Positions 1-64,000 of a stretch of DNA of 64,000 nucleotides are shown here, in pieces. The notes beneath the pieces were generated by a model. It worked only from the letters and a program-made list of their open reading frames with translations. It had not been told where the DNA came from and made no database searches. The stretch is from Phenylobacterium sp. (GTDB taxonomy: Bacteria; Pseudomonadota; Alphaproteobacteria; Caulobacterales; Caulobacteraceae), in assembly GCF_013911965.1 (NCBI RefSeq), contig NZ_JACESE010000008.1:124001-188000 (forward strand). The letters are read 5' to 3'. Position 1 is the first letter of the stretch. The number at the start of each line of letters is the position of its first letter. The translations under genes and the position numbers were made by a program.

Positions 1-97
1 GGAATAGACGCGCGGCGGCGGATTGCGGTCAGGGGCGCCAATCTCTGGCGAGCGCGTTATTGAATGCGCTCAGCGAACGTGTTCCGTAAGCGCCGCC

Positions 98-562
98 ATG
101 ACCTCCCCCCCGGATACCCGCCGCGTCGCCAACCGCATCCTCGCCTATGAGGCCGTGCAGCTGATGAGCCGGTTCGCCCACGCGAACGGCGGCGACCTGA
201 TCGCCCTGCTCGTCTTCACCGGCGTCTGGACCTCCAACACCGCCCATCTGCGGAACGAGCGCAGCCGCTACGCCGGGCTGCACGACATCCCGCCCGACTC
301 CCAGCGCCGCCCGATCAGCGAGGCCGCCCTCTCCGACCTGCTGTGCATTCCGCGCGACATCCAGGACCGCTATGTCGCGGCCCTGGTGGCCGATGGCGTG
401 ATGGAGCGGCGGGGCGGCGGACTCGTGGTGCCTGCGGCGGTGTTCACGCGGCCGGAGATGCTGGCCGGCACGAACGAGATCTACGCCCGCCTGGTGGAGA
501 TGCTGGCCCGCCTGCGCAACGCCGGCTTCACGGTCGGACCGGACGATTCCCCGCAAAGCTGA
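98..562 (+). CDS. hypothetical protein, possible winged-helix
   Basis: A protein of 154 residues that I do not recognise. The frame is open further upstream, but the ATG at 98 gives a sensible N-terminus (MTSPPDTRRVANRIL). Residues about 75-120 (ISEAALSDLLCIPRD then VADGVMERRGGG) look like a recognition helix followed by a beta wing, so a winged-helix DNA-binding fold is plausible. A hydrophobic stretch near residues 35-45 (LIALLVFTGVW) is more likely a buried helix than a membrane segment. No signal peptide is visible. The gene stands alone on this strand. Function is unassigned and the winged-helix suggestion is inference from pattern only. Confidence 0.6.
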   Translation: MTSPPDTRRVANRILAYEAVQLMSRFAHANGGDLIALLVFTGVWTSNTAHLRNERSRYAGLHDIPPDSQRRPISEAALSDLLCIPRDIQDRYVAALVADGVMERRGGGLVVPAAVFTRPEMLAGTNEIYARLVEMLARLRNAGFTVGPDDSPQS

Positions 563-631
563 CGTCTGCGTCACGCTTGCGCGGCCCGGGCCGCCTTGGT
601 TAGGTGCCGGCTCCATAAACGGGAGGACGTC

Positions 632-925
632 ATGTCCGCGGACGGCAACTGGAAGATCACGATCAACACGCCGATGGGCGCCCAGACGGTGGATGCGAAC
701 ATCACCACCAACGGCGACACCTTCACCGGCACCACCTCGGGCCAGATGGGCACCCAGACGGTGGAAGGTAAGGTCAACGGCGACACCCTGACCTGGTCCA
801 CCCAGATCAGCCAGCCCATGCCCATGACGCTGGAATTCGAGGCCACGGTCAGCGGCGACACCATGAACGGCAACGTCAAGCTGGGCGCCTTCGGCTCCGC
901 CCCGCTCACCGGCGTCCGCGCCTGA
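632..925 (+). CDS. small beta-rich hypothetical protein
   Basis: A 97-residue protein beginning at the ATG at 632, preceded by a good ribosome site (GGGAGG at 621-626). The product is rich in Thr, Gly and Asn and alternates short polar strands (GNWKITINTPMG, TVEGKVNGDTLTW, MTLEFEATVSGD), which suggests an all-beta barrel or sandwich, perhaps lipocalin-like. There is no signal peptide or cysteine. The repeated pattern of G-D-T-[LFM] (GDTFTG, GDTLTW, GDTMNG) recurs three times, so the protein may be built from three related hairpins. Function unknown. Confidence 0.7.
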   Translation: MSADGNWKITINTPMGAQTVDANITTNGDTFTGTTSGQMGTQTVEGKVNGDTLTWSTQISQPMPMTLEFEATVSGDTMNGNVKLGAFGSAPLTGVRA

Positions 926-966
926 GATGGCGAGGGGCGGTCGCGCGGATGCGCGGCCGCCCGTCT

Positions 967-1719
967 TCAGAAGCCCGGATAGGCCGCGCGCATGACGGCG
1001 GCGACATAGGCGACATAGGCCTTGGGATCCCCGCCCCGGGTCTTGGCGTCCACCTCGATGGCCTCGGCCCGCGTCTGCGCCCAGCGCGGCAGCAGCCCGG
1101 CCTCGCAAGCGGCCCTGAGCCGCGGCCCCAGCTTCTCTTCCTCCGGCTTGCCGCCGAACACGCCGCGGCGCGGCGCGGCCGAGACGCCGATGTCCTTCAG
1201 CACGTCGAGCAGCAGCCAGCGACAACCGGCGCTGACGCCCTCGTCGTTCCGCCCCTTCTCGGCGTCCTCCCAGAGCGGCCGCAGAGTCTTTAGGAACTTC
1301 TCCGGCGCCGAAGGCGGCAGGTTGGGCCCGGGCGGCGGCTTCGGCGTCACGACCCTGCACTCGCTGACCTCGTTGGCCTCCAGCCGTCCCACGGCCCGCC
1401 GCGCCGGCGTGCGATGCCGGGGCAGGAGGTCGGCGAGCGTTTCGCCCCTCATCTTGAGCTCCAGGAAGACGGGCTGGTCGCAGGCCGCGCAGACGGCCGA
1501 GAAGATCCCCCAGGCCTCAGCCGGGACCGGCGCGCGCAGGAGCAGGCTCTCGGCGGCCTCGCTGCGCCCGGCCGGCGGTCGCCAGCGCACGAACATCTCC
1601 GGCGCCGCCGCGGTCTTGCCGTGGCAGAACGGGCAAACGATCGGAAACAGCGCCCCCACGCCTCTCCCCACTCCTGGCGGACCAAAGTCGCCGAACCCAA
1701 CCGCGCGCAGCTTAACCAT
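967..1719 (-). CDS. zinc-ribbon hypothetical protein
   Basis: A 250-residue protein starting at the ATG whose A is at 1719. Two Cys pairs, CPFC near residue 29 and CAAC near residue 80, are spaced as in a split zinc ribbon. The C-terminal two thirds is charged and helical (FLKTLRPLWEDAEKGRN, AACEAGLLPRWAQTRAEA), broadly resembling DUF4145-type proteins where a zinc ribbon precedes a helical domain. That family match is tentative. An in-frame GTG a few codons inside is an alternative start. It is divergent from prfA, with about 100 bp between them for both promoters. Confidence 0.6.
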   Translation of the reverse strand: MVKLRAVGFGDFGPPGVGRGVGALFPIVCPFCHGKTAAAPEMFVRWRPPAGRSEAAESLLLRAPVPAEAWGIFSAVCAACDQPVFLELKMRGETLADLLPRHRTPARRAVGRLEANEVSECRVVTPKPPPGPNLPPSAPEKFLKTLRPLWEDAEKGRNDEGVSAGCRWLLLDVLKDIGVSAAPRRGVFGGKPEEEKLGPRLRAACEAGLLPRWAQTRAEAIEVDAKTRGGDPKAYVAYVAAVMRAAYPGF

Positions 1720-1818
1720 AGGTCGGGCGCGACAGGCGAGCCTGTTCGCGCGCCAGGTTTGTCGGCGCCGGCGTCCGGAGCTAGAAGAGCCTCCCGCTTC
1801 AACAGGTGACCGACCAAA

Positions 1819-2898
1819 GTGCGACTTCCCCAGGCCCGCCTCGACCAGGTGATCGACCGGTTCCACGAGATCGAAGCGCGGATGGGCGCAGCCTCCGACG
1901 GCGCGGAGATCGTGCGCCTGTCGAAGGAGCACGCCGAACTGAAGCCGGTGGCCGAGGCCGTCGAGGCCCTCGTCCGCGCCCGCAAGGAAGCGCCGGACCT
2001 GGAGCAGATGCTGCGCAGCGGCGACGCCGAAATGGCCGCCCTGGCGCGCGAAGAGCTCGACGCCCTCGAGGAGAGGATCCCCGAACTCGAGCATCAGGTG
2101 GCCCTGCTGCTCGCGCCCAAGGACAAGGACGAGAACGCCTCCGCCATCCTGGAGGTGCGCGCCGGCACGGGCGGGGACGAGGCGGCCCTCTTCGCCGGCG
2201 ACCTGTTCCGCATGTACCAGCGCTATGCGCAGAACCGCGGCTGGAAGGTGGAGATCGACAGCGTGTCCGAAGGCGAGGTCGGCGGCTACAAGGAGATCAT
2301 CGCCTCCATCACCGGCGACGGCGTGTTCGGACGGCTGAAGTTCGAAAGCGGCGTCCACCGGGTGCAGCGGGTGCCGGAAACCGAGGCCGGCGGCCGCATC
2401 CACACCTCGGCCGCCACGGTCGCGGTGCTGCCCGAGGTCGAGGATGTCGAGATCGAGATCAACGACGCCGACCTGCGCATCGACACCTATCGCTCCTCCG
2501 GCGCCGGCGGGCAGCACGTGAACAAGACCGACTCCGCCGTACGCATCACCCACCTGCCCACCGGCATCGTGGTCACCTCCTCGGAGAAGTCGCAGCACCA
2601 GAACCGGGCGCGCGCCATGAAGGTGCTGCAGGCCCGGCTCTACGAGATGCAGCGTGAGGCCCTGGACACCGCCCGGGCCGATGCGCGCAAGAGCCAGGTG
2701 GGCTCCGGCGACCGTTCCGAACGGATCCGCACCTACAACTTCCCGCAGGGGCGCGTAACCGACCACCGCATCAACCTGACCCTCTACAACCTCGCCAAGG
2801 TGATGGAGGGCGAGGCGCTCGACGACGTCATCGAGCCCCTGATCGCCGAGGATCAGGCCGCGCGGCTGGCGGCCTTGGAGGAAGAACTGGGCGGCTGA
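1819..2898 (+). CDS. prfA: peptide chain release factor 1
   Basis: RF1 recognises UAA and UAG in the ribosomal A site and triggers peptidyl-tRNA hydrolysis. The 359-residue length is standard. The catalytic GGQ lies at residues 230-232 within [20 protein letters not shown]; Gln232 is the residue methylated by PrmC, which is encoded about 2 kb downstream. The tripeptide that reads the stop codon appears as PET ([18 protein letters not shown]), a variant of the usual PxT. The start is a GTG at 1819. The 3' end overlaps the convergent yihY-type gene by 46 bp. Confidence 0.97.
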
Positions 2899-4190
2899 CG
2901 TCCGGCCGGCGCCCCGTCCTCCCGCGCCCGGGCCTCCTCATGCGCCTGGGCCGCCTGCTCCGGATCGGCGGGCTTCTGCAGCCGGTGATAGAGGCGCAGG
3001 CCGAAGGTCCGGCCGCCGCGCCAGACGAGCCCCAGCGCTTCGACGAGGGTGGTGTTCAGCGCCAGCCCCACCGTGTCGGCCATGGTGGCGCCGCGCTGTC
3101 CGAGGGGCTGCTCGGGCCCGGTGGTGGAGTCGAGCGCGGTCTGGTGCTCGATCTCGGCGTTCAGCTCCGCCCCCAGCAGGACCACCATGACCGAGAACCA
3201 GATCCACATCATGAAGCCGATGACGGCGCCGAGGGAGCCATAGGTGGCGTCGTAGTTGGCGACGTTGTTCAGGAACCAGGAGAAGCCCAGGGATCCGCCC
3301 AGCCAGAGGACGGAGGCGAACGCCCCGCCCGGCGCCACCCATCGCCAGCGGGCGAGGCTGCGGCAGGGGCCGTAGCGGTAGAGCATGGTGAAGGCCGCCG
3401 CCGCCGCGGCCAGCAGGATGGCCCATCGCAGCGGGACCCAGATCGGCTCGAACTCGCCCAGCCCCACCATGCGCAGGACGATGGGCGCAGCCACCAGGAC
3501 GCCGGTGACCAGGATCATGAAGACGAGGAGGCCGAAGGTCGCCGCATAGGTGACGGCCATCAGCTGGATCACGTTGCGCTTCTCGAGCTCGTCATAGGCG
3601 ATGTTCACACCGTCGACGAGCGCCCGGGTGGCGTTGCTGGCCGTCCAGACCGAAAGCGCAAGGCTGACGGCGAAGGCGATGCTGAGATTGGCGCGGCGCT
3701 CCACGGCCAGACGCTTCATCTGTTCGCCCACGATGCTGACCACGTCGGCGGGAATGACCGTGGCCATCTGGTCCAGCTGGCGCTGGACCTGTCCGATGTC
3801 GGCGAAGAGGCCGTAGAGGGACACGAAGACGCCCAGCGCGGGCACGATCGCCAGCAGGGCGTAGAAGGTGACGCCGCCCGCCACGCGCGGCAGACGGTCG
3901 CGGCCGATCTCCTTCAGCGTCCGCCAGAGGACGTCCTTCCAGCCGTGCGGCGGGATGTGGCGCGGGTGGCGGGCCAGACGGCCCCGGCGCGGCTCCTGCA
4001 GATCCAGCGCCGCGGGCTCGGCCACGTCCTGCCGGCTCATGCCCGGCTGCGGCGCGGGCTGCGGCCGCCCTCTCCGCAGAGCCAGACCGGCCACGAGGAG
4101 CCACGGAGCGAGGGCGAAGGCGCGCCGGGCGAGCACGAGACCGCGCGGGGTGCGGGACGAGGGCGGGGCGGGAGGTCGGGCTGTGGCCAT
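2853..4190 (-). CDS. YihY/virulence factor BrkB family membrane protein
   Basis: An inner-membrane protein of the YihY/BrkB (UPF0761) family, once misnamed RNase BN; the molecular role is unknown. The start chosen is the ATG at 4190 ([15 protein letters not shown]). An N-terminal basic, Pro-rich stretch with one hydrophobic segment (about residues 25-38) is followed by the family core from about residue 95: [16 protein letters not shown], then [16 protein letters not shown] and [20 protein letters not shown] with [20 protein letters not shown]. About six membrane helices are visible. The C-terminus is a charged cytoplasmic tail. Its last 46 bp overlap prfA tail to tail. Confidence 0.88.
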
Positions 4191-4276
4191 GGTCGTTGGC
4201 GAAAACCCGACAACAGGCGGCGCCGTTCCGAACGGCCTGGCTTGTGGCGAGGTCAAGCTTGCGGCAACAGGGGCCC

Positions 4277-5050
4277 ATGTCCGGCCAGATCGCAGCCCTC
4301 TACCGCCACCCCGTGAAGGGATTCACGCCCGAGCGCCTGTCCCGGGCCGAGTTGTCGGCGGGCGCCCCCTTCCCCGGCGATCGCCTCTACGCCGTCGAGA
4401 ACGGGCCCTCCGGCTTCGACCCGACGGCTCCGGCCTTCACGCCCAAGCAGAAGTTCACGGTCCTGGCGGCCATTCCCGCGGTCGCCAAGGCCCGCACGCG
4501 GCTGGACGAGGCCACGGGCCTCTTCCACGCCGAAGCGGCCGGCGTGGGCGCCGTCTCCGCCGACCTCACCGACGAGGCCGGGCGCGCGGCTCTGGCGGAG
4601 TGGCTCACCAGGCTGCTGGGCGAGGCCGCCGCTGGGCCCCTGAAGGTGGTGCATGCCGAGGGCCACCGCTTCATGGACCATCCGCGGGGCGACGTCTCCA
4701 TCGTCAACCTCGCCAGCGTCCGCGACCTGGAGCAGAAGATCGGCCGCCCGATCGATCCGCTGCGCTTTCGTGCGAACATCTATGTCGACGGCTGGGCCCC
4801 GTGGGCGGAGAACCAGTGGACCGGCCGCGAGCTGATGGTCGGCTGGGCCAGGGCGCGGGTCTTCAAGCCGATCGTCCGCTGTGCGGCGACCCATGTGGAT
4901 CCGCAGACGGCCGAGCGTGATTTGGATGTGGTGAAGGCCCTGTACGACAACTACGGCCACATGTTCTGCGGAATCTACGTGCATGTCGTGGCGGGCGGTT
5001 CGGTCAGTCCGGGCGACGCCTGCACCGCTCCCGCCGCCAAGGAGGGCTGA
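4277..5050 (+). CDS. MOSC domain-containing protein
   Basis: A 257-residue protein with an N-terminal MOSC beta-barrel segment (IAALYRHPVKGFTPERL) and a C-terminal MOSC domain. MOSC proteins handle molybdenum cofactor or its sulfur. The conserved cysteine is C202 in FKPIVRCAATHVDPQT, the position expected to carry sulfur or bind Mo cofactor. No aminotransferase domain is fused, so this resembles the stand-alone YcbX/mARC-like group. The ATG at 4277 gives the typical MSGQIAALYRHPVKG start. It is followed 4 bp later by prmC, so the two are probably cotranscribed. A Mo-dependent oxidase (56953-60658) is encoded elsewhere in the window, but no link is shown. Confidence 0.9.
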   Translation: MSGQIAALYRHPVKGFTPERLSRAELSAGAPFPGDRLYAVENGPSGFDPTAPAFTPKQKFTVLAAIPAVAKARTRLDEATGLFHAEAAGVGAVSADLTDEAGRAALAEWLTRLLGEAAAGPLKVVHAEGHRFMDHPRGDVSIVNLASVRDLEQKIGRPIDPLRFRANIYVDGWAPWAENQWTGRELMVGWARARVFKPIVRCAATHVDPQTAERDLDVVKALYDNYGHMFCGIYVHVVAGGSVSPGDACTAPAAKEG

Positions 5051-5054
5051 GGCC

Positions 5055-5924
5055 ATGGCCATGAACCTGTTGCAGGCCTGGGGCGCGGCCAAGAAGCGCC
5101 TGGAGGCTGCGGGCCTCGCCGGCCCGGTGATCGACGCCCGCCTGCTGGTCGAGGCCGCGGCCGAGGCCACCCGGATCGACATCGTCACCGATCCCTATCG
5201 GGCCCTGACGCCGCAGCAGGAAGCCACGCTGGAGGACTATCTGGCCCGCCGGGAGCGGCGCGAACCCGTCAGCCATATCCTGGGCCGCAAGGGCTTCTGG
5301 AAGATCATGCTGCAGGTGACGCCCGACGTCCTGACGCCGCGGCCCGACACCGAGTGCGTGGTCGACGCCGCCCTGAAGGCGATCCCCGAGTTCGAGCGGT
5401 TCTCGATGCTGGACCTGGGCGTGGGGTCGGGCGCCATCATCCTGGCGATCCTGGCCGAGCGGCCGAACGCCAAGGGGCTGGGGATCGACGTGTCCGAGGA
5501 GGCCCTGGCGGTGGCCCGCGACAACGCCGCCCATCTGGGCCTGGGCGGCCGCGTGGCCCTGCTTCGCGGAGACTGGACGGCGGGACTGTCGGACGAGAGC
5601 TTCGACCTCGTCACCGCCAATCCGCCCTACATCGCCACCGACGTCATCGAGACCCTGGAGCCGGAAGTGCGCGTGCATGAGCCCCGGCTGGCGCTCGACG
5701 GCGGCCCCGACGGGCTGGACGCCTATCGCCGGCTCGCCCCGGAAATCCTCCGGGTCCTGAAGCCGGGCGGACTGTTCTTCGTGGAGATCGGCCACGACCA
5801 GAAACAGGCCGTGGAGGCGCTGTTCCGGGCGGCCGGCGCTGTGGACGTTTCGACACAGCAGGACCTCAGCGCGCTCGACCGGGTGGTGATGGGCAAAAAA
5901 AGACCCTTGGAAACTGCGGGCTGA
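5055..5924 (+). CDS. prmC: release factor glutamine N5-methyltransferase
   Basis: PrmC (HemK) transfers methyl from S-adenosylmethionine to the Gln of the GGQ motif in RF1 and RF2, raising termination efficiency. It has 289 residues. A helical N-terminal domain (to about 80) binds the factor. The Rossmann domain has motif I around MLDLGVGSGAIILAIL and the hallmark N189-P-P-Y192 that contacts the substrate glutamine. The ATG at 5055 lies 4 bp after the MOSC gene. Two codons on there is a second ATG. The substrate gene prfA is nearby, a common alphaproteobacterial arrangement interrupted here by yihY and MOSC genes. Confidence 0.95.
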   Translation: MAMNLLQAWGAAKKRLEAAGLAGPVIDARLLVEAAAEATRIDIVTDPYRALTPQQEATLEDYLARRERREPVSHILGRKGFWKIMLQVTPDVLTPRPDTECVVDAALKAIPEFERFSMLDLGVGSGAIILAILAERPNAKGLGIDVSEEALAVARDNAAHLGLGGRVALLRGDWTAGLSDESFDLVTANPPYIATDVIETLEPEVRVHEPRLALDGGPDGLDAYRRLAPEILRVLKPGGLFFVEIGHDQKQAVEALFRAAGAVDVSTQQDLSALDRVVMGKKRPLETAG

Positions 5925-6187
5925 ATCGCTACATCCATAAGCGTCTCCACCCAATTCGCCGGTGCGTCAGGCTCAGGTTCCGAAGTCTCGGGACGTCAGC
6001 CGCTCCGGCAGGCGCAGCGATCGAGTCAAGCGCGGCGCGCGCCCAGAGGTCCCGGGCGGAGGACAGGGAACATTTACGTCTTCAACACGGAACCTTGGGC
6101 GATCTCGCCCGATCCCGAGATGAGGCTTACGCAGCCGCACGGAGCTTGGGCGCACGCCCCGGCCGCGGCGCTGGACGGTTACCACAT
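5925..6187. other. 263-bp leader/intergenic region before DUF4167 gene
   Basis: No gene is supported here. The stretch holds two direct copies of GGAAC (6067-6071 and 6089-6093, 22 bp apart) and a compact inverted repeat GGGCGA-TC-TCGCCC (6097-6110). Neither GGAAC copy is followed by CGTT at 16-17 bp, so they are not EcfG promoters. The region probably contains the promoter and a structured 5' leader of the DUF4167 gene. Confidence 0.4.
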
Positions 6188-6988
6188 ATGAGAGATTTCA
6201 AGGGCATGAAGCGTCAACGCGGGCGCAATCGCGGCGGCGGCGGCGGGAAGCCTCAGCACAACGCCAACCGCGCCTTCGATTCGAACGGCCCTGAGGGCGT
6301 GAAGGTGCGCGGCAACGCCCAGCACGTCTTCGAGAAGTACCAGCAGCTGGCGCGAGATGCGACGTCTTCGGGCGACCGTGTCCTGGCGGAGAACTATCTC
6401 CAGCATGCCGAGCACTACTTCCGCCTGCTGCGCGCCATGCAGCCGCAGCGCTCGCCCAGCGATATTCTGGGCCGCGACCAGGCGTCCTCCGGCCTCGACA
6501 TCGATTTCGAGGACGAAAGCGGTCAGGCGCAGGTTTCGGACTCGACCGAGAACGGCGAGACCGAGGGCGGCAATGACGGCGAGGGCCGCGAGCGTGGCGG
6601 CCGTGAGCGCGAAGAGGCCCGCCGTGATCGCGGCGACCGCGACCGCAACGACCGCGAGGGCGGCCGCGAAGGCCGCCGCGACCGCTGGCGCGACCGGGAC
6701 GAGCGTCGCGACCGCGGCGAGCGTCAGGAGCGCGGCGAACGCGCCGAACGTCCCGACCCGATGGCGGTTGTGGAGCCCCAGGCGTCGCCCCTGGGCGGCG
6801 AAGGCGGCCAGGACGGTCCGATGCTGCGCGACGCCGAGGGCGGGGCCAGCGAAGCGCCGGCCTTCCTTCAGGCCCGGCCCGAACGCGACACCGGCGAGGA
6901 GCCGGCCCGCAAGCCGCGCCGTCGCCGCGCCCCGCGCAGCTTCGAAGGCGGCGAAGGGGCCTCGGCCAGCGAGACCGAAGAGGCCTGA
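6188..6988 (+). CDS. DUF4167 domain-containing protein
   Basis: A 266-residue protein with an alphaproteobacterial DUF4167 domain in the first 95 residues. The start is very basic and glycine-rich (MKRQRGRNRGGGGGKP), followed by the conserved block VRGNAQHVFEKYQQLARDA and ENYLQHAEHYFRLLRAM. The rest is low-complexity and highly charged (Arg/Glu/Asp/Gly repeats such as RDRGDRDRNDREGGRE), ending in a basic RRRRAPRSFEGG patch. Such composition suggests a nucleic-acid-associated, disordered protein; the function is not established. The ATG at 6188 is chosen over an upstream in-frame ATG because the family begins there. Transcription ends at the terminator at 7042-7080. Confidence 0.9.
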   Translation: MRDFKGMKRQRGRNRGGGGGKPQHNANRAFDSNGPEGVKVRGNAQHVFEKYQQLARDATSSGDRVLAENYLQHAEHYFRLLRAMQPQRSPSDILGRDQASSGLDIDFEDESGQAQVSDSTENGETEGGNDGEGRERGGREREEARRDRGDRDRNDREGGREGRRDRWRDRDERRDRGERQERGERAERPDPMAVVEPQASPLGGEGGQDGPMLRDAEGGASEAPAFLQARPERDTGEEPARKPRRRRAPRSFEGGEGASASETEEA

Positions 6989-7041
6989 TACGCAGAAGAG
7001 CGGCGCCCGACGGACGCCGCTCTCGCCATCCCAGACCAGGC

Positions 7042-7080
7042 GGCCCGGACCTCCGAAGAGGCCCGGGCCTTCTTTTTTCT
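7042..7080 (+). terminator. rho-independent terminator of the DUF4167 gene
   Basis: The stem GGCCCGG (7042-7048) pairs with CCGGGCC (7063-7069), extended inside by CCTC/GAGG around a CGAA tetraloop, with one A-C mismatch. It is followed by a T-rich run including six Ts (7073-7078). A second strong stem-loop without a T run, AGAGCGGCG / CGCCGCTCT (6997-7005 / 7015-7023), lies just upstream. The T run overlaps the stop codon of the convergent TonB receptor gene. Confidence 0.88.
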
Positions 7081-9139
7081 AGAAGGCGTAGCCGACGCCC
7101 ATCCGCAGGCTGCGGCCGGGCAGCGGCGCCAGGTCCTTGAGGAACGAGGCGTGTTCCCGCGCCTCGGTGTCGTTGAGGTTGCGGCCCTCCACGAAGACCT
7201 TGAAGCCGTCCGTCGGGCGGAAGACCAGCGAGGCGTTGATCATGCGGTAGCCGTCCGTCGGCAGCTCGCCTTCGGCCACGCGGTCCTGCTCGCCCACCTG
7301 GCGGACTTCCAGCGTGCCCGTCCACCAGCCCCGATCGAAGATGGCGCGCCCCGTGGCCGACCACGGCGGAATGCGCGCCGGCGGGCCAAGATCGGTGTCG
7401 CCGTGGACATAGTCGGCCGCGCCTTCGAGGGTGAAGCTCGACTCCCCTTGCGACCAGAGCCGGTAGGAGACCTCGGCCTCGCCGCCGTAGAACTCCGCGT
7501 CCGTCTGCCGATAGGCGTAGATCGGCAGCTCGCTCTCGGGATCCTCGGCCCCGGTCGGCCGCAGATCGATGAAGCCGTCGTACTGGACCGCGAAGGCGTG
7601 CAGGTCCAGGTCCCAGCGGGCGTCGCCGTAGTGCAGGGTCGCGTCGAAGGCGTAGGAGACCTCGGAGCCGAGGCTCGCATCCCCGACCTCGTATCCGCGC
7701 GTGGCGATGTGGGGACCGTCGGCGAAGAGCTCCGCCTCCGTCGGCGCACGGCCGGTCCGCGAGAGGCTCGCCCCCAGGAACCAGCCGTCGGCCGGGCGGA
7801 CGAAGGCGCCGAGGCTCGCCGAGACATTGTCGAAGTCCATCTCGGCCGCCGCGGTCTCCAGCGTCCGGCGGTCGAAGCGCAGGCCGCCTTCCAGGCCCCA
7901 GGCGTCCCGATCCAGCCGTTGCAGGGCGAACGCGCCGGTCTCGGTGATCTCCACCGAGGGGACATAGGCCTCCTCGCCGATGGCGGCGAAGTCGCGCGAC
8001 AGGGCCTGCAGGCCCACAGCCCCCTGCCAGCCGTCGCGATCGGGCTGGACGAGCTCCAGCCGGCCTTCCCAGCCCTCGGACTGGAAGCGGGTGGCCGGCG
8101 CGCCGTCCTCGATCTCCACGTGTTCGTAATCGGCATAGCCGCCGGAGAAGCGGATCTTCTCGAACGGCCCCAGGGCCATGTCGAGACCGCCACGGAGGTC
8201 GTAGCGGGTCTGCTGGAGGTCGATCTTCACGCCCTCCTCGGCGTGGCCCTCTTCCTCCTCGTGGTCGTCGCCGTCGTGGTCCTCGTCCTCGTGATCCTCG
8301 TCCTCGTGCTCATGCTCGTGGGCGTGTCCGGGGACGCCGTAGGTGGTGTCGGTCTGCTTGACGGCCACGCCGAGGAAGCCGCGGTCGCCGACATAGGAGA
8401 CGCCGCCGCCATAGCTGTTCAGCTCGACGGCCGTGTTCTCGACCGTGGACTCGACGGGGCCGAGATATTCCTCGCCCTCGGCCTCCAGCTGACGGCGCGA
8501 CTCCGGGCTGGTCGGAACCTCATAGTCGGCGCTCTGACGACGCAGGCCGTCGACGCTGAAGACCCACGGCCCCTGTCCGAACTTCAGAGCGCCGGAGGCC
8601 GTCTCGCCGCTGTCGCCGCTGGAAATGGCGCCCAGGACGCGGCCGGAGACGCCGTCCACCGGCTGTTCGGAGATGCGCTCGTCGATGACGTTGACCACGC
8701 CGCCGATGGCCGAGCCGCCATAGGCCAGGGCCGCCGAGCCGCGCAGCACCTCGATGCGCTTGGCTTCCTGCGGATCGACCGCCACCTGGTGGTCGGGGGA
8801 AAGCGCGCTGGCGTCGATCATGCCGACGCCGTTGGTGAGCACGAGCACGCGCGGACCGGCCAAGCCGCGGATCACCGGCCGGCTGGCGCCGGGACCGAAG
8901 AAGGTGGAGCGCACGCCCGGCAGGCCGTTCAGCACGTCTCCCAGGCCCGAAGAGGGGGCCAGGTCGAGGTCGTCGCGGGTGACCACGTCGACGCTCGTGG
9001 TCACCGAGTCCATCGAGACCACATAGGGTGCGGCGGTGACGATCACCTGCTCCACATCCACGGCCCGGTCGCGCGTCTGCGCCAGGGCCGGAGAGGCCGC
9101 GGCCATGGCCGCCGAGGTGAGAAGAAGAAGTCTGCGCAT
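7079..9139 (-). CDS. TonB-dependent receptor, probable zinc uptake (ZnuD-like)
   Basis: A 686-residue outer-membrane receptor. The first 21 residues form a signal peptide (MRRLLLLTSAAMAAASPALA). A TonB-box-like stretch (VEQVIVTA) and plug domain follow, with LNGLPGVRSTFFGPGASRP and RIEVLRGSAALAYGG typical of the family. The barrel ends in a terminal aromatic (GVGYAF). Residues about 268-303 form an extracellular-type insertion packed with His, Glu and Asp (HAHEHEHEDEDHEDED and on), as in ZnuD zinc receptors. The gene is divergent from a Zur-type regulator with a Zur-like box at 9176-9195, which supports induction under zinc starvation. Other divalent metals remain possible. Confidence 0.92.
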   Translation of the reverse strand: MRRLLLLTSAAMAAASPALAQTRDRAVDVEQVIVTAAPYVVSMDSVTTSVDVVTRDDLDLAPSSGLGDVLNGLPGVRSTFFGPGASRPVIRGLAGPRVLVLTNGVGMIDASALSPDHQVAVDPQEAKRIEVLRGSAALAYGGSAIGGVVNVIDERISEQPVDGVSGRVLGAISSGDSGETASGALKFGQGPWVFSVDGLRRQSADYEVPTSPESRRQLEAEGEEYLGPVESTVENTAVELNSYGGGVSYVGDRGFLGVAVKQTDTTYGVPGHAHEHEHEDEDHEDEDHDGDDHEEEEGHAEEGVKIDLQQTRYDLRGGLDMALGPFEKIRFSGGYADYEHVEIEDGAPATRFQSEGWEGRLELVQPDRDGWQGAVGLQALSRDFAAIGEEAYVPSVEITETGAFALQRLDRDAWGLEGGLRFDRRTLETAAAEMDFDNVSASLGAFVRPADGWFLGASLSRTGRAPTEAELFADGPHIATRGYEVGDASLGSEVSYAFDATLHYGDARWDLDLHAFAVQYDGFIDLRPTGAEDPESELPIYAYRQTDAEFYGGEAEVSYRLWSQGESSFTLEGAADYVHGDTDLGPPARIPPWSATGRAIFDRGWWTGTLEVRQVGEQDRVAEGELPTDGYRMINASLVFRPTDGFKVFVEGRNLNDTEAREHASFLKDLAPLPGRSLRMGVGYAF

Positions 9140-9175
9140 GCCGCACGCCCCGCTGAAACAGATCACCGACAAGTG

Positions 9176-9195
9176 CGTTATGAAATAACATAACG
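9176..9195. promoter_or_regulatory. putative Zur operator
   Basis: CGTTATGAAATAACATAACG is an inverted repeat: CGTTATG (9176-9182) and CATAACG (9189-9195) around AAATAA. AT-rich GTTAT...ATAAC palindromes are the usual Zur boxes of Gram-negative bacteria. It stands out as an AT-rich island in this GC-rich sequence, 37 bp before the receptor start and 50 bp before the zur start, so it can control both. Confidence 0.8.
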
Positions 9196-9244
9196 GGTCG
9201 TCAAGCCTGTTGCGTGATCGGGCGGCGATGTTTAGCTGATCTGC

Positions 9245-9724
9245 ATGGGCGCCGAGTGCCACCACCCAGAAAGCGCGCAGCCGGGACTGGCCGGCTCCGA
9301 ACTGGCCGCGGCCGTGTCGGCGGCGGAGGTCCGCTGCGAGCAGAGCCGCGAGCGTCTGACGCCTCCACGGCGCCGGGTGCTCCAGCTGCTGCTCGAGGCC
9401 GACGGCCCCATGAAGGCCTATGACCTGATCGCCGCTTACGGCCAGGATGGCGAACCGGCCAAGCCGCCGACCGTCTACCGGGCGCTGGAGTTCCTCGAAC
9501 GCCTCGGTTTTGCGCATCGCATCGAAAGCCTCAACGCCTATGTGCCCTGCCGCATGGAGCGTGAGGGGCACAGCGCGGCCTTCCTGATCTGCGACTGCTG
9601 CGGCGCGGCCCAGGAGTTCGAGCCCGACTTCGGCCCGCAGATGCGCGCCGCCGAGGCGGCCGGCTATCAGGTCAAGACCGTGACCCTGGAAGCCCGCGGC
9701 CTCTGCCCCGCCTGCCGCGGCTGA
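9245..9724 (+). CDS. zur: Fur-family transcriptional regulator, probable Zur
   Basis: A 159-residue Fur-family protein. The winged helix spans about 35-110 (LTPPRRRVLQLLLEADGPMKAYDLI, KPPTVYRALEFLERLGFAHRIESLNAYVPC), and the dimerisation/metal domain carries the structural zinc pairs CDCC (about 118) and CPAC (about 154). The fold YRALEFL-LGFAHRIES is closer to Zur than to Fur. The adjacent zinc-type receptor gene and intervening AT-rich palindrome support Zur. The ATG at 9245 gives an N-terminal extension of about 30 residues containing CHH. Autoregulation is likely because the box lies in its own promoter region. Confidence 0.88.
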   Translation: MGAECHHPESAQPGLAGSELAAAVSAAEVRCEQSRERLTPPRRRVLQLLLEADGPMKAYDLIAAYGQDGEPAKPPTVYRALEFLERLGFAHRIESLNAYVPCRMEREGHSAAFLICDCCGAAQEFEPDFGPQMRAAEAAGYQVKTVTLEARGLCPACRG

Positions 9725-9809
9725 CGGCGCCCCTATGGCCTAGCAGGGGTTCTCGCCCTTAGGATGCGCGGGCGGCCTCTTCTTCCGACCGCGTCTCGCG
9801 CCTAGGCCA

Positions 9810-11114
9810 ATGCTCCTCATCGCCATCGTCGCCGTTCTTCTCCTCCTGGTGCTGAACGGTCTCTTCGCCATGTCCGAACTCGCCGTCGTCTCCGCGCGGC
9901 GGGGCCGGCTTCAGGCCCGCGCCGAGGCCGGCGACAAGGGGGCCGCGGCCGCCCTCCGCTTGGCCGAGCAGCCCACCCGCTTCCTGTCCTCCGTGCAGGT
10001 GGGCATCACCCTCATCGGCATCCTGGCCGGCGCCTTCGGCCAGGCGACGATCGCCGCAGAGCTCGACGCCCTGCTGGAGGGCGTTCCCGCCATCGCCGGC
10101 TATTCCGAGGCGATCGCGACCGGCGTCGTGGTGGTGGCCATCACCTATGTCTCGCTGATCGTCGGCGAGCTGGTGCCCAAGCGCCTGGCGCTGATCTTCC
10201 CCGAGTCGCTGGCCGCGCTGGCGGCCCGCCCGCTGGCCGCCTTGGCGGTGCTCATGGGCCCGTTCGTGACCCTGCTGACCGGCTCCACCGCCGCCGTTCT
10301 CCGGCTGATGGGGGTGCGCGACTCCCACGGTCAGCCCATGAGCCAGGAGGACGTGGAGATCGTCCTGGCCGAAGGCACGAGCGCCGGCCTGATCGAGCCT
10401 GCCGAACGCAAGATCATGACCGAGGTGATGCGCCTGGGCGACCGCCCCGTCCGCGTGGCCATGACGCCGCGGCGGGAGGTCTACTGGGTCTCGCTGGCCG
10501 ATCCGCCGGACAAGCTGCGCGAGGAGGTCCGCGCATGCCCCTATTCCCGCATCGTCGTCTGCCGCGAGCAGGAGATCGACGATCCCCTGGGCGTGCTCCA
10601 CAAGAAGGACGTGGCCGACCTGCTGATGGACGCCGCGGACTTCGACCTGGAGCCGCTGGTCCACACGCCGCTGTTCATCCCCGACACCTCCTCGATCCTG
10701 CGGACGCTGGAACAGTTCAAGCGGACCACCACCCACATGGCCTTCGTGGTCGACGAGTTCGGCAACTTCGAGGGCGTGGTCACCCCCATCGACCTCCTGG
10801 AAATGATCGCCGGCGACTTCCCCGAAGAGCATGACGAGGGCGGCGCCCTGATCGTGCAGCGGGCCGACGGCTCCTTCCTGATCGACGGCCGCGCCGACCT
10901 CGTGGACGTCAGCGACCGCCTGGACGAGAGCTTCGGCGAGAACGAGGGCTTCCACACCGCCGCCGGCCTCGTCCTCCACCGCATGGGCAAGATCCCCAAG
11001 GAGGGCGACACGGTCGAGATCGGGCGCTACCGCGTCGAGGTCATCGACATGGACGAGCGGCGCATCGACAAGCTGCTCTTCAGCAAGACGCCCGAGGATG
11101 TTGAGGATCACTGA
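9810..11114 (+). CDS. hemolysin/CNNM-CorC family transporter
   Basis: A 434-residue inner-membrane protein with the DUF21 (CNNM) transmembrane domain (about 1-190; four hydrophobic stretches beginning MLLIAIVAVLLLLVLNGLF), a tandem CBS pair (about 205-330; MTPRREVYWV, MAFVVDEFGNFEGVVTPID) and a C-terminal CorC_HlyC domain (about 345-430). Members are linked to Mg2+/Co2+ handling; the name hemolysin is historical. A second paralogue lies at 55076-56365. The gene overlaps arfB by 17 bp, so the two are probably cotranscribed. Confidence 0.9.
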   Translation: MLLIAIVAVLLLLVLNGLFAMSELAVVSARRGRLQARAEAGDKGAAAALRLAEQPTRFLSSVQVGITLIGILAGAFGQATIAAELDALLEGVPAIAGYSEAIATGVVVVAITYVSLIVGELVPKRLALIFPESLAALAARPLAALAVLMGPFVTLLTGSTAAVLRLMGVRDSHGQPMSQEDVEIVLAEGTSAGLIEPAERKIMTEVMRLGDRPVRVAMTPRREVYWVSLADPPDKLREEVRACPYSRIVVCREQEIDDPLGVLHKKDVADLLMDAADFDLEPLVHTPLFIPDTSSILRTLEQFKRTTTHMAFVVDEFGNFEGVVTPIDLLEMIAGDFPEEHDEGGALIVQRADGSFLIDGRADLVDVSDRLDESFGENEGFHTAAGLVLHRMGKIPKEGDTVEIGRYRVEVIDMDERRIDKLLFSKTPEDVEDH

Positions 11115-11523
11115 CCACATCGCCCTGGAGGACGACGAGATCGTCGAGCGCTTCGTGCGCGCCTCCGGCCCCGGCGGGCAGAACGTCAACAAGGTCTCGA
11201 CGGCCGTGGAGCTGCGCTTCGACGTGCGCAATTCGCCGTCCCTGCCCGAACCCGTGCGCGCGCGGCTGGAGCGTCTGGCCGGGCGGCGGCTGACGCAGGA
11301 GGGCGTGCTGGTGCTGATGGCCGAGCGGTTCCGCACGCAGGAGCGCAACCGGGCCGATGCGCAGGAGCGGCTGGCCGAGCTGATCCGCAAGGCCGCCGAG
11401 CCGCCGCCCCCGCCGCGCAAGAAGACGCGGCCGACGCTCGCCTCCAAGAAGCGGCGCCTGGAGGCCAAGAGCCGGCGCGGTTCTGTGAAGGCGATGCGGG
11501 GCCGCCCGCGGGGCGAGGACTGA
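11098..11523 (+). CDS. arfB: alternative ribosome-rescue peptidyl-tRNA hydrolase ArfB
   Basis: A 141-residue class-I release-factor-like protein lacking stop-codon-reading domains. The GGQ motif sits in RASGPGGQNVNKVSTAVELR (about residues 26-28). The tail is long and basic (KKTRPTLASKKRRLEAKSRR), as needed for threading into the empty mRNA channel of stalled ribosomes. ArfB hydrolyses peptidyl-tRNA on non-stop complexes. It starts inside the end of the upstream CNNM gene (ATG at 11098), suggesting translational coupling. Confidence 0.93.
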   Translation: MLRITDHIALEDDEIVERFVRASGPGGQNVNKVSTAVELRFDVRNSPSLPEPVRARLERLAGRRLTQEGVLVLMAERFRTQERNRADAQERLAELIRKAAEPPPPPRKKTRPTLASKKRRLEAKSRRGSVKAMRGRPRGED

Positions 11524-11603
11524 CGGCGCACGCCGCCCATGGGTGCGGCGGCCCGCCGCATCAGGGGTTGGCTTCTGTCACATACCTTAACTAAAGTCCC
11601 GCC

Positions 11604-12140
11604 ATGACCCACCTCCGCCTCCCGGCGCTCGGCGCCGCGCTTGCTCTCCTCGTCACGGCCTGCGCCCCGACCATGGGCCCGCCGCCGCCGCCGCCGGGCC
11701 AGCCTGCGCCCTCGCCGACCGTCTTCCGGCCGGAGGACTTCTCCTGGTCGGCCGTGCCCGGCCGCAACCGGATCGACGGCCGCCTGATCTATCGCCAGGG
11801 GGCGACCCGCTACACCTGCTCGGGCGCCGGGGTGGTTCTGACTCCGGAGACGCCGTGGACGCGCCGGCGGATGAGCATCCTCTACTCCTCGCCCGACGCC
11901 GCGGCCCTGCCGGCTGACGAGGTGCGCGCCCGTACGCCCTCGGCGCCCAATGACGACTATTCCTCGTTCGTGCGGCGGACCACCTGCGACGCCGCCGACC
12001 GCTTCAGCTTCTCCAATCTGCCGGACGGCGCCTGGTTCGTGATCACTGTGGCGCGACCCCAGGCCGGCGGCGGCGAGAGCATCGCCATCATGCGCCGCGT
12101 GGTCACCCGCGGCGGCCGGGTCACCCCGATCGACCTGTAG
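11604..12140 (+). CDS. hypothetical lipoprotein
   Basis: A 178-residue protein with a lipoprotein signal: a short basic start, hydrophobic core (ALGAALALLV) and lipobox LVTAC with C20 as the lipidated residue. A Pro-rich linker (PPPPPPGQPAPSPT) leads to a C-terminal domain of about 130 residues with two further Cys (YTCSG, TTCDA) that could form a disulfide, and strands such as AWFVITVARP. It resembles a carboxypeptidase-regulatory-like beta domain in outline only. A short leader precedes the ATG: a TAACTA element (11588-11593) lies only 10 bp upstream, so the transcript may be nearly leaderless. Function unknown. Confidence 0.8.
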   Translation: MTHLRLPALGAALALLVTACAPTMGPPPPPPGQPAPSPTVFRPEDFSWSAVPGRNRIDGRLIYRQGATRYTCSGAGVVLTPETPWTRRRMSILYSSPDAAALPADEVRARTPSAPNDDYSSFVRRTTCDAADRFSFSNLPDGAWFVITVARPQAGGGESIAIMRRVVTRGGRVTPIDL

Positions 12141-12165
12141 CGGCTGACCCAACCGTGAAGCCTTC

Positions 12166-12206
12166 GTTCGCCCGCCCTCGGAACCGGGGGGCGGGCGAAC
12201 CGCTTT
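12166..12206 (+). terminator. terminator after the lipoprotein gene
   Basis: A perfect 12-bp stem, GTTCGCCCGCCC (12166-12177) pairing with GGGCGGGCGAAC (12189-12200), with an 11-nt loop, followed by CGCTTTT. The T run is short, but the stem is very stable. It ends 14 bp before the next ATG at 12214, so it also lies in that gene's leader and could act as an attenuator. Confidence 0.7.
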
Positions 12207-12213
12207 TGCGGCC

Positions 12214-12594
12214 ATGGCTTCGCTTTCGAAAACCCCCGCCGCCGCGCGCCCGACCCTGCTGGTCCTGGGCGCCGCCAGTCTGATCATCGGCCTGCTGAAG
12301 ACCGCGAAACCGGAAGCCATCGCCCGCAACACCGGCATGGCCGAGGCCGGCATGGTCCGCACGCTCGGCCTGCGCGAGACCGCCGCCGGCGCGGGCCTGC
12401 TGTTGGCGGGACCGAACGCCCCCTGGCTCGCCGCCCACGGCCTGGGCCTGCTCGGCCAGATCGCGGTCCTCCTGAAGGCGCGGCCTGCGACGTCGCGTCA
12501 GTGGCGCGGCCTGGCCCTGGGCTACGGCGTCCTGCTGGGTCTGACCCTGGCCGATCTCTACGCCGCGCGCCGGCTCGCCCGCGCCAGGTCCTGA
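12214..12594 (+). CDS. small integral membrane protein
   Basis: A 126-residue protein with about three to four hydrophobic segments: TLLVLGAASLIIGLL, AAGAGLLLAGP, AAHGLGLLGQIAVLL and ALGYGVLLGLTLADLYAA. The loops are short and Arg/Ala-rich and the tail is basic (RRLARARS). It resembles small DUF4267-like cyclase/permease-type membrane proteins, but I cannot assign a function. It directly follows the 12166-12206 hairpin and converges on clpB. Confidence 0.65.
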   Translation: MASLSKTPAAARPTLLVLGAASLIIGLLKTAKPEAIARNTGMAEAGMVRTLGLRETAAGAGLLLAGPNAPWLAAHGLGLLGQIAVLLKARPATSRQWRGLALGYGVLLGLTLADLYAARRLARARS

Positions 12595-12601
12595 CAGCAA
12601 A

Positions 12602-12627
12602 GGCCCTCCCCGTCTCCGGGAAGGGCC
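12602..12627. terminator. hairpin between convergent genes
   Basis: GGCCCT (12602-12607) pairs with AGGGCC (12622-12627), and inside it CCCG (12609-12612) pairs with CGGG (12617-12620) around a TCTC loop. There is no T run on either strand. It lies between the stops of the small membrane protein gene and clpB and may serve both directions. Confidence 0.5.
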
Positions 12628-12665
12628 CTGTCTTGCGAGACCGAGGTCTCCCTGCTTCGGCGGCC

Positions 12666-15248
12666 TTAGTGCACCTGGGCCTTGCCGATCGCCAGGCCGT
12701 CCTCGCCCGCCCTGACCGAGATCACCGAACCGTCCTCGATGTCGCCGGCCAGCAGCTTGCGGGCGATCGGATCGATCAGCTCCTTCTGGATGACCCGCTT
12801 CAGCGGCCGCGCCCCGTAGACCGGGTCGTAGCCCTTGTCGCCCAGCCAGGCGAGGGCGCTGTCGTCCAGCGAGAGCGCCATCCGCCGGTCGGCCAGCAGC
12901 TTCTCCACCCGCTGCAGCTGGATGCGGACGATGTTGTCCATCTCCGCACGGCCCAGCCGCTTGAAGAGGATGATCTCGTCGATCCGGTTCAGGAACTCCG
13001 GCCGGAAATGGCTGCGGACCACGTCCATCACCATCGGCCGCGCCGCCTCCACATCTTCGCCCTCGGCCTGGTTGGCCAGGAATTCCGAGCCCAGGTTCGA
13101 GGTCATGATGATCAGGGTGTTGCGGAAGTCGACCGTCCGGCCCTGGCCGTCGGTCAGCCGCCCGTCGTCGAGCACCTGCAGGAGCACGTTGAAGACGTCG
13201 GGGTGAGCCTTTTCCACCTCGTCGAACAGCACGACCTGATAGGGCCGGCGACGCACGGCTTCGGTCAGAGCCCCGCCCTCGTCGTAGCCGACATAGCCGG
13301 GAGGCGCCCCGATCATGCGGCTGACCGAGTGCTTCTCCATGTACTCGCTCATGTCCATGCGGGTGATCGCCTGCTCGTCGTCGAACAGGAATTCGGCCAG
13401 CGCCTTGGTCAGCTCCGTCTTGCCGACGCCGGTGGGGCCCAGGAACAGGAACGAGCCGATCGGCCGGTTCGGGTCCTGCAGGCCCGCGCGGGCCCGGCGC
13501 ACGGCGTCGGAGACGGCGACGAGCGCCTCCTCCTGGCCGACCACGCGGGCGCGCAGATTGTCCTCCATGGAGAGCAGCTTCTCGCGCTCGCCCTCCAGCA
13601 TCTTGTCCACGGGCACGCCGGTCCAGCGGGAGACGACGGCGGCGATCTGCTCGGCGTCGACGACCTCGGGGCTGACCGCCTGTTCGGCCGCGGCGTTCTC
13701 GGCCTCGGCCAGCCGGCGCTCCAGGGGCGGGATTTCGCCATAGGCGATCTCCGAAGCCCGCTGCAGATCGCCGCGGCGCTGGGCGGCGACGAGCTCGGCC
13801 CGCAGCCGGTCGAGCGCCTCGCGCACCTGGGCGGCGGAGGTCAGCTTGTCCTTCTCGGCCTTCCACTTGGCGGTCATCTCGTCGGACTGGGCTTCCAGCT
13901 CGGCGAGCTCGTCCTCCAGCTTTTCCAGCCGGGCCTTGGAGGCGGCGTCGGTCTCCTTGGTCAGGGCCTCGCGCTCGATCTTCAGCTGCACCACGCGGCG
14001 GTCGATCTCGTCCAGCTCCTCGGGCTTGGAATCCACGGCCATGCGCACGCGGCTGGCCGCCTCGTCCACCAGGTCGATGGCCTTGTCGGGCAGGAACCGG
14101 TCGGTGATGTAGCGGTTCGACAGGGTCGCGGCGGCGACGATGGCGCTGTCGGAGATGCGCACCCCGTGGTGCACCTCGTACTTCTCCTTCAGGCCGCGCA
14201 GGATCGAGACCGTGTCCTCCACCGTCGGCTCGTCCACGAAGACGGGCTGGAAGCGGCGGGCGAGCGCGGCGTCCTTCTCCACGTGCTTGCGGTACTCATC
14301 CAGCGTTGTGGCGCCGACGCAGTGCAGTTCGCCGCGGGCGAGCGCAGGCTTCAGCAGGTTCGAGGCGTCCATGGCGCCGTCGGACTTCCCCGCGCCCACC
14401 AGGGTGTGCATTTCGTCGATGAAGAGGATGATCGAGCCTTCGGCCGCCGTCACCTCGTTCAGCACCGCCTTCAGCCGCTCCTCGAACTCGCCGCGGTACT
14501 TCGCGCCGGCGATCAGGGCGCCCATGTCGAGGGAGAGAAGCTGCTTGTCCTTCAGGCTCTCGGGCACGTCGCCATTGACGATGCGCAGGGCCAGGCCCTC
14601 GACGATGGCGGTCTTGCCGACGCCGGGCTCGCCGATCAGCACGGGGTTGTTCTTCGTCCGGCGCGACAGGACCTGGATGGTCCGGCGGATCTCCTCGTCG
14701 CGGCCGATGACGGGGTCGAGCTTCTGGTCGCGGGCCGCCTGGGTCAGGTCGCGGGCGTAGCGCTTCAGGGCGTCATAGCCTTCCTCCGCCGAGGCGGAGT
14801 CGGCGGTGCGGCCCTTGCGGACCTCCTGGGCGGCCTTCTCCAGGGCGTCGGCCTTGGCGCCGGCGGCCTTCAGGATGTCGGCGGCTTCGCGGCCCTCGGC
14901 GGCGATGGAGATGAGCAGGCGCTCAGTGGTGACGAAGGCGTCGCCCGCCTTCTTGGCGTCGGCCTCGGCGCGCGCGAAGACGCTGGCCGCTTCAGGGGCC
15001 ATGTAGAGCTGGCCCGAGCCGCCCTCGACCTTGGGTCGCTTGGCGAGCGCGGCCTCCACGGCGGCGTCGGCCTCGTCGGGCCGGCCGCCCGCGCTCTGGA
15101 TCAGGGCGCGCGAAAGCCCGTCCTTCTCTTCCAGAAGGACCTTCAGAAGGTGCAGCGGCGCGAGCTGCTGGTGGCGGCGGGCGAGCGCGAGGCTCTGCGC
15201 CGACTGGATCGCCTGTTTGGCGCGATCGGAATAGACGTCGATGTTCAT
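12666..15248 (-). CDS. clpB: ATP-dependent chaperone ClpB
   Basis: An 860-residue Hsp100 disaggregase that works with DnaK to extract polypeptides from aggregates in the cytoplasm. An N-terminal Clp-N repeat domain (about 1-145) is followed by NBD1 with Walker A GEPGVGKT (about 203-210) and Walker B ILFIDE, a coiled-coil middle domain (about 410-525; [18 protein letters not shown]), and NBD2 with Walker A GPTGVGKT (about 603-610) and pore loop GYVGYDEGG. The C-terminus is the Clp D2-small domain. The ribosome site GAGGGG precedes the ATG at 15248. I could not convincingly place a sigma-32 promoter upstream. Confidence 0.97.
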
Positions 15249-15320
15249 GGCATCCCCTCATTAGGCGGATTGGCCAGGCTCGCCTTTGAGTCAGCGCAAG
15301 CCTCGCCGGCTCAGATGTAG

Positions 15321-15340
15321 GTGTGGCTCATGGGCCACAC
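15321..15340. promoter_or_regulatory. near-perfect 20-bp palindrome, candidate operator
   Basis: GTGTGGCTCATGGGCCACAC matches its own reverse complement at 18 of 20 positions (one mismatched pair). It lies in the 220-bp gap between divergent clpB and the FadL-type porin gene, 128 bp before the porin start and 72 bp before the clpB start. A dimeric repressor or activator site is the likely reading; the regulator is unknown. Confidence 0.6.
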
Positions 15341-15468
15341 AAGATGGCTCAACCGGCCTCCCGCCCCCGTTCTCCCGGGTCGGCAATGCAACAAATCCAA
15401 CTCCGAAGCTTTCCACGTGCTTCCGCGGGGGGAACCCCGCCAATTCCCTTATGCGAGTGGAGTTTCTG

Positions 15469-16758
15469 ATGAAGAAGGCGTGGATCCTGGCGCTGGTCGG
15501 CGCAACGAGCCTGGCGGGTCTGGCCTCTCCGGCTGCGGCCGGGGGCTTCTATCTGCAGGAGCAGTCGGTCCGAGGCCTGGGCCGCGCCTATTCCGGTGAG
15601 GTCGCCGACACGGGGACCTCGTCCCTGTGGTGGAACCCCGCCGCCATCGCCCGCACCCCGCGCGAGGCCTATCTGGGCGCCCATGCCATCTTCGTCGACG
15701 CGACGGTGGAGAACGACGGCTCGACCATCACCTATCCGGGCGGCGTGACCGTGCCGGTCCAGGGCGAGCCGCGGGCCTTCAATCCCATCCAGGACGGCGT
15801 GGCCCCCAACGCCGCCGTCGCCATGCCGATCGGCGACCGGTTCGCGGTCGGCCTGTCGGTGGCCGCCCCCTACAACTTCACCACCGAATACCGTGACGTC
15901 GCCTGGGCCCGCTATGACGGCCTGGAGTCGAGCCTGACCACGGCTGACGTGCAGCTGACCGGCGCCATGCGCGTGACCGACTGGCTGGACGTCGGCGCCG
16001 GCGTCAGCGGCCAGTACACCGAGGCCGTCCTGACCACCGCCTATCCCAACCTGTCGCCCGCCCTTCCCGACGGCGTCTCACAGCTGAAGGGGAACGGCTG
16101 GGACTTCGGCTGGACCGTGGGCGCCCAGGCGCACTTCGACACCCTGACGCTCGGCGCCAGCTATCGCTCGGCCGTCGAGCACGAACTGGAAGGGGACGTG
16201 CGCGTGCTCGGCCTCGCCGGCCCGCTCGCCCCGTTCAACACCGACGTCGAAGGCCAGGCCAACTTCTCGACCCCGTGGATCGCCACCTTCGGCGCCCGCT
16301 GGCAGGCCACCGACCGCTTCGCCGTCAACGCCCAGGTGCAGCGCATCGGCTGGAGCGAGTTCGACGACATCGCCGTCACCTCCTCGGCCGTCAACGAGAC
16401 CCTGATCCAGGACTACCAGGACGTGACCTCCGGCGGGATCGGCTTCGACTACATGGTCAACGACGCCCTGACCCTGCGCGCCGGCGCCCAGTTCGACCCC
16501 ACGCCCACGCCCGACGATCGCCGCACCGCGCGGGTGCCGGACGGCGATCGCTGGCTCTACGGCGTCGGCGCCACGGCGCGGCTGAGCGACAGCCTGGAGA
16601 TGGACGCGGCGCTGGCCTACATCGCCTTCGACGAGACCGAGATCAACCACGACACGGTCTTCTACGAAGGCACGCCGGCCCAGACCACGACCCGCCTGCG
16701 CGGCGACGTCACCGGCGACGGCGGCATCATCTCCGTGGGCCTGCGCAAGACGTTCTGA
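15469..16758 (+). CDS. OmpP1/FadL/TodX family outer-membrane transporter
   Basis: A 429-residue outer-membrane barrel for uptake of long-chain fatty acids or other hydrophobic compounds. The ATG at 15469 is preceded by GGAG and begins a signal peptide (MKKAWILALVGATSLAGL to ASPAAA). The mature N-terminus GGFYLQEQSVRGLGRAYSG is the classical FadL hatch, followed by SSLWWNPAA. The last residues (ISVGLRKTF) form the terminal aromatic barrel strand. A short hairpin, GCGGGG-GGAA-CCCCGC (15425-15440), lies in the leader, and a 20-bp palindrome lies further upstream. Substrate cannot be read from the sequence. Confidence 0.93.
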   Translation: MKKAWILALVGATSLAGLASPAAAGGFYLQEQSVRGLGRAYSGEVADTGTSSLWWNPAAIARTPREAYLGAHAIFVDATVENDGSTITYPGGVTVPVQGEPRAFNPIQDGVAPNAAVAMPIGDRFAVGLSVAAPYNFTTEYRDVAWARYDGLESSLTTADVQLTGAMRVTDWLDVGAGVSGQYTEAVLTTAYPNLSPALPDGVSQLKGNGWDFGWTVGAQAHFDTLTLGASYRSAVEHELEGDVRVLGLAGPLAPFNTDVEGQANFSTPWIATFGARWQATDRFAVNAQVQRIGWSEFDDIAVTSSAVNETLIQDYQDVTSGGIGFDYMVNDALTLRAGAQFDPTPTPDDRRTARVPDGDRWLYGVGATARLSDSLEMDAALAYIAFDETEINHDTVFYEGTPAQTTTRLRGDVTGDGGIISVGLRKTF

Positions 16759-16779
16759 GGCCGCCCGCCCCGGGCCGCC

Positions 16780-17208
16780 TCAGTTGACCTCGGTCTTCTT
16801 GGGCGGTTCGGGGGGCAGCGGGGCGACGGGGACGCCGTCCTCGACGAGGGCCTTCACCTCGGCGGGCGAGGCCTCGCCATAGATGCCGCGGTCTTCGGAC
16901 CGGCCTTCGTGGATGGCGCGGGCCTCGCGGGCGAAGGCGTCGCCCACATAGTCGAAGTTCTCTTCCACGTGGCGGCGCACCTTGCCGAGCGCCTCCATCA
17001 TCATCGCGCGCGCCTTGGGCGGCAGGTCGGGCGTGTTGCGCTTCGTGCCCGCGACGGCCGGGGCCATGATCTGCTTGCGCACGGACTTGGAGGCGCAGAC
17101 CGGGCACTCCAGCAGGCCGCGCGCCTGCTGGTCGTCGAAGTCGGACGAGGAGCCGAACCAGCCTTCGAACTCGTGGCCGTGCTCGCAGGCCAAGGCGTAG
17201 CGGATCAT
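16780..17208 (-). CDS. DUF1178 family protein
   Basis: A 142-residue DUF1178 protein. It opens with MIRYALACEHGHEFEGWFGS and contains ECPVCASKSVRKQIMAPAV. The Cys/His residues (C8, H10 region and CPVC) look like a zinc ribbon of the FmdB/rubredoxin type. Role unknown. The start ATG overlaps the stop of the upstream nitrilase-like gene as ATGA (17205-17208), so the two are translationally coupled in the comF-grxC-nitrilase-DUF1178 operon. Confidence 0.9.
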   Translation of the reverse strand: MIRYALACEHGHEFEGWFGSSSDFDDQQARGLLECPVCASKSVRKQIMAPAVAGTKRNTPDLPPKARAMMMEALGKVRRHVEENFDYVGDAFAREARAIHEGRSEDRGIYGEASPAEVKALVEDGVPVAPLPPEPPKKTEVN

Positions 17209-18041
17209 GGGCGCGCCGACGGCTCGGTGAAGGCGCGGGCGTTGGCCAGCGCCGGAATGGCGCGGCGCGCCTTGTCCACCAGGGAGAGATCGAGGTCGGC
17301 GAAGAGGACGCCCGGCTCGTCGTGGTCCAGTCGGGCGATCACCTCGCCCCAGGGCGCGACGGCGAGGCTGCGGCCATAGGTGCCGCGGCCATCCTCATGG
17401 AAGCCGCCCTGGGCCGGGGCCAGCATGAAGCTGCCCGTCTCGATGGCCCGGGCGCGCAGAAGCACCTCCCAGTGCGCCTCGCCCGTCGGACGGGTGAAGG
17501 CGGCCGGCGTCGTCAGCACCTGGGCCCCGGCGAGCGCCAGGGCGCGGTGCAGGGCGGGGAAGCGCACGTCGTAGCAGATGGTGAGGCCGAGCTTCGCCCC
17601 TTCGGCCTCGGCGACCACCGCGGCGTCGCCCGGCTCGTAGGTGGCCGATTCCCGCGCCGTCTCGCCCGTCGGCAGGTCGACGTCGAACATGTGCAGCTTG
17701 TCGTAGGTGGCGACGATCTCGCCCTGGGCGTCAATCAGCGCGCTGCGGTTGGCGGCCTTGCCGTCCTCGCGCTTCACCAGGGCCGAGCCGACCAGGACGG
17801 TGACGCCCAGTTCGCGCGCCGCCTGCCGGAGCCCGGCGACCACCGGGTCTTCCTCCAGCGAGACGAGCTGCGGCAGCAGGGTCTCGCGATCCTTCTGCAG
17901 GATGTTGGTCCCCTCCGGCGTGGCGATCAGGCGCGCGCCGCCGGCCGCGGCCTGGCGCACGAGCGGCAGGACGTGGTCGAGCGCGGCGGCGTGGCTGGCC
18001 GGCGTGCGGGTCTGGACGAGCGCGACGCGCAACGGACTCAT
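17205..18041 (-). CDS. carbon-nitrogen hydrolase family protein (Nit1-like)
   Basis: A 278-residue nitrilase-superfamily amidase with the catalytic triad E43 (ATPEGTN), K115 (TYDKLHMFDVDLP) and C156 (LTICYDVRFP). The H-x-F-D-V and C-Y-D-[LV]-R-F-P signatures are those of the Nit1/NIT2 branch, whose members hydrolyse deaminated glutathione or omega-amidated 2-oxoacids as metabolite repair. Substrate here is inferred from the family. Its operon neighbour is a glutaredoxin, which fits a glutathione-related job. Gap to grxC is 16 bp. Confidence 0.92.
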   Translation of the reverse strand: MSPLRVALVQTRTPASHAAALDHVLPLVRQAAAGGARLIATPEGTNILQKDRETLLPQLVSLEEDPVVAGLRQAARELGVTVLVGSALVKREDGKAANRSALIDAQGEIVATYDKLHMFDVDLPTGETARESATYEPGDAAVVAEAEGAKLGLTICYDVRFPALHRALALAGAQVLTTPAAFTRPTGEAHWEVLLRARAIETGSFMLAPAQGGFHEDGRGTYGRSLAVAPWGEVIARLDHDEPGVLFADLDLSLVDKARRAIPALANARAFTEPSARP

Positions 18042-18057
18042 CGGAGGCGCGGCGTCC

Positions 18058-18315
18058 CTAGGCCTGCAGCAGGGCGTCGAGCTTGCCCTGCTGTTCCAGC
18101 GCCATCATGTCGTCGCAGCCGCCGATGTGGCGGTCGCCGATGAAGATCTGCGGGAAGGTGTTGCGGCCGCCGGAGCGCTCGTTCATCTCGCGGCGCTTCT
18201 CGGGATCGAAGGCGGCCTCGATCTCGGTGAACTCGACTCCCTTCTTCTCCAGCAGCGACAGGGCGCGGATGCAGTAGGGGCAGTAGGGCTTGGTGTAGAT
18301 GGTGACCTGGGTCAT
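18058..18315 (-). CDS. grxC: glutaredoxin 3
   Basis: An 85-residue dithiol glutaredoxin with active site C12-P-Y-C15 after MTQVTIYTKPY, the cis-Pro segment TFPQIFIGDRHIGG and the glutathione-binding GGCDDMMAL. It reduces disulfides and mixed glutathione disulfides with electrons from glutathione. It sits second in the comF-grxC-nitrilase-DUF1178 operon, a grouping common in alphaproteobacteria. Confidence 0.95.
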   Translation of the reverse strand: MTQVTIYTKPYCPYCIRALSLLEKKGVEFTEIEAAFDPEKRREMNERSGGRNTFPQIFIGDRHIGGCDDMMALEQQGKLDALLQA

Positions 18316-18372
18316 GGCGGGGATAAGGGGCCTCCTTTGGCGAATGTCCAGACCTGAGCCGTAGGCGGACGG

Positions 18373-19158
18373 TCATATGGCGCCGCGCGCCGCCTCTTTC
18401 ACCCGGGCGATCACTGCGACATCGACGCGCGCCGCGCCGGCGGCCCGCAGGGCGCGCGCACAGCCTTCGGCCGTGGCGCCCGTGGTCAGAACGTCGTCGA
18501 TCAGCAGGATGTTGCGCCCGGCCACCTGCCGCGCCCGCCCCTCCGGCACCGCGAAGGCGCCGGCGACGTTGCGCCGCCGGCCCGAGCCCGACTTGCCGCC
18601 CTGGCTGTCGGTGGCCCTGCGGCGCACCAGGGCGTCGGGCAGGTAGGCGCGGCCCCTCAGCCGCGCCAGGGCGCGGGCGATCTCGGCGGCCTGGTTGAAG
18701 CGGCGGGCGAACAGCCGGCCGGGGTGCAGCGGAACCGGGGCGATGGCGTCGGCCTCCTCGATCAGGAGGTCGGCCGAACGCGAGATCCAGCGGGCGAACA
18801 GGGGCGCCAGGTCCTGCCGGTCGGCGTGCTTGAGCTGCAGGATCGGATCGCGGGACGTCTCGTCATAGATGCAGGCGGCGCGGGCGCGGGAAAAGGCGCG
18901 GGGCTTGGCCTCGCAGGCCACGCAGCGCACGCCCGGCCCCAGGGCGTATTCGAACGGCGTCCCGCAGCCGTCGCAGACAGGTCCGTCGAGGAAGGTGATG
19001 CGGCTCCAGGCCTCCGCCGACAGGCCGACCGATGCGGGCCGAGGCCCGTCATTGAGCGCTTGCGGCGGGAAGACGAGGTCGAGCAGGCCGCGTCCGGCCG
19101 AAATCAGCCGCGGCCCCGGTTTCCACAGGGCCGGCGAAGGGCCATCTTGCGCGCTCAT
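18373..19158 (-). CDS. comF: ComF family phosphoribosyltransferase-like protein
   Basis: A 261-residue ComF/amidophosphoribosyltransferase-like protein. An N-terminal zinc finger (CDGCGTPF near residue 62, CVACEAKP near 78) precedes a type-I phosphoribosyltransferase domain with the PRPP loop ILLIDDVLTTGATAEG (about 216-231). The stretch RFNQAAEIARALA is the usual ComF NQ motif. ComF is linked to DNA uptake in competent bacteria, but in alphaproteobacteria the role is unclear. Its ATG at 19158 shares CATG with the start of the divergent methyltransferase gene, so no intergenic promoter space exists. Confidence 0.92.
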   Translation of the reverse strand: MSAQDGPSPALWKPGPRLISAGRGLLDLVFPPQALNDGPRPASVGLSAEAWSRITFLDGPVCDGCGTPFEYALGPGVRCVACEAKPRAFSRARAACIYDETSRDPILQLKHADRQDLAPLFARWISRSADLLIEEADAIAPVPLHPGRLFARRFNQAAEIARALARLRGRAYLPDALVRRRATDSQGGKSGSGRRRNVAGAFAVPEGRARQVAGRNILLIDDVLTTGATAEGCARALRAAGAARVDVAVIARVKEAARGAI

Positions 19159-20071
19159 GTCCTCCGCCCCGCCCCGCCTCTTCGATCGGTCCCTGCACCG
19201 CAAGCGCCTGGACCGCGCCGCCGCCGGCTTCTCCCAGGCCGACTTCCTCCACCGCCGCGCAGCGGAGGACGCCGTCGAGCGGCTGGAGCCGATCATGCGC
19301 GACTTCCCCGTGGCCGTCGATCTTTCGGCGCGCCGGGGGGCGTTCCGCGAAGCCCTGGCGCAGAGCGATGCGCGCAACCGTATCGGCGAGGTGATCGAGG
19401 TCGACGCCTCGCCCGCCATGCTCGCCGGCCGGCGGGGTCCGCGGCTCGTCGCCGACGAGGAGGCCCTGCCCTTCGCCCCCGGCAGCCTCGACCTCGCCGT
19501 CTCGACGCTCGGCCTGCACTGGACCAACGATGTGGTGGGAGCCCTGATCCAGATCCGCCGCGCCCTGCGCCCCGACGGCCTCTTCATCGGCGCCTTTCTG
19601 GGCGGCTCGACCCTCTTCGAGCTGCGCCGCTCGCTGATCGATGCGGAGACCGAGATCCTGGGCGGCGCCGGCAGCCGCGTCTCGCCCTTCGCCGATCCGG
19701 CCGACGCCGCGGGCCTGCTGCAGCGCGCGGGCTTCGCCCTCCCCGTGGCCGATGTGGACCGGGTGAGCGTGCGCTATTCCCATCCGCTGAAGCTGCTCGC
19801 CGACCTGCGCCAGATGGGCGAGACCAATGCGCTTTCCGAACGCCATCCCCGCGCGCTCACCCGCGCCCTGCTGGCCCGCGCCTTCGAACTCTATGTCGAG
19901 CGCTTCGCCGAGCCCGACGGCCGCGTGCCGGCCACCTTCGAGATCCTGACCCTGACCGGCTGGGCGCCGCACGAGAGCCAGCAGCAGCCGCTCAAGCCCG
20001 GCTCGGCCAAGATGCGCCTGGCCGACGCGCTCGGCGTGAAGGAGAACCCGCTGCCGCGGGACGAGGACTGA
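19157..20071 (+). CDS. SAM-dependent methyltransferase, NDUFAF5/BioC-like
   Basis: A 304-residue class-I methyltransferase-like protein. It starts MSSAPPRLFDRSLHRKRLDRAA and carries FLHRRAAEDAVERLEP, both typical of the NDUFAF5/BioC-related group. The region corresponding to motif I is degenerate ([15 protein letters not shown] instead of DLGCGTG), while VIEVDASPAML and DLAVSTLGLHWTNDVVG are retained. Human NDUFAF5 hydroxylates an Arg of a complex I subunit despite its methyltransferase fold; the bacterial role is unproven. The start at 19157 overlaps the comF start codon on the other strand. Confidence 0.85.
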   Translation: MSSAPPRLFDRSLHRKRLDRAAAGFSQADFLHRRAAEDAVERLEPIMRDFPVAVDLSARRGAFREALAQSDARNRIGEVIEVDASPAMLAGRRGPRLVADEEALPFAPGSLDLAVSTLGLHWTNDVVGALIQIRRALRPDGLFIGAFLGGSTLFELRRSLIDAETEILGGAGSRVSPFADPADAAGLLQRAGFALPVADVDRVSVRYSHPLKLLADLRQMGETNALSERHPRALTRALLARAFELYVERFAEPDGRVPATFEILTLTGWAPHESQQQPLKPGSAKMRLADALGVKENPLPRDED

Positions 20072-20077
20072 GGCCCG

Positions 20078-20425
20078 CTAGCGCCTTCCTTCGACCGCCT
20101 TGGCCGCCGGCGCCTCCGCCCGGTCGGCAAGGCCATAGTCCCGGGTCACTTCGGCGATGCGGAGACGGTAGTCGGCGAAGACGCCTGCGCGCCCTTCGCT
20201 CTGAGCCTGGCGATGGCCGGCATGACCGCGCCAGGCGGCCACGGCGGCCTCGTCGCGCCAGAAGGACAGCGACAGGAGCTTGCCCGGTTCGGCGAGGCTC
20301 TCGAAGCGCTCGATGGAGATGAAACCGTCGATCCTGTCGAGTTCCGGCCGCAGCAGGCCGGCGAGCTCGAAATAGCGATCGCCGCGGCCGTCGGCGGGCC
20401 AGGCTTCGAAGAGGACCGCGATCAT
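20078..20425 (-). CDS. antibiotic biosynthesis monooxygenase (ABM) domain protein
   Basis: A 115-residue dimeric ferredoxin-like (ABM) fold protein: [14 protein letters not shown], then [12 protein letters not shown], then [26 protein letters not shown]. The pattern, including the His in [10 protein letters not shown], matches small heme-degrading-like or quinol monooxygenase relatives. No cofactor is needed in many members, and the substrate is unknown. The start overlaps the stop of the NIPSNAP gene as ATGA (20422-20425), so the two small alpha-beta barrel proteins are coupled. Confidence 0.85.
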
Positions 20426-20751
20426 CGCGTCACCTTCCCTTCGTGCGGAGCCGAAGCCAGGCGCAGGAAGATCCGGTCTTCCCGCCGGATGAAGCCCTCC
20501 GCCTTGGCGAAGGCGTAGTTTTCGCGGCCCTGCGGGTCGTCGCGCAGCCGCGCGCGGTAGGCCTCGTAGGCGGCCAGGCTGTCGATGTTGTAGACGCCGT
20601 AGGCGGTCGTGGCCGAGCCCTCATGCGGGGCGAAATAGCCCACGAGGTCCGCGCCGCAACGCGGAATGGCCTCGCCCCAGGCCTTCGCATAGGCCTCGAA
20701 GGCGTCGACGCGGAACGGGTCGATTTCGTACCGGATGAAGCAGGTGATCAC
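20422..20751 (-). CDS. NIPSNAP family protein
   Basis: A 109-residue NIPSNAP/dimeric alpha-beta barrel protein. It opens with [21 protein letters not shown], continues with the conserved [21 protein letters not shown] and ends with [10 protein letters not shown]. Function in bacteria is not established. It is translationally coupled to the ABM protein and divergent from an ArsR-type regulator with 74 bp between starts, so the regulator may control the pair. Confidence 0.88.
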
Positions 20752-20825
20752 GGCGGGCTCCCAGTGGTTCAGGCTGAGATCTCTAGCGGCTGGAGCGACG
20801 TCGATGCTTCGGTTAGGATCGAACT

Positions 20826-21515
20826 ATGCAAGACGGACCCGTCATCGCCCGCACCGCCGCCCTGCTCGGCGATCCGGCGCGCGCCAACATGCTGACCGCG
20901 CTCATGGACGGGCGCGCACTGACGGTCAGCGAATTGGCCGAGGTGGCCGGCGTCACCCTGCCGACCGCCAGCGGTCATCTGGCGCGCCTTTTCGAAGCGG
21001 AGCTCGTCACGGCGGAAAAGCAGGGGCGCAGCCGCTACTTCCGGCTCTCCGGCCCTGATGTGGCTGAGGTTCTGGAGGGCCTGATGGCCCTGGCGCAGCG
21101 GACCGGCGCCGTGCGCGTGCGGACAGGACCCCGGGACCCGGCGCTTCGCCGCGCGCGGATCTGCTACGACCATCTGGCCGGCGCCGCTGGCGTGGCGGTG
21201 ATGGACGGCCTGGTCGAGCGGGGCTGGCTGACCTCCGGCGAGGCGCCGCAGCTGACAGACGCCGGCCGCCAGGGTCTGACCGATTTCGGCCTGCCGGTCG
21301 AAAGGCTCGCGGGCGCGCGCCGGCCTCTATGTCGGCGTTGCCTCGACTGGAGCGAGCGGCGCAGCCATCTGGGCGGCGCGCTGGGCGCAGCTCTGCTTCA
21401 GCAGATCGTGGACGTCGGCTGGGCCCGCAGAACGGACGGGCGGGTGATCGTGATCTCGGCCGCCGGCGCGGCGGGTCTGTCGGAGCGGCTTGGCGTCCGC
21501 GTCGCTGCAAGCTAG
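20826..21515 (+). CDS. ArsR family winged-helix regulator
   Basis: A 229-residue regulator with an N-terminal ArsR winged helix (about 5-80; ARTAALLGDPARANMLTAL, VAGVTLPTASGHLARLFEAELV, QGRSRYFRLSG) and a C-terminal domain of about 140 residues with CYDHLAGAAGVAVMDGLVERGWL and LCRRCLDWSERRSHLGGALG. This longer C-terminal domain with CRRCLDW is typical of one ArsR subgroup that does not carry the classical metal site. The effector is unknown. It is divergent from the NIPSNAP-ABM pair, the most likely target. Confidence 0.9.
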   Translation: MQDGPVIARTAALLGDPARANMLTALMDGRALTVSELAEVAGVTLPTASGHLARLFEAELVTAEKQGRSRYFRLSGPDVAEVLEGLMALAQRTGAVRVRTGPRDPALRRARICYDHLAGAAGVAVMDGLVERGWLTSGEAPQLTDAGRQGLTDFGLPVERLAGARRPLCRRCLDWSERRSHLGGALGAALLQQIVDVGWARRTDGRVIVISAAGAAGLSERLGVRVAAS

Positions 21516-21577
21516 GCCGAAGGAACACCGGCGTTCTCCAGGTGTTGATTTCGCAAGCCGTTCCAAAGGAGAACCCT

Positions 21578-21820
21578 GTGAAAGCTCTCAACCTCGCAAC
21601 CCTGATCCTGGTGATCGTCGGCGGACTGAACTGGGGCCTCGTGGGCGCCTTCGACGTCGATCTGGTCGCCAGCCTGTTCGGTGTCGACACCGTTCTGTCG
21701 AACCTCGTCTACATCGTCGTCGGCCTCTCCGCCCTCTGGCAGATCATGCCGCTCGCCCAGGCCTTCAAGACCGGCGAGGTCTCGGCCGAGGCGCATCGTC
21801 CGACGGCGTCGCGGCTCTAA
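21578..21820 (+). CDS. DUF378 family membrane protein
   Basis: An 80-residue DUF378 protein with two membrane helices: LATLILVIVGGLNWGLVGAF (about 6-25) and LSNLVYIVVGLSALWQIM (about 41-58). The GG-NWGLVG motif identifies the family. Role unknown. A GTG start at 21578 is chosen because AAGGAG (21566-21571) lies 6 bp before it and the family begins just there. Its stop and the stop of the convergent ParA-type gene are only 3 bp apart. Confidence 0.9.
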   Translation: MKALNLATLILVIVGGLNWGLVGAFDVDLVASLFGVDTVLSNLVYIVVGLSALWQIMPLAQAFKTGEVSAEAHRPTASRL

Positions 21821-21823
21821 GCC

Positions 21824-22513
21824 CTACGACCGGGCCCGCCGGGGCGCGGCGGCGTCGTTGGCCGCGGCCGGCGCAGCTTCGGCGACGAATTGCTGCTCGA
21901 CGGCGGCCGCCAGGCTTCGGACCTCGGCGGCCGCTACGCCTTCGGGTTCGTAATCCACCACGCCCTGGCCGCGTGCGATGGCGTTCTGGTAGGCGAGCCT
22001 CGCCCGCAGGGCCCTCGGCGCCACGGGGACGCCGGAGAAGCGGAGGGTTTCCAGCGTCGCCGCGACGCTCCGCGGCTCCGCCCCCCGCCGGGCGGGCGGA
22101 CACTGGTTGAGAACCACCATGCCGCGCGTGCTGAGCTGGCGAACGAGCTCCAGGGTCTTCAGCGCCGCGGAAAGGTCGAGATAGGTCGGACGGGCGACGA
22201 TCAGGCACAGGTCCGCCAGCTTGATGGCGGCGACGATGTCGGCCTCGGGCGAAGCCGGCGTGTCGATCACCAGCCGCTCGACGCCGCTGCGCGCCGAGGC
22301 GGTGGACAGGGCGAACAGCTTCGAAGCCGAGGTCTCCACCACCGGACCCCCGTCGCCGGGGGTGGCGCGCAGGGCCTCGCTCGTCGAGCGGAGGGGATCG
22401 GCATCGGCCAGGACCGTGCGGCGCTCCGCCTGCCGCAGCGCCGCGAACAGGTTGACGGCCAGGGTCGTCTTGCCCGCTCCGCCCTTTCGCGAAATGACCG
22501 CGATCGTCTTCAT
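21824..22513 (-). CDS. orphan ParA family ATPase
   Basis: A 229-residue ParA/MinD-superfamily ATPase with deviant Walker A KGGAGKTT (about 10-17, signature Lys present), switch I around ADADPLRSTSEAL and Walker B LVIDTPAS. It lacks the N-terminal helix-turn-helix of plasmid ParA, and no parB lies next to it, so it is an orphan of the type used to position cellular cargo. It is not MipZ by its N-terminal sequence. The C-terminus is Ala/Arg-rich. An exact consensus DnaA box lies 30-38 bp upstream of the ATG, and a Flp-type pilin gene lies 107 bp upstream in the same direction. Confidence 0.87.
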   Translation of the reverse strand: MKTIAVISRKGGAGKTTLAVNLFAALRQAERRTVLADADPLRSTSEALRATPGDGGPVVETSASKLFALSTASARSGVERLVIDTPASPEADIVAAIKLADLCLIVARPTYLDLSAALKTLELVRQLSTRGMVVLNQCPPARRGAEPRSVAATLETLRFSGVPVAPRALRARLAYQNAIARGQGVVDYEPEGVAAAEVRSLAAAVEQQFVAEAAPAAANDAAAPRRARS

Positions 22514-22542
22514 CCGCGCCCCCGCTGGACCCTAGGCAAAGG

Positions 22543-22551
22543 TTATCCACA
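22543..22551 (+). promoter_or_regulatory. exact consensus DnaA box
   Basis: TTATCCACA matches the 9-mer DnaA consensus exactly. It lies in the 107-bp gap upstream of the orphan ParA gene. Only one exact copy is seen here, so it is not an origin. It could place the ParA gene under DnaA control, or be chance. Confidence 0.45.
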
Positions 22552-22620
22552 GGCGCAAGTCGGCTTTGTGACGGCGGCGCGCACGCCGCAGCGAATGCCC
22601 CGCCGGGCGGCAGGCGGCGC

Positions 22621-22773
22621 CTAGCCCAGGGAGTCGGAGACGAAGATCAGGAGGTCGTAGATCTCGGCGCGCAACGCGCCTGCGGCCGTGACGACGACGA
22701 GGCCGAGGACGGCCGCCAGCAGGGCGTACTCGATCGCGGTCGCGCCGCGGTCGTCGCGCCGGAAGGCGCTCAG
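22621..22773 (-). CDS. Flp/Fap-type pilin, likely CTG start
   Basis: A 50-residue class IV Flp prepilin: a short basic leader (MSAFRRDDRG), the processing site G10/A11 with the invariant E15-Y16 (ATAIEYALLA), then a hydrophobic helix (AVLGLVVVTAAGAL) and a short polar tail. No ATG, GTG or TTG fits this N-terminus. The codon that does is CTG at 22773-22771, overlapping the mutT stop as CTGA, the same geometry as ATGA couplings elsewhere here. An ATG at 22852 in the same frame would add 27 residues lying inside mutT. No tad/cpa assembly genes are in the window. Confidence 0.7.
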   Translation of the reverse strand: MSAFRRDDRGATAIEYALLAAVLGLVVVTAAGALRAEIYDLLIFVSDSLG

Positions 22774-23177
22774 ATCAGGTCGCGCAGCCAGGCGACCAGC
22801 GGCGCGTCGGCCGGCGGCATCGGATAATCGGTCAGCTTGGCGGGCTTCACCCATGCGATGGCCTTGTGCTCCCTGGCGGTGACGAAACCGCTCCAACGCC
22901 GGCACAGATAGAGTGGCATCAGCAGGTGAAAGGACTCATAACCGTGGCTGGCGAAGACGAACGGCGCCAGGCAGGCGCCGGTCACGGTGATGCCCAGTTC
23001 CTCGTCGAGCTCGCGGATCAGGCAGGCCTCCGGCGTCTCGCCGGGCTCGACCTTGCCGCCCGGAAACTCCCACAGGCCGGCCAGCTGCTTGCCCTCCGGG
23101 CGCTGGCAGATCAGGACGCGGCCGTCGGTGTCGACGAGGGCCGCCGCGGCGACCAGCAGGAGGGGCTTATAGGTCAT
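22770..23177 (-). CDS. mutT: Nudix hydrolase, 8-oxo-dGTP diphosphatase
   Basis: A 135-residue MutT-type Nudix enzyme that hydrolyses 8-oxo-dGTP to prevent A:T to C:G transversions. The Nudix box is complete: G41-x5-E47-x7-R55-E56-L-x-E59-E60-x-G62-I63. LLLVAAAALVDTDGRVLICQR at the N-terminus and LAGLWEFPGGK are typical of MutT. The start ATG at 23177 follows a 292-bp gap. The stop overlaps the start of the small pilin gene. In many alphaproteobacteria mutT is close to argJ; here they are about 5 kb apart. Confidence 0.93.
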   Translation of the reverse strand: MTYKPLLLVAAAALVDTDGRVLICQRPEGKQLAGLWEFPGGKVEPGETPEACLIRELDEELGITVTGACLAPFVFASHGYESFHLLMPLYLCRRWSGFVTAREHKAIAWVKPAKLTDYPMPPADAPLVAWLRDLI

Positions 23178-23469
23178 GCCTCCTCATTCCCGCACCGCGC
23201 CAGGAATGCAACAGGATCGACGAAACGATCGGATGAGGTTGACTTCGCAGCTGCGAAAGACGATGTGCAGGACGCGCCGATCTTTGGCGCTATCGGCGCT
23301 CCGGCCCGCGTGAAGGTCTCCATCATCAGGAGATCTGGCCCGTTGAGCGCCCTGAAGAGATCGCATCGATCGCCCCGCCACGCGGGGGCTTTCCCCAAAT
23401 CATCGCGTCCCGCGACCGTCGCATCCTGCGAGCGGCCGCGCTCGGCGCATTCCGAAAGACGGACGTCAC
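23178..23469. other. 292-bp intergenic region with a 14-bp perfect palindrome
   Basis: This is the largest gene-free stretch of the window. It separates divergent mutT and the helicase gene. It holds TTCGCAGCTGCGAA (23244-23257), a perfect palindrome, within sequence of lower GC than the genes around it. A 74-residue ORF on the minus strand (23174-23398) covers part of it but has no recognisable sequence. The region probably holds both promoters and a long helicase leader. Confidence 0.45.
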
Positions 23470-24861
23470 TTGACCCAGTTCACCGACCTTGGCCTCGCCA
23501 AGCCCCTCCTCAAGGCCCTCGCCGACGAAGGCTATGAGACCCCCACCCCCATCCAGGCCAAGGCCATTCCGGGCGTGCTGGCCGGCCGCGACCTGTTGGG
23601 CATCGCCCAGACCGGCACCGGCAAGACCGCGGCCTTCGCCCTGCCCATCCTGCACCGCCTGGCCGAGGATCGCCGCGCCGCGCCGCGCCGCGGCTGCCGC
23701 GTGCTGGTGCTCTCCCCCACCCGTGAGCTCGCCACCCAGATCGGCGAGAGCTTCAAGACCTATGGCCGGCACCTTGGCCTTTCCGTCGCCGTCATCTTCG
23801 GCGGCGTGAAGTACGGCGGCCAGATGCGCACCATGGCGCCGGGCGTCGACGTGCTCGTCGCCACGCCGGGCCGCCTGATCGACCACCTGCAGGAAAAGAC
23901 CGTCACGCTGGAAGGCGTCGAGACCTTCGTCCTCGACGAGGCCGACCAGATGCTCGACATGGGCTTCATCGTGCCGATCCGCCGGATCGTGAAGCACCTG
24001 GCCCACAAGCGTCAGAACCTGTTCTTCTCGGCCACCATGCCGAGCGAGATCGGCAAGCTGGCCGGCGAACTGCTGAAGGACCCGCTGCAGGTGTCCGTGA
24101 CGCCCCAGGCGACGACGGTGGAACGCATCCGCCAGCAGGTCCTGTTCGTCGAGCAGCAGCGCAAGCGCGCCCTGCTGGCCGAACTCTTCGCCGAGAAGGA
24201 CTTCAAGCGCGTCATCGTCTTCACCCGCACCAAGCGCGGCGCCGACCGCGTGGCCAAGAGCCTGGAGCAGGGCGGCGTCGAAGCCGCAGCCATCCACGGC
24301 GACAAGAGCCAGGGCCAGCGGGAGCGGGCGCTGGCGGCCTTCAAGGCCGGTCAGATCCGCGCCCTGGTGGCCACCGACATCGCCGCACGGGGCATCGACA
24401 TCGACGCCGTCAGCCACGTGGTGCAGTACGAACTGCCCAACGTGCCGGAAGCCTATGTCCACCGGATCGGCCGGACCGCGCGCGCCGGCGCCGAGGGCTC
24501 GGCCATCGCCTTCTGCGCCGACGACGAACGCAACCTGCTGCGCGACATCCAGAAGGTGACGCGCCAGACCATCCCGTCCTTCGACCGCCGCAACGACAAG
24601 GCGCTCGGCCTGATGACCAAGGCGATCGCCGAGGTCTCGCCGGAGCCCGCCGCGGCGCCGGTCCGGTCCCGCGACCCCCGCAACAACGTCCCGGCCGCCT
24701 TGCGCAAGACCCGCAACCGCCGCCGGCCCGAAGGCGGCAAGGCCGCCGGCCCGCGCGACGGCGGCGGCAAGCCGCAGGCGCGCGCGGAGAGCGGCGCGGG
24801 CGGCGGCTTCCGCGGTCCCAAGCGGCAGCCGGCGACGAAGAGCTGGAGCCCGCTCGACTAA
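23470..24861 (+). CDS. rhlE: DEAD-box RNA helicase, RhlE-like
   Basis: A 463-residue ATP-dependent RNA helicase. The Q motif (PTPIQAKAIP), Walker A AQTGTGKT (about 46-53), PTRELA, DEAD box as DEADQMLDMGF, SATMP and the C-terminal-lobe motifs TRTKRGADRV, ATDIAARGIDI and HRIGRTAR are all present. After about residue 380 the tail is disordered and basic (TRNRRRPEGGKAAGP), as in RhlE proteins that act on ribosome assembly and cold-induced RNA structures. The start is TTG at 23470; no ATG fits the N-terminus MTQFTDLGL. A long upstream gap suggests a regulated leader. Confidence 0.92.
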   Translation: MTQFTDLGLAKPLLKALADEGYETPTPIQAKAIPGVLAGRDLLGIAQTGTGKTAAFALPILHRLAEDRRAAPRRGCRVLVLSPTRELATQIGESFKTYGRHLGLSVAVIFGGVKYGGQMRTMAPGVDVLVATPGRLIDHLQEKTVTLEGVETFVLDEADQMLDMGFIVPIRRIVKHLAHKRQNLFFSATMPSEIGKLAGELLKDPLQVSVTPQATTVERIRQQVLFVEQQRKRALLAELFAEKDFKRVIVFTRTKRGADRVAKSLEQGGVEAAAIHGDKSQGQRERALAAFKAGQIRALVATDIAARGIDIDAVSHVVQYELPNVPEAYVHRIGRTARAGAEGSAIAFCADDERNLLRDIQKVTRQTIPSFDRRNDKALGLMTKAIAEVSPEPAAAPVRSRDPRNNVPAALRKTRNRRRPEGGKAAGPRDGGGKPQARAESGAGGGFRGPKRQPATKSWSPLD

Positions 24862-24937
24862 CCGGAAAGCCAGGTGCGGCCACGCTTTGGCGTTTCGTGC
24901 GTTCGTGGCATGGAGCGTCAAAGTCTGGCGGTTGGTG

Positions 24938-25489
24938 ATGGAATTCCGAATGAAGCTGCGCGCGGCCACGCGTGCGGCGCACGAGCGTGTGGACCGCCTC
25001 GGCGAAAGCTTCGACCTGGCGAGTCCCGCCGGCTATCGCGCCTTCCTCCGCGGACACGGGGCGGCCCTGCCTGGCCTCGAGCGCAGGCTGGAGGCGGCCG
25101 GCGTCGGGCGGCTCCTGTCCGACTGGCCCAGCCGCCGGCGCACGGGCGTCCTCCTGCAGGATCTGGCGGCGGTCGCCGCCGCGCCGCCCGAACCGGTCGC
25201 ATCGCCGGGCCTGCATACGCGCGCCCAGCTCATGGGCGCGCTCTACGTGCTCGAAGGCTCCCGCCTCGGCGGCGCCTATCTGCGCCGGCGCCTGGCGCAG
25301 AGCCAGCCGGACGCGCCGGCGGCCTATCTGGCGCACGGCGCGGGCGAGCCCCTGTGGCGGACCTTCGTCGAATGGCTCGGGGCCCAGACGCCCTCGCCCG
25401 CGGAAGAGGCGACGGCCATCGCCGCCGCCGACGCGACCTTCGCCACCTTCGAAACCGGCTTCCGGCAAGCCGCGCGCGAAGCGGCCTGA
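24938..25489 (+). CDS. bphO: heme oxygenase (biliverdin-producing), BphO-type
   Basis: A 183-residue bacterial heme oxygenase that opens heme to biliverdin, the chromophore of the phytochrome encoded next. The proximal histidine lies in LRAATRAAHERVD (about H16). The distal-helix segment is MGALYVLEGSRLGGAYL, whose glycines allow substrate and O2 access. The gene lies 139 bp before bphP, the standard bphO-bphP pair. The ATG at 24938 is chosen; another ATG 12 bp later (MKLRAATRAAH) is equally possible. Overall Ala/Arg-rich composition matches the local codon bias. Confidence 0.9.
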   Translation: MEFRMKLRAATRAAHERVDRLGESFDLASPAGYRAFLRGHGAALPGLERRLEAAGVGRLLSDWPSRRRTGVLLQDLAAVAAAPPEPVASPGLHTRAQLMGALYVLEGSRLGGAYLRRRLAQSQPDAPAAYLAHGAGEPLWRTFVEWLGAQTPSPAEEATAIAAADATFATFETGFRQAAREAA

Positions 25490-25628
25490 GCCCGCCGCGC
25501 GAGGGTGAGAGTCATCTACCGGACAGATCGCCTCGCCATTCTGTGTTGAGTTCCAGGTCCGGCGCACGCGGCGTCGCGCCGCGCCCACCCAAGACCTCCC
25601 CCATCTCCCGCCAGCGAGTGCCGACCTT

Positions 25629-28154
25629 TTGGCCGATGTCGACCTGACAAATTGCGACCGCGAACCGATCCACATCCTGGGTGCGGTCCAGCCATTCGGA
25701 TTCCTGCTGGCGGTGTCCCGCGACTGGATCGTCGCGCATGCCTCGGACAACGCCGTCGCGTTCCTCGGCCTGCCCGCCGACGACCTCATCGGGCAGTCCC
25801 TGACCCAGGTGCTGGACGGTCACGCGATCCACGAAATCCGCGGCCGCCTGCAGATCATGCGCGGCGCCGACGCGGTCGAGCGGGTTTTCGGACTGGCCCT
25901 GCGGCCGGGCGGCGAGCCCTTCGACGTGGCGGTCCACTATTCCGGCGACCTGCTGGTCATCGAGGCCGAGCCGAGCCGCGCGGACTCCTCCCTGGAGGCG
26001 GCCTCGGCCGTCCGCTCCATGGCCAACCGCGTGGCGGAGCGGAAGTCGCTGGAGGACCTGTTCCACGAGGCGGCGCGGCAGGTGCGGGCCCTGACCGAGT
26101 TCGACCGGGTCATGGTCTACCGCTTCGACCAGGACGGCGCGGGCGAGGTGGTCGCCGAGTCCGTGCGGCCGGGCATCGGCTCGTTCCTCGGCCTTCGCTA
26201 TCCCGCCACCGACATTCCCCAGCAGGCCCGCGCCCTCTATGAGCGCAACTGGCTGCGCATCATCGCCGATGTCGACGCCGTGACCCCCCAGATCCGCCCG
26301 GCGCTCGGCCCCACGGGCGAGCCGCTCGACCTCTCCATGTCGATGCTGCGGGCGGTCTCGCCGATCCATATCGAGTATCTGCGCAACATGGGCGTCGGCG
26401 CCTCGCTGTCGGTCTCCATCCTCCGGCAGGGCCGGCTCTGGGGGCTGTTCGCCTGCCATCACTATGGGCCGCACCACGTCTCCTACGAGCGGCGCACCGC
26501 AGCCGAGCTGTTCGGCCAGATCTTCTCCTACATGCTCGAGAGCCGCGAACAGGCGGCCGAGGCCCAGCACGTCCAGAGGGCGCGCAACCTGCACGACCGC
26601 CTGATCAGCGCGGTCGCGGCCAGCGCTTCCGGGCCGGAGAGCATCACGCCCTTCCTGGGCGAACTCTGCGGCCTGGCGGGCTGCGACGGCCTCGCCCTCC
26701 ACATGGCGGGCCAGACGGCGAGCCTGGGAAAGGTGCTGGCCGGCGAGCCGCTCGAACAGCTCATCGGCTTCCTCGACGCCCAGGGGCGCGACGCCGTCTT
26801 CCACACCCACCACCTTTCGGCCCTGCTGCCGCAGGCGGCCGACTGGCGCGACGTCGCCGCCGGCGTCGTCGCCGTGCCCGTCTCGCGCCAGCCTGGCGAC
26901 TACATGCTCTTCTTCCGGGGCGAGGTGGTCCGCGAGGTGACCTGGGCGGGCGATCCGAACAAGCCGGTGAGCGTCGGGCCGCTGGGCGCGCGGCTGACGC
27001 CGCGCCAGAGCTTCGAGGAGTGGAAGGAGACGGTGCGCGGCCAGTCCCGGCCCTGGACAGGCTCCGAACTGGCCGCCGTCGAGAGCCTGCGCCTGACCCT
27101 GCTGGAGGTGGTGCTCCGCCTGACCGACCTGGCCAACGCCGAGCGCGGCAAGGCCCAGCACCGGCAGGAAATCCTGATCGCCGAGCTGAACCACCGGGTG
27201 CGCAACATCCTCGGGCTGATCCGCGGACTGATCTCCCAGAGCCGCGACGGCGCCTCCACCGTCCAGCAGTTCTTCGAGGTGGTCTCCGGGCGCGTGCAGG
27301 CCCTGGCCCGGGCCCATGACCAGATCACCCAGCATCACTGGGGTCCCGGGGCCCTGACCGAGCTGATCCGCGGCGAGGCCGAGGCCTATCTCGCCGCCAA
27401 GGCCGAGCGGCTGGTCCTGTCGGGCCCCGACGTGCTGATCGAGCCCCAGGCCTTTTCGACCCTCTCGCTGGTGATCCACGAACTGGTCACCAACTCGGCC
27501 AAGTACGGCGCGCTCTGCGACAGCCGCGGCAAGGTCCATGTCTCCTGGGAGGTGGACGGCGCCGGGGCCCTGGAGCTGAAGTGGCGCGAGGAGGGCGGCC
27601 CCGCCGTCAGGCCGCCGACTCGGCGGGGCTTTGGCTCAACCATCATCGAACGCTCCATCCCGCATGAACTGGGGGGCGAGGCGATGGTGGATTTCCGGCC
27701 CGAGGGTCTGTCGGTCGCCCTGCGCATCCCCGGCCGGTTCGTGGTCCAGTCGGTGTCGCGCGCCGCCGGCCCGGCGCCCTCGACCCGCGAGAGCGCTCAG
27801 GTCTCGGGTCCGGCCCACGTCCTCCTCGTGGAGGACAACATGATCATCGCGCTCGACCTGGAGGGCGTGCTGCTGAAGCTGGGCGTGCGGCAGGTGGACG
27901 TGGCCTCCACCGTCTCGGCGGCCCTGACGGCCCTGGACGAGGCGCGGCCGGACTTCGCCATGCTCGACCTCAACCTGGGAACGGAGACCTCCATTCCGGT
28001 GGCCGAACGGCTGCTGGAGATGGGCGTGCCCTTCGCCTTCGGCACGGGCTTCGGCGATCAGGCCGACCTGCCCGAGGCGCTGTCCCGGGTGACCGTGATC
28101 AGCAAGCCCTATTCGGAGAAGGCCCTGCGCGAGGCGCTCGCCGCCGCGCGCTGA
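25629..28154 (+). CDS. bphP: bacteriophytochrome HWE histidine kinase with receiver domain
   Basis: An 841-residue red/far-red photoreceptor kinase. PAS carries the biliverdin-linking cysteine C9 (TNCDREPIHILGAVQPFG). GAF (about 125-300) has the PATDIP motif with D195. The PHY domain (about 310-495) has the tongue sequence PRQSFEEWKETVRG. An HWE-type kinase follows with phosphoacceptor H522 (ELNHRVRNILGLIRGL). A C-terminal receiver has phosphoacceptor D780 (FAMLDLNLG) and the FGTGFGD loop resembling the FATGY motif of stress-related single-domain receivers. The start is TTG at 25629; no better start is in frame. The adjacent bphO supplies chromophore. Output pathway is unknown; HWE kinases often feed the general stress response. 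Confidence 0.94.
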   Translation: MADVDLTNCDREPIHILGAVQPFGFLLAVSRDWIVAHASDNAVAFLGLPADDLIGQSLTQVLDGHAIHEIRGRLQIMRGADAVERVFGLALRPGGEPFDVAVHYSGDLLVIEAEPSRADSSLEAASAVRSMANRVAERKSLEDLFHEAARQVRALTEFDRVMVYRFDQDGAGEVVAESVRPGIGSFLGLRYPATDIPQQARALYERNWLRIIADVDAVTPQIRPALGPTGEPLDLSMSMLRAVSPIHIEYLRNMGVGASLSVSILRQGRLWGLFACHHYGPHHVSYERRTAAELFGQIFSYMLESREQAAEAQHVQRARNLHDRLISAVAASASGPESITPFLGELCGLAGCDGLALHMAGQTASLGKVLAGEPLEQLIGFLDAQGRDAVFHTHHLSALLPQAADWRDVAAGVVAVPVSRQPGDYMLFFRGEVVREVTWAGDPNKPVSVGPLGARLTPRQSFEEWKETVRGQSRPWTGSELAAVESLRLTLLEVVLRLTDLANAERGKAQHRQEILIAELNHRVRNILGLIRGLISQSRDGASTVQQFFEVVSGRVQALARAHDQITQHHWGPGALTELIRGEAEAYLAAKAERLVLSGPDVLIEPQAFSTLSLVIHELVTNSAKYGALCDSRGKVHVSWEVDGAGALELKWREEGGPAVRPPTRRGFGSTIIERSIPHELGGEAMVDFRPEGLSVALRIPGRFVVQSVSRAAGPAPSTRESAQVSGPAHVLLVEDNMIIALDLEGVLLKLGVRQVDVASTVSAALTALDEARPDFAMLDLNLGTETSIPVAERLLEMGVPFAFGTGFGDQADLPEALSRVTVISKPYSEKALREALAAAR

Positions 28155-28166
28155 GCCGCCTGCGCC

Positions 28167-29624
28167 TCAGGAGCGGTAGTCGCCGTTGATGGCTACGTAC
28201 TGCTTGGTCAGGTCGCAGGTCCAGACGGTGGCCGAGCCGCGGCCGACGCCCACGTCGACGAAGACCTCGAGCTCCTGGCGCTTCATATAGGCGCTCATCT
28301 TCTCCTCGTCGTAGGTCGGCGAGATCAGGCCGTCCTGCGCCGCCCAGTGGTCGCCGAAGCGGACCGACAGCTGGTCGCGGTTGATCGGCTCGTCCGCGCG
28401 TCCCACGGCCATGACGATGCGGCCCCAGTTGGCGTCCTCGCCGGCGAAGGCGGTCTTGACCAGGGGGCTCTCGGCGATGGTGCGGGCGATCTTCCGCGCC
28501 GAGGCCGGGCTTTCGGCGCCGGCGACGGTGATCTTGACGAACTTGGTCGCCCCTTCTCCGTCGCGCACGAGTTGCAGGGCGAGGTCGAGCAGCACCCCTT
28601 CCAGCTTGTCGCGGAAGTCGGCCAGCCGCTTGTCGCCGGCCCGCGAGATCTTCGGCGCGCCGGACTGGCCGGTGGCGAACAGCATCAGGCTGTCGTTGGT
28701 CGATCGGTCGCCGTCCACCGTCACGGCGTTGAACGTCGTGCGCACATAGAGGCTGACCAGGGTCTGCAGGGCCGGCGCGGCGATGGCCGCGTCGGTGACC
28801 ACGAAGGCCAGCATGGTGGCCATGTCGGGCGCGATCATGCCCGAGCCCTTGCAGATGCCGGCGATGCGCACCTTGGTCCCGTCGATGGTCGCCTCGGCAT
28901 AGGCGCCCTTGGGAAAGGTGTCGGTGGTCATGATGGCGCGGGCCGCGCCGGTCCAGCCGTCCTCGGTCAGCTTCTGCTCCACGTCGGGCAGGCGCTGGAT
29001 GATCTTGGCGTCGTCCAGCAGGACGCCGATGACGCCGGTGGAGGCCACCATGACGTCGCGCTGCCGGCAGTCGAAGCGCTTGCCCACGGCCGAGGCCACG
29101 CGGCGGACCGCGTCGGCCCCCGGCTTTCCGGTGAAGGAATTGGCGCAGCCGGCGTTGACCACCAGGGCGCGGACCTCGGTCCCCTTGGTGACGGCCAGCT
29201 GCTTCTGGCACCAGTCGACGGGCGCCGAGCCGACGCCGTGGCGGGTGAACACGCCAGCCACCGTCGTCCCGGGATCGAAGGCCATGACGAGGAGGTCGTC
29301 GCGCTCGTGCTTGTAGAAGCCGGCGCGCCCCGTGGCCATGCGGACGCCGGCGATCGGCGGCATCTTCGGAAAGGGCACGGCGAGCGGCGAGACCGGCAGG
29401 GCGCCCTTGGCGGGTGCGGCGGCCGCGGCCGGAGCGGCTGGCGCGTCGAAGGCGCGGCTGGTCTTGTCGGCCCGCTTCAGGGCGGCCCGTTTGAGCGCGC
29501 TGGCCAGGGGGTCGAGGGCCCGTTCGATGGTCTGGCCGACCACCTCGACGGGGCGGGTCGAGCCCTCCGACGTCTTCGAGCGGGACTTGGCCTTGGGGGC
29601 GGGATCTGCGGGCTTGCGCGCCAT
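28167..29624 (-). CDS. argJ: bifunctional glutamate N-acetyltransferase/amino-acid acetyltransferase ArgJ
   Basis: ArgJ moves acetyl from N-acetylornithine to glutamate in the cyclic arginine pathway. The precursor autocleaves at the A-T-M-L motif; the new N-terminal nucleophile is T270 (APDMATMLAFVVTD). At 485 residues it is about 75 longer than usual because of an N-terminal extension rich in Ala, Lys and Pro ([19 protein letters not shown]) before the normal start region LPVSPLAVPFPKMPPIAGV. The stop of the upstream foldase gene and this ATG overlap as TGATG (29626-29622), which supports the long form. Converges on bphP with 12 bp between the stops. Confidence 0.94.
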   Translation of the reverse strand: MARKPADPAPKAKSRSKTSEGSTRPVEVVGQTIERALDPLASALKRAALKRADKTSRAFDAPAAPAAAAAPAKGALPVSPLAVPFPKMPPIAGVRMATGRAGFYKHERDDLLVMAFDPGTTVAGVFTRHGVGSAPVDWCQKQLAVTKGTEVRALVVNAGCANSFTGKPGADAVRRVASAVGKRFDCRQRDVMVASTGVIGVLLDDAKIIQRLPDVEQKLTEDGWTGAARAIMTTDTFPKGAYAEATIDGTKVRIAGICKGSGMIAPDMATMLAFVVTDAAIAAPALQTLVSLYVRTTFNAVTVDGDRSTNDSLMLFATGQSGAPKISRAGDKRLADFRDKLEGVLLDLALQLVRDGEGATKFVKITVAGAESPASARKIARTIAESPLVKTAFAGEDANWGRIVMAVGRADEPINRDQLSVRFGDHWAAQDGLISPTYDEEKMSAYMKRQELEVFVDVGVGRGSATVWTCDLTKQYVAINGDYRS

Positions 29625-30598
29625 CAGTCGGCCCCTCCGGTCTTCTCCGCGGCCTTGGCCGCCGGGGCCTTCTCGGCCGGGGCGGCCTTGGGGGCCGGCG
29701 CGGCGTCGGCCGGCTCCACCGGCGCCCCCGGCACGGGTTCGGCCGCCCCGATCAGGGTCTCCACCTTGGCGCGACCGCGCAGCTTCTCGAGAAGGTCGCG
29801 GACCTGGTCATAGGTCAGGAAGCGGATGATCTGCGGCCGGGCGGCCTCCAGCGTGATCGGCTCTTCCAGCCGGCGGTCCTCGATACGGACCACCGCCCAG
29901 CCGCCCTCCACTTCGAAGGGGCCGACCACCTCGCCGGCCTTGGCGGTCTTCAGCGCGTCCTCATAGGCCTCGGGCATGACGTCGGTGGTGAAATAGCCGA
30001 GGTCGCCGCCGTTGAAGCGCGTGGCCGCGTCGGTCGAGCGCTCCATGGCCAGGGCCTCGAAGGAGGCGCCGGTGGCCAGCAGGTTCTTGATCGCCTCGCC
30101 CTCCTCCTGCGTCGCGACGACGATCTGGCGGGCGCGGATCTCCTCGGACTGCCGGGCGAGCTTGAGCTGCTCCTGATAGAGGCTGCGGATGGCGTTCTCG
30201 TTGACGGCGTCGGAGACGACGCTTTCCACGAGCATGTCGCCCAGGATCCGTTCGCGGGCTGCGGCCAGCCGGCGCTGCGCCACCGGATCCTCGTCGAGAT
30301 TGCGCTCGAGCGCCTCGGCGGCGAGCAGCTTCTGGTCGATCACCTCGTCGAGCACGCGCCGGAACAGGTCGGACGAGATGTCCAGCGGCTCGCCCTCGCC
30401 GATCAGGCCCTGGGCGACCGCCTCGCGCTTCACGTCCGAGGCCCAGACCGTCTTGCCGTCGACACGGGCGACCGCCTCGTCGCCGGGCTGCGGCGGGCGT
30501 TCGGCGCCGCCGCGGTCGCCACAGGCGGCGAGCGCCAGTCCCAGCGCCGCGAGGAGGGCGGCCAAGCCGCCGAGACGAAAGGGCTTTTCACGCATCAT
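29624..30598 (-). CDS. PpiC-type peptidylprolyl isomerase lipoprotein
   Basis: A 324-residue periplasm-facing foldase. The signal peptide ends in lipobox LAAC (C26). A SurA-type N-terminal helical region (about 40-145) is followed by a parvulin domain (about 155-255; [64 protein letters not shown]). The C-terminus is Ala/Pro/Lys-rich. It likely assists outer-membrane or secreted protein folding. It is coupled to argJ by a TGATG overlap, an arrangement shared with other alphaproteobacteria, where secA is often near too (here 4.6 kb away). ATG at 30598 or the next codon. Confidence 0.9.
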
Positions 30599-30747
30599 GG
30601 CCGGTTTCCCTGACGCCCGTCGGAAGGCCGAGGGCGAAGTCCGTCCCTAGCCATTTCCCTCGCGGGATGCAAAGGTTGCGGCGATCAGGCCAAGGGGACC
30701 GCAGCACAAGCGCGTCGCCCGATCGCATTCATTTGGGAGAATTTCGT

Positions 30748-31917
30748 ATGCGCGAAGCCGTAATCGTTTCCTATGCCCGCACCGGGCTCGCCAAGTCGGG
30801 CCGTGGGGGCTTCAACATGACGCCCACAATGAGCATGGGCGCGCATGCGGTGAAGCACGCGGTGGAGCGCTCCGGTCTCGACCCGGCGGAGATCGAGGAC
30901 TGCATCATGGGCAACGTGACCCACGGCGCGGGCAACCTCGGCCGTCAGGTGGGCCTGCTGGCCGGCCTGCCGATCACCACCTCGGGCTCGACCGTCAACC
31001 GCTTCTGCTCCTCGGGCCTCAACACCATCGCCACGGCGGCGAACTACGTGCGCAACGACGGCGCCGACGCCGTGGTCGCCGGCGGCGTCGAGTCGCTGTC
31101 CATCCCGGGCGGCGGCGGCGGCCGTGAGAACATCGACCCGGCGCTGGTGCAGCAGTACCCGGCCATCTTCATGCCGATGATCGACACCGCCGACGTGGTG
31201 GCCGAGCGCTACAAGATCAGCCGCGAGTACCAGGACGAGTACTCCCTGGAGTCGCAGAAGCGCATGGCCGCGGCCCAGCAGGCGAACAAGTTCAAGGACG
31301 AAATCGTCCCCATGAAGACCAAGATGAAGCAGGTCAACAAGGAGACGAAGGAAGAGACGATCGTCGACTACACGGTCGATCGCGACGAGTGCAATCGTCC
31401 CGACACCACCCTGGAAGGCCTGGCCAAGCTGCAGCCCGTCCGCGGCGAGGGCAAGTTCATCACCGCCGGCAACGCCAGCCAGCTGTCGGACGGCGCCGCC
31501 GCCGTGGTGATCATGGATTCCAAGGCCGCCGAGAAGAAGGGCCTGAACCCGATGGGCGCCTTCAAGGGCTGGGTCGTCGCCGGCTGCGCCCCCGACGAAA
31601 TGGGCATCGGCCCGGTCTTCGCCATTCCGCGCCTGCTGAAGCGCCACGGCCTGAAGGTCGACGACATCGACCTGTGGGAACTGAACGAGGCCTTCGCCTC
31701 GCAGTGCCTGTACTGCCGTGACGAGCTGAAGATCGATCCCGAGAAGTACAACGTGAACGGCGGCTCCATCGCCATCGGCCACCCCTACGGCATGACCGGC
31801 GCCCGCCTGGCCGGCCACATCCTTCAGGAAGGCAAGCGCCGCGGCGCCAAGAACGTCGTGGTCTCCATGTGCATCGGCGGCGGCATGGGCGCGGCCGGCC
31901 TGTTCGAAGTCTACTAA
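30748..31917 (+). CDS. acetyl-CoA C-acyltransferase (thiolase)
   Basis: A 389-residue thiolase. The acylated cysteine is C87 ([13 protein letters not shown]), the His of the second motif is in [14 protein letters not shown] and the base cysteine in [16 protein letters not shown]. It condenses or cleaves 3-oxoacyl-CoA in beta-oxidation or polyhydroxyalkanoate supply; substrate length cannot be read. The Lys/Glu-rich insertion ([19 protein letters not shown]) is a feature of this alphaproteobacterial group. The ribosome site GGGAGA (30735-30740) precedes the ATG at 30748. Codon use is strongly biased toward C-ending codons, suggesting high expression. A strong terminator follows. Confidence 0.94.
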
Positions 31918-31936
31918 GACATCGTCGGCATCCTGC

Positions 31937-31976
31937 GGAGGCGGTTGGATAACCAACCGCCTCCAAGGGTTTCTTT
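31937..31976 (+). terminator. strong rho-independent terminator of the thiolase gene
   Basis: A perfect 12-bp stem, GGAGGCGGTTGG (31937-31948) with CCAACCGCCTCC (31953-31964), closes an ATAA loop. It is followed by AAGGGTTTCTTT. It begins 20 bp after the thiolase stop and isolates that gene from the FIST operon. Confidence 0.92.
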
Positions 31977-32051
31977 AACGCTCCTCGCCTAGTCTTGGCC
32001 TCTTCTGCGTCCATGGGACGGACGCGCGGCCAGAATGACGCCGGAGCGCAC

Positions 32052-33236
32052 ATGCGGATCGCTTCCGCCTATAGCCTCGCCGAGGGTCCGGCCGAAGCCG
32101 CCCTCGAGGCCTATCGCAGCCTGATCGCCCGTCTCGGCGCCGACCCCCAGCTGCTCGTCCTCTACACCACCGAACACAAGGCCCACCCGGCCCTCATCGA
32201 CACCCTGGCCACTCTCGCGCCCGGGACGCAGATCGTCGGCGGCACCTCCTGCGGCGGCGTCATGACCGAGGCGGGCTTTCACGCCGGCCCCGACGGGGCG
32301 GTGGGGTTGCTCGGCGTCCTCGATCCCGACGGGGCCTATGGCGTGGGCGTCTCGGCTGTCGCCCAGGACGCCCGCCGCGCCGGCGCGGAGGCGGTGGAGC
32401 GCGCCCTGACCGCGGCCGGCCGCGACTTCGAAACTCCCGACCTCGTCTGGTGCTGCCAGCCCCCGGGCTGCGAGGAAGAGGTGCTGGCCGGCGTCCAGTC
32501 GGTGATCGGCGAACGGACCCCGATCATCGGCGGCAGCTCGGCCGACGAGGCGATCGCCGGCGCCTGGCGGCAGTTCTCGGCGCAGGGCGCCCTGGAAGAC
32601 CACGTGGTCATCGCCGTCCTATTCCCCACCCGCGGCCACGGCGCGGCCTTCCAGAGCGGCTATGCGCCGACGGGCCGCTACGGCTTGGTCACCCGAGCCC
32701 AGGCCCGCCAGGTGCTGGAGATCGACCACCGCCCCGCCGCCGAGGTCTACAGCGCCTGGACAGACGGCGTGGTCGACGCCGCAGCCTCCGGGGCCATCCT
32801 GGCCAAGAGCACGCCAACCCCGCTCGGGCGCGTCGCCGCCGAGGTCCAGGGGGTGCCGATGTTCGTCCTGTCCCACCCGGCCCTTCTCGGCACGGGCGGC
32901 GACCTGTCGCTGTTCACCGACATCCGCACGGGCGACGTGGTGCACCTGATGCGCGGATCGCCGGACTCCCTGGTCAAGCGGGCGGGCCTGGTGGTGGAGG
33001 ACGCCTGCGCCATGGGCGGCTGGCGCCGGGCCGAGACCCTGGGGGGCCTCGTCATCTACTGCGGCGGCTGCATGCTCCACGTGCGCGAGCAGATGGACGA
33101 GGTGGTCGACCAGATCCGCGCCGCGATGCCGGGCGCGCCGTTCCTGGGCGCCTTCACCTTCGGCGAGCAGGGGGCGATCGTCGACTCCTGCAACCGGCAC
33201 GGAAATCTCATGGTCTCAGCCCTGACCTTCGGCTGA
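32052..33236 (+). CDS. FIST N-/C-terminal domain sensory protein
   Basis: A 394-residue FIST protein. The N-terminal FIST domain (about 20-215) contains VLYTTEHKAHPALIDTL, IVGGTSCGGVMTEAGF and IIGGSSADEAIAG. The C-terminal FIST_C domain (about 230-370) contains RPAAEVYSAW, VVEDACAMGG, LVIYCGGCMLHVREQMDEVV and the family hallmark PFLGAFTFGEQG. FIST is a predicted small-ligand (perhaps amino-acid) sensing module. It has no membrane segment. The histidine kinase gene begins 1 bp after its stop, so FIST probably acts as that kinase's input partner. The ATG at 32052 excludes a low-similarity 19-residue extension. Confidence 0.92.
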   Translation: MRIASAYSLAEGPAEAALEAYRSLIARLGADPQLLVLYTTEHKAHPALIDTLATLAPGTQIVGGTSCGGVMTEAGFHAGPDGAVGLLGVLDPDGAYGVGVSAVAQDARRAGAEAVERALTAAGRDFETPDLVWCCQPPGCEEEVLAGVQSVIGERTPIIGGSSADEAIAGAWRQFSAQGALEDHVVIAVLFPTRGHGAAFQSGYAPTGRYGLVTRAQARQVLEIDHRPAAEVYSAWTDGVVDAAASGAILAKSTPTPLGRVAAEVQGVPMFVLSHPALLGTGGDLSLFTDIRTGDVVHLMRGSPDSLVKRAGLVVEDACAMGGWRRAETLGGLVIYCGGCMLHVREQMDEVVDQIRAAMPGAPFLGAFTFGEQGAIVDSCNRHGNLMVSALTFG

Positions 33237-33237
33237 C

Positions 33238-34977
33238 ATGGTCGACCTGGACAAGGAGCAGCTGCGCGAGGCCCTGGCGTCGGCCAAGCAGATCGAGGCG
33301 GCGCTCGCCGAGCGGATCCGCGAGCAGGACCTGATCCTGAACGGGCTCGAGGCCCTGCAAGGCGAGGAGGAGCCGGCCGCCCTGCTGCAGCGCGCCTTCG
33401 ACACCCTGGGCCGGAGCATCGCCTTCAACCTGGCCCTGATCCTGGAGCCCGAGGGGGAGAGCTTCGTCTGCACCGCCGCCACCGATCCGGCCGCGGTCGG
33501 CGCCCGCTGGCCGGCGGGCGGCTTCTTCAGTCGCGTCGCCAACGGCCGGGCGGCCGTCGTCCCGGACAACCGACGGCCGCCGGAATGGTCGCAGTGCGAG
33601 GGCCTGGCGCCCCTCCCCGGCGGCGGCATCTACGCCCCGGTCTCGGCCAGCGCCGGCCAGGGGCTTCTGGTGCTGCAGTCCCACAAGCCGGGCGCCTATT
33701 CGGCGCGGGACGGCGCCCTCGTCTCGCGGCTCAGCCTGCTGATCTCCCAGACCCTCGCCCAGGCCCAGCGCCGCCGCCTGGCGGAAGCCGCGCACCTGGC
33801 GGAGACCGAACGCCGCGCCGCCGTGGAGGCGAGCGAGGCCAAGTCCCGCTTCCTGGCCAATATGAGCCACGAGATCCGCACGCCGCTGAACGGCGTCACC
33901 GCCGTGGCCGACATGCTGGCCCTGACCAGGCTCGATCCGCGCCAGGCGGAGATGACGCGCCTGATCGCGGACTCGGGCCGCATGCTCGAGCGCCTGCTGA
34001 ACGATGTCCTGGACTTCGCCAAGATCGAAGCCGGCCATCTGGCGATTGCGTCGGAGCCTTTCGACCTGGCGCCGGACCTCGCGCCGGTGATCGATCTCTT
34101 CGCCGCCAGCGCCGGCGAGAAGGGCCTCGTCTTCCACCGAATGATCACCGAGGCCGCGTCGGGCCGCTTCGTCGGCGACAGCCTGCGCGTGCGCCAGATC
34201 CTGGCCAACCTGCTCAGCAATGCGGTGAAGTTCACCGAGGCCGGAAGCGTGAGCCTGCACATCGACGCCCGCCCGTGCGGCGCCGAGGAGGTCGAGATCG
34301 AGATGACGGTCGCCGACACCGGCTGCGGCTTCTCCGCCGAACAGTCGCAGCGGCTGTTCAGCCGCTTCGAGCAGGTCGACGATTCCATCACCCGGCGGTT
34401 CGGCGGCACGGGGCTTGGCCTGACCATCTCGCGCTCGCTGGCGCGCCTGATGGGCGGCGACATCACCTGGTCTTCCGTCCCGGGCGAGGGCTCGACCTTC
34501 CGCGGCGCGTTCCGCACGCGGCGGGCCGCCGGTGACGGTCTCGAGCCTCAGGCGCCCGATCTGGAGGCGCTGCGGCCGCTGCGCGTCCTGGTCGCCGAGG
34601 ACAACCCGAACAACCGCCGGATCGTCGCCATGATCCTGGAGATGGTCGAGGCGCAGGTGACCTACGCCGAGAACGGCCAGGAGGCGCTCGACGCCTTCGC
34701 CCCGGACCGTTTCGACGTGGTCCTGATGGATCTGCAGATGCCGGTGGTGGACGGGCTGACCGCGACCGCCGCGATCCGCAGGACCGAAGCGGCCGACGGC
34801 GCGCGCCGCACGCCGGTCATCGCCCTGTCAGCCAACGCCATGGCCCACCACGTGGCCGAGGCGCTGGCGGCCGGCGCGGACGCGCACGTCGCCAAGCCGA
34901 TCAGCCCGCAACGCCTGATCGAGACGATGATGGCCCTGGTCGCGGCCGAGCCTTCGCCCGAGGCGGCGGTGGGCTGA
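33238..34977 (+). CDS. hybrid histidine kinase (GAF-HisKA-HATPase-REC)
   Basis: A 579-residue soluble hybrid kinase. A coiled-coil start (about 1-45; EQLREALASAKQIEAALAER) leads to a GAF-like domain (about 50-185), then HisKA with H211 (FLANMSHEIRTPLNG), HATPase with N box (ILANLLSNAVKFTEAG), G1 (VADTGCGFS) and G2 (RRFGGTGLGLTISR), and a receiver with D498 (VVLMDLQMPVVDG) and acidic pair AEDNPNN. There is no transmembrane helix. The upstream FIST gene ends 1 bp before its ATG, matching the common FIST-kinase pairing. The downstream phosphotransfer partner is not in the window. Confidence 0.94.
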   Translation: MVDLDKEQLREALASAKQIEAALAERIREQDLILNGLEALQGEEEPAALLQRAFDTLGRSIAFNLALILEPEGESFVCTAATDPAAVGARWPAGGFFSRVANGRAAVVPDNRRPPEWSQCEGLAPLPGGGIYAPVSASAGQGLLVLQSHKPGAYSARDGALVSRLSLLISQTLAQAQRRRLAEAAHLAETERRAAVEASEAKSRFLANMSHEIRTPLNGVTAVADMLALTRLDPRQAEMTRLIADSGRMLERLLNDVLDFAKIEAGHLAIASEPFDLAPDLAPVIDLFAASAGEKGLVFHRMITEAASGRFVGDSLRVRQILANLLSNAVKFTEAGSVSLHIDARPCGAEEVEIEMTVADTGCGFSAEQSQRLFSRFEQVDDSITRRFGGTGLGLTISRSLARLMGGDITWSSVPGEGSTFRGAFRTRRAAGDGLEPQAPDLEALRPLRVLVAEDNPNNRRIVAMILEMVEAQVTYAENGQEALDAFAPDRFDVVLMDLQMPVVDGLTATAAIRRTEAADGARRTPVIALSANAMAHHVAEALAAGADAHVAKPISPQRLIETMMALVAAEPSPEAAVG

Positions 34978-35034
34978 CGAGGCCCCAGCGCCGGGCCGCC
35001 GGCCGCGCCAGGTCGCCCAGGGGACGAGCCTGCG

Positions 35035-35063
35035 TTGACACTCAAGGGGTCGCTGCTTAAGTC
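35035..35063 (+). promoter_or_regulatory. putative housekeeping promoter of secA
   Basis: TTGACA (35035-35040) and, after 17 bp, TAAGTC (35058-35063), within GCTTAAGTC that resembles the loose alphaproteobacterial -10. Transcription would start near 35070, giving a leader of about 100 nt that opens with the inverted repeat CGCTCA-AC-TGAGCG (35071-35084). Confidence 0.55.
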
Positions 35064-35170
35064 TCGCGCTCGCTCAACTGAGCGGACTCCGGGCCGGCGA
35101 AGGTCAGACGGCGCGCCGTGCGAAACGCCCCGTGAGCCCGCATCGACCGCATTCTCGGACGCCCCCACAT

Positions 35171-37936
<2,766 letters not shown>

Positions 37937-37946
37937 AGACCAGCGC

Positions 37947-38333
37947 TTAGCGCTCCGTCAGGGTGACGAAGGTCTCGCTTTCGATCAGCCACTGGCCGCG
38001 GACCTTCTTCCAGGCGGCCAGGTACCAGCCGGAGATGTGTTCGCCGCGGCTCCTGGAGACGGCGACCCAGGTTCCGCGCTCGGCGGCGCGTTCGCCGTCG
38101 TGGGCGACCGCCACCTCGTCCGCCGTGCGGACATAGGCCGTGAAGTCCGGGTCCTGGAACTGGGCGGCGAAGGCCTGGACGACCGCCTCGGCGCCGGTGA
38201 TCAGCGACCCGTCGCCGACGATCACCACGACGGCGGGATCGAAGAAGGGGCGCAGGCGCGTCGCGTCCTTGCCCGCGATCAGCTTGTTGGTCAGCCGCCG
38301 CCGGGCGCGGATGGCGTCTTCCGGCGCCGTCAC
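37947..38333 (-). CDS. NTF2-like/DUF4440 (SnoaL-type) protein
   Basis: A 128-residue cone-shaped NTF2-fold protein: ARRRLTNKLIAGKDATRLRPFF (helix pair), DGSLITGAEAVVQAFAAQFQD, and strands GTWVAVSRSRG and GWYLAAWKKVRGQWLIESETF. The family includes small enzymes and binding proteins, and function is not assignable. The start is GTG at 38333, because GTG overlaps the stop of the upstream oxidoreductase as GTGA (38333-38330); no ATG fits. Cotranscribed with the quinone oxidoreductase. Confidence 0.82.
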   Translation of the reverse strand: MTAPEDAIRARRRLTNKLIAGKDATRLRPFFDPAVVVIVGDGSLITGAEAVVQAFAAQFQDPDFTAYVRTADEVAVAHDGERAAERGTWVAVSRSRGEHISGWYLAAWKKVRGQWLIESETFVTLTER

Positions 38334-39316
38334 GGCTCGACCACCACGGTGCCGGCCTTGTCGCCCGCCTCCACCGCCTCGTGAGCGGCGGCGCAGGCTT
38401 CCAGGGGGAAGGTCGCCGAGACCGACAGCAGCCGATCGCCCGTCCCGATCCAGCGGGTGATGTCGTCCTGCGCGCGTCGCCGCGCCTCGTGCGGACTGAC
38501 GGGCAGGTAGACGCCCTGGATGCGCAGGTTCAGCCCCATCAGGGCGCCGGCCGGGATCCGCGGCTCCCGGTCGCCCTTGGTGGCGTAGTAGGCGAGCGAG
38601 CCGTTCGGGCGCACGCAGGCGAGGCTGGTGGCGACATTGCCGCCGAAGTCCACCTCCACCACATGGTCGACCCCTTGGCCGCCGGTCAGTTCGCGCACAC
38701 GGGCGGCGACGTCCTCGGTCCTGTAGTTGATCACGTGATCGGCGCCGCCCGCGCGGGCGCGCTCGGCCTTGGCCTCGCCCGAGACGGTGGCGATCACGTT
38801 CGCGCCGGCCCACTTGGCGAGCTGGACGGCGTAGTGGCCGACCGCGCCGGCCCCGCCGGTGACCAGGACGGTGCGGCCCTGCACGGGTCCCGCCAGGAAG
38901 AGGGCCACGTGCGCCGTCATGCAGGGAATGCCCAGGGTCGCGCCCTGCGCGAAGCTGACGCCATCGGGCAGCTCGCGGATCAGGTCGACGTCGAGTTCGA
39001 TGTATTCGGCCGCAGAGCCGAAGGCGCGGCCGTTGCGCTGGCCGTTGTAGAACCACACCCGCCGGCCGACCCAGGCCTGCGCCACGCCGGGTCCGACCGC
39101 CTCGACCACGCCGGCGCCGTCGCTGTTGGGGGTGATCTTCGGATAGGCCATGGGCGCGCCGCTGACGCCGCCCCGCATGCCGACGTCGGAGGGGTTCACG
39201 CCCGAGGCGCGCACGCGGATCAGCACCTCGCCCCGGCCAGGCTCCGGCTTCGGGCGCTCGCCCACCACCAGCACCTCGCGCGCCGGCCCCGTGCGGTCGT
39301 ACCAGACGGCCTTCAT
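38330..39316 (-). CDS. zinc-independent NADPH:quinone oxidoreductase (MDR family)
   Basis: A 328-residue medium-chain reductase of the zeta-crystallin/QOR group. The GroES-like N-terminal part (GEVLIRVRASGVNPSDVGMRGG) lacks structural-zinc cysteines. The Rossmann motif is VLVTGGAGAVGHYAVQLA (about 150-167), followed by GADHVINYRTED and VDHVVEVDFGGN. It likely reduces quinones or enones with NADPH. The ATG at 39316 (MKAVWYDRTGPA) is preferred because GGGAGG lies just upstream; an ATG 12 bp earlier is possible. It is divergent from an old-yellow-enzyme homologue, suggesting shared control of enone or xenobiotic metabolism. Confidence 0.9.
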   Translation of the reverse strand: MKAVWYDRTGPAREVLVVGERPKPEPGRGEVLIRVRASGVNPSDVGMRGGVSGAPMAYPKITPNSDGAGVVEAVGPGVAQAWVGRRVWFYNGQRNGRAFGSAAEYIELDVDLIRELPDGVSFAQGATLGIPCMTAHVALFLAGPVQGRTVLVTGGAGAVGHYAVQLAKWAGANVIATVSGEAKAERARAGGADHVINYRTEDVAARVRELTGGQGVDHVVEVDFGGNVATSLACVRPNGSLAYYATKGDREPRIPAGALMGLNLRIQGVYLPVSPHEARRRAQDDITRWIGTGDRLLSVSATFPLEACAAAHEAVEAGDKAGTVVVEP

Positions 39317-39469
39317 CCTGCCTCCCATCCCGCCAGCGTGGATCGCCGATCCGCCCCTGCATGACGCGGCCGGCGGGGGGAAACAAGCCGGCTTCCGTTA
39401 CGACGCCCTTCGTCTGACGGCCGCGCCGGTCTATGTGATGGGCGATCAGATATCATCCGAGGAGCCGCC

Positions 39470-40570
39470 ATGGACCGTCCCGACCTCTTCGCCCCGCTCG
39501 CCTTCGCCCACGGCGCGTCGATGAAGAACCGGCTGATGCTGGCGCCCCTGACCAACACCCAGAGCCATGCGGACGGGACCCTGTCGGACGAGGAGTTCCA
39601 CTGGCTGACCCTGCGGGCCAAGGGCGGCTTCGGCCTGACCATGACCTGCGCGGCCCACGTGCAGAAGATCGGCCAGGGCTTTCCGGGCCAGCTCGGCGTC
39701 TTTTCCGACGACCACCTGCCGGGCCTCACGCGCCTGGCCGCCGCCATCAAGGCGCAGGGCAGCCTGGCCGTGGTCCAGCTGCACCACGCCGGCAACCGCG
39801 CGCCCAAGGATCTGATCGGCGAGGCGCCGGTCTGTCCCTCCGACGACGCCGAGACCGGCGCCCGCGCGCTCGCCGGGGACGAGGTGGCGCAGCTGGTCGA
39901 GGACTTCATCGCCGCCGCCGAGCGGGCCAAGCGCGCCGGGTTCGACGGCGTGGAGATCCACGGCGCCCACGGCTACATCCTCTGCCAGTTCCTCTCGCCG
40001 GCCCTGAACCGACGCGAGGACGCCTATGGCGGATCGCTGGAGAACCGCACGCGGATCGTGCGCGAGATCGTCGCCGGCGTGCGCGCCCGCTGTGGGGAGG
40101 ACTTCCTGCTGGGCCTGCGCCTCTCGCCCGAGCGCTTCGGGCTGCAGCTCGAAGACATCATCGCCTTCGCCGGCGAGATGCTGCAGGCGCCCGAGCTCGA
40201 CTTCCTCGACATGTCGCTCTGGGACGTCTTCAAGGAGCCGGCGGAGGAGGCGTTCAAGGGCCGTTCGCTGATGTCCTACTTCACCGAGCTGCCGCGCGCC
40301 CAGGTGCGCCTGGGCGTGGCCGGCAAGATCATGAGCGCCGCGCAGGCGCGCCAGGTGCTCGCCGACGGCGCCGACTACGCCCTGATCGGACGCGGCGCCA
40401 TCCTGCACCACGACTGGCCGGAGAAGGCCAAGGCCGATCCCGGCTTCACGCCCGTCGCCCTGCCCGTCACCCGCGCGCACCTGCGCGCCGAGGGGCTGAG
40501 CGATCCCTTCATCGCCTACATGAACAACTGGCCGGGCTTCGTCGCCCAGGACCAGACGGAGGACGCCTGA
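39470..40570 (+). CDS. NADH:flavin oxidoreductase/old yellow enzyme family
   Basis: A 366-residue FMN-dependent TIM-barrel ene-reductase. Features are LFAPLAFAHGASMKNRLMLAPL at the start, substrate-binding HH in VVQLHHAGNR, the barrel motif FDGVEIHGAHGYILCQFLSP followed by NRREDAYGGSLENR, and phosphate-binding residues near GADYALIGRGAI. It reduces alpha,beta-unsaturated carbonyls or related electrophiles using NAD(P)H. The next gene starts 1 bp after its stop, so it is cotranscribed with the saccharopine-dehydrogenase-like gene. RBS GAGGAG lies upstream of the ATG. Confidence 0.93.
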   Translation: MDRPDLFAPLAFAHGASMKNRLMLAPLTNTQSHADGTLSDEEFHWLTLRAKGGFGLTMTCAAHVQKIGQGFPGQLGVFSDDHLPGLTRLAAAIKAQGSLAVVQLHHAGNRAPKDLIGEAPVCPSDDAETGARALAGDEVAQLVEDFIAAAERAKRAGFDGVEIHGAHGYILCQFLSPALNRREDAYGGSLENRTRIVREIVAGVRARCGEDFLLGLRLSPERFGLQLEDIIAFAGEMLQAPELDFLDMSLWDVFKEPAEEAFKGRSLMSYFTELPRAQVRLGVAGKIMSAAQARQVLADGADYALIGRGAILHHDWPEKAKADPGFTPVALPVTRAHLRAEGLSDPFIAYMNNWPGFVAQDQTEDA

Positions 40571-40571
40571 C

Positions 40572-41723
40572 ATGCGTAAGGACGCCGAGTTCGACATCAT
40601 CGTCTATGGCGCCACCGGCTTCACAGGCCGGCTGGTGGCCGAGCACCTCCTGAAGCGCTACGGCGTCGGCAAGGACGTGAAATGGGCCATGGCCGGGCGC
40701 AGCCCCGACAAGCTGGCCGCCGTCCGCGACGAGATCGGCGCCCCGGCCGAGACGCCGCTGGTGGTCGCCGACGCCGACGACGCCGCCTCCCTGAAGGCCA
40801 TGGTCGAGCGCGCCAAGGCCGTCATCACCACCGTCGGCCCCTATCAGCTCTATGGCTCGGATCTCGTCGCCGCCTGCGCTGCGGCCGGGACCGACTATCT
40901 CGACCTGTGCGGCGAGCCGGTCTGGATGCGCCACATGATCGACGCCCACCACGAGACGGCGAAGAAGAGCGGGGCGCGGATCGTCTTTTCCTGCGGCTTC
41001 GACTCCATCCCCTTCGAACTCGGCGTCTTCTTCCTGGAGGAGGCGGCCAAGGCCAGGTTCGGCCACACCCTGCCGCGCGTGAAGGGCCGGGTGCGCAAGA
41101 TGAAGGGCGGCTTCTCCGGCGGCACGGCGGCCAGCCTGAAGGCGACCATGGCCGCTCTGGCCAAGGATCCCAGCCTGATCGCCCTGATGACCGACCCCTT
41201 CGCCCTTACCCCGGGCTTCAAGGGCCCCGAGCAGCCGAAGGGCGACAAGGTCGAGCAGGATCCCGACCTGGGCGCCGCCGTCGGCCCCTTCGTCATGGCG
41301 GCGATCAACACGCGCAACGTCCACCGCTCGAACCTGCTGACCGGCCACGCCTATGGGCGGGACCTCGTCTATGACGAGATGGTGGTGGTCGACCCCAACG
41401 CCCCGCCGGCCCCCGCCCTCGGCGCCGAGGGCGGCCCCAAGCCCGGCGAAGGGCCCAGCAAGGAGGAGCGCGAGAGCGGCTTCTTCGACCTGGCCTTCAT
41501 CGGCCTGGGCGAGGGCGGAGAACGCCTGACCGTCGCCGTCACCGGCGACAAGGACCCGGGCTATGGCTGCACCTCCAAGATGATCGGCGAGAGCGCGGTC
41601 TGCCTGATCACCGAGGCGACGGACACGCCCGGCGGCGTCTGGACGCCTGGCGCAGCCATGGGGATGAAGCTGGTGGAGCGGCTGCGCGCCAATGCGGGCA
41701 TGACCTTCGAGGTCGAGGCCTGA
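40572..41723 (+). CDS. saccharopine dehydrogenase-like/trans-acting enoyl reductase
   Basis: A 383-residue NAD(P)-binding protein of the saccharopine-dehydrogenase-like family, near the mycobacterial trans-acting enoyl reductases (Rv2449c/Rv2953 type). It has an N-terminal Rossmann motif IIVYGATGFTGRLVAEHLL, then WAMAGRSPDKLAAV and ITTVGPYQLYGSDLVAACA with the conserved CGFDSIPFELGVF. Human SCCPDH belongs to the same group. Reaction and substrate in this organism are unknown. It is adjacent to an old-yellow-enzyme homologue, so enoyl or xenobiotic reduction is a reasonable guess. Confidence 0.9.
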   Translation: MRKDAEFDIIVYGATGFTGRLVAEHLLKRYGVGKDVKWAMAGRSPDKLAAVRDEIGAPAETPLVVADADDAASLKAMVERAKAVITTVGPYQLYGSDLVAACAAAGTDYLDLCGEPVWMRHMIDAHHETAKKSGARIVFSCGFDSIPFELGVFFLEEAAKARFGHTLPRVKGRVRKMKGGFSGGTAASLKATMAALAKDPSLIALMTDPFALTPGFKGPEQPKGDKVEQDPDLGAAVGPFVMAAINTRNVHRSNLLTGHAYGRDLVYDEMVVVDPNAPPAPALGAEGGPKPGEGPSKEERESGFFDLAFIGLGEGGERLTVAVTGDKDPGYGCTSKMIGESAVCLITEATDTPGGVWTPGAAMGMKLVERLRANAGMTFEVEA

Positions 41724-41770
41724 GCCAGGGGCGCGGCCCACCGGCGCACGGGGGGCGAAAGCAGTTGCGC

Positions 41771-41781
41771 TTACGTCGTAA
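41771..41781. promoter_or_regulatory. putative TetR operator
   Basis: TTACGTCGTAA is a perfect inverted repeat with a one-base centre, about 52 bp before the tetR ATG, and is followed by a partial repeat ATGTAAC (41782-41788). AT-rich by local standards. It fits the size and position of an autoregulatory TetR site. Confidence 0.45.
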
Positions 41782-41832
41782 ATGTAACAGGAAGGGGAGC
41801 GGCCTGCGCCGCTCAACTTCCCTGCGAGTTCC

Positions 41833-42432
41833 ATGCCCCGCGTCCTGACCGAGTCCGACGTCGCCGACTTCCGCGAACGCCTCTGCGAGGCGGCTGAGCG
41901 GCTGTTCGCCGGCAAGGGACCGGAAGCGGTGACCATGCGCCAGCTCGCCGCCGAGCTGGGCGTCAGTCCGATGACGCCCTACCGCTACTTCAAGGACAAG
42001 GACGACATTCTGGCCGCCGTCCGCACGATGGGCTTCGACCGGTTCGCCGAGGCCCTGGAGACCGCCTACGCCACCGAGGGCGACGCGCGGGCCCGCGGCG
42101 CGGCCGTGGGCGAGGCCTATGTCACCTTCGCCTTCGAGCATCCGCAGACCTACAAGCTGATGTTCGACATGTACCAGCCGGACGAGGACGCCTATCCGGA
42201 GCTGAAGCGCGCGGCCCAGCGGGCCCGGGCGACCATGAGCGACTATGTGAAGGCCCTGGTCGAGAGCGGCCACCTGGCCGGCGACCCCGAACGGATCGGC
42301 GAGATGTTCTGGGCCTCCACCCACGGCTGCATCGTGCTGGAGATGACCGGAAAGCTGCCGCCGGGCGGCGCTCGGAAGCTGATCGGCGAGGTCAACTCGG
42401 CCATCTCACGAGGTCTGCGCCCCCAGGCCTGA
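41833..42432 (+). CDS. TetR family transcriptional regulator
   Basis: A 199-residue TetR repressor. The N-terminal helix-turn-helix (about 10-58) has FRERLCEAAERLFAGKG, MRQLAAELGVSPMTPYRYFKDKDDILAAV. The C-terminal ligand domain includes AYVTFAFEHPQTYKLMFDMYQ, characteristic of the TetR_C_13/WHG-like group, and MFWASTHGCIVLEMTGKLPPG. The ligand is unknown. It lies between the ene-reductase-type genes and the epoxide hydrolase gene in the same direction, so it may control either group. Confidence 0.92.
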   Translation: MPRVLTESDVADFRERLCEAAERLFAGKGPEAVTMRQLAAELGVSPMTPYRYFKDKDDILAAVRTMGFDRFAEALETAYATEGDARARGAAVGEAYVTFAFEHPQTYKLMFDMYQPDEDAYPELKRAAQRARATMSDYVKALVESGHLAGDPERIGEMFWASTHGCIVLEMTGKLPPGGARKLIGEVNSAISRGLRPQA

Positions 42433-42497
42433 TCGGGCTTGACGCCCTTAGCGGCGCCTGTCGCACCTTGTCCGAAAGAGAGCAAGGGAGCGCGCCG

Positions 42498-43649
42498 TTG
42501 AGCCAGATCCAACCCTTCGAAGTCCGCTGGGACGAGGCGCAGGTCGCCGCCGTGCTGGACCAGGTGCGCGCCTATCCCTGGCCGCCGATCCCGCAGGTTC
42601 CCGACGGCTGGGCCTATGGCTGCGACGCGGCCTATCTGAGGGACCTCTGCGCCCACTGGACCGAGGCCTACGACTGGCGCGCCGCGCGCGACGAACTGAA
42701 CCGCTTCCCGCAGTTCACCGCCCGCGTCGAAGACTTCGACCTGCACTTCGTCCATGTGGTGGGCGAGGCGGGGGGAAGGCGGCCGCTGATCCTCTCCCAC
42801 GGCTGGCCGGGCTCGCACTACGAGTTCTGGGGCGCGATCGAGAAGCTGGCCTTTCCCTCCCGCTTCGGCGGACAGGCGTCGGACGCCTTCGACCTCGTGA
42901 TCCCGTCCCTGCCCGGCTTCGGCTTCTCGTCCAAGCCGGTGCGGCCGATCGGACAGCGGGCGACCGCGCGGCTCTTCAACACGCTGATGGTCGAGGTGCT
43001 GGGCTATTCCGCCTATCTCGCCCAGGGCGGCGACTGGGGCTCGATGATCACCTCCTGGCTCGGCCACGATCACGGCCAGCACGCCAGGGCCATCCACCTG
43101 AACATGATGGCGTTCCGTCCCGCCGGGGGGCCGCAGTCCGAGGCCGAGACCGCCTGGATGACGCGCCAGGCCGGCATGATGGACCTGATGGGGGCCTATT
43201 TCCGCCTGCAGGCGTCCAAGCCCCAGTCGCTGGCCTGGCTGGGCGCCGGCAATCCGGTGGGCCAGGCGGCCTGGATCGCCGAGCGCTTCCACGACTGGTC
43301 GGACCTGTCGGCCAAACCCTTCGACGAGGTCCACCCGAAGGACCGGCTGCTGACCAACATCATGCTCTATGTGATGACCGACTCGTTCGCCACCGGCGCC
43401 TGGTACTATCGCGGCCTGCTGGAGGAGGGCGGGATCGCGCTCAAGCCCGGCGAGCGCTGCGAGACGCCGACCGCCTTCGCCAACTTCCCCGGCGAGCCCC
43501 TCTATTCCGCCCCGCCGCGCAGCTGGGCCGAGCGGGCCTACAACCTCGTCCGCTGGACCGACATGCCCCGCGGCGGCCATTTCGCGGCCATGGAGGAGCC
43601 GGATCTGTTCGTTGAGGACGTTCGCGACTGGGGTAGAAGCGCGGGATGA
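42498..43649 (+). CDS. epoxide hydrolase (alpha/beta-hydrolase, EHN domain)
   Basis: A 383-residue microsomal-type epoxide hydrolase with an N-terminal EHN domain (IQPFEVRWDEAQVAAVL). Oxyanion motif LSHGWPGSHYEFW, nucleophile D179 in AQGGDWGSMI, and the terminal His in RGGHFAAMEEP are all present. It opens epoxides to diols through an ester intermediate. A TTG at 42498 is taken as start because AGGGAG (42485-42490) is properly placed and the family starts there; a TTG 30 bp earlier is also in frame. The stop overlaps the threonine-aldolase start as ATGA. Confidence 0.92.
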   Translation: MSQIQPFEVRWDEAQVAAVLDQVRAYPWPPIPQVPDGWAYGCDAAYLRDLCAHWTEAYDWRAARDELNRFPQFTARVEDFDLHFVHVVGEAGGRRPLILSHGWPGSHYEFWGAIEKLAFPSRFGGQASDAFDLVIPSLPGFGFSSKPVRPIGQRATARLFNTLMVEVLGYSAYLAQGGDWGSMITSWLGHDHGQHARAIHLNMMAFRPAGGPQSEAETAWMTRQAGMMDLMGAYFRLQASKPQSLAWLGAGNPVGQAAWIAERFHDWSDLSAKPFDEVHPKDRLLTNIMLYVMTDSFATGAWYYRGLLEEGGIALKPGERCETPTAFANFPGEPLYSAPPRSWAERAYNLVRWTDMPRGGHFAAMEEPDLFVEDVRDWGRSAG

Positions 43650-44656
43650 TCGCCCGCTACGACTTCGCCTCGGACAACACCGCCCCCGCCGCCCCAGAGG
43701 CCATCGCCGCGCTGAACGCCGCCAATGCGGGCTTCGCCGCCAGCTATGGCGCCGATGCGACGACCGCCCGCGCCGCCGACCTCATCCGCGAACTGCTGGA
43801 CGCCGACGCCGAGGTGCGGTTCGTGACCTCCGGCACGGCGGCCAATTCCATCAGTCTGGCGGCGCTCTGCCGCCCCTTCGAGGCGGTGCTGGCGCATCGG
43901 GACTCCCATGTGGCCACCGACGAGACGGGCGCGCCCGCCTTCTTCGGCCACGGCCTGGCGATCCGCGGCCTGTCCGGCGCGTCCGGGCGCATCGAGCCGG
44001 CGGCGCTGCAGGCGGCGCTGGCGGCGCCGGAAAGCGCCCACGCCCAGCCGCCGGCGGCGCTCTCGCTCACCCAGGCCACGGAATATGGAACCGTCTATTC
44101 GGCCGACGACCTGGGCGCCCTGATCGGCCCGGCGCGCGGGCGCGGCTGCGGCGTCCACCTGGATGGCGCACGGCTCGCCAACGCCATGGCTGCGGGCTTC
44201 GATCCCAAGGCGATCCAGGGACTGGGCGTGGACCTGCTGGTCATCGGCGGGACCAAGGCCGGCATGACGCCCGCCGAAGCCATCGTCCTGTTCCGCAAGG
44301 ACCTCGTCCCCCGTTTCGACGCGCGCCTGAAGCAGTCGGGCCAACTGCCGTCCAAGAGCCGCTACTACGCCGCCCCCTTCGTCGGCATGCTGCAGGACGG
44401 ATCGTTCGTCCGCCGCGCCGCCCACGCCAACGCCATGGCGCAGAAGCTGGCCGGCCTCACGCCCTTTCCGCTGCGCCACCCGGTCGAGGCCAACGGCGTC
44501 TTCGTGGAGATGGACGAGGCCGCCCTGAGGCGCCTGCACGCGGCGGGCTGGGCGGCCTATCGCTTCATCGACGGCTCTGTGCGCTTCATGTGTTCCTGGG
44601 CGACGACCGAGGCGGCGGTCGAGGAGCTGGCCGGAACCCTTCGCGCGATCGCCTAG
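43646..44656 (+). CDS. low-specificity L-threonine aldolase family protein
   Basis: A 336-residue PLP enzyme of the beta-eliminating lyase/threonine aldolase family, which cleaves threonine or allo-threonine to glycine and acetaldehyde. Features are FASDNTAPAAPEA, VTSGTAANSISLAAL, HRDSHVATDETGAP, HLDGARLANA and the PLP lysine in IGGTKAGMTPAEA. The usual GTKNG is here GTKAG. Coupled to the epoxide hydrolase by ATGA (43646-43649). Its stop overlaps the stop of the convergent LuxR-hydrolase gene by three bases. Confidence 0.92.
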   Translation: MIARYDFASDNTAPAAPEAIAALNAANAGFAASYGADATTARAADLIRELLDADAEVRFVTSGTAANSISLAALCRPFEAVLAHRDSHVATDETGAPAFFGHGLAIRGLSGASGRIEPAALQAALAAPESAHAQPPAALSLTQATEYGTVYSADDLGALIGPARGRGCGVHLDGARLANAMAAGFDPKAIQGLGVDLLVIGGTKAGMTPAEAIVLFRKDLVPRFDARLKQSGQLPSKSRYYAAPFVGMLQDGSFVRRAAHANAMAQKLAGLTPFPLRHPVEANGVFVEMDEAALRRLHAAGWAAYRFIDGSVRFMCSWATTEAAVEELAGTLRAIA

Positions 44657-46311
44657 GCCGCCATCCAGCCCATGATCTCGGGCCAGTGCTTGTGCGGCAG
44701 GAAGTGGCCCACGCCGTCGAAGACCCGCACCTGATGCGGCGCATGGCCGAGCCAGGAGAGAACCTCCTCCACGCTGGTCACCGTGTCCTCCGCGCCGTGC
44801 CAGACCGACACGGGCGCGCGCAGGCGCGGCCAGGACGCGCCGTCGCTGGAGGCGAGCAGGACGGTTTCCCGGGCGACGCCCTCTGAGCCTCGCGTCAGAC
44901 TCTCGCCCATGTAGGCCTGGATGAAGTCGACCACTCCGGGGTGGCGGGCGAGGTAGGCGCCGTCGCCAGGCGCCGATGCGCCGGCCCGCACCATCCGCTC
45001 GACGAGGCTGTGCGAAAGCCGGCGACGGAACACGGCGTACATCGGCCCGGCCACCCAGCGCAGCCGCAGCATGCGCCGGCGAAGCAGGACCAACGGATTG
45101 CGCCGGTCCTCAGGCCGCTCGGGCGCTGCGCCCGTCGGACGGGCCGAGGCCAGGAGCACGTGCTCGACCTCGCCGGCCATGTCCTCGGCATAGCTGAGGG
45201 CGAAGGCGGCGCCATACATCATCGCCGCCACCCGCACGCGACGCATGTCCAGGGCGCGGGTCAGGTCGCCGAGATCGGCGGCGACCGCCTCGAGGCTGAG
45301 ATCCGGATGGAGGTCCGAGCGCCCGACGCCCGGGCGTTCCGCGCAGACGATCCGCAGGCCCAGGTCCCGGGCCAGTTCGTCCGACCCCCGCGGCAGAAGG
45401 GATGATCCCAGCCCCTGGTGAAAGACCATGCAGGGGCGGCCGTCCGGCCGTCCATATACGCGATAGGCCAGAGCCCGGCCGTCGGGCAGCCGGTGGATGC
45501 GGACCGGAGGAGCCGCCATCAGGGCCCCGGCCTCGCTGGCCGAGACGATGGCGGGCTCCGGCTGGATCGAGTTCGACAAGGCGCTGAGCTGCGCCAGGGC
45601 CCGGACGAGTTCGCTCTGCCGGTTGAGCCCCATCTTGTCGAACACCGCCCGCAGCTGGTTGCGCACGGTGTTGAGGGAGACGCCTAGGTCGTCCGCGGCC
45701 TCCTTCAGGGTGCGGCCCGCCTTGAGGCGCGCCGCCAGCCGGGTCTCCGCGGCGGTGAGGCCGAAACTGGCGCGGACGGTCATCCACAGCCGGTCGGTGT
45801 TTTCCGGCGCCGGAAAGATGACGGCGACCTTGGCCCGAGGGGCCTCCCTGCCCTCGACGCCCTGTCGCAACATAGCCGGCAGGGCCTCAATGGGCCCGAC
45901 ATAGGCGAACCGCGGATCCTCGTCCTCGGCCTGGACCAGACGGACGATGACCTGGGCCGCGCCCGTCTCCCCGAGCCGACGGCGGGCCTCGACCAGCGCC
46001 TCGTGATTGGCCGGGCTGAACAGCGGCCGTCCCGCGGCGTCGTCCGCCCCCAGCTTGCCCCGCAAGAGCGACTTGCCCGCGGCGTTCCAGCCCACGACGG
46101 CGCCGTCGGCGGCCAGCAGCAGCAGGCCCACGGCCGGAGGACCGACCGGCGCGTCTTCCAAGCCGTCCATGTCCGTCTCGGACGGCGCATCGGCGGGCGC
46201 GTCGGCCAGGGCGGTGACGAGGCTTTCCCAAAGCGCCGGATCGGCCGCGACCGTGTGCAGGGTCTCGATGAGCTGATCGGCCTCAGAACGACGGACGGCG
46301 GCGGACGGCAC
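44653..46311 (-). CDS. LuxR-type regulator fused to a degenerate alpha/beta-hydrolase domain
   Basis: A 552-residue fusion. The N-terminal half has a PAS-like segment (about 60-150; VGLLLLAADGAVVGWNAAG) and a LuxR-type helix-turn-helix (about 183-240; FGLTAAETRLAARLKAG, EAADDLGVSLNTVRNQLRAVF). From about 270 comes an alpha/beta-hydrolase (MVFHQGLGSSLLPRG; late Asp/His in WHGAEDTV and DGVGHFLPHKHW). The nucleophile elbow, normally G-x-S-x-G, reads A-M-M-Y-G, with M365 where serine should be. So the hydrolase is probably non-catalytic and may act as a ligand receptor for the regulator. It is transcribed away from the nitronate monooxygenase gene region but on the same strand. Confidence 0.88.
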   Translation of the reverse strand: MPSAAVRRSEADQLIETLHTVAADPALWESLVTALADAPADAPSETDMDGLEDAPVGPPAVGLLLLAADGAVVGWNAAGKSLLRGKLGADDAAGRPLFSPANHEALVEARRRLGETGAAQVIVRLVQAEDEDPRFAYVGPIEALPAMLRQGVEGREAPRAKVAVIFPAPENTDRLWMTVRASFGLTAAETRLAARLKAGRTLKEAADDLGVSLNTVRNQLRAVFDKMGLNRQSELVRALAQLSALSNSIQPEPAIVSASEAGALMAAPPVRIHRLPDGRALAYRVYGRPDGRPCMVFHQGLGSSLLPRGSDELARDLGLRIVCAERPGVGRSDLHPDLSLEAVAADLGDLTRALDMRRVRVAAMMYGAAFALSYAEDMAGEVEHVLLASARPTGAAPERPEDRRNPLVLLRRRMLRLRWVAGPMYAVFRRRLSHSLVERMVRAGASAPGDGAYLARHPGVVDFIQAYMGESLTRGSEGVARETVLLASSDGASWPRLRAPVSVWHGAEDTVTSVEEVLSWLGHAPHQVRVFDGVGHFLPHKHWPEIMGWMAA

Positions 46312-46381
46312 GGCGACTCTTCATGAAGGGAACAGCCGCCAGATTACAGTCGCCCGCGGGATCGCCAACCGCCTAAGGCCC

Positions 46382-47449
<1,068 letters not shown>

Positions 47450-47466
47450 TCAGCCGCCGAAGTCGC

Positions 47467-48426
47467 TCACAGGCCCGACCGTCCGATGGCGTAGAAGCGC
47501 TCCGACCGCTTGGCGCGGAGGACGTCGGAGGCGACGCCGTCGAGGGCGGAAAGCTCTTCCTCCACCGCATCGCCGACGGCGGCCATGGCCGCGGCGGGAT
47601 CGGAATGCGCGCCACCCGGCGGTTCGGGGACGATGCGGTCGACGATCTTCATCTTGAGAAGATCCTGGGCGGTGATCTTCATCGCCTTGGCCGCCTCTTC
47701 CGCCGTGCGCGAGCCGCGCCAGAGGATGGAATTGGCGCCTTCGGGCGGGATCACCGAATAGATGGCGTGCTCCATGATCAGCACGCGGCTGCCGCAGGCG
47801 ATGCCGAGCGCGCCGCCCGAGCCGCCCTCGCCGGTGACGACGGCCACCATGGGCACGCCGAGCATCAGGGCCTTCTGGGTCGAGCGGGCGATCGCCTCGG
47901 CCACGCCGCGCTCCTCGCTGCCCACGCCCGGATAGGCGGCGGGCGTGTCGACGAAGCTGACCACCGGCAGGTTGAACTGCTCGGCCATCTCCATCAGCCG
48001 GATCGCCTTGCGATAGCCCTCGGGCCGGGCGTAACCGAAATTGTGCTTCACGCGGCCGACGGTGTCGCGGCCCTTCTCGTGGCCCATGACCACCACGGGC
48101 CGCCCCCGGAAGCGGCCCAGGCCGCCCAGGATCGCCTGATCGTCGGCGAACTTGCGGTCGCCGCGCAGCTCGACGAAGTCCTCGATCAGCGCCTCGGCGT
48201 AATCGACGAAGTGCGGCCGGTCAGGATGGCGGGCGACCTGCGTCTTCTGCCAGGCGTCCAGCTTGGCGTAGGCCTTGACCCGCATTTCCGAGGCGCGCGC
48301 CCGCAGGGCGTCGATCTCGGCGTCCAGCGCGCCGGCCTCGGCGGTCTCCGACAGACGCTGGAGCTCCTCGATCTTGGCTTCGAGATCGGCGATGGGGCGC
48401 TCGAACTCGAGATAGTGGGCGGCCAT
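47467..48426 (-). CDS. accA: acetyl-CoA carboxylase carboxyltransferase subunit alpha
   Basis: A 319-residue AccA that, with AccD, transfers CO2 from biotin to acetyl-CoA for fatty-acid synthesis. The N-terminal helix is FERPIADLEAKIEEL, followed by ARHPDRPHFVDYAEALIEDF and the crotonase-fold core PVVSFVDTPAAYPGVGSEERG and TGEGGSGGALGIACG, with the oxyanion glycines and SVIPPEGANSILW. The ATG at 48426 gives the family N-terminus (MAAHYLEFE). A GTG 9 bp upstream is better spaced from AGGGA and remains possible. Downstream in the same direction are 89 bp and the nitronate monooxygenase gene. Confidence 0.96.
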   Translation of the reverse strand: MAAHYLEFERPIADLEAKIEELQRLSETAEAGALDAEIDALRARASEMRVKAYAKLDAWQKTQVARHPDRPHFVDYAEALIEDFVELRGDRKFADDQAILGGLGRFRGRPVVVMGHEKGRDTVGRVKHNFGYARPEGYRKAIRLMEMAEQFNLPVVSFVDTPAAYPGVGSEERGVAEAIARSTQKALMLGVPMVAVVTGEGGSGGALGIACGSRVLIMEHAIYSVIPPEGANSILWRGSRTAEEAAKAMKITAQDLLKMKIVDRIVPEPPGGAHSDPAAAMAAVGDAVEEELSALDGVASDVLRAKRSERFYAIGRSGL

Positions 48427-48523
48427 CGAGGTCACTTTGTCCCTGGCTGTGCACGAAAGCGCGCGAAGTTAGGCGCGATCCCCCCGCGTCACAAGTGCGT
48501 CGCCGAACGCTTGGGCCCGTTGG

Positions 48524-49552
48524 TCACGGCGGCGCGCCGTCGGGCGGCATCGCCTCGGCTTCCGGATCCGGTTCGGGCAGCGGCCGCTGGATGTCCTTGG
48601 CCGCGTCGTTCGTGCTGCGGCTCCGGGCCGCCGGCTCGGGCGCCGCAGGCTCCGGGTGTTCCAGGCGCAGGGCCGACAGGGCCGCCTCCCCTTCCTGGCC
48701 GAACAGACCGCGCAGGCGCACGTCACGCTGCGGGAAGGGGATTTCGATGCCGGCCTTGCGCAGGGCGTCGTCGATGGCCCAGGTGTAGGCTGCGTGCATG
48801 GCGTTGGGCCGCTTCACCGCCGGCAGGTCCGGCCAGACCAGCAGCTCGAAGTTCAGCGACGAATCGCCGAAGCCGACCAGCCACACCTGGCTCTTCTGGC
48901 TCTCGGTGTCGGGTTGCGTGAAGGGCAGCGCCCGGGCGGCGGCCAGCACCACGTCGCGCACCTTCTCCTTGTCGGCGCCGTAGGCCACGGCGAACGGAAT
49001 ATGGATGCGCCGCGTGGCGCCATGCAGGGTCCAGTTGACGAGGGTGCCTTCGATCAGGTGCGAGTTGGGGACGATGATGTCGATATTGTCGTTGTTGCGG
49101 ATGCGGGTGGCCCGCGGCCCGATCTCCTGCACCTGGCCCCGCTGGCCGCTCTCCAGCTCCACATAGTCGCCGATATTGACCACTCGGTCGAAGATCAGGA
49201 CGAGGCCGGAGACGAACTCCTTCACCACGCCCTGCAGGCCCAGGCCGACGCCCACGCCGATGGCCCCGGCGAAGATGGCCAGCGAGGAGAAGTCGATGCC
49301 GACCGTGGACAGGCCTGCGATCAGGCCGAGGATGATCACCCCGTAGGTGATCAGCTTCTCCACGATGTAGAGCGCCGCCCCGCCGTAGCGCGCCCGCGAA
49401 CGCAGACGCCTCAGGCCAAGCGCCGAGAAGCGGGCGATCACGATGGCGGCCAGGATCACCAGCAAGCCCGCGACCACGCCGCCCAGCGTCACAGGCGTCC
49501 GGCCCACGGTGAAGAGCACCAGCTCCTCGAGCTGCTGAAGGTCGCCCTGCAT
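48524..49552 (-). CDS. mechanosensitive ion channel (MscS family)
   Basis: A 342-residue small-conductance mechanosensitive channel. Three membrane helices are visible: about 20-42 (GGVVAGLLVILAAIVIARF), 62-82 (LITYGVIILGLIAGLS) and the pore helix about 88-112 (IDFSSLAIFAGAIGVGVGLG then LQGVVKEFVSGL). The beta domain follows (GDYVELESGQRGQVQEIGPR, DNIDIIVPNSHLIEGTLVNW). A disordered acidic tail ends the protein. It starts 1 bp after the xerD stop (ATG at 49552), so it belongs to the operon secreted protein-xerD-mscS. It protects against hypo-osmotic shock. Confidence 0.93.
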   Translation of the reverse strand: MQGDLQQLEELVLFTVGRTPVTLGGVVAGLLVILAAIVIARFSALGLRRLRSRARYGGAALYIVEKLITYGVIILGLIAGLSTVGIDFSSLAIFAGAIGVGVGLGLQGVVKEFVSGLVLIFDRVVNIGDYVELESGQRGQVQEIGPRATRIRNNDNIDIIVPNSHLIEGTLVNWTLHGATRRIHIPFAVAYGADKEKVRDVVLAAARALPFTQPDTESQKSQVWLVGFGDSSLNFELLVWPDLPAVKRPNAMHAAYTWAIDDALRKAGIEIPFPQRDVRLRGLFGQEGEAALSALRLEHPEPAAPEPAARSRSTNDAAKDIQRPLPEPDPEAEAMPPDGAPP

Positions 49553-49553
49553 G

Positions 49554-50474
49554 CTAGCGCTTACGTCCGAGAGGATGCTTGGTTGCAACCACCTCCCGAA
49601 GCCGGTCGCCGGCGAGGTGGGTGTAGACCTGGGTGGTGGCGATGTCGGCGTGACCGAGCAGGGTCTGCACCACCCGCAGGTCGGCGCCGCCCTCCAGCAG
49701 ATGGGTGGCGAAGGCGTGACGCAGCACGTGGGGGCTGACCCGAGCCGGATCGATCCCGGCGTCGGCGGCCGCCTCGTCCAGCTGCTGGGCGAAGCGCCGG
49801 GGCGTCAGCCGCCCGCCCTTGCCCCGCGAAGGAAACAGCCACGGATTGGCCGCGTCCCCCTTCGGCAGGAAGGCCTTCCGCACCTCAAGATAGGCTTTCA
49901 CCGCCGCCCGGGCGGGCGCGTTCAGCGGCACGAGCCGCTCCTTGCCGCCCTTGCCCTTGACGATCAGATAGGCCGGATCGCGCGCCAGGGCGGCCAGCGG
50001 CAGCGCCGTCAGCTCCGAGATCCGCAGACCCGAGGCGTAGATCAGCTCCACCATGCAGGCGAGCCGCAGGCCCTGCGCCCCGTCCCGCGCGCCTGCGGCG
50101 GAGATCAGGCGGTCCACCTCCTCGCGGCTGAGGATCTTCGGCAGGGGCCGGCCCTTCTTCGGCGCGTCGACCCGGCGCGAGGGATCGTCCTTGCGCCAGC
50201 CTTCGCCCAGGACGAAGCGATAGAACTGGCGCACTGACGCCCGGCGGCGGGCGGCGGTGGAGGCGGCGAGACCGCGGTCGGCCAGGGCGGCGAAATAGGC
50301 TTCGATGTCTTCGGCCGCGGCGACGGCGAGGTCTGAGTCGCGGGCGGCGAGAAAGCCCTGAGCGTCGGCAAGGTCCTTGCCGTAGGCGGTCAGCGTGTTG
50401 CGCGCCGCGGCGCGCTCCACCGCCATCATCTCCAGGAAGGCTTCGATCCAGCCCTGCGCGTTCGCGCCGCTCAT
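49554..50474 (-). CDS. xerD: site-specific tyrosine recombinase XerD
   Basis: A 306-residue tyrosine recombinase that, with XerC at dif, resolves chromosome dimers. The N-terminal SAM-like core-binding domain (about 5-90) precedes the catalytic domain with Arg in [11 protein letters not shown], Lys in [14 protein letters not shown]-x-x-R in [14 protein letters not shown], His in [11 protein letters not shown] and the nucleophile Tyr in VYTHLAGDR. Chromosomal context, with no phage genes, supports XerD rather than an integrase. It is coupled by ATGA (50471-50474) to the upstream secreted-protein gene and followed directly by mscS. Confidence 0.94.
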
Positions 50475-51799
50475 CGCAGAGCCAGCAGGCCTTCGACGGC
50501 GAAGTCGCGGGCGTGCTGGTCCAGGCCCGCAGCCTTGAGGGCGCGGACGATGTGCGTTCGGTCGGCCGGCGCGGGCCCCGCGGCGCCCGCCTCTGCGGCG
50601 ATCCAGAGCGCCAGCATCGCGGTCTCCCCCGGGAGGCGCCGTTCGGAGGCCAGCGCCAAGGCGAGCGTGCGGGCTTCAGGGGCCTTGGCCTCGCCGATGG
50701 CGAAGCGGGCGAACTCGCCGCGGGCCTGTGGGCTCATGGGCGAGCCCAGGGCGGCGAAGATGGCGGCGGCCTGCTGAGCCCGGGCGCGCGCCTTGGCCTC
50801 GCCGATCCCGCCCCGCTCGACGAGGCGATCGAGGGTGGCTCGGTCCTCACGGCCGGCGGACGCCGCGATCAGGGCGTCCAGCAGGGCGAGGTCGAAGGCG
50901 CCGGCCTCCGGGATTTCGTCCTGAACGAGGGTGGCGCGGACATTCTCCGCCAGCGCCAGGTCGCCCTGGGCGAGCACCGCCATGGCCGCGGAGACGGGGC
51001 CAGGCCCGGCCACGAAGGTCCAGCGGGCCTCGAGCGGCGTCTCCGGCGCGAGCGCCGCGGCGACGGCGGGCGCAGGCTCGGCCGCCGTCAGATCGAGCCC
51101 GAGGCTGCGGGAGAGGGCGTAGTCCAGGCCGTTGCGCAGGGACGGCGCGCCAGGATCGCCGACGCCGGCCAGCTTGGCGCCCATCAGGCGGCCGTAGGCG
51201 GCGTCCCGTTCGACGCTCTGGGCCAGGTCGAAGGTCAGCTGGGCGGCGGCCGTCTCGCCGGCCCGGGCCTGGCAGAAGGCGCGCAGGCGCAGCCAGTAGA
51301 TGCGGTCGCGGTCGGTGGTGAGCGCCTCGGCGGCGTCGCACGCCCCCTGCTCGTCGCCCGCCAGCAGGGCGGCTTCGGCCGCCGCACGGGAGAGCGGTTC
51401 GCTGCGCTCCACCTGGGCCGTGCGCTGGAGGATCATGCGGGCGGCCTCGGCGTCGCCCAGGGCGACCAGCGCCTGGGCCCTGGCCGCCGCCAAGGCCGGA
51501 TCGTTTCCGCCGCCTTCCGGTCCCTGCGCCCCGGTGGCCAGGACGCGGCGCGCCAGCGCGGCGGCGGCCGGGGACAGCGGCTTCTGCGCGAGCAGAGGGA
51601 TCACGGTCGAGGCCGTCGCGGCCGAGGCCTCGCGCCAAAGGTCGGCCGGCAGGCCCGTCTCGCGCCCTGCTGTGGAGAAGAGATCCAGCGCCGGCAGGGG
51701 CGCAGCCTCGACGGCGACCTGGGCGGCGACGGCCTGCGGCAGGGCGAGCCCGGCGGCGAGGACCAGGGCGGGAAGTCGGAAGTGTCTGCGGAAGTCCAT
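50471..51799 (-). CDS. secreted helical-repeat hypothetical protein
   Basis: A 442-residue exported protein that I cannot assign. The signal peptide is clear (RLPALVLAAGLALPQAVA, cleavage near AVAAQ at 26-27). The mature part is Ala-rich and almost entirely helical, with paired helices such as AARAQALVALGDAEAARMIL and AAAEAALLAGDEQGACDAAEAL that resemble TPR/Sel1-like solenoid repeats. Two Cys may form a disulfide. It is the first gene of the operon with xerD, mscS and accA, coupled to xerD by ATGA. A periplasmic scaffold role is inference. Confidence 0.8.
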   Translation of the reverse strand: MDFRRHFRLPALVLAAGLALPQAVAAQVAVEAAPLPALDLFSTAGRETGLPADLWREASAATASTVIPLLAQKPLSPAAAALARRVLATGAQGPEGGGNDPALAAARAQALVALGDAEAARMILQRTAQVERSEPLSRAAAEAALLAGDEQGACDAAEALTTDRDRIYWLRLRAFCQARAGETAAAQLTFDLAQSVERDAAYGRLMGAKLAGVGDPGAPSLRNGLDYALSRSLGLDLTAAEPAPAVAAALAPETPLEARWTFVAGPGPVSAAMAVLAQGDLALAENVRATLVQDEIPEAGAFDLALLDALIAASAGREDRATLDRLVERGGIGEAKARARAQQAAAIFAALGSPMSPQARGEFARFAIGEAKAPEARTLALALASERRLPGETAMLALWIAAEAGAAGPAPADRTHIVRALKAAGLDQHARDFAVEGLLALR

Positions 51800-51914
51800 G
51801 GCGCCACCATAAGCCAGCCGAGCGGCGGGTCACCGCTGTTCGGCTCAGTTTCCGCATGACAGCCCCCGCGTAAACCGAGCTCTACTGAAGCCGACAAGAT
51901 TATGGGAGGCTTCC

Positions 51915-53354
51915 ATGACCGGCGAACCCACCAGGGACGACATGATGGCCGTGCTGGCCCGGCAGAAGGCGGCGCAGCTGGCCGACGGCCCCCCGTCGGA
52001 GGCCCTGCGGGCCGAACGCCTGGACCGCTGCATCGGCCTGCTGGTCGATCACGCCGAGGCGATCGCCGAGGCGCTGAACGCCGACTTCGGCTCGCGGTCC
52101 AAGGCGGTGACGGGCCTCACCGACGTCTCGGCCTCCATCGGGCCGCTGAAGCACGCCAAGGCCAATCTGAAGGCCTGGATGCGGCCGGAAAAGCGCAAGA
52201 CGACGCCCGCCATCCTCGGCCTCTTCGGCGCAAAAGCGCAGATCCAGTATCAGCCCAAGGGCGTGGTGGGCGTGATCAGTCCGTGGAACTTCCCGGTGAA
52301 CCTGACCTTTGCCCCGCTGGCCGGCATCCTCGCCGCCGGCAACCGGGCCATGATCAAGCCCTCTGAGCTGACTCCGGCGACCTCCGAGCTGATGAAGTCG
52401 ATGTTCGCCAAGGCTTTCTCGGAGGAGGAGATCGCCGTCTTCACCGGCGGGCCGGACGTCGGCCAGGCCTTCTCCGGCCTGCCCTTCGACCACCTGATCT
52501 TCACCGGCGGCACGGCGGTGGCGCGCCACGTCATGCGGGCGGCCTCGGAGAACCTCGTGCCCGTCACCCTGGAACTGGGCGGCAAGAGCCCCGTGGTGAT
52601 CTCCGAAAGCGCCGACATCAAGACGGCCGCGGCCCGCATCATGGCCGGCAAGACGCTGAACGCCGGCCAGATCTGCCTGGCGCCGGACTATGTCCTCGCC
52701 CCCGAAACCAAGATCGGGGAGTTCATCGAGGAAGCGCGCCAGTCGGTCGCCAAGATGTTCCCGACCATCAAGGACAATCCGGACTACACCGCCATCATCT
52801 CCCAGAAGCACTACGAGCGGATCACCGGCTATGTGGAGGATGCGCGGGCCAAGGGCGCCCAGGTGGTCGAGCTGAACCCCGCGGGGGAGGACTTCAGCCA
52901 GCAGCCCTATCGCAAGATCCCGCCGACCCTGATCCTCAATCCGACGGAGGAGATGGCGGTGATGCAGGAGGAGATCTTCGGCCCGGTCCTGCCGGTGAAG
53001 ACCTATCGCAAGACCGCCGAGGCCGTCGACTATGTCAACGCCCACGAGCGGCCGCTGGCCCTCTACTGGTTCGGGACCGACGAGGCCGAGCGCGACCACG
53101 TGCTGGCCAACACTACCTCGGGCGGGGCGACGATCAACGACGTGATCTTCCACGTGGCGCAGGAGGAGCTGCCCTTCGGCGGCGTCGGGCCCTCAGGCAT
53201 GGGCAGCTATCACGGCCACGACGGCTTCCGCGAGTTCAGCCACGCCAAGTCGGTCTACAGCCAGATCAGGAAGGACATCGGCCCTCTGCAGCGGATGCGG
53301 CCGCCCTACGGTCCGGCCATCGCCGGTTATCTGAAGGGCGCGACCCGCCGCTGA
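51915..53354 (+). CDS. coniferyl-aldehyde dehydrogenase-like ALDH
   Basis: A 479-residue NAD(P)-dependent aldehyde dehydrogenase of the class-3/coniferyl aldehyde dehydrogenase group. Key parts are GVVGVISPWNFPVNLTFAPL, the coenzyme motif FTGGTAVARHVMRAA, the general base in VTLELGGKSPVV and the nucleophile C254 (NAGQICLAPDYVL). The C-terminal extension (PLQRMRPPYGPAIAGY) is typical of this group, which lacks the tetramerisation arm. Actual aldehyde is unknown. GGGAGG lies at 51903-51908 before the ATG at 51915. Divergent from the xerD operon. Confidence 0.93.
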   Translation: MTGEPTRDDMMAVLARQKAAQLADGPPSEALRAERLDRCIGLLVDHAEAIAEALNADFGSRSKAVTGLTDVSASIGPLKHAKANLKAWMRPEKRKTTPAILGLFGAKAQIQYQPKGVVGVISPWNFPVNLTFAPLAGILAAGNRAMIKPSELTPATSELMKSMFAKAFSEEEIAVFTGGPDVGQAFSGLPFDHLIFTGGTAVARHVMRAASENLVPVTLELGGKSPVVISESADIKTAAARIMAGKTLNAGQICLAPDYVLAPETKIGEFIEEARQSVAKMFPTIKDNPDYTAIISQKHYERITGYVEDARAKGAQVVELNPAGEDFSQQPYRKIPPTLILNPTEEMAVMQEEIFGPVLPVKTYRKTAEAVDYVNAHERPLALYWFGTDEAERDHVLANTTSGGATINDVIFHVAQEELPFGGVGPSGMGSYHGHDGFREFSHAKSVYSQIRKDIGPLQRMRPPYGPAIAGYLKGATRR

Positions 53355-53406
53355 GGCGGGGTCGGATTGGCGTGGGCGGCGCGGCTCGTGTAAAGCCTTG
53401 CCGCCC

Positions 53407-53955
53407 ATGGATCGCTACGCCCCCCTCCGCAACCGGACCATCGCCCTCGTCGGTCTGATGGGTGTCGGCAAGTCGAGCGTCGGACGCCGGCTGGCCAACG
53501 CCCTGGACCTGCCCTTCCGCGACGCCGACACCGAGGTGGAGGCCGCGGCCGGCCGATCCATCAAGGACATCTTCGCCGACATGGGCGAGGCCGCCTTCCG
53601 CGAGGGCGAACGCCGCGTGATCGCCCGACTGCTGGACGAGCCGCCGCACGTCCTGGCCACCGGCGGCGGCGCCTTCATGAACGCCGAGACCCGCGAGCTG
53701 CTGAAGCGCAAGGCCCTCGTGGTCTGGCTGAAGGCCGACCTCGACATCCTGGCCCGCCGGGTCGGGCGCAAGGACACCCGTCCCCTGCTGAAGGACGCCG
53801 ATCCCATGGCGGTCCTGAAGGCGCAGGCCGAGGCGCGCTATCCCACCTATGCCGAAGCCCACGTCACCGTGCAGACCGGCGACACGCCCCACCACGTGGC
53901 GGTCGGTCAGGTGATCGACGGCCTGACCCGCTACCTGGAGGAGGCCGGCTCATGA
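53407..53955 (+). CDS. aroK: shikimate kinase
   Basis: A 182-residue shikimate kinase that phosphorylates shikimate at O3 in aromatic amino-acid synthesis. The P-loop is G16-LMGVGKS-S (residues 16-23), the shikimate-binding Asp lies in FRDADTEVE, and [11 protein letters not shown] and [11 protein letters not shown] are the family motifs. The lid Arg is in RKDTRPLL. The ATG at 53407 is chosen; an in-frame TTG 9 bp earlier is unlikely. Its stop overlaps the aroB start as ATGA (53952-53955), the usual aroK-aroB pair. Confidence 0.95.
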
Positions 53956-55079
53956 GCGTGACCATTCCCGTCGGCCTGGGCGACCGGGCCTATGACGTCC
54001 GCATCGGCGGCGGGCTCATGGCCGAGGCCGGGGCCCACATCCGTCCGCTCCTCAAGCGCGGCCGTGTCGCCGTGGTCAGCGACGCCACGGTCTGGGCCCT
54101 GCACGGCGAAGCCCTGACCTCTGCGCTGGCGCGCGCCGACATCGTCGCCAGCCCCGTCATCGTCCCGGCGGGCGAGGGCTCGAAGAGCTTCGAGATGCTC
54201 GCCCGGGTCAGCGACGACCTGCTGGCCCTGGAACTCGATCGCGGCGACCTGATCGTCGCCTTCGGCGGCGGCGTGGTCGGCGATCTCGCGGGCTTTGCGG
54301 CGGCCATCTACAAGCGCGGCATCGACTTCGTTCAGATCCCCACGACGCTCCTGGCCCAGGTGGACTCCTCCGTCGGCGGCAAGACGGCCATCGACACCCC
54401 GCGTGGCAAGAATCTGATCGGCGCCTTCCACCAGCCACGGCTGGTCCTGGCCGACCTGGACGTCCTGTCCACCCTGCCCCGCCGCGAAATGCAGGCCGGC
54501 TACGCCGAGGTCATCAAGTACGGCCTGCTCGGCGACTTCGCCTTCTTCGAATGGCTGGAGGCGAACGGGCCGGGCGTGCTCTCCCGCCAGACTGAGGCCC
54601 TGACCCGCGCCGTCGCCCGCTCCGTGGAGATGAAGGCCGAGATCGTCGCGCAGGACGAGCGTGAGGCCGGCCGCCGGGCGCTGCTCAATCTCGGCCACAC
54701 CTTCGGCCACGCCCTGGAGGCCGAGACCGGCTACGGCGAGGCCCTGCTGCACGGCGAGGCCGTCGCCGCCGGCATGGCCATGGCCTTCCGTTTCTCCGCC
54801 CGCCAGGGGCTTTGTCCCCGCCAGGACGCCGAGCGCGCCCAGGCCGCCATCGCCGCCGTGGGTCTGCCGGTGCGCATGGACGAGGTGGCGGGCTATCCCT
54901 TCGACGCCGACGCGCTCGTCCGCCACATGGGCCAGGACAAGAAGGCGGAGGGCGGTCGCCTGACCTTCATCCTGGCGCGCGCCCTCGGCGAAGCCTTCGT
55001 GGCCAAGGACGTGGACGCCGGCGCCATCCGGGACTTCCTGATCGAAGACGGCGCGGTCGCCGAAGGCGCCGCCGCATGA
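53952..55079 (+). CDS. aroB: 3-dehydroquinate synthase
   Basis: A 375-residue NAD- and metal-dependent enzyme converting DAHP to 3-dehydroquinate, the second shikimate-pathway step. The NAD site is [42 protein letters not shown] is the signature. The metal ligands lie in [11 protein letters not shown] (Glu), [11 protein letters not shown] and [15 protein letters not shown] (His). Coupled upstream to aroK and downstream to a CorB-type gene, each by ATGA. A full aroK-aroB-corB operon is therefore likely. Confidence 0.96.
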
Positions 55080-56365
55080 TCACCGCCGTCCTGATCGGCC
55101 TCGCGCCGGCGATCATCTTCCTGCTCTTCTGTTCGGCCATGATCTCGGGCACCGAGACGGCGATGACGGCCGCCAGCCGCAGCCGCATGCACAAGCTGGA
55201 GCGTGACGGCGACAAGGCGGCCGGTCGCGTCAACCGGCTGATCGACGACCAGGAGAAGATGATCGGGGCGATCCTCCTCTCCAACAACGCCATCAATATC
55301 GGCGCCTCGGCCCTGGCGACGACGGTGCTCACGACGGCCATTCCCGGACCGACGGGGGCCCTGATCGCCACCGTCACCATGACCGCCCTGGTGGTGATCT
55401 TCGCCGAGATCCTGCCCAAGACCCTGGCCATCGCACAGCCGGACCAGGCGGCGCGCATCCTCTCCATCCCGGCCACCTGGATCGTGCGGATCTTCGGCCC
55501 GCTGGCCACCGGCGCCCAGTGGATCGTGCGCCTGACGCTGCGGCCCTTCGGCATCAAGCTGGACATGGAGACCGACGTGCTGGCGGCCCACGAGGAGATC
55601 CGCGGCGCGGTGGAGTACCACCACTCCGAAGGCCTGGTGGAGAACCGCGACCGGCTGATGCTGGGGGGCGTGCTCGATCTGGCGGAGATGGACGTCGGCC
55701 AGGTGATGGTGCACCGCAAGTCCATCGCCATGGTCGATGTCGGCCTGCCGGTGCGCGAGTTCGTCGAGGCCGTGCTGGAGAGCGCGCACACGCGCATGCC
55801 GCTCTACAAGGACGACCCGGAGAACATCGTCGGCGTGATGCACGCCAAGGACCTGCTGCGCGCCCTGGCCCAGGCCGACGGCGACATGGACCGGCTCGAC
55901 ATCCTGGCCATCGCCCGGGAGCCCTGGTTCATCCCCGACACGACGAACCTGAAGGACCAGCTCAACGCGTTCCTCAAGCGCCACACCCATTTCGCCCTGG
56001 TGGTGGACGAATACGGCGGGCTGAAGGGGCTGATCACCCTGGAAGACATCCTCGAGGAGATCGTCGGCGAGATCGAGGACGAGTACGACGTCGCCATCCC
56101 CGGCGTGCGGCCGCAGCCGGACGGGACGGTCAATGTCGACGGCTCGGTGCCCATCCGCGATCTGAACCGCGCCATGGACTGGGACCTGCCCGACGAGGAC
56201 GCCGTGACGGTGGCCGGCCTTGTGATCCACGAGGCCCAGACCATCCCGCGCGTGGGCCAGACCTTCATCTTCCACGGCCACCGGTTCCAGATCGTCCGGC
56301 GCGAGCGCAACCAGATCACCGCCCTTCGGGTGAGCAGTCCCATCGAGACGCCGACCGAGGACTGA
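55076..56365 (+). CDS. CNNM/CorB-type transporter (HlyC/CorC family)
   Basis: A 429-residue CNNM-family membrane protein, the paralogue of the gene at 9810-11114. It has the DUF21 membrane domain (about 1-180; [20 protein letters not shown] then [19 protein letters not shown] and [13 protein letters not shown]), the CBS pair (about 200-320; [39 protein letters not shown]) and CorC_HlyC domain (about 340-425). The E-T-A-M motif and EILPKTLA are hallmarks of Mg2+-linked CorB. ATGA coupling to aroB at 55076-55079 is a conserved alphaproteobacterial arrangement. Ion specificity is inferred. Confidence 0.92.
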
Positions 56366-56366
56366 A

Positions 56367-56391
56367 GGAACCAACGCCTCGCGGCTGCGTT
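56367..56391 (+). promoter_or_regulatory. sigma-EcfG (general stress) promoter
   Basis: GGAAC (56367-56371), 16 bp, CGTT (56388-56391) match the alphaproteobacterial EcfG/SigT consensus GGAAC-N16/17-CGTT exactly. It starts 1 bp after the corB stop, about 170 bp upstream of the single-domain response regulator gene and in the same orientation. Confidence 0.75.
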
Positions 56392-56560
56392 GCTTGCGCC
56401 TGTGGGTGTGGGTAGGCCAAGCTTCCGATGACGGGATTCACGAAACGCGCGGGTGCGACCATGTCGTACACGTTGGACGTGAGATCGCAGGCGACTTCGC
56501 CGGCGGTCGCGCTATGCTGCGCCATTAAGTGTCTGAAAACGCGTTCCGGAGCCGCCCTCT

Positions 56561-56935
56561 ATGACTGACGTCACCAAGCTTCAGGGCCTGAAGGTCCTGG
56601 TCGTGGAGGACGAGATGATGGTCTCGATGCTGATCGAGGACATGCTCGGCGACTTGGGCTGCACTGTGGTCGGCCCCGCCTCACGCATCGAAGAGGCGTT
56701 CGAACTGGCCAAGAGCGCCGAGATCGACTGCGCCGTTCTCGACGTCAACCTCGGCGGCCAGCCGATCTTCCCGCTGGCCGACGTGCTGCGCGAGAAGGGT
56801 GCGCCCTTCGCCTTCGCCACAGGCTACGGCGATGCGGGCCTGCGCGAGGTCGACAAGGGGACGCCGGTTCTCCAGAAGCCCTTCCGGGAAAGCGACCTGG
56901 CGCGGATTCTGGGCGAACTCCACGCCAAGGTCTAA
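56561..56935 (+). CDS. mrrA: single-domain response regulator, FATGY type (MrrA/SdrG-like)
   Basis: A 124-residue stand-alone receiver. The acidic pair is E16-D17 (VVEDEMMVSML), the phosphoacceptor D61 (CAVLDVNLGG), the FATGY loop is at 85-89 (FAFATGYGD) and the conserved Lys is K106 (VLQKPF). Receivers with this motif work with HWE/HisKA2 kinases in the general stress response; Sphingomonas SdrG and Caulobacter MrrA are the models. The perfect EcfG promoter upstream supports that role. The symbol mrrA is inferred from motif, promoter and single-domain form, not from alignment. A similar receiver sits at the C-terminus of the bacteriophytochrome in this window. Confidence 0.82.
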   Translation: MTDVTKLQGLKVLVVEDEMMVSMLIEDMLGDLGCTVVGPASRIEEAFELAKSAEIDCAVLDVNLGGQPIFPLADVLREKGAPFAFATGYGDAGLREVDKGTPVLQKPFRESDLARILGELHAKV

Positions 56936-56952
56936 GCCCCGGCGGCGGCCCG

Positions 56953-59205
56953 TCAGGGCAGCGCCGCCAGCACCTTCTCCGGCGTGAGCGGATAGTCTCG
57001 CACCCGCGCCCCGCAGGCGTTGTAGACGGCGTTGGCGATGGCCGCGCCGGCGCCGGCGATGCCGAGTTCGCCCACGCCCTTGATCCCCATGGGGTTGGCC
57101 TTGTCGTCCGCCTCGTCCAGGAACATGGCCGAAAGGCCCGCGATGTCGGCGTGCGCCGGCACGTGGTAGCCGGCCAGGTCCTGGGCCAGGAACGAGCCGT
57201 AGCGCGGATCGACCTCGTTGTATTCGTGGAGCGCCGTGCCGACGCCCCAGATCATGCCGCCGGTGATCTGGCTCATCGCCGTCTTGGCGTTGAGGATCCG
57301 CCCCGCCGCAAAGACCCCGAACATCCGGCGCAGGCGCGTCTCCCCGGTGTCGGGATCGACGCCGACCTCGGCGAAGTGGGCTCCGTAGGTGTGCTGCGAG
57401 TAGTCCCGGGCGTCGGCGGCGGGCGTGATGGCGCCCTCCACATAGACGCCGTCCGGCGCGGCGCGGGCCACCAGCCGGTCGAGCGGCTCGGCGCGGTTGG
57501 CCACGGCGATGTTGCCGCTGCCGAAGGTCACCAGCTCCGGATCGTCGCCGTAGAGGGGCGAATGAGGGTCGCCCGTCGCCAGCTCCGCCAGCGCCCTGCG
57601 CAGGTTCATGCCGGCCGCGAAAGCCGCCGAGCCCGCGGTGGCCGCGCCGAACTGACCGCCCGAGCCGGGGGCGGGCGGGAAGTCGGAATCACCGAGCTCC
57701 ACCCTCACCTGCTCCAGCGGCACGCCGAGCGTCTCGGCGGTGATCTGGGCGAGGATGGTGTAGGTGCCGGTGCCGATATCGGTCATGCCCTGGCGCAGGG
57801 TGACGGTCCCGTCGGCGTCGATGCGCACGCCCGCCTTGGCCGGCAGCAGGAAGTTGCCGCGGATCGCGGCGGCCATGCCCATGCCCACCAGCCAACGGCC
57901 GTCGCGCACCTGACCCGGCTTCGGGTTGCGGCGATCCCAGCCGAAGCGCTGCGCGCCCTCGGTCAGGCAGCGCGCCAGCTGGCGGACGGAGAAGGGCTTG
58001 CCCGTCTCCGGATCGCGCTCCGGCTCGTTGCGCAGGCGCAATTCGACAGGGTCGAGCCCCAGGCGCTCGGCCAGTTCGTCCATGGCGCATTCGAGGCTGA
58101 GCATGCCCGAGGCCTCGCCCGGCGCCCGCATGGGGCCGGCGGCGGGGATGTCGAGCTTGACCAGCCGGTGGCCGGTGAGCCGGTTGGGCGCGGCATAGAG
58201 GCTGCGCGAGAAGTTGGCGGCGTGCTCGGTGAAGGGGACCTCGCGCCGGCAGTGGGTGACCGCCTCCAGCGCAAAAGCGTCGAGCGTCCCGTCGGGCTGG
58301 GCGCCCAGGCGCACGCGCATCCGCACCGCGGGGCGATGGATGGTGGCCTGCATCATCTGCTGGCGGGTGTAGGCGATCTTCACCGGACGCCCGAGTTCGC
58401 GCGCCGCCAGCGCCGAAAGCGTCAGGTCGTCGTAGGACTGGCCCTTTCCGCCGAAGCCGCCGCCGATATAGCGCGTCAGCAGGCGCACCTTGTCCGACGG
58501 CAGCATGAGGGTCTCGGCCAGCGTGTGCTGTCCGCCCTTCACCATCTGGATCGAGGTGTGGACCGTGACCTTGTCGCCCTCCCACCAGGCGGTGGTGGCG
58601 CAGGGCTCCATCTGAGCGTGGTTCTGGATGGGGCTGGTATAGGTCTCGTCCAGCGTGACCGGCGCCTTGGCGAAGGCGGCCTCGAAGTCGCCGACGCGCA
58701 CGTCCTCCTCGCCCTCGGGCTGCTCGCCCTTGGCGAGGTTCTCCTCGAAGATCAGGTCGGCCGGCTCGGCGGCGAACTCGAAGCGGATCAGGGCGGCCGC
58801 CGCGCGGGCGTTCTCGAAGCTGTCGGCGACGACGAAGCCCACATGCTGGCCGAAGTGCTCGACCCGGTCGTCGGCGAGGGCCGGATTGGCGCCGCGCTGG
58901 CTGCGCGGATTCAGCTTCGCGCCACGTTCGCCCTGTTTGGGCGCATTGCGATGGGTCCAGACCAGCAGGACGCCGGGCGCGGCCTCGGCGGCGGCGGTGT
59001 CGACGGCGACCACCCGGCCTCGGGCGATCGGCGCGCCGACCAGGAAGCCGTAGGCCGGCGGCGAGGGCGGCTCGACCTCGTAGGCGTAGGGCGCCTGACC
59101 CGTGACCTTCAGCCGGCCCTCATAGCGATCGACGCCTTTGCCGATCAGGCCGCCGCGGTTCTCGCTGATGGGGTTGGGCGCTTCCCAGTCCTTGACGGAG
59201 CTCAT
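56953..59205 (-). CDS. paoC: aldehyde oxidase/xanthine dehydrogenase molybdenum subunit (PaoC-like)
   Basis: A 750-residue Mo-cofactor subunit. Family motifs are [71 protein letters not shown] and the catalytic-base region [19 protein letters not shown]. Length and the small FAD partner match the periplasmic PaoABC-type aromatic-aldehyde oxidase rather than xanthine dehydrogenase. No twin-arginine signal is visible here. Its ATG overlaps the stop of paoB as ATGA (59202-59205), so all three subunits are coupled. No XdhC/PaoD insertion factor is in the window. Confidence 0.92.
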
Positions 59206-60155
59206 CGGGCCCTCCCCTGGCGCGTGGCGTCGATGCTGGCGGCGCCGAGGCGCTCGAACAGCCTGATCTTGAAGTCGTTGCGGCCGTCGGTGCGGGCGGC
59301 GGCCAGTTCGGCCCGCATGGCCTGGGCGGGCGCGGCGCCCTCCTCCAGGGCCTGCTCGGCGGCCTCGGCGCGCCAGGGCTTGTGGGCGGCGGCGCCCAGG
59401 GCCACCCGGCCGCCGGCGACGGCCACGCTGCCGATGGCGAAGGCGTAGGAGGCCCGCTCGCGCGCCTTGCGGTAGATCTGTCCGCCCGGCGGAGGCGGGG
59501 GCAGGACGACGGCGGTGATCATCTCGCCCGGCATCAGCTCGGTCTCGATGTGCGGCGTCTCGCCGGGCAGGCGGTGCAGCCCCTCAACGGCCAGCAGCCG
59601 GTTCTCGCCCGTCGCGGCCTGTGTCTCGACCTTGGCGTCCAGCGCCACCAGCGCCACGGCCATGTCCGAAGGATGGGTGGCGATGCAGGCTTCGCTGGCG
59701 CCGAAGATGGCGGTGTTGGGGTTGATCCCGCCGAGGGCCGAACAGCCCGCGCCCGGCTGCCGCTTATTGCAGGGCTTGGTGGTGTCGTAGAAGTAGGGGC
59801 AGCGGGTCCGCTGCAGCAGGTTGCCCGCCGTCGTCGCCTTGTTGCGTAGCTGACCGGAGGCGCCGGAGACGATGGCCTGGACCAGCGCCGGATAGCGTTC
59901 GCGCACCCGGGGATCGGCGGCCACCTGGCTGTTGGTCGTGACGGCGCCGAGGCGCAGTCCGCCGTCGGCGGTCTCCTCGATCTGGCCGAGCGGAAGGCGC
60001 GAGACGTCCACCAGATGGGCCGGCTGCTCGATCTGCAGCTTCATCAGGTCGACCAGGTTGGTGCCCCCCGCGATGAACTTGGCGCCCGGGCGTTCGGCGA
60101 CGAGAGCCAGCGCCGAGGCCACGTCGCCCGCACGCTCATAGGTGAAGGGCTTCAT
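59202..60155 (-). CDS. paoB: aldehyde oxidase FAD subunit (PaoB-like)
   Basis: A 317-residue FAD-binding subunit. The FAD motifs are [14 protein letters not shown] and [13 protein letters not shown], followed by [20 protein letters not shown]. The Cys-rich stretch ([19 protein letters not shown], then CSAL and ACIATH) is the extra 4Fe-4S cluster that distinguishes PaoB from ordinary xanthine dehydrogenase FAD subunits. It relays electrons between the 2Fe-2S subunit and FAD. The start ATG at 60155 overlaps the paoA stop as ATGA (60152-60155). Confidence 0.92.
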
Positions 60156-60658
60156 GCCGGCTCTCCCGCGGCGGCGCGGATGGCCTCGACGATCTGGGGA
60201 TAGGCCGAGCAGCGGCAGAGATTGCCGCTCATGCGCTCGCGGATCTCGGCGTCCGTCAGGCTGACGGGGCCGGCCACGTCTTCGGTCGCGAGGCTCGGCC
60301 AGCCTTCGCCCACCTCGGCCAGCATGCCCACGGCCGAACAGATCTGGCCCGGCGTGCAGTAGCCGCACTGGAAAGCGTCGCGGTCGAGGAAGGCCGCCTG
60401 CATCGGGTGCAGATCGTCCGGCGAGCCCAGCCCCTCGATCGTCGTGATCTCGTCCCCTTCATGGCTGACCGCCAGCGACAGGCAGGCGTTGATCCGCCGG
60501 CCGTTCACCAGGACCGTGCAGGCGCCGCACTGGCCGTGGTCGCAGCCCTTCTTCGAACCCTTGAGGTCCAGCCGCTCGCGCAGGGCGTCGAGCAGGGTGG
60601 TGCGCGGGTCCAGGTCGAGCGTCGTCGCCTGCCCGTTGACGGTGAAACTGGTCTTCAA
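60152..60658 (-). CDS. paoA: aldehyde oxidase 2Fe-2S subunit (PaoA-like)
   Basis: A 168-residue two-cluster iron-sulfur subunit. The plant-type cluster cysteines are in [19 protein letters not shown] with RRINACLSL; the second cluster is in [16 protein letters not shown] and [13 protein letters not shown]. No twin-arginine signal is present, so the enzyme is probably cytoplasmic unlike E. coli PaoABC. The start is taken as TTG at 60658 ([10 protein letters not shown]), since GGGGAGAGG directly precedes it; another TTG 15 bp upstream is less likely. It heads the three-gene operon and follows bolA after 68 bp. Confidence 0.9.
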
Positions 60659-60726
60659 ACGGCCTCTCCCCAATGGCCCGGCGGCCGAACGGCCCGCCGT
60701 AGAATTCTGTTGTCCTCGGCCGTCGC

Positions 60727-61011
60727 CTAGGCGGCCTCGCCGGGCGCGAGCGCCTTGACGGAAAGGGCGTGGACCGGCCCCGCCAGCTCCTCGGCGAGCG
60801 CCCGGTAGACCATGCGCTGGCGCGCGACCTTGGGCGCCCCGGCGAAGGCTTGCGCCTCAATCAGCACGTTGAAATGGCTTTCCCCGCCTTCGCGCGAGCC
60901 CGCGTGCCCCGCATGGCGCGAGGACTCGTCCTCGATCTCGAGTCGGACCGGCGCGAAGGCCGCGGTCAGCTTGTTGTGGATGGCATCAAATATGGCGCCC
61001 ATCGGCCGCAT
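60727..61011 (-). CDS. bolA: BolA family protein
   Basis: A 94-residue BolA/IbaG-type protein, a partner of monothiol glutaredoxins in iron-sulfur and redox signalling. The start is AIFDAIHNKLTAAFAPVRLEI. The conserved His region is ESSRHAGHAG and the C-terminal GESHFNVLIEAQAFAGAPKVARQRMVYRAL includes the R-x-x-x-V-Y signature. The ATG at 61011 or an ATG 9 bp later may be used. Divergent from the J-domain protein gene with 44 bp between starts, a pairing conserved in alphaproteobacteria. It shares strand with paoABC. Confidence 0.93.
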   Translation of the reverse strand: MRPMGAIFDAIHNKLTAAFAPVRLEIEDESSRHAGHAGSREGGESHFNVLIEAQAFAGAPKVARQRMVYRALAEELAGPVHALSVKALAPGEAA

Positions 61012-61055
61012 CTTCAATTCTTCAAAACACAAAGAGACGCCCCCATACTTGGGCC

Positions 61056-61715
61056 ATGCCCGGCGCGTTTCAATACAAGCCCAAGTTCGTCGACATCCGC
61101 GTTCGCCCGCCCAAGCCCGGCGAGGAGGCGCAGGCCGACGACGTCTATGCGCTCAAGCCTGGGGAAAGGCGCTGCGACCACCCCGGCTGCAGCATGCCCG
61201 CCAGCGCGCGCGCGCCCAAGTCGCGCGACATGATGAACGAGCACTACTGGTTCTGTCAGCCGCACGCGGCGGAGTACAATCGCAACTGGAACTTCTTCGC
61301 CGGCATGAGCGAGGGCGAGATCCGCGCCCGCCAGGAGGAGGAGCAGACCACGGGCGGCCGGCCGACCTGGGACTTCAAGGCCAGCCGCAACTCCCGGGAG
61401 TCTGCGGCCTTCGCCAGCAACTTCGCCCGCGGCAAGGGCGGCTATCGCGATCCGTTCAACATGTTCGGCCATGGCGGCGCCAGCGGTCCGGGGCCCGTAG
61501 CCCAGCCGAGCCGGCGTCTGGGCAAGATCGAACGCAACGCGCTCGCCGACCTCGATCTCGACGAGAACGCCGAGGGTCCGGCGATCCGCGCGCGCTACAC
61601 CGAGCTCGTCAAGCGCTGCCACCCCGACGCCAACGGGGGCGACCGGTCGGCCGAGCACAAGCTGCAGCGGGTGATCAAGGCCTACCAGGCGCTGCGCAAG
61701 GCCGGCATGGTGTAG
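61056..61715 (+). CDS. J-domain-containing protein
   Basis: A 219-residue protein with a C-terminal J domain (about 155-219; LDLDENAEGPAIRARYTELV, the HPD tripeptide in KRCHPDANGGD, and HKLQRVIKAYQALRKAG). The N-terminal half carries a Cys/His motif (RRCDHPGCSMPASARAP, then YWFCQPHAAEYN) that probably binds zinc, and a Gly/Phe-containing linker. It would stimulate DnaK ATPase on an unknown client. The ATG at 61056 begins MPGAFQYKPKFVDIRV, the family start. In rhizobia this gene precedes cobST; here a beta-lactamase-fold gene follows. Confidence 0.92.
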   Translation: MPGAFQYKPKFVDIRVRPPKPGEEAQADDVYALKPGERRCDHPGCSMPASARAPKSRDMMNEHYWFCQPHAAEYNRNWNFFAGMSEGEIRARQEEEQTTGGRPTWDFKASRNSRESAAFASNFARGKGGYRDPFNMFGHGGASGPGPVAQPSRRLGKIERNALADLDLDENAEGPAIRARYTELVKRCHPDANGGDRSAEHKLQRVIKAYQALRKAGMV

Positions 61716-61756
61716 GATCAGGTCGAGGCAAGCGACGGAGAGCAGCGGGGGCGGAC

Positions 61757-63010
61757 GTGCAGGGGGCGGAATTCTCCATCCGGCAGGCGCTGGATGACCG
61801 GAAGGCCAGACGCGCGAACCGCGCGCGCCGCCGCCGCCGCGCCCTGGTTCAGACGCTCGCCGGCGTATTCGGCTTCGCCGCGCTGGCGGCCGCCAGCCTT
61901 GTCCCCGATCAGCCGCCGCCCGGCGCGGGCGAGCAGCCGCGCGCGCAGTGGGTGAACCTGAGGATTCCGCCGCCTGTTCCGCAGCCGCCGGAAGCGCTCG
62001 CCGCCTATGTCGACGCCCTGGGGCGGAACTTCCGGGGCCGCGCGGGAATCGCGGTGCGAAGCCTGGAGGGCGGCTGGACGGCCGCCCACGACGCCGAAGG
62101 CCTGTACCCCCAGCAGAGCGTCAGCAAGCTGTGGGTCGCGCTCAGCGTCCTGGACGCGGTCGACCGGCAGGTCATCCGCCTGGACGACCCGGTCCTGGTG
62201 CGTCGGCAGGACCTCAGCATCTTCCACCAGCCGATCCGCGACTTCGTCGGCCCCCGCGGCTTCGCCACCAGCGTGGACGAGCTTCTGGAGAGCGCCACCA
62301 CCAAGAGCGACAACGCCGCCAACGATGTCCTGATGCGGCTGGTCGGCGGCCCCGAAGCCGTTCGCGCGGTGATCGCGGAAAAGGAGCTTGGCGCCATCGG
62401 TCTGGCTGACGAGGAGCGCTACTTCCAGACGCAGATCGCCGGACTGGAATGGCGGGAGCAGTTCTCCTTCGGCCGCACCTTCTGGCGCGCCCGCTCGGCC
62501 ATGCCCCAGGCGGAGCGGCGCGCGGCCCTGGAGGCCTATCTGGCGGAGCCGCCGGACGGCGCGACGCCTGTGGCGGTCGTCGAGGCGCTGGAGCGGCTGC
62601 ACCGCGGCGAGCTGCTCTCGCCGGAATCGACCGAACTTCTGCTCACTCATCTGGGCGCCAGCCGAACCGGGCCCAACCGCCTGGGCGGGGGCCTCGCCGA
62701 GGGCTGGACCCTGGCGCACAAGACCGGCACAGGTCAGGTGATGGGGCCGCTCGCCACGGGCTACAACGACGTCGGCCTGCTGACGGCGCCGGACGGGGCG
62801 ACCTATGCGGTCGCGGTGATGATCGCCGAGACCACCGCCACCATTCCCGAGCGTCAGGCCCTGATGCAGGCGGTCACGCGGGCGGTGATCGCCAGCCATG
62901 ACGGTCTCGATCCGGCCGCGCCGCCCAGCGACGACTTCGAGTTCACGCCGTACGCGGCCGACCAGGAGACGGCCGAACTCGACCTCAGGCCGAAGCTGTC
63001 GAGGCGCTGA
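61757..63010 (+). CDS. class A beta-lactamase-fold serine hydrolase
   Basis: A 417-residue membrane-anchored serine hydrolase. A very basic start (RKARRANRARRRRRA) and one hydrophobic segment (about 32-50) suggest an N-in anchor with a periplasmic domain. The catalytic motifs are S121-V-S-K124, S184-D-N186 and K322-T-G. E220 aligns roughly with Glu166 of class A enzymes, but the omega-loop region continues with about 35 extra residues (EWREQFSFGRTFWRARSAM and on), so beta-lactam hydrolysis is uncertain. A GTG at 61757 is the only plausible start. The 3' end overlaps a convergent mscS-type gene by 26 bp. Confidence 0.86.
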   Translation: MQGAEFSIRQALDDRKARRANRARRRRRALVQTLAGVFGFAALAAASLVPDQPPPGAGEQPRAQWVNLRIPPPVPQPPEALAAYVDALGRNFRGRAGIAVRSLEGGWTAAHDAEGLYPQQSVSKLWVALSVLDAVDRQVIRLDDPVLVRRQDLSIFHQPIRDFVGPRGFATSVDELLESATTKSDNAANDVLMRLVGGPEAVRAVIAEKELGAIGLADEERYFQTQIAGLEWREQFSFGRTFWRARSAMPQAERRAALEAYLAEPPDGATPVAVVEALERLHRGELLSPESTELLLTHLGASRTGPNRLGGGLAEGWTLAHKTGTGQVMGPLATGYNDVGLLTAPDGATYAVAVMIAETTATIPERQALMQAVTRAVIASHDGLDPAAPPSDDFEFTPYAADQETAELDLRPKLSRR

Positions 63011-64000
63011 AGCCTTCCTGCCGCGGCGCGTCCAGTTCGAAGCGGTCGCGCGGCAGGATGTGGGGCATCTCCTTCTGCATCCAGGCGATCATCTTCTCGC
63101 GCACCTCGCAGCGCAGGTCGAAGGTGCTGGGCGCATTGCGGGAGCTGACCAGGCAGCGGACCTGGATCGTGCGCTCGCTGACCTCGGTGACGGCCAGGTT
63201 GATCACCTGCCCGTCCCACAGCGGCGAGGCCCGGGCGATCTCCTCCAGCTTGGCCCGCAGCACGTCGATGGGCGCGGTGTAATCCACATAGAGCATGACC
63301 GTTCCGATCAGGGAGGCCGTCTCCCGCGTCCAGTTCTGGAAGGGCTTCTGAATGAAATAGGTCAGCGGCAGGACCATGCGCCGCCAGTCCCACAGCCGGA
63401 CCACGACATAGGTCGAGGTGATCTCCTCGATCCAGCCCCACTCCCCCTCGACGATGACGGCGTCGTCGATGCGGATCGGCTGCGTGGTGGCGATCTGGAT
63501 GCCGGCGATCAGGTTGGTCAGGAAGGGCTGCAGGGCGAGGCCGGCGATGATGCCCGCAGCCCCGGCCGAGGCGAGCAGGCTGACCCCATACTGCCGCACC
63601 CCCGGAAAGCTCATCAGGGCCAGGCCGACCGTCAGCAGCCCGATGACGAGCGAGGCCGAGCGGGTGAGGATGCGCAGCTGGGTCAGGTGCTTGCGCGCCA
63701 GCAGGTTGTCCTCGGAATCGACCTTGTACTGCCGGGCGTGCAGGACGGCCCAGATGTCGATCGCCACGATCAGCGACCAGCCGATGAGGATGACGAAGCC
63801 GAAGGTCAGCACCCTCTGCAGCGCGATGGCGGATTCGGCGTTCATCGGCGCGAATTCGGCGGCCAGGCCGAGGCCCAGGATCAGGGCGGCCAGCCGCGTC
63901 GGCCGGCGCAGCTTGGGCAGCAGGGTCCGCCAGAAGCTCTCGCTCCGGCGCGTCAGCCGGCGCACCAGGGTGACGGCCATGTCGTGGAGCACGAAGGCCA
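62985..64000 (-). CDS. mechanosensitive ion channel (MscS family), 5'-truncated by window
   Basis: The frame is open to the window edge, so the N-terminus may be missing; an internal GTG at 63992 is the first visible start. The visible part has membrane segments (ALILGLGLAAEFAP, VLTFGFVILIGWSLIVAIDIW, ASLVIGLLTVGLALMSF), the pore helix (VSLLASAGAAGIIAGLALQ, PFLTNLIAGIQIATTQPI) and the beta domain (DDAVIVEGEWGWIEEITSTYVVVRLWDWR). W-D-W-R and G-E-W-G-W-I mark a distinct MscS subgroup. It ends inside the 3' end of the beta-lactamase-fold gene, overlapping by 26 bp. Confidence 0.9.
   Translation of the reverse strand, partial: AFVLHDMAVTLVRRLTRRSESFWRTLLPKLRRPTRLAALILGLGLAAEFAPMNAESAIALQRVLTFGFVILIGWSLIVAIDIWAVLHARQYKVDSEDNLLARKHLTQLRILTRSASLVIGLLTVGLALMSFPGVRQYGVSLLASAGAAGIIAGLALQPFLTNLIAGIQIATTQPIRIDDAVIVEGEWGWIEEITSTYVVVRLWDWRRMVLPLTYFIQKPFQNWTRETASLIGTVMLYVDYTAPIDVLRAKLEEIARASPLWDGQVINLAVTEVSERTIQVRCLVSSRNAPSTFDLRCEVREKMIAWMQKEMPHILPRDRFELDAPRQEGFSASTASA

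Follow-up and report, generated by a model that had tools for sequence, protein, structure and literature searches.

Receptors derived from enzymes have so far been known singly. The gibberellin receptor GID1 has a hydrolase fold with an incomplete triad and is used as a receptor; it is a plant protein, is not known to be fused to a DNA-binding domain and has lost the His rather than the Ser. D14 and KAI2, for their part, sense by turnover. One-component regulators with enzyme-derived sensor domains are a known kind, and regulators of the VqmA type combine a PAS domain with a LuxR-type helix-turn-helix (HTH), with no known hydrolase domain after the HTH. The closest described idea to the locus presented here is the module formed by RsbQ and the PAS domain of RsbP in Bacillus and others. 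In the consulted sections of PMC3183031, the hydrolase of this module forms a protein of its own, whose Ser-Asp-His triad is conserved and required, and the outputs of RsbQ/PAS modules are a phosphatase, a histidine kinase or a diguanylate cyclase.

We analyzed a window of 64,000 nucleotides from Phenylobacterium sp. (contig NZ_JACESE010000008.1, positions 124,001 to 188,000) and focused on one regulator gene. As in the RsbQ/RsbP-PAS module, an alpha/beta hydrolase and a PAS domain would control an output domain, but here the hydrolase, the PAS-like domain and the HTH are joined in a single chain that has lost the nucleophile. With its fused chain and its absent Ser, the regulator is thus not an RsbQ-PAS module as those sections define it. 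It shares the PAS domain and the LuxR-type HTH with VqmA and differs from it by the hydrolase that follows the HTH. The likeness to GID1, which we draw from general knowledge and not from homology, lies in the hydrolase fold with an incomplete triad, whereas the window protein is fused to an HTH and has lost the Ser instead of the His. LipJ (Rv1900c), as the title of its NCBIfam entry and general knowledge have it, likewise joins an alpha/beta hydrolase to a signalling output, but this output is an adenylate cyclase and not an HTH. The Microlunatus alpha/beta-fold hydrolase 9wlv (290 residues), unlike the window protein, has an elbow Ser (G-W-S-G-G) and no HTH part. Searches of the open-licence literature brought up no account of a LuxR-pseudohydrolase family; such a fusion adds to the known kind of regulators with enzyme-derived sensors.

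Domain Architecture and Nucleophile Elbow of the Regulator

The original prediction, made from the DNA alone, had placed an HTH in the middle of the protein and a PAS-like segment at its N-terminus, and we recovered both (Table 1). The HTH is of the LuxR/GerE type, with a GerE score of 26.7 bits in the genome scan, above the cut-off of 23.5, and of 22.2 bits, just below the cut-off, with hmmscan. The N-terminus has a PAS fold, with VqmA chains among its structural matches, and the C-terminal domain, matched by Pfam Abhydrolase_1 above its cut-off, has an alpha/beta-hydrolase fold. The autoinducer-binding domain was absent from the 12 Pfam hits obtained up to an E-value of 1, so that the protein does not belong to the AHL-type LuxR regulators.

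Table 1. Features of the regulator locus (positions in the window).
Feature	Position	Strand	Remark
Epoxide-hydrolase-type gene	42468..43649	+	EHN + Abhydrolase_1
PLP-dependent beta-eliminating lyase/threonine-aldolase-like gene	43646..44656	+	Convergent
Regulator gene	44653..46311	-	552 aa; PAS-like / LuxR-type HTH / pseudo alpha/beta-hydrolase
Alpha/beta-hydrolase-fold domain	44659..45504	-	Residues ~270-551
His536 codon	44704..44706	-	Retained in the window protein and in 19/28 rows of its subclade
Asp509 codon	44785..44787	-	Retained acid
Arg391 codon	45139..45141	-	After strand beta-6
Met365 codon (ATG)	45217..45219	-	Nucleophile elbow
Ser304 codon	45400..45402	-	Oxyanion loop
LuxR/GerE-type helix-turn-helix	45586..45774	-	Residues ~180-242; GerE match
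PAS-like domain	45793..46140	-	Residues ~58-173
Promoter-like TTGGCG-16-TAATCT	46341..46368	-	In the NMO-regulator gap; recurrence of TAATCT in relatives read by eye
Nitronate monooxygenase (NMO)/FabK-like gene	46382..47380	-	Directly upstream of the regulator; gap 70 bases
Palindrome CAAACAGACGTTTG	47388..47401	-	Immediately ahead of the ribosome-binding site of NMO; probable TetR site of the PsrA type
Second palindrome CTGAACGGCGTTCA	47418..47431	-	~30 bases from the first; candidate

The replacement of the nucleophile Ser by Met had been read correctly: in the alignment with relatives carrying GxSxG, Met365 occupies the Ser column, and in the predicted model a strand runs up to residue 364 and a helix starts at residue 367. 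Residues 361-371 (VAAMMYGAAFA) contain no Ser, Cys, Thr or Asp. Since this stretch offers no possible nucleophile, misalignment could be rejected as the cause of Met365 in the window protein. Asp509 and His536 are still present, as had been noted, though with Met365 the elbow lacks the Ser, Asp or Cys that a catalytic hydrolase combines with the acid and the His. We consider it fairly likely that the protein is a one-component regulator with a pseudo-hydrolase as its sensor, the hydrolase fold being unable to act as a serine hydrolase.

Loss of the Catalytic Triad Among HTH-Hydrolase Fusions

The survey comprised 213 distinct ORFs (274 before copies were removed), of which 170 had the HTH and the elbow together and 3 were left out because the elbow or HTH stretch was absent; the relatives of the window protein served to build profile A2, and fusions distant from that protein are therefore under-sampled. 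Among the 170 fusions, the nucleophile column contained Asp (33), Leu (25), Met (22), Ser (20), Ala (9), Gly (9), Thr (7), Val (6), Gln (5), Asn (3), His (2) and Phe, Cys and Ile (1 each), and was missing in 26. The idea that fusions of this family always lack the Ser was thus wrong, and six of the 170 even possess Ser, acid and His together, all six within the sister group described below. Met365 recurs in 22 fusions, and its reading as a single mutation was therefore rejected. Ser occupied the same column in 39 of the 40 ORFs without a detected HTH. The sole exception was L144, an ORF of 642 aa with an Arg at this place. Its HTH stretch was unmatched and it was therefore counted as non-fused, though it belongs to the window's group in the tree.

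A quick tree of 140 representatives (112 of the 170 fusions and 28 of the 40 other ORFs, elbow columns excluded), in which many forks are open, split the fusions into two groups. The group of the window protein (92 rows, SH-aLRT 95) contained not a single triad; Ser was present in five rows, none of them with both the acid and the His. Ordinary relatives outside both groups had Ser, acid and His in 25 of 26 cases. The sister group (22 rows) included two rows of the window's class, one named Chromatiales and, from beyond that class, 17 rows with the family code f189; Ser was found in 16 of these 22 rows and the whole triad in seven, one of the seven being non-fused. Judged by its sequence, the window protein is a pseudo-hydrolase, and the loss of the triad is common to its whole clade. 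The original prediction had named intact homologues, which would turn Met365 into a single mutation, as the finding that would speak against it; they are absent from the clade (0/92) but do exist as the six sister-group fusions.

Because related regulators in such a large group share the same kind of loss, what was once an enzyme now probably serves as a chemical sensor. The proposal of a dead hydrolase serving as a GID1-like receptor is the best reading of the clade-wide loss of the triad and of the purifying selection reported below. We give about even odds to a broader scenario, in which a large family of one-component regulators, with an expansion in Phenylobacterium and scattered members across Proteobacteria, converted the hydrolase behind a LuxR HTH into a small-molecule receptor, a DNA-wired counterpart of GID1, with the intact relatives as snapshots of the transition. 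Matches were found at 1e-30 in 28 of 385 genomes of the class and at 1e-40 in 42 of 398 genomes of the phylum, non-fused hydrolases included in both counts. The pseudo-hydrolase domain could give bacterial regulators a new module for sensing ligands.

A tree with all 112 fusion rows in one clade was not rejected (likelihood higher by 13.4, p-AU 0.66), and it is thus possible that the fusion arose once and that the losses came afterwards. Parsimony, without direction, required at least nine changes of state in the Ser column. Intact, half-lost and fully lost triads occur on one HTH-hydrolase chassis, which makes the path from enzyme to receptor experimentally testable.

Two observations concern individual fusions. 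Seven sister-group fusions of f189 (L171, L172, L175, L178, L179, L183, and L184) kept the Ser and have Ser, Ala, Asn or Phe in place of the His; in sequence terms these are half-lost triads. The fusion L173 (G783) has a Cys in the nucleophile column (GFCGGG) with the acid and the His present, and may be an active thiol hydrolase mounted on a regulator.

The window's group includes two subclades with different residues at the elbow. In subclade A, to which the window protein belongs (28 rows), the nucleophile column contained Leu in 14 rows, Met in six, Thr in three, Val in two, and Ala and Ser in one row each, besides one more row. In subclade B (38 rows), it contained Asp in 17 rows, Ser in two and Asn in one, and the elbow residue was missing from the alignment in 18 (AR-GG and similar, e.g., L024, L044, L046, and L103); the His was kept in only one row and replaced by Arg in 22. 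In subclade A, Asp509 was kept in 28/28 rows and His536 in 19/28. A pure receptor would need neither, which is a point against the sensor reading.

These retained residues would suit a domain that is still an enzyme of unusual mechanism, with a shifted Ser366 in sister proteins or an Asp nucleophile elsewhere, and that senses by turnover like D14, KAI2 or RsbQ. One residue past the nucleophile column, Ser is present in 21 of the 28 rows of subclade A, where the nucleophile may have shifted by one residue; the window protein has Tyr at this place. L138, the single row with Asp-Asp-His among the 92, could be catalytic in the manner of dehalogenases and epoxide hydrolases, and it too counts against a dead-hydrolase sensor. 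Turnover is also favored by the six sister-group fusions with Ser-acid-His, by one more with Cys-Asp-His and by the requirement for the triad in RsbQ in the consulted sections of PMC3183031. However, the elbow stretch of the window protein is devoid of any nucleophile, and subclade B combines missing elbow residues with a nearly complete loss of the His, so that we regard persisting catalysis as improbable.

Purifying Selection and a Proposed Rebuilt Pocket

We obtained dN/dS ratios from the 43 of 231 pairs with a hydrolase dN below 0.2, which come from 22 relatives that do not include the window gene. The ratios ranged from 0.05 to 0.24 (median 0.13) for the hydrolase domain, from 0.04 to 0.37 for the N-terminus and from 0.00 to 0.10 for the HTH. 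The dead hydrolase domain is under purifying selection. Catalytic residues that differ among paralogues could indicate a functionless domain in decay, but the low dN/dS in close pairs, the stops noted in only two among the genus matches listed, and the occurrence of at least one copy, and up to four, in 59 of 100 genomes of the genus (E<=1e-60) make this very improbable.

The six loops at the former active site were each conserved above the domain average (0.74-1.56 vs 1.68 bits). When 27 close fusions were compared with 28 non-fused rows, two sets of unequal overall divergence (1.68 vs 2.24 bits), the elbow was the only one of the six loops that was less conserved in the fusions, and the loop after beta-6 was much more conserved in them. 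In some haloalkane dehalogenases, the place after beta-6 adjoins the catalytic His. Arg391, located there, was Arg in 28/28 rows of subclade A, in 6/38 of subclade B and in 0/26 ordinary hydrolases. Position 304 was Ser in 28/28 rows of subclade A, whereas ordinary hydrolases had Arg in 21/26 and Ser in 2/26, and position 299 was Glu or Gln in 20/28 rows of subclade A. We infer that the pocket was rebuilt around a fixed positive charge, which an acid or acyl ligand would suit.

Alternatively, the dead hydrolase could have a structural role, mediate dimerisation or dock another protein, with the PAS-like domain alone reading the signal. In PAS-LuxR regulators, VqmA for one, it is the PAS domain that senses, and a PAS-like domain is present here. 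Moreover, a homologue of the HTH in the same genome, a 429-aa open frame, was matched over the HTH only, which suggests that hydrolase-less relatives may exist. We nevertheless judge this alternative unlikely, given that the conserved loops and the newly invariant residues cluster at the former active site, and that a mere scaffold would more probably keep its surface than its pocket. With the pseudo-hydrolase as sensor, the former active-site pocket would take up a small hydrophobic molecule, probably an acid or of the acyl type, and leave it unconverted; the bound molecule would move the hydrolase domain relative to the PAS/HTH core, and this shift would alter DNA binding.

Gene Neighbourhood

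Counting the window, 18 loci have a regulator of the window type, and in 13 of them the NMO gene lies directly upstream of it on the same strand; some of the five other loci end at a contig edge. The gene accA precedes NMO in 12 of these 13 loci. By eye, TAATCT or a similar -10-like element recurs in the NMO-regulator gap of close relatives, suggesting that the regulator may also be transcribed from a separate promoter.

In a sister subclade (L066-L092), the regulator is divergent from genes for a zinc-ADH/quinone-oxidoreductase, an intact alpha/beta-hydrolase and an SDR. The operon hydrolase carries an intact GVSMG in 12 of 17 loci, those where the ORF was found, and a glyoxalase gene stands between the regulator and the ADH operon in some loci. 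Most likely, the regulator controls its neighbours, which are NMO and its own gene in the window and the ADH - intact hydrolase - SDR operon in the sister subclade, although synteny is broad in the genus and the conservation of neighbours is thus weak evidence of regulation.

A Probable PsrA-Type Palindrome Ahead of Both Operons

The pattern AAAC-N4-GTTT is found ahead of NMO in the 12/12 named loci holding the NMO family and in the window, and 14 of the 17 sister loci have AAACANNTGTTT between the ADH gene and the regulator divergent from it (or the glyoxalase gene that precedes the regulator). In the genus, CAAACANNTGTTTG, noted at the window site and at L275-L281, was present in 66 of 100 genomes vs 1 genome for the reversed-pattern control. 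Its presence followed that of TetR_C_30, which we take to be PsrA-like, PsrA being a fatty-acid TetR regulator: 65 of 87 genomes with TetR_C_30 had the site vs 1 of 13 without (p 5e-6, kinship uncorrected). With genome size as a possible confounder, the figures for genomes of at most 3.4 Mb were 17/25 vs 1/13 (p 5e-4). The link with the fused regulator was weaker (45/59 with it vs 21/41 without, p 0.011), with a p of 0.30 within TetR-positive genomes. The locus L092 has the regulator and the ADH gene without the site, and its genome (G823 by contig number and length) has neither TetR_C_30 nor the site.

The published PsrA site reads G/CAAAC(N2-4)GTTTG/C and TTCAAACN4GTTTGAA in the consulted part of PMC13104628, and the palindrome before both operons fits this consensus. 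As it also tracks TetR_C_30 rather than the fused regulator, we rejected the palindrome as the regulator's own operator and provisionally assigned it to a PsrA-type repressor; CAAACAGACGTTTG is probably a TetR site of this type. The window genome contains eight sites at <=1 mismatch. Five of the seven outside the window are beside genes with the Pfam names acyl-CoA dehydrogenase (2), enoyl-CoA hydratase, cytochrome P450 and zinc-ADH, as expected of a fatty-acid-type regulon. It is probable that the PsrA-like palindromes mark such a regulon in the genus and that the NMO-regulator operon is under its control, a hint that the ligand is lipid-like. The ligand originally suggested, a small lipophilic ester, epoxide or acid, is loosely supported by NMO, accA, the epoxide hydrolase, the sister ADH - hydrolase - SDR operon and the PsrA-type site.

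The second palindrome, CTGAACGGCGTTCA, was recovered at the NMO promoter in eight genomes, the window's and seven related ones. Its pattern CTGAACGNCGTTCA is near NMO in eight genomes by position, and some match to it is present in 30 of 100 genomes.
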